Origin: Thermoplasmata archaeon
GTDB taxonomy: Archaea > Thermoplasmatota > E2 > UBA202 > JdFR-43
DNA: 19,976 bases
Assembly (NCBI GenBank): GCA_021161135.1
Contig: JAGHBD010000036.1
Location: forward strand, 1-19,976
Direction of reading: 5' to 3'
Below, piece after piece: positions 1-19,976 of this stretch (positions are counted from its first letter, which is position 1; the number at the start of each line of letters is the position of its first letter). The notes beneath the pieces were generated by a model that saw only the letters and a list, made by a program, of their open reading frames with translations, made no database searches and was not told the DNA's origin. The position numbers and the translations under genes are program-made.

Positions 1-109
1 AAAGCATTCCTAATGCTCTTTCTGCATTACTTTTTCTTTCTCTAACAAAAATTCTATTTTTCACGATCCATTCCATTATCCTTTCAATTATTCCCATCCC
101 CTCGTTCAT
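1..109 (-). CDS. Unknown protein, N-terminal fragment cut by the window edge
   Basis: An open frame starts with ATG at 109 on the minus strand and runs 36 codons to the left edge without a stop. The visible part begins MNEGMGIIERIMEWIVKN and continues with a basic stretch (RERK). This could be an amphipathic helix, but no family is recognisable from so little. The case for a real gene is the TATA box TTTTATAAA about 24 bases upstream, which would give a leaderless transcript starting at this ATG. Many other first genes in the window have the same layout. The gene is divergent from the PAPS-reductase-like gene at 225. A second in-frame ATG four codons in is a possible alternative start. Function unknown. 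Confidence 0.5.
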   Translation of the reverse strand, partial: MNEGMGIIERIMEWIVKNRIFVRERKSNAERALGML

Positions 110-127
110 GGAAAAATTAAAGGAGGA

Positions 128-140
128 TTTTTATAAAATT
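128..140 (-). promoter_or_regulatory. TATA box for the left-edge minus-strand gene
   Basis: Read on the minus strand the sequence is AATTTTATAAAAA. Its centre is about 24 bases before the ATG at 109, the expected TATA-to-start distance if transcription begins at the start codon. The core TTTTATAAAA is nearly symmetric, so it could in principle also fire rightward, but nothing starts at the matching distance on that side. Confidence 0.45.
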
Positions 141-195
141 ATTCTTAAGTTGATGGTCTCCATTCTGAAACATGAAATATAACGACGATTCATCA

Positions 196-206
196 ATTAT
201 TTATAC
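196..206 (+). promoter_or_regulatory. TATA box for the PAPS-reductase-like gene
   Basis: ATTATTTATAC is centred about 23 bases before the GTG at 225. No Shine-Dalgarno sequence precedes that GTG, so a leaderless transcript is the simplest reading. With the box at 128-140 it forms a divergent promoter region. Confidence 0.5.
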
Positions 207-224
207 ACATCCTTCTTCAAAAAT

Positions 225-1943
225 GTGATTCGTCTCGGGAAATTAGCATTACATCATTGTGATGCCTGTAACACGCCTTTGCTCAAAAAAACATGTAGTT
301 GCGGGGAGAAAGCGAGGAAAGTGGCTATTACGCCTCCTGGCGATATCCGTCCTGCTTTCGAGTTTGATAAAAGATTGATTGAAAAGACGATTGAAAAACA
401 ATTTGGCGATGCATGGATGCCGGAAGTTGTGATTTTAAATGCCACCCCAGCAATAGACAGGAAGGATGAGGTTATAATCGATGGAAAGGTTGCTGGAAAT
501 CTTGTTTATGACATATGGGAAAAATGCTTTAAATTTCAGCCACGCCCATGGTATGTTTCTCTTTTAAAAATTAAAATGGGGTATGTTGTGGCAGATGATG
601 GCGCCCTGCCATATATTCTCAAAACAGCAAATTTGATGGCCCCTGGCGTAAAGGAAGCGGATGAAAATATAAGGATGGGAGATGAGGTTGTTGTTTTAGA
701 TAAGGAAGGAAATGTTGTTGCTACAGGAATGGCAAAGAAAAACGGCAAAGAAATGGTTGGCAGCAAAGGTATGGCTGTCAAGATAAGGTGGCGTGGTGTG
801 GAGGAGGCGAAGAAAGGCAAAAAAATAACATGGAATAAAGTGCTAAATGAAAATGAGGATGTGATTCTCAGCATGATAGGAAATGAGAAGAGATTTATTC
901 AGAATACCATTGAAAAATATGGATTGCCTTACGTTGTTTCTTTCAGCGGTGGAAAGGATAGTCTGGCAACATTGCTTCTGCTTCTCGATGCTGGTTATGA
1001 ACCAGAGCTTTTATTTCTGAATACAGGATTGGAATTTGATGAAACTGTAAATAATGTTTATGAAACAGCCGCAAAATATGGGCTTGAGTTAAAAGAAGGA
1101 AAGGCTGGCGAAAAATTCTGGGAAGCGATAGATTTTTTTGGCATTCCAGCCCGCGATTATAGATGGTGCTGCAAAACATGCAAGCTCGGTGTGGCAGCAA
1201 TGCTCATAAAAAAGTATTATCCGCATGGTGTGCTCTCATTTATAGGGCAGCGTAGATATGAATCGCAGCATCGTGCTGAACATGGCAAAATATGGAAAAA
1301 TCCATGGGTTCATGGACAGATTGCAGCATCTCCCATTCAAAACTGGACAGCTATGCACATATGGCTATACCTTTTTATGAAAAAGGCAAAATGGAATCCT
1401 CTATATGAGCAGGGTTTCAGCAGAATCGGATGCTGGTTATGCCCTGCAAGCGACATGGCCGAGTTTCATCTCAAAAAACACAAAGATTGGGGGAGATTTG
1501 AAGAGAAATTACAGAAATTTGCCACAAAACATAAATTGCCAAAGGAATGGCTCTCGCTGGGGCTATGGAGGTGGAGGAAGCCGCCAAGATGGAGTGAAAT
1601 AAAATATGAGATAAAGGCGGAGAGAGAATATGTTATTGAGGGAAATGAAGAGAGAATTGAAAATTTCTTGAAAATAGTGGGTGATGTAAAAAAGATTGAA
1701 GAAGGAGAGTATGAAGTTGGAGGAATAAGGGTAAGGTTGGGAAAGGAGATAGAAATAAGCGAAAAGGAGGAGTTGATTAAGGACGTAATATACAGGGCGA
1801 TAAATTGTGTTGGATGTGGTGTATGTGTTGCAAAATGCAGCCAAAACGCCATCTCAATTATAAATGGCAGGGCATATATCGCTGACAACTGCATACATTG
1901 TCTGCAATGCATGGATGAATGTCCTGTAATTGTCTTCAGATAA
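225..1943 (+). CDS. PAPS reductase-like enzyme with zinc ribbon, PUA domain and two 4Fe-4S motifs
   Basis: The 572-residue protein has four parts. Residues 12-26 carry Cys 12, 15, 24 and 26, a short zinc-ribbon-like knot. Residues about 138-190 look like a PUA domain (IRMGDEVVVLD, then VVATGMA). Residues about 230-440 are the adenine-nucleotide alpha-hydrolase core of the PAPS reductase family, with the pyrophosphate loop SGGKDS near 240. The C-terminus, about 528-571, has two 4Fe-4S motifs (CVGCGVCVAKC and CIHCLQCMDEC). Cys 315, 316 and 319 (CCKTC) and 403 and 406 (CWLC) resemble the CC...CxxC layout that holds a 4Fe-4S cluster in APS reductases. The ECGLH tail of classical PAPS reductases is not seen. 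The family suggests reduction of activated sulfate or sulfur transfer, and the PUA domain makes an RNA substrate possible. The start is GTG at 225; the ATG two bases upstream is followed at once by a stop. Family is secure, substrate is not. Confidence 0.9.
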   Translation: MIRLGKLALHHCDACNTPLLKKTCSCGEKARKVAITPPGDIRPAFEFDKRLIEKTIEKQFGDAWMPEVVILNATPAIDRKDEVIIDGKVAGNLVYDIWEKCFKFQPRPWYVSLLKIKMGYVVADDGALPYILKTANLMAPGVKEADENIRMGDEVVVLDKEGNVVATGMAKKNGKEMVGSKGMAVKIRWRGVEEAKKGKKITWNKVLNENEDVILSMIGNEKRFIQNTIEKYGLPYVVSFSGGKDSLATLLLLLDAGYEPELLFLNTGLEFDETVNNVYETAAKYGLELKEGKAGEKFWEAIDFFGIPARDYRWCCKTCKLGVAAMLIKKYYPHGVLSFIGQRRYESQHRAEHGKIWKNPWVHGQIAASPIQNWTAMHIWLYLFMKKAKWNPLYEQGFSRIGCWLCPASDMAEFHLKKHKDWGRFEEKLQKFATKHKLPKEWLSLGLWRWRKPPRWSEIKYEIKAEREYVIEGNEERIENFLKIVGDVKKIEEGEYEVGGIRVRLGKEIEISEKEELIKDVIYRAINCVGCGVCVAKCSQNAISIINGRAYIADNCIHCLQCMDECPVIVFR

Positions 1944-1950
1944 ACCAAAG

Positions 1951-1962
1951 AATTTTTTAACC
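1951..1962 (+). promoter_or_regulatory. TATA-like box for the RDD/carS/zinc-finger/proS cluster
   Basis: AATTTTTTAACC is centred about 24 bases before the GTG at 1980 and lies in the 36-base gap after the preceding stop codon. There is no Shine-Dalgarno before that GTG. The spacing suggests a separate leaderless promoter for the cluster, though read-through from upstream is possible. Confidence 0.4.
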
Positions 1963-1979
1963 TTGCAAATATCAGATTT

Positions 1980-3152
1980 GTGCTCCCTGAAATATTTATT
2001 GCAGTAGTATTTCCTATTGCTCTCCTTATAGCCATATCCCTATTCTTTTTTCTTTATCCAGAAACACTTGAAGAAATAGGATTTGGGAAAAGAGAAGTTG
2101 GGCTGCTAATTGTTGGCTCTGCTTCAACAATGTTTTTTGATTTGCCCCTCTTTTTTTATCGGGACTATTTTCTGGCTTTAAATATTGGTGGGGCTCTCAT
2201 TCCAATTGTCCTCGCCTTCTACTTCATAAAAACCAATTCATTTTCATTTGTGAAAGTAGCGGGTGCGACTTTTCTTGTAGCATTCGCAACCTATATGGTA
2301 ACGATGGTTACACCTTCTGGCGTTGTTTCCTACTTTCCTTTTTATTTTCTTCCTCCCATCCTTTCCTTTTTAATTGCTCTGCTGCTGTATTTTAGGCATC
2401 CAAAAGCCTGTGCATTTTCATACACTATCTCCACACTCGGCGTTATTATAGGAGGAGATTTTTCCCATTTACCAGAACTTTTTGCCGAACCATTCATGGG
2501 TTCAATGGGTGGAGCAGGAATATATGACATGGTTTATCTTGCTGGTCTCATTTCCTTCTTCCTTTCCTTTATAATTGTAAATAAGAGAAGGTTCTCACGA
2601 GAGGAAAGAGAGGAGTGGAAAATAAAAAAGGAGGCATACTATGCTGGCAGGCTGGCTGGCGTGGGCGGCGATTATAAAAGTATTGTAAAAGCGCTAACGG
2701 GTAAAAATGTTGATGAGATAAGGTTTTACAGATTGCTAACAGAATTGAATAAGCCTATACGAAAAAAATATGCTGCTCCGTGGAAAAGAATAGTGGCTTT
2801 CCTTATTGACACCTTTATAATTCTTCCGTCCTCTCTTGCTTTCCTTCTCATATACAATGCAGAAGAATATGTACTTCTCTCTCTTTTTCTCTTTTTCCAG
2901 ATTGTCTATTTTATAGGTCTTGAATGGTATTTTGGAGCAACGGTTGGGAAAGCAATAATGGATATAGAAGTGAGGAATGTTGCTGGTGAGAAGGCGGATT
3001 TCATAACAGTTTTTACCAGAAATATAATAAGAATACTCGAATTTTTCATGCTGTTTTATATGATAAGTCTTCTCCTAATGGTAATAACGCCGAAAATGCA
3101 AAGATTAGGTGATTTAATAGCAGACAGCATTGTAATGGAGGTAAAAGCATGA
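1980..3152 (+). CDS. Polytopic membrane protein with C-terminal RDD domain
   Basis: This is a 390-residue integral membrane protein. The first about 210 residues form roughly six hydrophobic segments. A charged cytoplasmic linker follows (about 205-260, rich in Arg, Lys and Glu). Residues about 263-390 match the RDD family: an Arg and Asp in the first helix (WKRIVAFLID), the loop GKAIMDIEVRN, and the closing QRLGDLIAD. RDD proteins are poorly characterised; some are linked to ion or solute transport. The start is GTG at 1980, supported by the TATA-like box and by the lack of an earlier hydrophobic extension. The end overlaps carS by four bases (ATGA), so the two are probably translated together. 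The N-terminal membrane region is not recognised. Confidence 0.85.
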   Translation: MLPEIFIAVVFPIALLIAISLFFFLYPETLEEIGFGKREVGLLIVGSASTMFFDLPLFFYRDYFLALNIGGALIPIVLAFYFIKTNSFSFVKVAGATFLVAFATYMVTMVTPSGVVSYFPFYFLPPILSFLIALLLYFRHPKACAFSYTISTLGVIIGGDFSHLPELFAEPFMGSMGGAGIYDMVYLAGLISFFLSFIIVNKRRFSREEREEWKIKKEAYYAGRLAGVGGDYKSIVKALTGKNVDEIRFYRLLTELNKPIRKKYAAPWKRIVAFLIDTFIILPSSLAFLLIYNAEEYVLLSLFLFFQIVYFIGLEWYFGATVGKAIMDIEVRNVAGEKADFITVFTRNIIRILEFFMLFYMISLLLMVITPKMQRLGDLIADSIVMEVKA

Positions 3153-3673
3153 ATATCTTTAATCTGCTATATGCAATATGGCTTATATTCCCTGCCTATG
3201 TTGCAAATGCATCAGCAGTGCTATTCAAAGGAAAAACACCCATCGATTTCAACAAAACGTGGCAAGGCAAACCAATTTTTGGCAGAGGAAAAACATGGAG
3301 AGGGCTCGCAGGAGGCACGATAGCAGGTATGGCGACAGGATTTTTAATGAACTTATTCCATCAATCATTTGGAGAAGGAATTGAAATGCTCATTATTCTG
3401 TTTTCTTTATGCTTCGGCGCTCTTTTTGGGGATATGATGAAAAGTTTTGTAAAAAGAAGAATTGGAAAAAAGAGAGGAGAAAAGTGGATTATAGCTGATC
3501 AAATAGATTTTCTTCTCGGTGCCTTCCTTTTCGCCTTTTTATTTGCCAGGGAATGGTTCCTTTCAGCTTTTCAATGGTATCATATCATATTTCTTTTAAT
3601 CTTAACTCCACTGATACATTTAGCAACAAATATATTGGCGTATTTATTAAAACTCAAGAAGGTTCCATGGTGA
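3149..3673 (+). CDS. carS: CDP-archaeol synthase (CTP:archaeol-type cytidylyltransferase)
   Basis: CarS activates unsaturated archaetidic acid with CTP to give CDP-archaeol, the precursor of archaeal polar lipids, at the cytoplasmic membrane. The 174-residue length and about five membrane segments fit the family. Diagnostic stretches are the N-terminal PAYVANASAVL, the loop around GRGKTWRG (residues about 49-56), GDMMKSFVKRR and the C-terminal ADQIDFLLGA. These are the conserved blocks of the DUF46/CarS group, distantly related to bacterial CdsA. The start ATG at 3149 has a strong Shine-Dalgarno, GGAGGT at 3137-3142, with six bases of spacing. It overlaps the stop of the RDD gene by four bases. 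It sits with a membrane protein and proS, a housekeeping context. Confidence 0.93.
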   Translation: MNIFNLLYAIWLIFPAYVANASAVLFKGKTPIDFNKTWQGKPIFGRGKTWRGLAGGTIAGMATGFLMNLFHQSFGEGIEMLIILFSLCFGALFGDMMKSFVKRRIGKKRGEKWIIADQIDFLLGAFLFAFLFAREWFLSAFQWYHIIFLLILTPLIHLATNILAYLLKLKKVPW

Positions 3674-3677
3674 TTAA

Positions 3678-3983
3678 ATGGATGATGAAGAAATTGTAAG
3701 GTTTATTAAGGAAAGGTTGCAGAAAAGAAAGCTTGAAGAAATGAATAAAGAGCTTAGGGAATGGATGGAAGAACAGGGAATAAAGATAGAGAAGGAAGGG
3801 AAAGAGGAGGAAGAAAAAATAGAGGGGAAATGTGAAATATGTGAGATAAGGGAAGCAAAATATCGCTGCATAAGGTGTGGAAAAATTGCGTGTATGAGCT
3901 GTTTCTGGAGTATGCTTGGAATATGCAAAGAATGCATAACAGAAAAACAAATGAAGGAATTGAAAGAGCAGCATTATTTTTAA
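3678..3983 (+). CDS. Small coiled-coil protein with an eight-cysteine HIT/B-box-like zinc finger
   Basis: The 101-residue protein has two halves. Residues 1-50 are highly charged and predicted helical or coiled-coil. Residues 52-86 carry eight cysteines at 52, 55, 64, 67, 72, 75, 83 and 86. The pattern C-x2-C-x8-C-x2-C-x4-C-x2-C-x7-C-x2-C would bind two zinc ions in a cross-brace, as in HIT-type or B-box fingers. No catalytic domain is present, so a binding or adaptor role is likely; the partner is unknown. The gene lies four bases after carS. GGTGA at 3669-3673, which includes the carS stop codon, can act as a Shine-Dalgarno with four bases of spacing. Small zinc-finger proteins of this type occur in many euryarchaea, but I cannot name a characterised one. 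Confidence 0.8.
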   Translation: MDDEEIVRFIKERLQKRKLEEMNKELREWMEEQGIKIEKEGKEEEEKIEGKCEICEIREAKYRCIRCGKIACMSCFWSMLGICKECITEKQMKELKEQHYF

Positions 3984-4005
3984 ATGGGTATTTATTTTGG
4001 GAAAG

Positions 4006-5394
4006 ATGATTGACAGAGAGAAATTTGATGAATGGTACAATGAAATTGTTGAAGAAGCTGAATTATGTGATAAAAGATATCCCGTCAAAGGTATGAATAT
4101 ATGGAAGCCATATGGCTGGAAAATTATGCAGAATATAGATGCAATTATAAGAGAAGAAATGGAGAGAACAGGACATGATGAGGTTTATTTTCCTCTTCTC
4201 ATCCCAGAAGGTTATTTCAAAAAAGAGGAGGAACATATAAAAGGATTTTCTTCAGAAGTTTATTGGGTAACGCATGCTGGAAAAAATGAGTTGGAGGAGC
4301 GGCTTGTGCTCCGCCCGACATCCGAGACAGCTCTGTATTCTATCTTTTCTTTATGGATTCGCTCTCATGCCGATTTACCCCTGAAAACCTTTCAGATTGT
4401 AAATACATTCAGATATGAGACAAAAATGACAAAAGCATTTATAAGGGTTAGAGAAATTCATTTCTTTGAAGCACATACATGTCATGAGGATTTCGAAGAT
4501 GCGGAAAGGCAGATTAAGGAAGATTTGGAGATAGCGGAGAGATTTTTCAAGAAACTTTGTTTGCCATATGTAACCAGCAAACGCCCAGATTGGGATAAAT
4601 TTGCTGGAGCTTACTATTCAATAGGTCTCGATGTTCTGATGCCTTCAATGAAAACCTTGCAGGTGGCGTCGATACACCAATACAAGCAGAATTTTTCCAT
4701 TCCATTTAACATAAAATATGAGGGAAAGGATGGCAAACATTATTACTGTCATCAAACAACATATGGAATGTCAGAAAGAGTGCTTGGTGCAATAATAGGT
4801 GTGCATGGGGACGAGAAAGGTATTAAATTACCTTCTTCAATAGCCCCCATAAAGGTTGTAATAATACCAATAATTTTCAAAGGATGGGAAGAAAAAATAA
4901 TGGAGGAATGCAGAAAGGTTAAGAAGGAGATAGAAGCAATGGGATTGAGCTGCCACATTGATGATAGAGATAAAACACCAGGTAACAAATTTTATGACTG
5001 GGAGTTAAAGGGAGTGCCTTTAAGAATAGAGATAGGACCAAAGGACATAGAAAATAATGTTGTACGTATTGCAACAAGAGATGGCATCAAAAAGAGGATT
5101 GCAAGAGAGGAAATTGAAAAGATAAAAGATGAATTAAAGGAATATGATGAACGCCTTTATCAAAGGGCGAAGGAATTTTTGGAGAAGAACATTCATGTTC
5201 TCAATAAGCTGGAGGATAAGGAAGGCATAGTCGAGCTTCCATGGTGTGGAAAAGAGGAATGTGGCAAAAAAATGGAGGAAGAACTTGAAATGAAAAGCCT
5301 GGGAACACCATTACCAGAGAAAGAGTGCAATGAAAAATGCGCGATTTGTGGCGGAGCTGCTTTGACTTGGCTGCGGCTTGCCAAAACCTATTAG
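4006..5394 (+). CDS. proS: Prolyl-tRNA synthetase, archaeal type
   Basis: This class II aminoacyl-tRNA synthetase charges tRNA-Pro. The class II core shows RPTSET (near residue 105), motif 2 around IRVREIHFFEAHT (near 146-158) and motif 3 around TYGMSERVLGA. An anticodon-binding domain follows (PIKVVIIPI onwards). The C-terminal zinc domain typical of archaeal/eukaryotic ProRS has cysteines in CGKEECG and CNEKCAICGG, and the chain ends in Tyr. The length, 462 residues, is normal. I prefer ATG at 4006, preceded by a weak GGGAAAG; an in-frame TTG at 3997 would add only three residues. It is the last gene of the plus-strand cluster. Its final 84 bases overlap the convergent rnp2 gene. Confidence 0.96.
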   Translation: MIDREKFDEWYNEIVEEAELCDKRYPVKGMNIWKPYGWKIMQNIDAIIREEMERTGHDEVYFPLLIPEGYFKKEEEHIKGFSSEVYWVTHAGKNELEERLVLRPTSETALYSIFSLWIRSHADLPLKTFQIVNTFRYETKMTKAFIRVREIHFFEAHTCHEDFEDAERQIKEDLEIAERFFKKLCLPYVTSKRPDWDKFAGAYYSIGLDVLMPSMKTLQVASIHQYKQNFSIPFNIKYEGKDGKHYYCHQTTYGMSERVLGAIIGVHGDEKGIKLPSSIAPIKVVIIPIIFKGWEEKIMEECRKVKKEIEAMGLSCHIDDRDKTPGNKFYDWELKGVPLRIEIGPKDIENNVVRIATRDGIKKRIAREEIEKIKDELKEYDERLYQRAKEFLEKNIHVLNKLEDKEGIVELPWCGKEECGKKMEEELEMKSLGTPLPEKECNEKCAICGGAALTWLRLAKTY

Positions 5395-5637
5395 TCTCTT
5401 CAATTTTTTTATGGTGCCAGATGTTTTTATTGTTTCCATTCCAATACTGTTGAGAAATGAAATAGCTGTTTCCTTATCTGTATGTCTGCATCTTGCTATG
5501 GCATATTCATCGCTATAAAATGCTATTTTAATTTTGACAGGCGATTTTTTTATTTTCGCTGCAATCTGCTCTATGCTCTCGCCATTGTTTTTAAATAAAA
5601 TGTAGCGGTACCTCCCTCTCTTTTCTTTTACCACCAT
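5311..5637 (-). CDS. rnp2: RNase P protein component 2 (Pop5/Rpp14 family)
   Basis: This protein subunit of archaeal RNase P helps the RNA subunit remove 5' leaders from pre-tRNAs; in studied archaea it pairs with Rnp3. The 108-residue chain starts with the typical GRYRYILFK strand and has the helix-strand pattern of the family (SPVKIKIAFYSDEYAIARC). The conserved closing segment is IKTSGTIKKLK (residues 70-80). The core ends near residue 82, where the proS stop codon lies on the other strand. Residues 83-108 come entirely from DNA antisense to the proS zinc domain and look low-complexity (PSQSSSATN), so the tail is probably not part of the conserved fold. The ATG at 5637 overlaps the TAA of the upstream 56-residue gene by one base, implying coupled translation. 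Confidence 0.87.
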   Translation of the reverse strand: MVVKEKRGRYRYILFKNNGESIEQIAAKIKKSPVKIKIAFYSDEYAIARCRHTDKETAISFLNSIGMETIKTSGTIKKLKRLIGFGKPQPSQSSSATNRAFFIALFLW

Positions 5638-5807
5638 TATAGCTCGCCGAACTCCTCCTGCAAATCTATGAAAAGCTCCCTAAGCAAATCCTCGAAAATT
5701 GTGTTTCTATACTCTTTTGTGCCTCCCTGAGTCTGCACTTTAGCTATGAACTCTCCGCCTTCCTTCAATATTTCTATCCTGCACAAACTTTCTGCTATCG
5801 TTACCAT
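5637..5807 (-). CDS. 56-residue protein of unknown function, upstream partner of rnp2
   Basis: A short acidic protein running from MVTIAESLCRIEILKEGG to LQEEFGEL. The first half looks like two beta strands (CRIEILK and EFIAKVQTQ), the second half like one amphipathic helix. I chose the ATG at 5807 because an AT-rich TATA-like box lies about 27 bases upstream. Extending to an earlier Met at 5927 would add 40 residues of unlike composition and would overlap the divergent response-regulator start. Its stop codon shares one base with the rnp2 ATG. Linkage to RNase P suggests an RNA-related or ribosome-associated role, but that is inference from position only. No family recognised. Confidence 0.65.
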   Translation of the reverse strand: MVTIAESLCRIEILKEGGEFIAKVQTQGGTKEYRNTIFEDLLRELFIDLQEEFGEL

Positions 5808-5830
5808 TCTGCCAGTGAATATATTTTGTT

Positions 5831-5841
5831 TATTAATTTTT
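5831..5841 (-). promoter_or_regulatory. TATA-like box for the 56-residue gene and rnp2
   Basis: On the minus strand the stretch reads AAATTAATAAA. It is centred about 27 bases before the ATG at 5807, with no Shine-Dalgarno in between. This is a weak match to an archaeal TATA box. Confidence 0.35.
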
Positions 5842-5879
5842 TTCGTTTTCGGGTGCTTCGCTGTAAGGGGATGCGAAAG

Positions 5880-5889
5880 ATTTATAAAC
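5880..5889 (+). promoter_or_regulatory. TATA box for the response regulator
   Basis: ATTTATAAAC is centred about 27 bases before the ATG at 5912, preceded by purine-rich GCGAAAG, a plausible BRE. This is one of the best TATA matches in the window. It implies transcription starting at or just before the start codon, inside the palindrome at 5900-5922. Confidence 0.55.
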
Positions 5890-5899
5890 TCATACACAT

Positions 5900-5922
5900 T
5901 TTGATAGCAATATGCTATCAAA
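5900..5922. repeat. Perfect 23-base inverted repeat over the response-regulator start codon
   Basis: The arms TTTGATAGCA (5900-5909) and TGCTATCAAA (5913-5922) are exact reverse complements separated by ATA. The A of the start codon is the last base of the spacer, and codons 2-4 (CTA TCA AAC) lie in the right arm. The position, right after the TATA box and across the expected transcription start, suits an operator bound by a dimeric regulator. Alternatively the mRNA 5' end could fold. Which protein binds is unknown. Confidence 0.6.
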
Positions 5923-6313
5923 CTCACCCATCATATTGATTGTAGAAGACGATGAATTTATTCAGGATTTAATAGCCAGATATCTTTCCAGCTTAGGTGC
6001 TGAAATCTATTTTGCATCTGATGGCATAGAAGGTGTTAGAAAATATGAGGAGTTAATGGAAAGTGGTAAAAGACCGGATATCGTTATAATGGATATTGGC
6101 TTGCCTTTCAGAGATGGCATAGAGGCAACAAGAGAAATTATGAAAATTGACAGGGATGCTGTTGTATATGGTTTCACTGCTTTTTATGGAACAGAAAAAG
6201 CTGAAGCATTGTTGAATGAAGGAGCAAGGGCGGTGATTCCTCGATCAGTTGGTTTTGAAAAATTCAGAGAGATTATAAGAGAAGCTCTTTTCGGCAAAGC
6301 TATTATTCATTAA
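5912..6313 (+). CDS. Stand-alone response regulator receiver domain
   Basis: The 133-residue protein is a single CheY-like receiver domain with no output domain. The acidic pocket is Asp13 and Asp14 (VEDDE), the phospho-acceptor is Asp61 (VIMDIGLP) and the switch Thr is Thr89 (GFTAF). At the position of the conserved Lys of the usual KP pair, the sequence reads IPRSVGF: Arg111 and Ser112 replace Lys and Pro. Phosphorylation may still occur, but signalling through the Lys-phosphate contact would be altered. No histidine kinase is adjacent, so the partner is elsewhere. The start has no alternative Met, a TATA box about 27 bases upstream and the 23-base palindrome across it. The 3' end overlaps the convergent LOG-family gene by 11 bases. 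Confidence 0.92.
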   Translation: MLSNSPIILIVEDDEFIQDLIARYLSSLGAEIYFASDGIEGVRKYEELMESGKRPDIVIMDIGLPFRDGIEATREIMKIDRDAVVYGFTAFYGTEKAEALLNEGARAVIPRSVGFEKFREIIREALFGKAIIH

Positions 6314-6752
6314 ATGCAATGTCTTTCTTTATTTCTTCAAAGAGTTCATCTACATTATTGAAGTTTTTTATTCCAACTTCCCAGCTTAAAAGCCCATAAA
6401 CCGGCTTTCCAAATTCAAGGGCAAAAGCTATTTCTGAAAGAGTGCCGTAATGGCCGTCGATGGCAATAATTATGTCTCCATTCAAAACCACAAGAACATT
6501 CCTTGCATATCCTATACCAGTTACAATTGCATAGTCAAGATATTTATTCCCTTCCTCCCTTGATGAACTCGGGAGAATTCCAATCGTCACACCTCTTTTT
6601 TCTTTTGCTCCTCTGCAGGCTGCTTCCATCACGCCGCCTCTTCCTCCTGTTACAAGCACCGCTCCCATTTCCGCTATTCTTCTTCCCACTTCCATTGCCA
6701 TATCATAAATTTCCCTGCTGCAATGTTCTCCGCCAATAACACTTACATACAT
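6303..6752 (-). CDS. TIGR00725/LOG-like nucleotide-binding protein (SLOG fold)
   Basis: The 149-residue protein has the Rossmann-like fold of the LOG (lysine decarboxylase-like) superfamily: an initial strand YVSVIGG, the turn VTGGRGGVMEA (residues 34-44), and the second glycine motif DGHYGTLSEI (99-108). The latter corresponds to PGGxGTxxE of cytokinin phosphoribohydrolases, with the Pro and first Gly changed. The Glu of the motif is present. TIGR00725 proteins are thought to bind a nucleotide or its derivative; some LOG relatives cleave nucleoside monophosphates at the ribose-base bond. The exact reaction here is unknown. A TATA-like box about 25 bases upstream suggests its own leaderless promoter. 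It is convergent with the response regulator, so no functional link is implied. Confidence 0.85.
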   Translation of the reverse strand: MYVSVIGGEHCSREIYDMAMEVGRRIAEMGAVLVTGGRGGVMEAACRGAKEKRGVTIGILPSSSREEGNKYLDYAIVTGIGYARNVLVVLNGDIIIAIDGHYGTLSEIAFALEFGKPVYGLLSWEVGIKNFNNVDELFEEIKKDIAFNE

Positions 6753-6770
6753 AGCCCTTCATCGCTCTTT

Positions 6771-6784
6771 CACATTAAAAAGTT
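6771..6784 (-). promoter_or_regulatory. TATA-like box for the LOG-family gene
   Basis: On the minus strand the stretch reads AACTTTTTAATGTG, centred about 25 bases before the ATG at 6752. No Shine-Dalgarno is seen near the start. Confidence 0.4.
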
Positions 6785-6804
6785 GCGATTGCGAAAAGAC
6801 AATT

Positions 6805-6820
6805 AACAAAATATAAAAAA
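6805..6820 (-). terminator. Possible T-tract terminator after the C25 peptidase gene
   Basis: Immediately after the TAA of the peptidase gene, the minus strand reads TTTTTTATATTTTGTT. T-rich tracts without a hairpin are the usual archaeal termination signal. Confidence 0.35.
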
Positions 6821-9283
6821 TTATGAGGGAGGGAGGAGTTGAAGGCTTGGGTCGCCGAGTAAAACCCACTGTTCCACTGTTTTTAAATCGCCAGGATCCC
6901 ATCCTTCATGGACATCTGGAAGCACGAATTCATGGAAATGGGTTATGTAATTACTTACTGCTCCTGCATAAACATTGCCTAAAACAGGCAAAGCCTCTCC
7001 TTCTGCATATACTCTGAAAAACTCTGTCGTTATCCAGTTATCCACGCCCCCCACTACACACCACTCGCCTAAGTTTCCGTAGCCATATCCTGTATTACCA
7101 ATGCTTGCGATGGCTCCGGTGCCCGGCTGTTTAACTATATACCAGCTCCAGCATTCCGGCACAGGATAGCCATATGTATTCATGTATCTTTTATTGAACC
7201 AGTCAATGGCAGTCAGAGCTATGGAAACATTAAACTGGCTGTTGTGACATCCGCCAACAACACATACGAATGGTTTTCCTTCATTCGCTATTTTATCCAT
7301 CGGGAAATATGGCGGCCCATATAAATCGCTCACAGATAAGCCCACCACTTCAGCATGCTGTCTGTTGCCAGGTATGCCAGGATAGTGATTTGCCCATATT
7401 CCTGGGCTGCCATGACCTGAGAAGAATACAAAGCCAGCTCCTTGAGTCAGCGCCTCCACAACATCTTTCTTGCCCGTGAAATTTCCGTTGGCAGTAGATA
7501 GGAATATTTTCTCAAAATTATCTGGCATGTAATAGAATGCGCCACCCCTTCCATGGAGAAGTTTTTCTCCCACTGTCCAGTCGCCCTCAGCAATTTGCAG
7601 CGTATTATTTCTCCATGCTTCAAAAACAACCTCGCCATTACTGTTTTCAATCCATACATGGATGTTGGTGTAATCGCCATATAATTTGGGATCATATGAC
7701 TTGCCTCTAATGTAAAGAATACCATCTACATATTCCACATCTGCCCAGTGAAGATATGAGTTGAGATATGCTTCTCTTTCAGAAGGAGAATAGGTATAGT
7801 CGTTTTTGCCAACAACATCTCCCTCGGAAATGGAAACAATCTTTGCTATTGGCGGCGCTGGATAACCTTTCTGTAATTCTGGAATCAGATAATCATCATG
7901 ATTGAATGTTAGTTTTGTTTCCGCATTGTGGTCTACGGTAAAATGGGTTACATCTATTGGTCCTGCCTCGCCTTCATCATTGAAGCTCTGGGCATACAGC
8001 GTGTATTCTCCATCTGGGACATTGCTCACATCCCAAGTTATATTCAAGTCCTGCTGATCAAGGAAACCATCTCCTGTAATTCCTATCATTCTGTAGAACC
8101 AACTGCTTTTATCACTGCTTTCATAAGCGATTATTTTATTTACTACATCCCTCACCTCTTTCTCGCTTCTACATGCAAGGCGCCCAAGATACACATCTGG
8201 GTATAAATCCAGTGTATCCTTCTTAGCCATGGTGTATTCTGCAAATATTCCATTACCATTGCTATCCCAGTCATCAAAAACTGGCTGACCATCTTCATAT
8301 TTATATACGTCGGCATAATACAAGTCGGTTATAAAGCCAGGATCATCACCCTGCCAGTATTTCCAGTTTGAATATCTCACTGGCACATACCACCCTTTTA
8401 CGCCTGCATTGCTGTTGTCTCGTGGTTTTGCATATATAATTGATTTAAGCCCTCCCACCAGCAGCACATATTTTACTCCCCACTCCTCTATTGCATCTTT
8501 TATAGCATATTTTATTTTCTCTGGCTCATCCCTTCCCTCATATTTGGAATAAATCTCCTCTGTTGTTTCCAGTATTGCAGAAATCCCCATGGAATTTTTG
8601 TGTTCTATGAGGGGCTGAAGCTCATCTGAAAAGACAGATGGAGCTATTACAAGTAATTGATATGTGCTCGATGATGTGCTTTTTTCAGGAGCCTTATATC
8701 TAATTTCAATCTCTGCTTTTTGAGCAATAATCGCTTTTTCCTCCATTGGTGAATATCTTACAGGATAAACATTGACGACGACATGCGTAACCCTCTCTCC
8801 TTTTCCATTTAATCCTATGCCGATGTGATAATCATACCACTTGGAGGGGAAATATTCCTTGCTTTCATATATGGCTTCATTTTTTCCCTCACCAACACGC
8901 ATTCCATCAGAAAGGCGATATCTGGCAGGTGCTGGAACAATCTCTTTTGAAATGTTGTAGTCCATAACATCTCTCACTGCTACACTAACTTCTATATCTT
9001 TTGCTCCAAATGGCAGCTCAAATCTCTTCACCATTTTTGGCAGCACGGGGGCGCCAGGTTTTATTAGATATGAATTGCAGTTGTCTAAAGAAACTTCAAT
9101 GTAATTCTCTTTTTCCTTCATTTCTATATTGGAGAAAGAAATTTCCTCTGTTAATTTCTGCCATTCTTTTTGTGTAGCTAAATTTTCTATGCTTTTTTCC
9201 ATCCCTGCCATGTGAAAAGTATTAATTAGCAATACAACTGCCAGAAATATAACAAATTTTCTTGCCTTCATTTTGCTCCCCAT
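6821..9283 (-). CDS. Secreted gingipain-like cysteine peptidase, family C25
   Basis: The 820-residue protein begins with a Sec signal peptide (basic MKARK, then hydrophobic FVIFLAVVLLI) and a propeptide-like region of about 200 residues. The caspase-like C25 catalytic unit starts near residue 208 (YQLLVIAPSVF). The catalytic His lies in FFSGHGSPG near residue 624 and the catalytic Cys in VVGGCHNSQF near 678. A beta-rich insertion (about 410-560), with Ig-like sequence such as PDGEYTLYAQSF, separates the two parts. The chain ends in the typical WVLLGDPSLQL. No C-terminal membrane anchor or PKD domain is seen, so the mature enzyme may be released. Gingipains cut after Arg or Lys; specificity here cannot be read. 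The start ATG at 9283 has a TATA box 23 bases upstream; Met5 (9271), preceded by GGGGAG, is an alternative. It lies just downstream of the papain-like gene. Confidence 0.92.
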   Translation of the reverse strand: MGSKMKARKFVIFLAVVLLINTFHMAGMEKSIENLATQKEWQKLTEEISFSNIEMKEKENYIEVSLDNCNSYLIKPGAPVLPKMVKRFELPFGAKDIEVSVAVRDVMDYNISKEIVPAPARYRLSDGMRVGEGKNEAIYESKEYFPSKWYDYHIGIGLNGKGERVTHVVVNVYPVRYSPMEEKAIIAQKAEIEIRYKAPEKSTSSSTYQLLVIAPSVFSDELQPLIEHKNSMGISAILETTEEIYSKYEGRDEPEKIKYAIKDAIEEWGVKYVLLVGGLKSIIYAKPRDNSNAGVKGWYVPVRYSNWKYWQGDDPGFITDLYYADVYKYEDGQPVFDDWDSNGNGIFAEYTMAKKDTLDLYPDVYLGRLACRSEKEVRDVVNKIIAYESSDKSSWFYRMIGITGDGFLDQQDLNITWDVSNVPDGEYTLYAQSFNDEGEAGPIDVTHFTVDHNAETKLTFNHDDYLIPELQKGYPAPPIAKIVSISEGDVVGKNDYTYSPSEREAYLNSYLHWADVEYVDGILYIRGKSYDPKLYGDYTNIHVWIENSNGEVVFEAWRNNTLQIAEGDWTVGEKLLHGRGGAFYYMPDNFEKIFLSTANGNFTGKKDVVEALTQGAGFVFFSGHGSPGIWANHYPGIPGNRQHAEVVGLSVSDLYGPPYFPMDKIANEGKPFVCVVGGCHNSQFNVSIALTAIDWFNKRYMNTYGYPVPECWSWYIVKQPGTGAIASIGNTGYGYGNLGEWCVVGGVDNWITTEFFRVYAEGEALPVLGNVYAGAVSNYITHFHEFVLPDVHEGWDPGDLKTVEQWVLLGDPSLQLLPPS

Positions 9284-9300
9284 TCATCTAATCGTCTAGG

Positions 9301-9310
9301 ATTTATAAAA
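9301..9310 (-). promoter_or_regulatory. TATA box for the C25 peptidase gene
   Basis: Minus-strand TTTTATAAAT is centred about 23 bases before the ATG at 9283 and lies directly after the stop codon of the C1A gene. The C25 gene can therefore probably be transcribed on its own as well as by read-through. Confidence 0.55.
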
Positions 9311-11257
9311 TTAACTTACATGTCTTCTTCTTAAAAGAATTATGACTAATGCCATGAAAACCAATAGAAATTCAAAACTTGGCATGCTTTTTTTCTTCAC
9401 TTCTATCTGCATTACATATGTCGCTACATCCCCATCATCATCTGTAATAAGGAGAGTGACGTTATATTTTCCGCTCTTGATATAAATATGGCTAACATTC
9501 TTTCCATATGCAATGCTTCCGTCTCCAAAGTTCCATGTGTAGTTGGCAATGAAGCCATCCAAATCATATGAAGTGGAATTAAAGAAGATAGTCTCATTTT
9601 TTTCTGGCGTGAATGGTTGCCATGTGAAATTGGCTACTGGTGGCACATTTTCAACCATTATTTCTTTCGTTATTGTTGATATCGCCCCATCATTGTCTGT
9701 TACAGTTAGCGTTACATTGTATATTCCATCATCGTTGTAGCGGTGTTGGACAACTATGCCGTATGCAACATTTCCATCTCCAAAGTCCCATGTGTAGTTA
9801 GTAATGAAACCATCGCTATCGTAGCTCGAAGAAGCATTGAATGTTATTTCATCTAAATCTGTTGGATTTTGAGGTTGCCATGTGAAATTGGCTACTGGTG
9901 GCATATTTGTGACAATAACCTTTTTTACAACACTATCCTTTGCGCCATCGTCATCCTCAACAGTGAGTATAACATAATATGTACCACTTGCATTATATTT
10001 ATGAGATGGGTTTCTCTCATAGCTAACATTTCCATCACCAAATCTCCAGAACCATGAAATTATTTCTCCATCACTATCATATGATTCATCGTAAAAATAA
10101 ATCACATCAGATACCCTCGGATTTGAGGGGCTGTAAAAGAAATTGGCTATCGGTGGCACATTTTCAACTGTTATGAGTTTCCATGTTGTTGATGTTGCTC
10201 CATCATTGTCTGTTACAGTTAGTGTTACATTGTATGTTCCATCATCATTGTAGCGATGTATGGGGTTTTGTTCGTTGCTTGTTGTGCCGTCTCCAAAATC
10301 CCAGTGCCAAGCAATGATGCTTCCATCGCTATCATAACTTGTGTCTGTGAATTGTATGTTATCTTGTGTTGTTGGGCTGGTTGGCGTATAAGTGAAATCT
10401 GCTACTGGAGGGTTATTCTCGCCACTTGGAGTATATGTGAGGTATGCTACACTGCTTTCTATGCTGCAGTTTCCATATTTTATTTTAAAATACCCATTTA
10501 AGCCCCCACTCGTCCCCCAACTATTTTTGCATATCCAATATCCCCCTGCATCATCATAGCCGACGATTACGACAGCATGTCCCCCTTTTTCTGCTCCGTA
10601 ATAATGATAATATACCTGATTTGGCCATGCATCCGGATTAGTCCAGTAATCATAAAAATCTTCATAGACATCCATACCTGCAATAAGGGGACCGTATGTT
10701 ATGAGGGCATTTTTTATATCTGCCTCATCAACCCAGCCCCAGTCATCTATTTTCCATGCTCTCTGCTGCCAATCATCACATGTATTGCTGCATGGCAAAT
10801 CATTGCCGTCATAAGCCCCATCATATGGGAAGCAATCTTCATCTGGAGTGCCATAATTCATTAAATAATCGAGGGTGCTGGAAATATACCATCCCGTATC
10901 ACAATCTCCTCCACTGCAGAAAAAAAGATGCGCTTCAGATAAATCTGTCGTTATATTTTGCTTTATCTTTATAACTGCTTCAAAAGCACCAAGAGCAGCA
11001 AAAGCTGTGCATGAGCCGCATGCCCCCTGCGATTTCACGGGCGTCATATAGTTGATTCCATCAACGTTTCTCCAATCCCAAGACGGTGGAGGGGTTGCAA
11101 AAGAGGTTATAGTTGGCTGAGTAGAGGGATATTCTCTTATGCAGCCAAGAGCAAAATATTCGCTGCTTTCAGCACTTTCAGCATTATGGTTCTGGAAAGT
11201 AAAAAGAGCAGCTGATATCACAAAGCTTACAACAAGCACAAATAGCATCCTTTTCAT
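9311..11257 (-). CDS. Secreted papain-like (C1A) cysteine peptidase with four PKD domains and a C-terminal anchor
   Basis: The 648-residue protein is exported: residues 4-20 are a signal peptide. The mature C1A domain starts near SWDWRNVDG (59-67) and has the full papain set: Gln77 (KSQGACGSC), catalytic Cys83, His227 (GGHAVVIVGYD) and Asn245 (CKNSWGTS). The residue after Cys83 is Thr, where papain has Trp. There is almost no propeptide (about 35 residues), so activation differs from classical papains. Four PKD domains follow (about 283-367, 368-452, 453-538, 539-622), each with the WxFGDG core. The end is MPSFEF, a hydrophobic segment and RRRHVS, resembling PGF-CTERM sorting signals with Ser for Gly. 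The enzyme is therefore probably anchored at the cell surface for extracellular protein degradation. It is divergent from the Roadblock gene. Confidence 0.94.
   Translation of the reverse strand: MKRMLFVLVVSFVISAALFTFQNHNAESAESSEYFALGCIREYPSTQPTITSFATPPPSWDWRNVDGINYMTPVKSQGACGSCTAFAALGAFEAVIKIKQNITTDLSEAHLFFCSGGDCDTGWYISSTLDYLMNYGTPDEDCFPYDGAYDGNDLPCSNTCDDWQQRAWKIDDWGWVDEADIKNALITYGPLIAGMDVYEDFYDYWTNPDAWPNQVYYHYYGAEKGGHAVVIVGYDDAGGYWICKNSWGTSGGLNGYFKIKYGNCSIESSVAYLTYTPSGENNPPVADFTYTPTSPTTQDNIQFTDTSYDSDGSIIAWHWDFGDGTTSNEQNPIHRYNDDGTYNVTLTVTDNDGATSTTWKLITVENVPPIANFFYSPSNPRVSDVIYFYDESYDSDGEIISWFWRFGDGNVSYERNPSHKYNASGTYYVILTVEDDDGAKDSVVKKVIVTNMPPVANFTWQPQNPTDLDEITFNASSSYDSDGFITNYTWDFGDGNVAYGIVVQHRYNDDGIYNVTLTVTDNDGAISTITKEIMVENVPPVANFTWQPFTPEKNETIFFNSTSYDLDGFIANYTWNFGDGSIAYGKNVSHIYIKSGKYNVTLLITDDDGDVATYVMQIEVKKKSMPSFEFLLVFMALVIILLRRRHVS
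9392..10411 (-). repeat. Four tandem PKD-domain units of about 255 bases
   Basis: Units lie at about 10157-10411, 9902-10156, 9644-9901 and 9392-9643. Stretches of near-identical DNA link non-adjacent and adjacent units: 60 bases at 10200-10259 and 9687-9746 differ at four positions, and 31 bases at 9873-9903 and 9615-9645 are identical. This implies recent duplication or gene conversion. Confidence 0.85.
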
Positions 11258-11312
11258 AAAAATTTATTAAAACATAATAGAAAAACCTTCCCAAATTTTG
11301 CGAAATTTAGAA

Positions 11313-11324
11313 AGATTTATTACC
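11313..11324 (+). promoter_or_regulatory. TATA box for the Roadblock/GTPase cassette
   Basis: AGATTTATTACC, preceded by an A/G-rich stretch, is centred about 25 bases before position 11344. That would place the transcript start between the in-frame TTG at 11339 and the ATG at 11351, and favours the ATG. It lies in an 80-base divergent promoter region shared with the C1A peptidase gene. Confidence 0.45.
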
Positions 11325-11350
11325 TTTTTTCGAATAATTTGCAGATAATT

Positions 11351-11716
11351 ATGAAAGAGGAGGCTTATAAAAAAATACTCAGTGATTTGGAAGCAGAGGC
11401 AAATGTGGAAGGAAGCTGCATTGTTTCAAGAGATGGTATTCTGATATATTCCAGCCTTAAGGATGTTTATGCCGAGGCTTTTGCTGCAATGCTTGCCACC
11501 TTATTAAGCTCTGCTGAAGTTGCAATGGATGAATTAAAAGCGGGGGTGCCAAAGAAAGTCATTGTGGATGGTAAAAATAGAAAGATTGTGGTGATAGGAG
11601 CAGGTAGTCATGCGCTCCTCGCAAGCATTACTGAAGGGAATGCAGATGAAATATACGAAGCTATGATAAAGGCAGCCAAAAAAATTGATGAGGTATTAAG
11701 TGGAAAAAATGATTGA
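11351..11716 (+). CDS. Roadblock/LC7 domain protein (MglB-like)
   Basis: This single-domain Roadblock/LC7 protein has about 121 residues. The order fits the fold: helix (EEAYKKILSDLEAEA), strands (GSCIVSRDGILIYSS), a long helix (AEAFAAMLATLLSSAEVAMDE), two strands (KKVIVDG and RKIVVIGAG), and a last helix. Proteins of this family dimerise and regulate small Ras- or Arf-like GTPases; bacterial MglB is the GAP of MglA, and CvnB pairs with CvnD in actinobacterial conservons. The GTPase encoded directly downstream is the obvious partner. I chose ATG 11351; TTG 11339 would add four residues. The 3' end overlaps the next gene by 17 bases, indicating coupled translation. No Shine-Dalgarno precedes it, consistent with a near-leaderless first gene. 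Confidence 0.85.
   Translation: MKEEAYKKILSDLEAEANVEGSCIVSRDGILIYSSLKDVYAEAFAAMLATLLSSAEVAMDELKAGVPKKVIVDGKNRKIVVIGAGSHALLASITEGNADEIYEAMIKAAKKIDEVLSGKND
11690..11694 (+). promoter_or_regulatory. Shine-Dalgarno deciding the GTG start of the RecA-GTPase fusion
   Basis: GAGGT lies five bases before the GTG at 11700, inside the end of the Roadblock gene. The in-frame ATG at 11709 would have 14 bases of spacing. The GTG is therefore the better start. Confidence 0.45.
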
Positions 11717-12869
11717 AACCGGTATATCAAAACTGGATGAATATTTGGGTGGCATACCGGAAGGCAAATCTATTATTTTTCAGATCGAGCCTGGCGTTGA
11801 GGAAAGCAATATCGCCATACATGTCTTATATCATAATCTGAAAAAAGGATTAAATGGAATATATATCGCTTCAGAAAGCTCACCAAAAAATGTTGAAAAG
11901 AAATTTAGAGAATTCGGCTGGGAAATAAAAAATTTCAACAACCTCCATATAATAGATGGCTATTCCTCACTTATAGGAGCTCCATCTGAAGAAAAATTTG
12001 TTGTTGAAGAGCCACATGATATCAGGAGTTATGAAGATGTCATAATAGAAATAATGGAAAAGGTGGGCGGAGGAGGCGTCTTAGTTTTTGATTCTCTCTC
12101 CAACATAATGGATATGTGTGGCGAGAGAGAAACGCTTGAGGGTATAGAAAGAATTAATAGAGATGTAGCAAAAGAAGGATATACAACCATTTACAATTTC
12201 ATTTCATGGCCCTACAAAGAAGCGATACTTTACAGACTGAGGAGACTTTTCAATGCAATAATTGAAGTGAGGACAGTTGAAGATGTTGTTGCAAGGCAAA
12301 GAATGGAAATAAAAAAGGCTGACTGGTGTCAGGCAGAGGGTAAAAAACTGGAGTTCAAAATATTTAAGCCCGAAGGGATAAGGATATATATTCCAAAAAT
12401 AAGTGTCATCGGCCCTTATCAGGCAGGAAAGACAACCTTTATAAAATCCATATCAAGGAATTTCACACCAGTAGAAAGGCTTGGAGCAACTGTTGGTGTA
12501 GAGCATGGAACTGTCGATTACAAGCAATATAGGGCAGAGATATTCGGAATACCTGGACAGGAAAGGTTTCTCCCTCTCCTCGATAAACTTGGTTCATCTT
12601 CAAAAGGTGTTTTTCTTGTAATAGATTCAACAAAACCGCATGAATTCGAGCTTGCCAAGAACATGCTTGCCAAATTTGGTGATATACCATATGTAATAGT
12701 AGCCAATAAGCAGGATTTGCCAGGAGCATTGAGAAAAGATGAGTTGAAAAATAAGATGGGGCTGCCTGAGGCGGAGATAGTGGAAACGGTGGCGTCGCAA
12801 GGTAAGGGAGTGTATGAAGCCTTTGAAAAGTTAGTTGAGAAAATATTGGAGTGTTTAAATGCTGGCTAA
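11700..12869 (+). CDS. Fusion of a degenerate RecA/KaiC-like domain and an Arf/COG2229-like small GTPase
   Basis: Residues 1-225 have the RecA/KaiC/Rad55 layout: GISKLDEYLGGIPEG, a Walker B-like strand (VLVFDSLS), and a later IIEVRTVED. The Walker A loop is lost: PGVEESN (31-37) stands where GxGKT is expected. Residues about 230-389 form a small GTPase with intact motifs: G1 GPYQAGKTT (238-246), switch I Thr in GATVGVE, G3 GIPGQERF, G4 NKQD (about 336-339) and G5 VASQGKG. The G3 form, with GxPGQE in place of DxxGQ, matches COG2229 and MglA-like GTPases. It probably works as a GTP switch controlled by the adjacent Roadblock protein, with the RecA-like half as scaffold or sensor; this role is inferred. 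It overlaps the Roadblock gene by 17 bases and the next gene by 11. Confidence 0.88.
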   Translation: MEKMIETGISKLDEYLGGIPEGKSIIFQIEPGVEESNIAIHVLYHNLKKGLNGIYIASESSPKNVEKKFREFGWEIKNFNNLHIIDGYSSLIGAPSEEKFVVEEPHDIRSYEDVIIEIMEKVGGGGVLVFDSLSNIMDMCGERETLEGIERINRDVAKEGYTTIYNFISWPYKEAILYRLRRLFNAIIEVRTVEDVVARQRMEIKKADWCQAEGKKLEFKIFKPEGIRIYIPKISVIGPYQAGKTTFIKSISRNFTPVERLGATVGVEHGTVDYKQYRAEIFGIPGQERFLPLLDKLGSSSKGVFLVIDSTKPHEFELAKNMLAKFGDIPYVIVANKQDLPGALRKDELKNKMGLPEAEIVETVASQGKGVYEAFEKLVEKILECLNAG

Positions 12870-13578
12870 AACAGGAATAGATAGGCTTGATGAACTTCTG
12901 AAGGGTGGGATACCTGTAAAAAGCAACGTTCTCGTATATGCTCCTCCTTTTATTGGAAGAGAAATTATTCTCAAAAGATTCGCTCTTTCTGGTTTAGAGG
13001 AAGGCAACGACATTCTTTTTGTTTTAACAGATAAATCGTTTGCTGACATGAGAGAAGAAATGAAAAAACTGGATGAGAAATATGAGAAATATGAAGAAGA
13101 AGGAAGAGTGAGATACATCGATGTTTATTCAACGAGTGTGGAACTAAAGGAGGAAAGCAAATGGGCAGTATTTGTCGATAGCCCCATCAACAGGGAAAGA
13201 ATAGCATCCTCAATCATCCAGATTTTAAAGGAAAAGCAGGGCAGCAGTCATCGCATCATATTTGATTCAATTTCTACCCTCATTGTATATTCAGATGCAA
13301 AGGCTGTTTTCCGTTTTCTTCAGGTGTTGAGTGGCATATGCAAAAGAATGAATGCGACATCAATGTTCAGTATGACGAGAGGGATGCATGAAGAGATAGA
13401 AGTGCAAACAATAAAACATCTCATGGACGGCGTCATAGAATTGAGAGAGGAGGGCGCCCGCTTCCAGCTTCGCGTGCAGGGATGCGGAGAAGTTATTTCT
13501 CGCCACTGGATTGACTATGTGCTTGAAGGCGAGGAGCTTCGTCTTACAGGAGCATTCAGGATGGGAAGAGTTGCATAA
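12859..13578 (+). CDS. RecA/KaiC-like protein with degenerate Walker A motif
   Basis: The 239-residue single-domain RecA-superfamily protein opens like KaiC/RadA relatives (KTGIDRLDELLKGGIP). Its P-loop reads APPFIGREI (28-36), where the invariant Lys is Arg and the Thr is Glu, so ATP hydrolysis is doubtful. The Walker B strand RIIFDSIS keeps its Asp. A charged helix (about 62-85) and a C-terminal strand-rich part (GARFQLRVQGCGEVI) follow. It resembles the N-terminal half of the preceding fusion, suggesting duplication or a heterodimer. The start ATG 12859 has GGAGTG at 12848-12853, five bases upstream, and overlaps the preceding gene by 11 bases. The 3' end overlaps the convergent DUF131 gene by 23 bases. 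Probable third component of the GTPase cassette. Confidence 0.83.
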   Translation: MLAKTGIDRLDELLKGGIPVKSNVLVYAPPFIGREIILKRFALSGLEEGNDILFVLTDKSFADMREEMKKLDEKYEKYEEEGRVRYIDVYSTSVELKEESKWAVFVDSPINRERIASSIIQILKEKQGSSHRIIFDSISTLIVYSDAKAVFRFLQVLSGICKRMNATSMFSMTRGMHEEIEVQTIKHLMDGVIELREEGARFQLRVQGCGEVISRHWIDYVLEGEELRLTGAFRMGRVA

Positions 13579-13930
13579 TCAAAAGCAAAAGAATGAAGAA
13601 TATTGCAACGGAGGCGAGGATGAAGAGAATTTTTGCAATGGAATAATCGCTCGAGAATATTATTGGAATAGGACCTATGAAGATAATTCCTCCTGTTTTT
13701 TTCTCCACCTTTATCTCTTCATTCCAGTATTTGGGCGAGGAAGGAAATGAGAAAAAGAAAATAACGAAGGAGAGGAATATTAGGAGTATGCCTGCAATGC
13801 TCAAAATTCCGCTTCCTGCGAAAAAAGGAAATATGATGAAAATTCCTGCCTTTCCTTCTCCTTTTATCATGGCAAGAATAAGCAGTATTATGCCAGCAAT
13901 GAAAAGAAATGGTGGCAGTTTATTTCCCAT
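13556..13930 (-). CDS. DUF131 (TIGR00304) archaeal membrane protein
   Basis: The 124-residue protein has three predicted membrane helices: LPPFLFIAGIILLILAM, then two adjacent segments in IFIIFPFF...LLIFLSFVIFFF, and a C-terminal ILASVAIFFILLLLI. The family signature is the loop KKTGGIIFIGPIPIIF, which is characteristic of DUF131. Function is unknown. I start it at ATG 13930, preceded by purine-rich AGAGGAGG and GAGGAG Shine-Dalgarno candidates; earlier in-frame codons fall inside uppS and would add hydrophilic residues. The start overlaps the uppS stop by 11 bases, so the two are coupled. This may mean a role in envelope or polyprenyl-carrier metabolism, but that is inferred from position. 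The 3' end overlaps the convergent RecA-like gene. Confidence 0.85.
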   Translation of the reverse strand: MGNKLPPFLFIAGIILLILAMIKGEGKAGIFIIFPFFAGSGILSIAGILLIFLSFVIFFFSFPSSPKYWNEEIKVEKKTGGIIFIGPIPIIFSSDYSIAKILFILASVAIFFILLLLIMQLFPS

Positions 13931-14786
13931 ATCTCCTCTGCCTCCTCTGATAAGAGAGAATTGCTTTGAGGAAATCTGTCTTTTTGAAAGATGGCCAGTA
14001 TACGTCGGCAAAATAAAGTTCGGAATAGGCAAGTTGCCATAGAAGGAAATTTGAAATTCTCTCTTCGCCAGAGGTTCTCAAAATTAAATCAGGATCAGGG
14101 ATTGGAAGATGGGACGTATAGAGATAGGAGGATATCACTTCTTTACTTATTTCCTCTGGCCTCAATTTTCCTTCTTTTACATCTTTCGCTATTCTTTTCA
14201 TTGCTTCAACAAGCTCTTCTCTTCCTCCATATCCTATGGCTATATTGAAGAAATAGTTATCAAAATCTTTGGTTTTTTCCATAACTTCTTCTGCCGCCTT
14301 CCTAACATTTTCTGGAAGTAGCTCTATTTCTCCTATTACTTTTATCCTCACTCTATTTTCTTTTACTTTTTCATCTTCAGCGAGTCTTTTCAGATCCTGC
14401 TCAAATAATCGCATAAGATGCTCCACCTCCTCCTTGGGTCTTTTAAAATTATCCGTTGAAAAAGCAAAAACAGTAAGGATTTTTATTCCGAGTTCATGAC
14501 ACCATTTCACCACATCTTTAAGTTTATCTTTCCCAAGTTCATGTCCTTTATACGGAGGCATCCCCTGCTGAACTGCATATCTTCTATTTCCATCCATTAT
14601 TATAGCTATATGGTTTGGGAGAGGATTTTTTTTGACTTCCTCCATGAGTTTTTTTGCATAAACTCTCTCCGTTTCCCTCTGGATGATTTCAAAAATTCTG
14701 TTGTGCTTTATCTGTCTCATTACCTGCCTGAAAAATCTGCTTTCTATTGCCTTCTCACTGAGTTTTTCTATCTCTTTCCTGAGCAT
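13920..14786 (-). CDS. uppS: Cis-prenyltransferase (polyprenyl diphosphate synthase)
   Basis: It condenses isopentenyl diphosphate units onto an allylic primer in cis to make the long polyprenyl diphosphate that, in archaea, becomes the dolichol-type carrier for protein glycosylation. The 288-residue length is normal for archaeal members, which have a longer N-terminal helix region (about 55 residues) than E. coli UppS. Signature blocks are HIAIIMDGNRRYA with catalytic Asp65, FAFSTDNFKRPKEEV, IAIGYGGREE, and the substrate motif LILRTSGEERISNFLLWQ followed by ELYFADVYWP. The chain ends with the basic QRRQRRYG. A TATA box (TTATTTAA) about 27 bases before the ATG suggests a leaderless transcript, then coupling to the DUF131 gene. 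Confidence 0.96.
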   Translation of the reverse strand: MLRKEIEKLSEKAIESRFFRQVMRQIKHNRIFEIIQRETERVYAKKLMEEVKKNPLPNHIAIIMDGNRRYAVQQGMPPYKGHELGKDKLKDVVKWCHELGIKILTVFAFSTDNFKRPKEEVEHLMRLFEQDLKRLAEDEKVKENRVRIKVIGEIELLPENVRKAAEEVMEKTKDFDNYFFNIAIGYGGREELVEAMKRIAKDVKEGKLRPEEISKEVISSYLYTSHLPIPDPDLILRTSGEERISNFLLWQLAYSELYFADVYWPSFKKTDFLKAILSYQRRQRRYGK

Positions 14787-14807
14787 TTTTAACTAATAAT
14801 CTCTCCT

Positions 14808-14818
14808 CTTTAAATAAT
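14808..14818 (-). promoter_or_regulatory. TATA box for uppS and the DUF131 gene
   Basis: Minus-strand ATTATTTAAAG is centred about 27 bases before the uppS ATG at 14786. The GAGGAGAG that follows is about 14-20 bases from the ATG, too far to be an ideal Shine-Dalgarno. Confidence 0.5.
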
Positions 14819-14823
14819 TGTTG

Positions 14824-14848
14824 TTAAAAATAAACAAAAATAAAAGGA
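14824..14848 (-). terminator. T-rich terminator after the por operon
   Basis: Directly downstream of the porB stop, the minus strand has CCTTTTATTTTTG then TTTATTTTTAAC. There is no hairpin. These are typical archaeal T-tract termination signals, and they separate the por operon from the uppS promoter. Confidence 0.5.
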
Positions 14849-14854
14849 AGGAGA

Positions 14855-15736
14855 CTATGGCTTCTCGCCATAAAGGCGCTCCCACTTGCGATCAACCCAT
14901 CTCTGCAATTCCTCAATCATTTCCGGGGTGAAATGGCGGAAGCGTCCCTGCCCCTTTATATACTCTTCAACAGGTATTTTCTTCTTCGGCTTATATATAT
15001 TCGTTATCTCTCCATATTCTGCCTCATATAGAGTCCACATACCTGAATCAACTGCCTTTCTCGCCATTTCTATCGTCTTGCTCGGGTCAAATCTCCAGCC
15101 AGTTGGACATGGTGAAAGAACATGCAGATAGCGGAATCCTTCCGTCTCTTTTGCCTTCTTCACCTTTTCAAGAAAATCTTTTGGGTGGGATATGCTGAGT
15201 GTGGCAACATAAGGAATTTCATGTGCCCTCATTATTTCTGCCATATCTTTTTTATGCTCGAGTTTACCAGGTATTTTTCTTCCTGCAGGTGTTGTTGTGG
15301 TGCTTGCTCCATAAGGTGTTGCGCCGCTACGTTGTATTCCTGTATTCATATATGCCTCATTGTCATAGCACACATATATCGCATCCTCGTTTCTCTCTGC
15401 CGCTCCAGAAAGAGCCTGAATACCTATGTCATATGTTCCTCCATCACCAGCAAATCCCACAACAAGCACTTTCCTTCCTTTCCTCCTATATGCTCTCGCC
15501 ACTCCTGAAATGCATGCACCAGTGTTCTCAAAAGCCTCATGAAGATATGGCACCTTCCATGCTAAATGAGGATATGTTCCGCTGAAAACGAGTAAGCAGT
15601 TTGCAGGAGTATATACGATGGTATCTTTGCCAAAAATCTTCATCATATTCCTTACTATAGCCGGCGCTGCACATCCAGCGCATGCTGTATGGCCGGGTGT
15701 GAATAAACTTTCCTCAGGCAAATCCTTTATATTCAT
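14855..15736 (-). CDS. porB: Pyruvate:ferredoxin oxidoreductase, beta subunit
   Basis: This subunit binds thiamine diphosphate in the oxygen-sensitive enzyme that turns pyruvate and CoA into acetyl-CoA, CO2 and reduced ferredoxin. At 293 residues it is of normal size. Cluster-binding cysteines begin with PGHTACAGC (Cys19, Cys22), and further Cys residues lie near 47, 75 and 210. The thiamine diphosphate motif is GDGGTYDIG (97-105), continued by YDNEAYMNTG. The segment GATPYGASTTTTPAG is typical of archaeal and Thermotoga PorB. The ATG at 15736 overlaps the porA stop by four bases (ATGA) and has GGGGGTGA at 15741-15748 as Shine-Dalgarno. It is the last gene of the operon, followed by a T-rich terminator. 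Confidence 0.96.
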   Translation of the reverse strand: MNIKDLPEESLFTPGHTACAGCAAPAIVRNMMKIFGKDTIVYTPANCLLVFSGTYPHLAWKVPYLHEAFENTGACISGVARAYRRKGRKVLVVGFAGDGGTYDIGIQALSGAAERNEDAIYVCYDNEAYMNTGIQRSGATPYGASTTTTPAGRKIPGKLEHKKDMAEIMRAHEIPYVATLSISHPKDFLEKVKKAKETEGFRYLHVLSPCPTGWRFDPSKTIEMARKAVDSGMWTLYEAEYGEITNIYKPKKKIPVEEYIKGQGRFRHFTPEMIEELQRWVDRKWERLYGEKP

Positions 15737-16926
15737 ATGCTCACCCCCCTTGTTCCAATCCAGTATATTTCTTTAGCTGGCTTCTTCCCTTTATTCTCAA
15801 GCAGTATTTCATACATTTTCTCAACATCTCCTGTGACAACATCCCTTCCTCCCAAGCCCGCAAGGAAATTGATTACAGGCACATCCATGCCATACAGTGC
15901 ATTTCTCGTTTCTATAAACAATGGTCCTCCCGAGCCATAAGATATTGCTCTGTCATATACGCCTATCGCCTCCACATTTTCCGCAATTTTCTTTACTTCC
16001 TCAGCTGGGAATGGGCGATAGAATCGCGATTTAACAAGTCCAACTTTCTTGCCTTCCTGCCTCAATTTATCGACGACTTCTCTCGCTGTGCCAGTTACTG
16101 TGCCAACGGTGATTAAAACAACTTCAGCATCATCGCATCTATATTCCTCAACAAGCCCATAATAATCTCTGCCAAACTTGCTCGCAAAATCCTTCGTTAC
16201 ATTTTTTATCACTTCCTTTGCCTTCTTCATCGCCTCATGCGTTTGATATCTTAGCTCCTGAATGTATTCTGGAGGTGTAAAGGTGCCGATAGCCATGGGC
16301 TTATCAGGATCAAGTACAGCATGTGGCTTATACTCTCCAATGAAATCTGCAACTTCATCGCTTGAAGGTGCTTCAACTGGCTCAACAGTGTGGCTCAGAA
16401 TGAAAGCATCCAAGCAGGGCATCACAGGAAGCAAAACATCCTTATGCTCTCCAATCTTGTAAGCCATTATAATCATATCCAGCACTTCCTGATTATCTTC
16501 GCACGCCATCTGTATCCAGCCAGCATCACGCTGCGGCATACTATCATTATGCTCACACCATATCCCTATTGGAGCTGCAACTGTTCTATTGACAACTGGC
16601 ATAACAATTGGCAAACGCAAGCCGGAGGCGACGAAAAGCATCTCATGCATTAAAGCAAGACCCTGCGAGGATGTGGCGGTGAATGTTCTCGCTCCCGCCG
16701 CCTGCGCAGCTATACATGCGGACATGGCGGAATGCTCTGATTCAACCATTATGAATTCTGCATCAGTAATGCCATCATTGACAAAAGTGGAAAATTCTTC
16801 AACAATGAGTGTTTGCGGCGTAATGGGATAGGCAGCCACAACATCCACATCGCATAGCAGCGCTCCATAAGCGGCAGCATAGTCTCCTGTAATAACCATT
16901 TTTTTCGCAGGTAGCTTTTGAATCAT
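15733..16926 (-). CDS. porA: Pyruvate:ferredoxin oxidoreductase, alpha subunit
   Basis: The 397-residue alpha subunit forms, with PorB, the catalytic site for 2-oxoacid decarboxylation. Typical blocks are [20 protein letters not shown] (residues 34-42), [35 protein letters not shown] and [12 protein letters not shown]. Domain II follows from about 245, with [19 protein letters not shown] and [13 protein letters not shown]. These features point to pyruvate rather than 2-ketoglutarate or branched-chain acids as substrate, though a closely related 2-oxoacid cannot be excluded from sequence alone. The start is supported by a perfect GGAGGTGA Shine-Dalgarno at 16931-16938, four bases before the ATG. 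It overlaps the porCD stop and the porB start by four bases each. Confidence 0.96.
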
Positions 16927-17819
16927 TCTCTCACCTCCCTTTTCATTTCAATAGCATTTACAGGACATTCATTTGCACATATTCCGCAACCCTTGCAGTA
17001 GTCATAATCGACGGTCGCCTTATCTTCAACCATGCTTATGCAGCCTTCTGGACAGTAAAACCAGCATAATCTGCAGCCAATGCACTTCTCCTTATCTACA
17101 ACTGGAATGAATGTCCTCCAATCGCCAGTTTTATTTTCAATGAACGAACCTATACCAACCAGACCAGCTTCTGTTTGCAACGTTCCTATTGCACCACCAA
17201 TTGGCATTTCCTCAACAGTTGGCAGCCATCTTTTGCGAGGAACAAATTCTTTTCCTCCCTGTGATACGCCCACGAGAGTTTTTTCATATGCAACGCGGGC
17301 TGCTTTTGCATTTTTCTCTCCCGCCTCTTTGCCGAGACGGGCTCCGAATTTTTCAATGATTGCCTTTTCTATGGAGTCGATGCTAACCTTCCCAGTAGCC
17401 TTAGCAATTGCTCCAAGTATGGCAGTATTGGTTATTGGTCTTCCAAGGATTTCAAGGGCTATTGAAGTTGCATCTACAGTGGCGCACTTTACTGGCTTGG
17501 AAAGCTGTACTTCCTCTGGCTTCTTAGGCGTATTTATTATCACCATCCCATCTTCTTTTAGCCCTTCGAGAACATCTTCTGTTTCTATCAGTGTTTCATC
17601 AAGCACAACAACATAATCTGGTTCGTAAATCTGCGTCTTTATCCTTATCTTTTTGTCATCCACTCTCGTAAAGGCTCTCACCGGCGCTCCACGCCTCTCA
17701 GCACCAAAAAAGGGGAAGCTGACAGCATATTTCCCTTCAAGAAAAGCAGCCAGCGCATAGGCTTCGGCTGCCATTCTTCCTCCTTGACCGCCTCTACCAT
17801 GAAATCTTATTTCATACAT
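16923..17819 (-). CDS. porCD: Pyruvate:ferredoxin oxidoreductase, fused gamma and delta subunits
   Basis: The 298-residue protein joins two subunits that are separate in many archaea. Residues about 1-185 are the gamma subunit: [11 protein letters not shown] at the N-terminus, [16 protein letters not shown], and [16 protein letters not shown] linker of about 30 residues with a PRKRW segment leads to the delta part, whose core (about 235-298) is a two-cluster ferredoxin with [15 protein letters not shown] and [12 protein letters not shown]. The delta part passes electrons from the PorB cluster to soluble ferredoxin. I prefer ATG 17819, because the homologous gamma subunits begin right at this strand; a TTG at 17843 would add eight residues. 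An AT-rich box 25-34 bases upstream fits a leaderless operon start. Confidence 0.94.
16931..16938 (-). promoter_or_regulatory. Perfect Shine-Dalgarno before porA
   Basis: Minus-strand GGAGGTGA, four bases before the porA ATG, lies within the end of porCD. It is fully complementary to the expected 16S rRNA 3' end (UCACCUCC) and shows that this genome uses Shine-Dalgarno initiation for internal operon genes. Confidence 0.8.
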
Positions 17820-17843
17820 ACGCCATGTAATAGAAAAGCCCAA

Positions 17844-17853
17844 TATTAATGTT
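17844..17853 (-). promoter_or_regulatory. TATA-like box for the por operon
   Basis: Minus-strand CATTAATATT is centred about 29 bases before the ATG at 17819. It is a moderate match. The remaining 100 bases up to the Yip1-like gene show two copies of GGCTTGCG (17866 and 17940, plus strand) but no convincing gene. Confidence 0.35.
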
Positions 17854-17952
17854 GTGGATTAAAGGGCTTGCGAAAGAAGATGAGATGCTAATGGAGCATT
17901 ATTTCGTTCAAAAGCTGTTCCTTTTCGCTTTTCATGATGGCTTGCGGAGAGT

Positions 17953-18543
17953 TTATGTAAAGGTTACTTCGGGCAAAGTCATTATCCATATATCCAATAA
18001 TATAGAGATAGTTATCAGAAGTATGAGAGGTATCAGAGAAATTATTACACCCAATATCGCCTTTGATGTAGTAAATTCATGGATTTCTCTCACTCCAATA
18101 ACAGTTAAAGCAAAAACCCATGCAAGAAATATACCCTCTAAAAGCAGGCTCACGATATGAGGTATGATAAAGGTATGCATAAGGAGTGATGGTAAAATTG
18201 CGATCCAGCCAAAAAGGAGTTGCGGAGTTCTTGCATACGCAATTATTTTCACAGTTTTAATATAGCCTCTTCCGCCGAGCAGCACAATCCAGAGATGGAG
18301 CCAGGCTGCGCCTATGATAAGAATGAGGAGCCCTCCCGCTACTGACCCAAGCATTGCAAAAAACAGCAACATTGGTTCATCTTTATAGTCAGTTATGAAA
18401 TAAATTATGGATACAATAACAGTGTATATCATGAGAAGGGAAAAATAGTAGCGTATAGATTCATCAACACCCTCTTTTTTTATCTTTTCAAAGGTTATTG
18501 AGGGGAATAAAATAAAACCCTTTATCTTATCCCTCGTTAGCAT
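17953..18543 (-). CDS. Yip1-like multi-pass membrane protein
   Basis: The 196-residue protein has a short amphipathic N-terminus (FILFPSITFEKIKKEG) and five predicted membrane helices. The core has the hallmarks of the Yip1 domain family: YARTPQLLFGWI in the middle and IGVREIHEFTTSKAILGVI near the end. Eukaryotic Yip1 proteins act in vesicle traffic with Rab GTPases; in prokaryotes the role is unknown and traffic is not implied. The start is ATG 18543, 34 bases after the stop of the preceding small membrane protein, with no TATA box at a proper distance and no Shine-Dalgarno. It probably lies on the same transcript. A 133-base gap separates it from the por operon, which seems to have its own promoter. 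Confidence 0.8.
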   Translation of the reverse strand: MLTRDKIKGFILFPSITFEKIKKEGVDESIRYYFSLLMIYTVIVSIIYFITDYKDEPMLLFFAMLGSVAGGLLILIIGAAWLHLWIVLLGGRGYIKTVKIIAYARTPQLLFGWIAILPSLLMHTFIIPHIVSLLLEGIFLAWVFALTVIGVREIHEFTTSKAILGVIISLIPLILLITISILLDIWIMTLPEVTFT

Positions 18544-18577
18544 GGATAAAATAGAAAGGGAGAAGAAGAGAAAAAGA

Positions 18578-18919
18578 TTACGCCTGGCCGAATGCTTCTT
18601 TTATCTCTGGCTTAAAGAGATACCAGAGTATTATTATCGATATTATGGTTCCTATTGGAAAGCCGAGCAAGCCAATTATTGCAAATATTATTGCCACTGT
18701 TCTCGCCCATGGTCTGAGGTTCCAAAGTCCATATGCTATGGCAAAATCAATGAGACCAACGATAACATATATTGCTCCAAAGGCAGCCACAAAGCCGCCG
18801 AACACAGGTATCATGCTTCCCCCTGCTATTGTCAGTCCGCCCATTCCCAAGGCGAAAAGTCCCTCAATGACATACAATACAGCCAATATAGTTATACCTC
18901 CAGGTCTTTCCCCTCCCAT
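18578..18919 (-). CDS. Small four-helix membrane protein (DUF4064/DUF2127-like)
   Basis: The 113-residue protein is almost all membrane: four hydrophobic helices with short turns. It opens with GGERPGGITILAVLYVIEGL, a beginning often seen in small archaeal and bacterial membrane proteins of unknown role. A charged turn LRPWART lies between helices 3 and 4, and the end is KPEIKEAFGQA. It is 34 bases upstream of the Yip1-like gene on the same strand, so the two may share a transcript. The divergently transcribed gene at 18980 encodes a protein of very similar topology. No catalytic residues are apparent. The start ATG 18919 is followed by GGGAGGGG, which lies inside the coding region and so is not a Shine-Dalgarno for it. 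Confidence 0.75.
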   Translation of the reverse strand: MGGERPGGITILAVLYVIEGLFALGMGGLTIAGGSMIPVFGGFVAAFGAIYVIVGLIDFAIAYGLWNLRPWARTVAIIFAIIGLLGFPIGTIISIIILWYLFKPEIKEAFGQA

Positions 18920-18940
18920 TATCGTAATGATTCACAAAAA

Positions 18941-18966
18941 AAATCATAATAATTATATAAAAAAAA
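18941..18966. promoter_or_regulatory. Shared AT-rich divergent promoter
   Basis: The 60-base gap between the divergent membrane-protein genes contains AATTATATAA at 18951-18960, centred about 25 bases before the plus-strand ATG at 18980. This is a good TATA box. For the minus-strand gene, ATTATGATTT at 18941-18950 is about 26 bases from its ATG and is weaker. Both transcripts would be leaderless. Confidence 0.5.
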
Positions 18967-18979
18967 GTATTACTACTAT

Positions 18980-19429
18980 ATGGCGGAAGACAAACCAACG
19001 GCAGCATTCGCTTTATCGCTGGTAGCGGGAATTTTTATTATTATAGGTGCATTGATTTATATAGTGGCTGGGGCAATACTTAGTATTGTTCCTATTTTTG
19101 GGGCAGCAGTTATGATATACGGAATACTAGGTTTGATATGGGGAATACTAGTTTTGATTGGTGCATACATGATTAACTCGAGTCCGGATAAAGTCAAAAC
19201 AGGAGGGATATTAGTACTCATTTTTTCTATTTTGAGTATATTTGGCGCTGCAGCTGGACTTATTATTGGGATGATTTTAGGCATTGTAGGTGGTGCGCTT
19301 GCTATCGCATGGAAGCCTTCCAAACCCTCATTCTATGAGAAAAGAGATAGGATTTGCCCGAGCTGTGGGAGAACAATTCCTTTCGATGCAAAAATATGTC
19401 CGTATTGCGGCAAGAATTTCGAGGAGTAG
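18980..19429 (+). CDS. Four-helix membrane protein with C-terminal zinc ribbon
   Basis: The 149-residue protein has four hydrophobic helices (about 8-30, 35-63, 75-90 and 92-111) and then a soluble tail with a CxxC...CxxC zinc ribbon: Cys126, Cys129, Cys140 and Cys143 in CPSCGRTIP...CPYCGKNF. Such short ribbons are common as cytoplasmic caps on archaeal and bacterial membrane proteins of unknown function. The membrane part aligns by eye with the divergent neighbour at 18578-18919 (VPIFGAAVMIYG against IPVFGGFVAAFG), so the two may be paralogues. A TATA box is about 25 bases upstream of the ATG, and there is no Shine-Dalgarno. This is the last convincing gene in the window. Confidence 0.8.
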   Translation: MAEDKPTAAFALSLVAGIFIIIGALIYIVAGAILSIVPIFGAAVMIYGILGLIWGILVLIGAYMINSSPDKVKTGGILVLIFSILSIFGAAAGLIIGMILGIVGGALAIAWKPSKPSFYEKRDRICPSCGRTIPFDAKICPYCGKNFEE

Positions 19430-19454
19430 AGGTATAGCCAAATTATTTAACCCC

Positions 19455-19610
19455 TAAGGCTTTCTTTCGTAGTAGGAGGAGCAATTTTGGAGTGAGTATC
19501 CTAAGAGGGGGTTCAGAATGTTTTTCTCATTGAGCCTTAAGATGGAAAGAGTTCGTCATCATTTGTGTTTGGTGCAGATTCCCCTAATATGACACTCCAC
19601 TCCGTGGATC
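19455..19610 (+). ncRNA. Candidate structured RNA (weak)
   Basis: A TATA-like AAATTATTTAACC at 19440-19452 precedes a stretch with several complementary segments. GGAGTG (19489-19494) pairs with CACTCC (19593-19598), enclosing AGGGGG (19506-19511) with TCCCCT (19580-19585, one G-T pair). TAAGGCT (19455-19461) can pair with AGCCTTA (19533-19539). TCCAC-TCC-GTGGA (19596-19608) is a local hairpin. Some of these exclude each other. It matches no RNA family I know; boundaries are guesses. Confidence 0.22.
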
Positions 19611-19936
19611 TTGATTGATATAGACTCAAATAGAGACGATCCCGATGATAGTTATGATTACACATAATATGTAGAATACACTAATAAGGACATGGATGAC
19701 AATTATTTGCTTATTTTTCAAATTAATCATGCATTTTTTACTGCAATAACAGCTGCAAAACAAAACATTTTATTGAAAATTTCAGAGTTTTCCAAAATGA
19801 GTGAAAAATTGGTTCAATTCATCGATTTTCGATCAAAATTTTCCAAGTTTATTGATCATTTACATGCATCTTGAACTTATGCCATATATAATTGCTTGAT
19901 TTTCAGTAATCTTATGATGGCTCTCGCTAAGGAATT

Positions 19937-19976
19937 GAATTTTTAGTTCAAAAATTCTTTTCTTTTTAAAAGAAAA
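19937..19976. repeat. Two adjacent inverted repeats at the right edge
   Basis: GAATTTTT (19937-19944) and AAAAATTC (19950-19957) form a perfect eight-base stem with a five-base loop. Directly after it, TTTTCTTTT (19958-19966) and AAAAGAAAA (19968-19976) form a perfect nine-base arm pair around one T. They could be a terminator for a gene beyond the edge or the end of a small element. Confidence 0.5.

Follow-up and report, generated by a model that had tools for sequence, protein, structure and literature searches.

In bacteria such as Myxococcus and Thermus, the MglA/MglB system controls type IV pili and polarity (PMC4316618; PMC9481161). MglA is a small GTPase with a G3 motif that lacks Asp, an NKxD motif and a gene located beside that of a Roadblock protein, and in MglA Groups 2-5 the G3 motif reads GTPGQ, a Thr stands in place of the Arg finger beside the G2 Thr, and the Roadblock partners (MglBs) carry an Asp-Gly pair (Wuichet and Sogaard-Andersen, PMC4316618). 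The CvnD/CvnB pair of the conservon belongs to Group 2. In archaea, the KaiC-like protein ArlH regulates the archaellum ATPase ArlI; it binds ATP without hydrolysis, its ATP-bound form is believed to stimulate ArlI, and autophosphorylation ends the interaction of the two proteins (PMC8978795). Further KaiC-like archaeal ATPases (PH0284, SSO2452 and PH0186; structures 2dr3, 2w0m and 2zts) comprise 220-251 residues and contain no GTPase domain. Asgard archaea encode GTPases of the Arf/Rag type in fusion with Roadblock or longin domains, described together with TRAPPC3 proteins in a text that mentions neither KaiC nor RecA (PMC10933270). Roadblock genes have been noted earlier in archaeal pilus loci (PMC4858521), and in Ignicoccus a Roadblock protein listed as arCOG 2603 shows a threefold increase when the cells carry Nanoarchaeum (PMC3149612).

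Here we describe three neighbouring genes from an uncultured archaeon, contained in a stretch of 19,976 nucleotides (the window), that encode a Roadblock protein (ROBL), a KaiC-GTPase fusion (FUS) and a second KaiC-like protein (RECA2). A preliminary description had proposed this gene set, and the open reading frames, all on the forward strand, have Pfam matches for all three members. ROBL (11351-11716, 121 aa) is a Roadblock/LC7 protein of the MglB type (PF03259 Robl_LC7, E 3.5e-16; 59.1 bits against a cut-off of 23). FUS (11700-12869, 389 aa) combines a KaiC/RecA-fold domain (11712-12392; residues 5-231, PF06745, E 1.7e-22) with an Arf/MglA-like GTPase domain (12393-12848; residues 233-382, Arf PF00025, E 9.5e-17), and RECA2 (12859-13578, 239 aa) matches Pfam KaiC with E 5.2e-28. 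AlphaFold2 predicts the structure of the fusion with pLDDT 93.1 and pTM 0.89. The start of the fusion in most close relatives corresponds to Met4, which places it perhaps at the ATG at 11709. The overlap between ROBL and FUS consequently amounts to 17 bases, as first reported, with a GTG start, and to 8 bases with this ATG; the 11-base overlap between FUS and RECA2 stands and recurs in relatives (e.g. L008-L010). These overlaps point to translational coupling, rather than to the fixed stoichiometry that had been read from them. An Rfam search of the window gave no match.

Inspection of the GTPase domain reveals a G1 P-loop, GPYQAGKT (12411-12434), in which the G, K and S/T of GxxxxGK[ST] are kept in 104 of 104 aligned sequences (for this and the following fusion and RECA2 counts the window is included and only identical sequences were dropped, so that one gene from two collections may count twice). 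The G4 motif, NKQD (12705-12716), is likewise conserved, with N in 103, K in 99 and D in 100 of 104. The G3 motif, GIPGQ (12546-12560), has Gly at the position of the canonical Asp in 104/104 sequences, such that the GTPase motifs, initially described as intact, are so for G1 and G4 and not for G3. The next residue is Thr in 80/104 and Ile in the window, and the residue beside the G2 Thr is never Arg (Thr in 82/104; Ala in 19/104, including the window). In its Asp-less G3, its NKxD motif and the position of its gene beside a Roadblock gene the domain thus resembles MglA, and the G1 P-loop, the GxPGQ form of G3 and the Roadblock-gene coupling expected of MglA Groups 2-5 are present at the cassette. 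The MglA reading is one of motif and context, not of a tree, and by plain similarity (Pfam, PDB sequence) the nearest relatives are Arf proteins; Foldseek also matches the domain to an Asgard Arf (8oum_B, E 4.4e-13). Unlike MglA, the cassette GTPase forms the C-terminal half of a 389-aa KaiC fusion and is accompanied by a partner KaiC protein. The fusion falls outside the 2014 MglA survey because that survey drew its classes from small single-domain GTPases of at most 240 aa (PMC4316618). The GTPGQ-type G3 and the Roadblock neighbour are shared with the CvnD/CvnB conservon, whereas the cassette G4 is NKQD instead of NxFD, and the window ORFs submitted to Pfam included no histidine kinase, such as the conservon contains.

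The catalytic Gln of G3 is present in 95/105 aligned fusions, including that of the window. It is lost in eight genomes from three genera of the window's family (G004, G005, G009, G011, G012, G014, G015 and G016), where Leu, His, Arg or Tyr replaces it. Such changes block hydrolysis in Ras, and with the catalytic Gln lost, GTP hydrolysis is perhaps unimportant in these eight genomes.

ROBL is the sole Robl_LC7 match in the window's genome, which is 87% complete, and the fusion is the sole Arf-like match above cut-off in that genome. Residues R27, D28 and G29 of ROBL are invariant in 21 aligned rows, D28 and G29 matching the Asp-Gly pair of the MglBs coupled to Groups 2-5; in a wider set of 35 rows, some have another residue for the Asp. 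A profile of ROBL relatives matches 9jue_D (1.1e-28), the conservon protein cvnB5 (2.5e-15) and MglB (6h5b, 2.8e-9).

The fusion occurs in 20/22 genomes of the window's order, the two without it being 70-71% complete, in 23/80 genomes of the class and in 35/389 sampled genomes of the phylum. All three genes are present in 20/20 loci fetched from the order, one with RECA2 cut at a contig end. Outside the order, the fusion is carried by 15 more genomes of the phylum, nine with the trio, four without a nearby Roadblock gene (in L068 the fusion lies at a contig end) and two without RECA2 (one of them, L059, also at a contig end). In a scan of archaeal and bacterial genomes, from which the best 80 of 338 relatives were kept, we find at least 71 full fusions; at least 53 of these belong to a trio, six have Roadblock only, 11 have RECA2 only and one has neither. 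For twelve of the 71, no Roadblock gene was found within 4 kb; ten of these represent one RECA2-FUS form. Gene order among the best 80 of 338 varies, with RECA2-FUS-ROBL in 34 loci, ROBL-FUS-RECA2 in 10, FUS-ROBL-RECA2 in three and other orders in few. Since the trio is kept while its order changes, co-location by drift alone is unlikely. The linkage that the preliminary description had implied therefore does recur in other genomes, and its conservation excludes chance.

Relatives of the window reveal a further association. A contiguous, single-strand arrangement T2SSE-T2SSF-T2SSF2-ROBL-FUS-RECA2, where T2SSF2 denotes a second T2SSF-domain protein, is present in G004, G005 and G011, which represent two genera of the window's family, and in G019 of a sister family. 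In G023, a membrane protein gene and then T2SSE-T2SSF-T2SSF2 come after RECA2 in the same orientation, while in G031 and G091 RECA2 is followed by pilin-like genes (Pilin_N, DUF7289) and then T2SSE-T2SSF, again on the same strand; G023 and G031 represent further families in the class, and G091 a further one in the phylum. The cassette and pilus blocks are convergent in G117. In G080 they lie on one strand ~8 kb apart, the T2SSE start being 11 kb from the fusion centre and hence beyond a 10-kb limit. The novelty of the locus lies in this proximity of the cassette, among relatives, to ATPase and platform genes of type IV pili, which also sets it apart from MglA/MglB.

To place a number on this association, we searched 24 of the 35 genomes that carry the fusion for T2SSE, using 62/84 T2SSE rows, with those weaker than ~E 1e-15 (fragments or other ATPases) left out. 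Pilus ATPase/platform genes lie within 10 kb of the cassette in 8/24 genomes against 0.66 expected (P 1e-7), and by family in 5/14 against 0.64 expected (P 2e-4), where the family-level figure is the safer one, the null being a random position given genome size that ignores contig ends and shared descent. As a control, two of 48 V4R genes of the same genomes lie within 10 kb of T2SSE (48 of 49 genes used, a G011 fragment with a stop being left out); the omitted T2SSE row G031 C115 would add a third.

In the window's genome (G000), the cassette and the pilus operon occupy different contigs. T2SSE is found on C58 and C152, and C58 carries a T2SSE-T2SSF-T2SSF2 operon without the cassette, whose ATPase reaches 452 bits on the FlaI model of the archaellum motor, short of the cut-off of 550. 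No T2SSE was found in the stretches examined round the cassettes of G001, G006, G008, G009, G010, G012, G013 and G015, some of which extend for less than 3 kb on one side. That is to say, the pilus link is known from relatives, and much of the window's own family is without it. ArlH scores above cut-off in none of nine genomes of the order checked, nor in G023, G031 or G080. G091 and G117 have a linked cassette together with ArlH at another locus, and G096 has an ArlH-T2SSE pair ~11 kb from the cassette on the same contig.

The best reading of these data is a GTP switch with a Roadblock partner and KaiC folds that serve as scaffold or adaptor. Our leading proposal, which we hold tentatively and at a little short of even confidence, is more specific: the cassette encodes one GTP-switched complex, a Roadblock-regulated, GTP-controlled KaiC adaptor that acts on a pilus motor much as ArlH does. 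The fused GTPase would be the switch, and ROBL its regulator, with a GAP- or GEF-like role as for MglB on MglA. The two catalytically impaired KaiC folds would form the adaptor, whose docking on a partner is set by the state of the GTPase. The ancestral partner in Thermoplasmatota would probably be the type IV pilus assembly ATPase (ArlI/PilB3-like) with its platform proteins, a candidate target suggested by the pilus operon link in relatives. The GTP state would then replace the ATP-binding or autophosphorylation state through which ArlH controls ArlI, and in archaea whose pilus motor is without ArlH, the cassette would fill its place with two KaiC folds and a GTP switch. We infer complex formation, the action of ROBL on the fused GTPase, docking on the ATPase and the direction of the effect from gene content, motifs and linkage. 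Against the proposal weigh the separate contigs of cassette and pilus operon in the window's genome, the lack of T2SSE in the stretches examined from much of its family and around nearly all full fusions of the wider scan, the twelve fusions for which no Roadblock gene was found within 4 kb, the loss of Gln in eight genomes, and the co-occurrence of a linked cassette and ArlH in G091 and G117. The initial idea of a GTP-switched complex with RecA folds as scaffold or sensor is borne out in part, by the altered Walker A motifs and the conserved linkage; it had missed the archaeal breadth, the MglA-type G3, the Lys of RECA2 and the link to pilus operons. A Roadblock-coupled small GTPase is a known kind of system, and it is the fused adaptor that is unusual.

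The breadth of the distribution lends weight to a second reading, plausible though less probable, in which the trio forms one complex serving as a general-purpose archaeal GTP switch, its output varying with lineage, directed at pili in some Thermoplasmatota, at different targets elsewhere, and at something other than pili in the window's organism. Among the best 80 of 338 relatives, hosts of the fusion include Thermoplasmata, ANME-2/Methanosarcinales, Methanoperedens, Alkanophagales, Archaeoglobaceae, Methanobacteriaceae and Methanomicrobiales, as well as Bathyarchaeota, Hecatellales, Micrarchaeota, Aenigmarchaeota, Nanoarchaeia, Jordarchaeia and others. Outside Thermoplasmatota, pilus genes are near only in L128 and in L152, a GTPase-only locus, and L128 alone among the at least 71 full fusions (best 80 of 338) has T2SSE in its stretch, many stretches being short. 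Other neighbours recur instead. In Archaeoglobaceae, Hecatellales, Methanomassiliicoccales and G096 of Thermoplasmatota, V4R genes, of the TRAPP/Bet3-like type, adjoin the cassette (five of the seven members of the V4R cluster are Pfam-confirmed, with L125 and L136 assigned by clustering only), and extra KaiC-like proteins lie in the cassette cluster of G089, G098 and G106. These neighbours suggest that the trio is the core and the pilus one probable output. Against a switch of purely general purpose stand the placement of the cassette within a pilus operon in two families of the window's order and the failure to find ArlH in the nine order genomes checked.

The adaptor role proposed above draws on the state of the two KaiC folds, both of which match the KaiC fold and family profile, and neither of which has, in the window, the intact Walker A GK[ST] of an active KaiC-type ATPase. 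The fusion motif is PGVEESN (11790-11810), with Glu35 at the Lys position; a P-loop Lys is found there in one of 105 aligned fusions (L149, Aenigmarchaeota), the commonest residues being G (45), E (22) and A (11). RECA2 carries PPFIGRE (12943-12963), where many close relatives have PPFIGKE. The RECA2 position of the P-loop lysine holds Lys in 73/103 sequences and Arg in 15/103, including the window, and the Thr/Ser position holds Glu or Asp in 74/103, with S/T kept in 15 and three gaps. The set takes in all ORFs that score best, with more than 45 bits, against the RECA2 profile; a few active KaiC proteins may be among them. Thr/Ser is the Walker A residue that holds Mg. Altered motifs are thus the rule among homologues of both folds, as the view of two dead folds (PGVEESN and APPFIGREI) would have it, with the Thr/Ser to Glu/Asp change common and the Lys to Arg change of the window's RECA2 confined to a minority. 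Judged by these residues, RECA2 may still be able to hold a nucleotide. A quite unlikely extension is that RECA2 is an ATP sensor, binding ATP without hydrolysis as ArlH does (PMC8978795), so that the module joins the ATP state of RECA2 to the GTP state of the fusion. The Lys or Arg kept in 88/103 sequences fits such a sensor, while the Glu or Asp in 74/103 and the window's Arg for Lys oppose it.

RECA2 itself is not ArlH, scoring 34.7 bits on the NCBIfam ArlH model against a cut-off of 215; the fusion reaches 22.9 bits on the same model. The cassette shares with ArlH its KaiC fold and, in relatives, linkage to an ArlI-like ATPase and a T2SSF platform protein, and differs from it in its altered Walker A, its coupling to a GTPase and these scores far below the cut-off. 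It has the same fold as PH0284, SSO2452 and PH0186, which unlike the fusion stand without a GTPase. A two-domain KaiC as a match to the whole fusion was rejected, since Foldseek rows of more than 400 columns have an rmsd of 11-13 A, indicating one domain only, and the fusion profile gave one-domain matches only to solved structures among the matches listed (3/3; best 60 of 151). That decaying signalling genes with no shared role merely happen to form an operon, as the degeneracy of both KaiC folds and the loss of Gln in some relatives might suggest, is scarcely credible and is contradicted by the linkage data, RECA2 being 71-88% identical within the order, G1 kept in 104/104 and the trio re-ordered yet together in distant archaea.

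Relative to the Asgard fusions, which likewise join Arf/Rag-like GTPases to a second domain, the cassette has a different fusion partner. No description of a KaiC-GTPase fusion or of the trio was found in the literature searched, which was covered mostly at the level of title and abstract; a 2017 study by Makarova of KaiC hubs (mBio) lay outside it and could cover the fusion. In a single polypeptide present in several archaeal phyla, the cassette brings together two signalling themes of archaea, that of KaiC-like ATPases and that of small GTPases coupled to Roadblock; it offers a possible reason for the Roadblock genes in archaeal pilus loci, and bears on the pairing of Arf/MglA-type GTPases with Roadblock regulators before eukaryotes. 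The trio may control pilus-type machines, and a pilus motor as candidate target makes its function directly testable. More speculative, and in our view unlikely, is a pan-archaeal small-GTPase machine that predates the roles it has today. The KaiC-GTPase fusion, the second degenerate KaiC and the Roadblock protein, joined in some lineages by V4R, would make up a GTP-gated adaptor of several subunits. Standing in for ArlH, this adaptor would drive type IV pilus motors; it would be the archaeal equivalent of MglA/MglB polarity control, and perhaps related to the Roadblock/TRAPP-GTPase complexes of eukaryotes.

Several neighbouring genes were considered as partners and set aside. Those in Methanosarcinales (YhbY-, S19e- and PDCD5-like, named by eye) and in Methanomicrobiales (diphthine-synthase-like, also by eye) look like plain genome context. 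A response regulator in the window (5912-6313) was rejected as a cassette-linked CheY, as the CheY-like gene of relatives has its best match in the window's genome on C53 (84%), compared with 47% for the window gene. Seven members of the family have that CheY-like gene in convergent orientation to RECA2 (G004, G005, G006, G009, G011, G012 and G013).

Inspection of the genes flanking the cassette reveals recurrent neighbours in several lineages. V4R-domain genes adjoin it in Archaeoglobaceae, Hecatellales, Methanomassiliicoccales and genome G096, at L124 (2382-2978), L126 (2446-2958), L127 (7421-8005), L142 (11942-12214), L145 (9446-9943) and L060 (9819-10337). The V4R protein is a possible fourth subunit. 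The TRAPP subunit Bet3 is similar to V4R.

Within the window's family, the gene for the second KaiC-like protein (RECA2) faces a convergent single-domain response regulator in seven genomes, at L073 (7739-8164) and in the same place in six others. The closest counterpart in the window's own genome sits on contig C53. In Myxococcus, the response regulator RomR also partners MglA (PMC4316618).

Enlarged clusters at L063, L064 and L066 comprise a KaiC-like protein whose N-terminal region is long, a KaiC in which Walker A is intact, the fusion, Roadblock, a hydrophobic protein of 105-119 aa and another degenerate KaiC. At ten loci of Methanomicrobiales type (L150, L151, L153-L156, L158, L160, L161 and L164), RECA2 and the KaiC-like/GTPase fusion (FUS) lie 10-69 bases upstream of a gene recognised by eye as diphthine synthase-like, and no Roadblock gene was found at these ten loci. 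In three genera (genomes G004, G005, G009, G011, G012, G014, G015 and G016), FUS residue 287, the catalytic Gln of the GTPase, has changed to L, H, R or Y; G004, G005 and G011 are among the genomes carrying the cassette inside the pilus operon.

Elsewhere in the window, two adjacent peptidase genes (6821-11257, minus strand) encode a C25 (gingipain-type) peptidase that carries a propeptide, and a papain-like protease; the latter has four PKD matches and, by eye, a C-terminal hydrophobic segment. A Yip1-domain protein (PF04893, E 2.1e-18) is encoded at 17953-18543 on the minus strand, 4.4 kb from the cassette. In eukaryotes, Yip1 proteins bind Rab GTPases.
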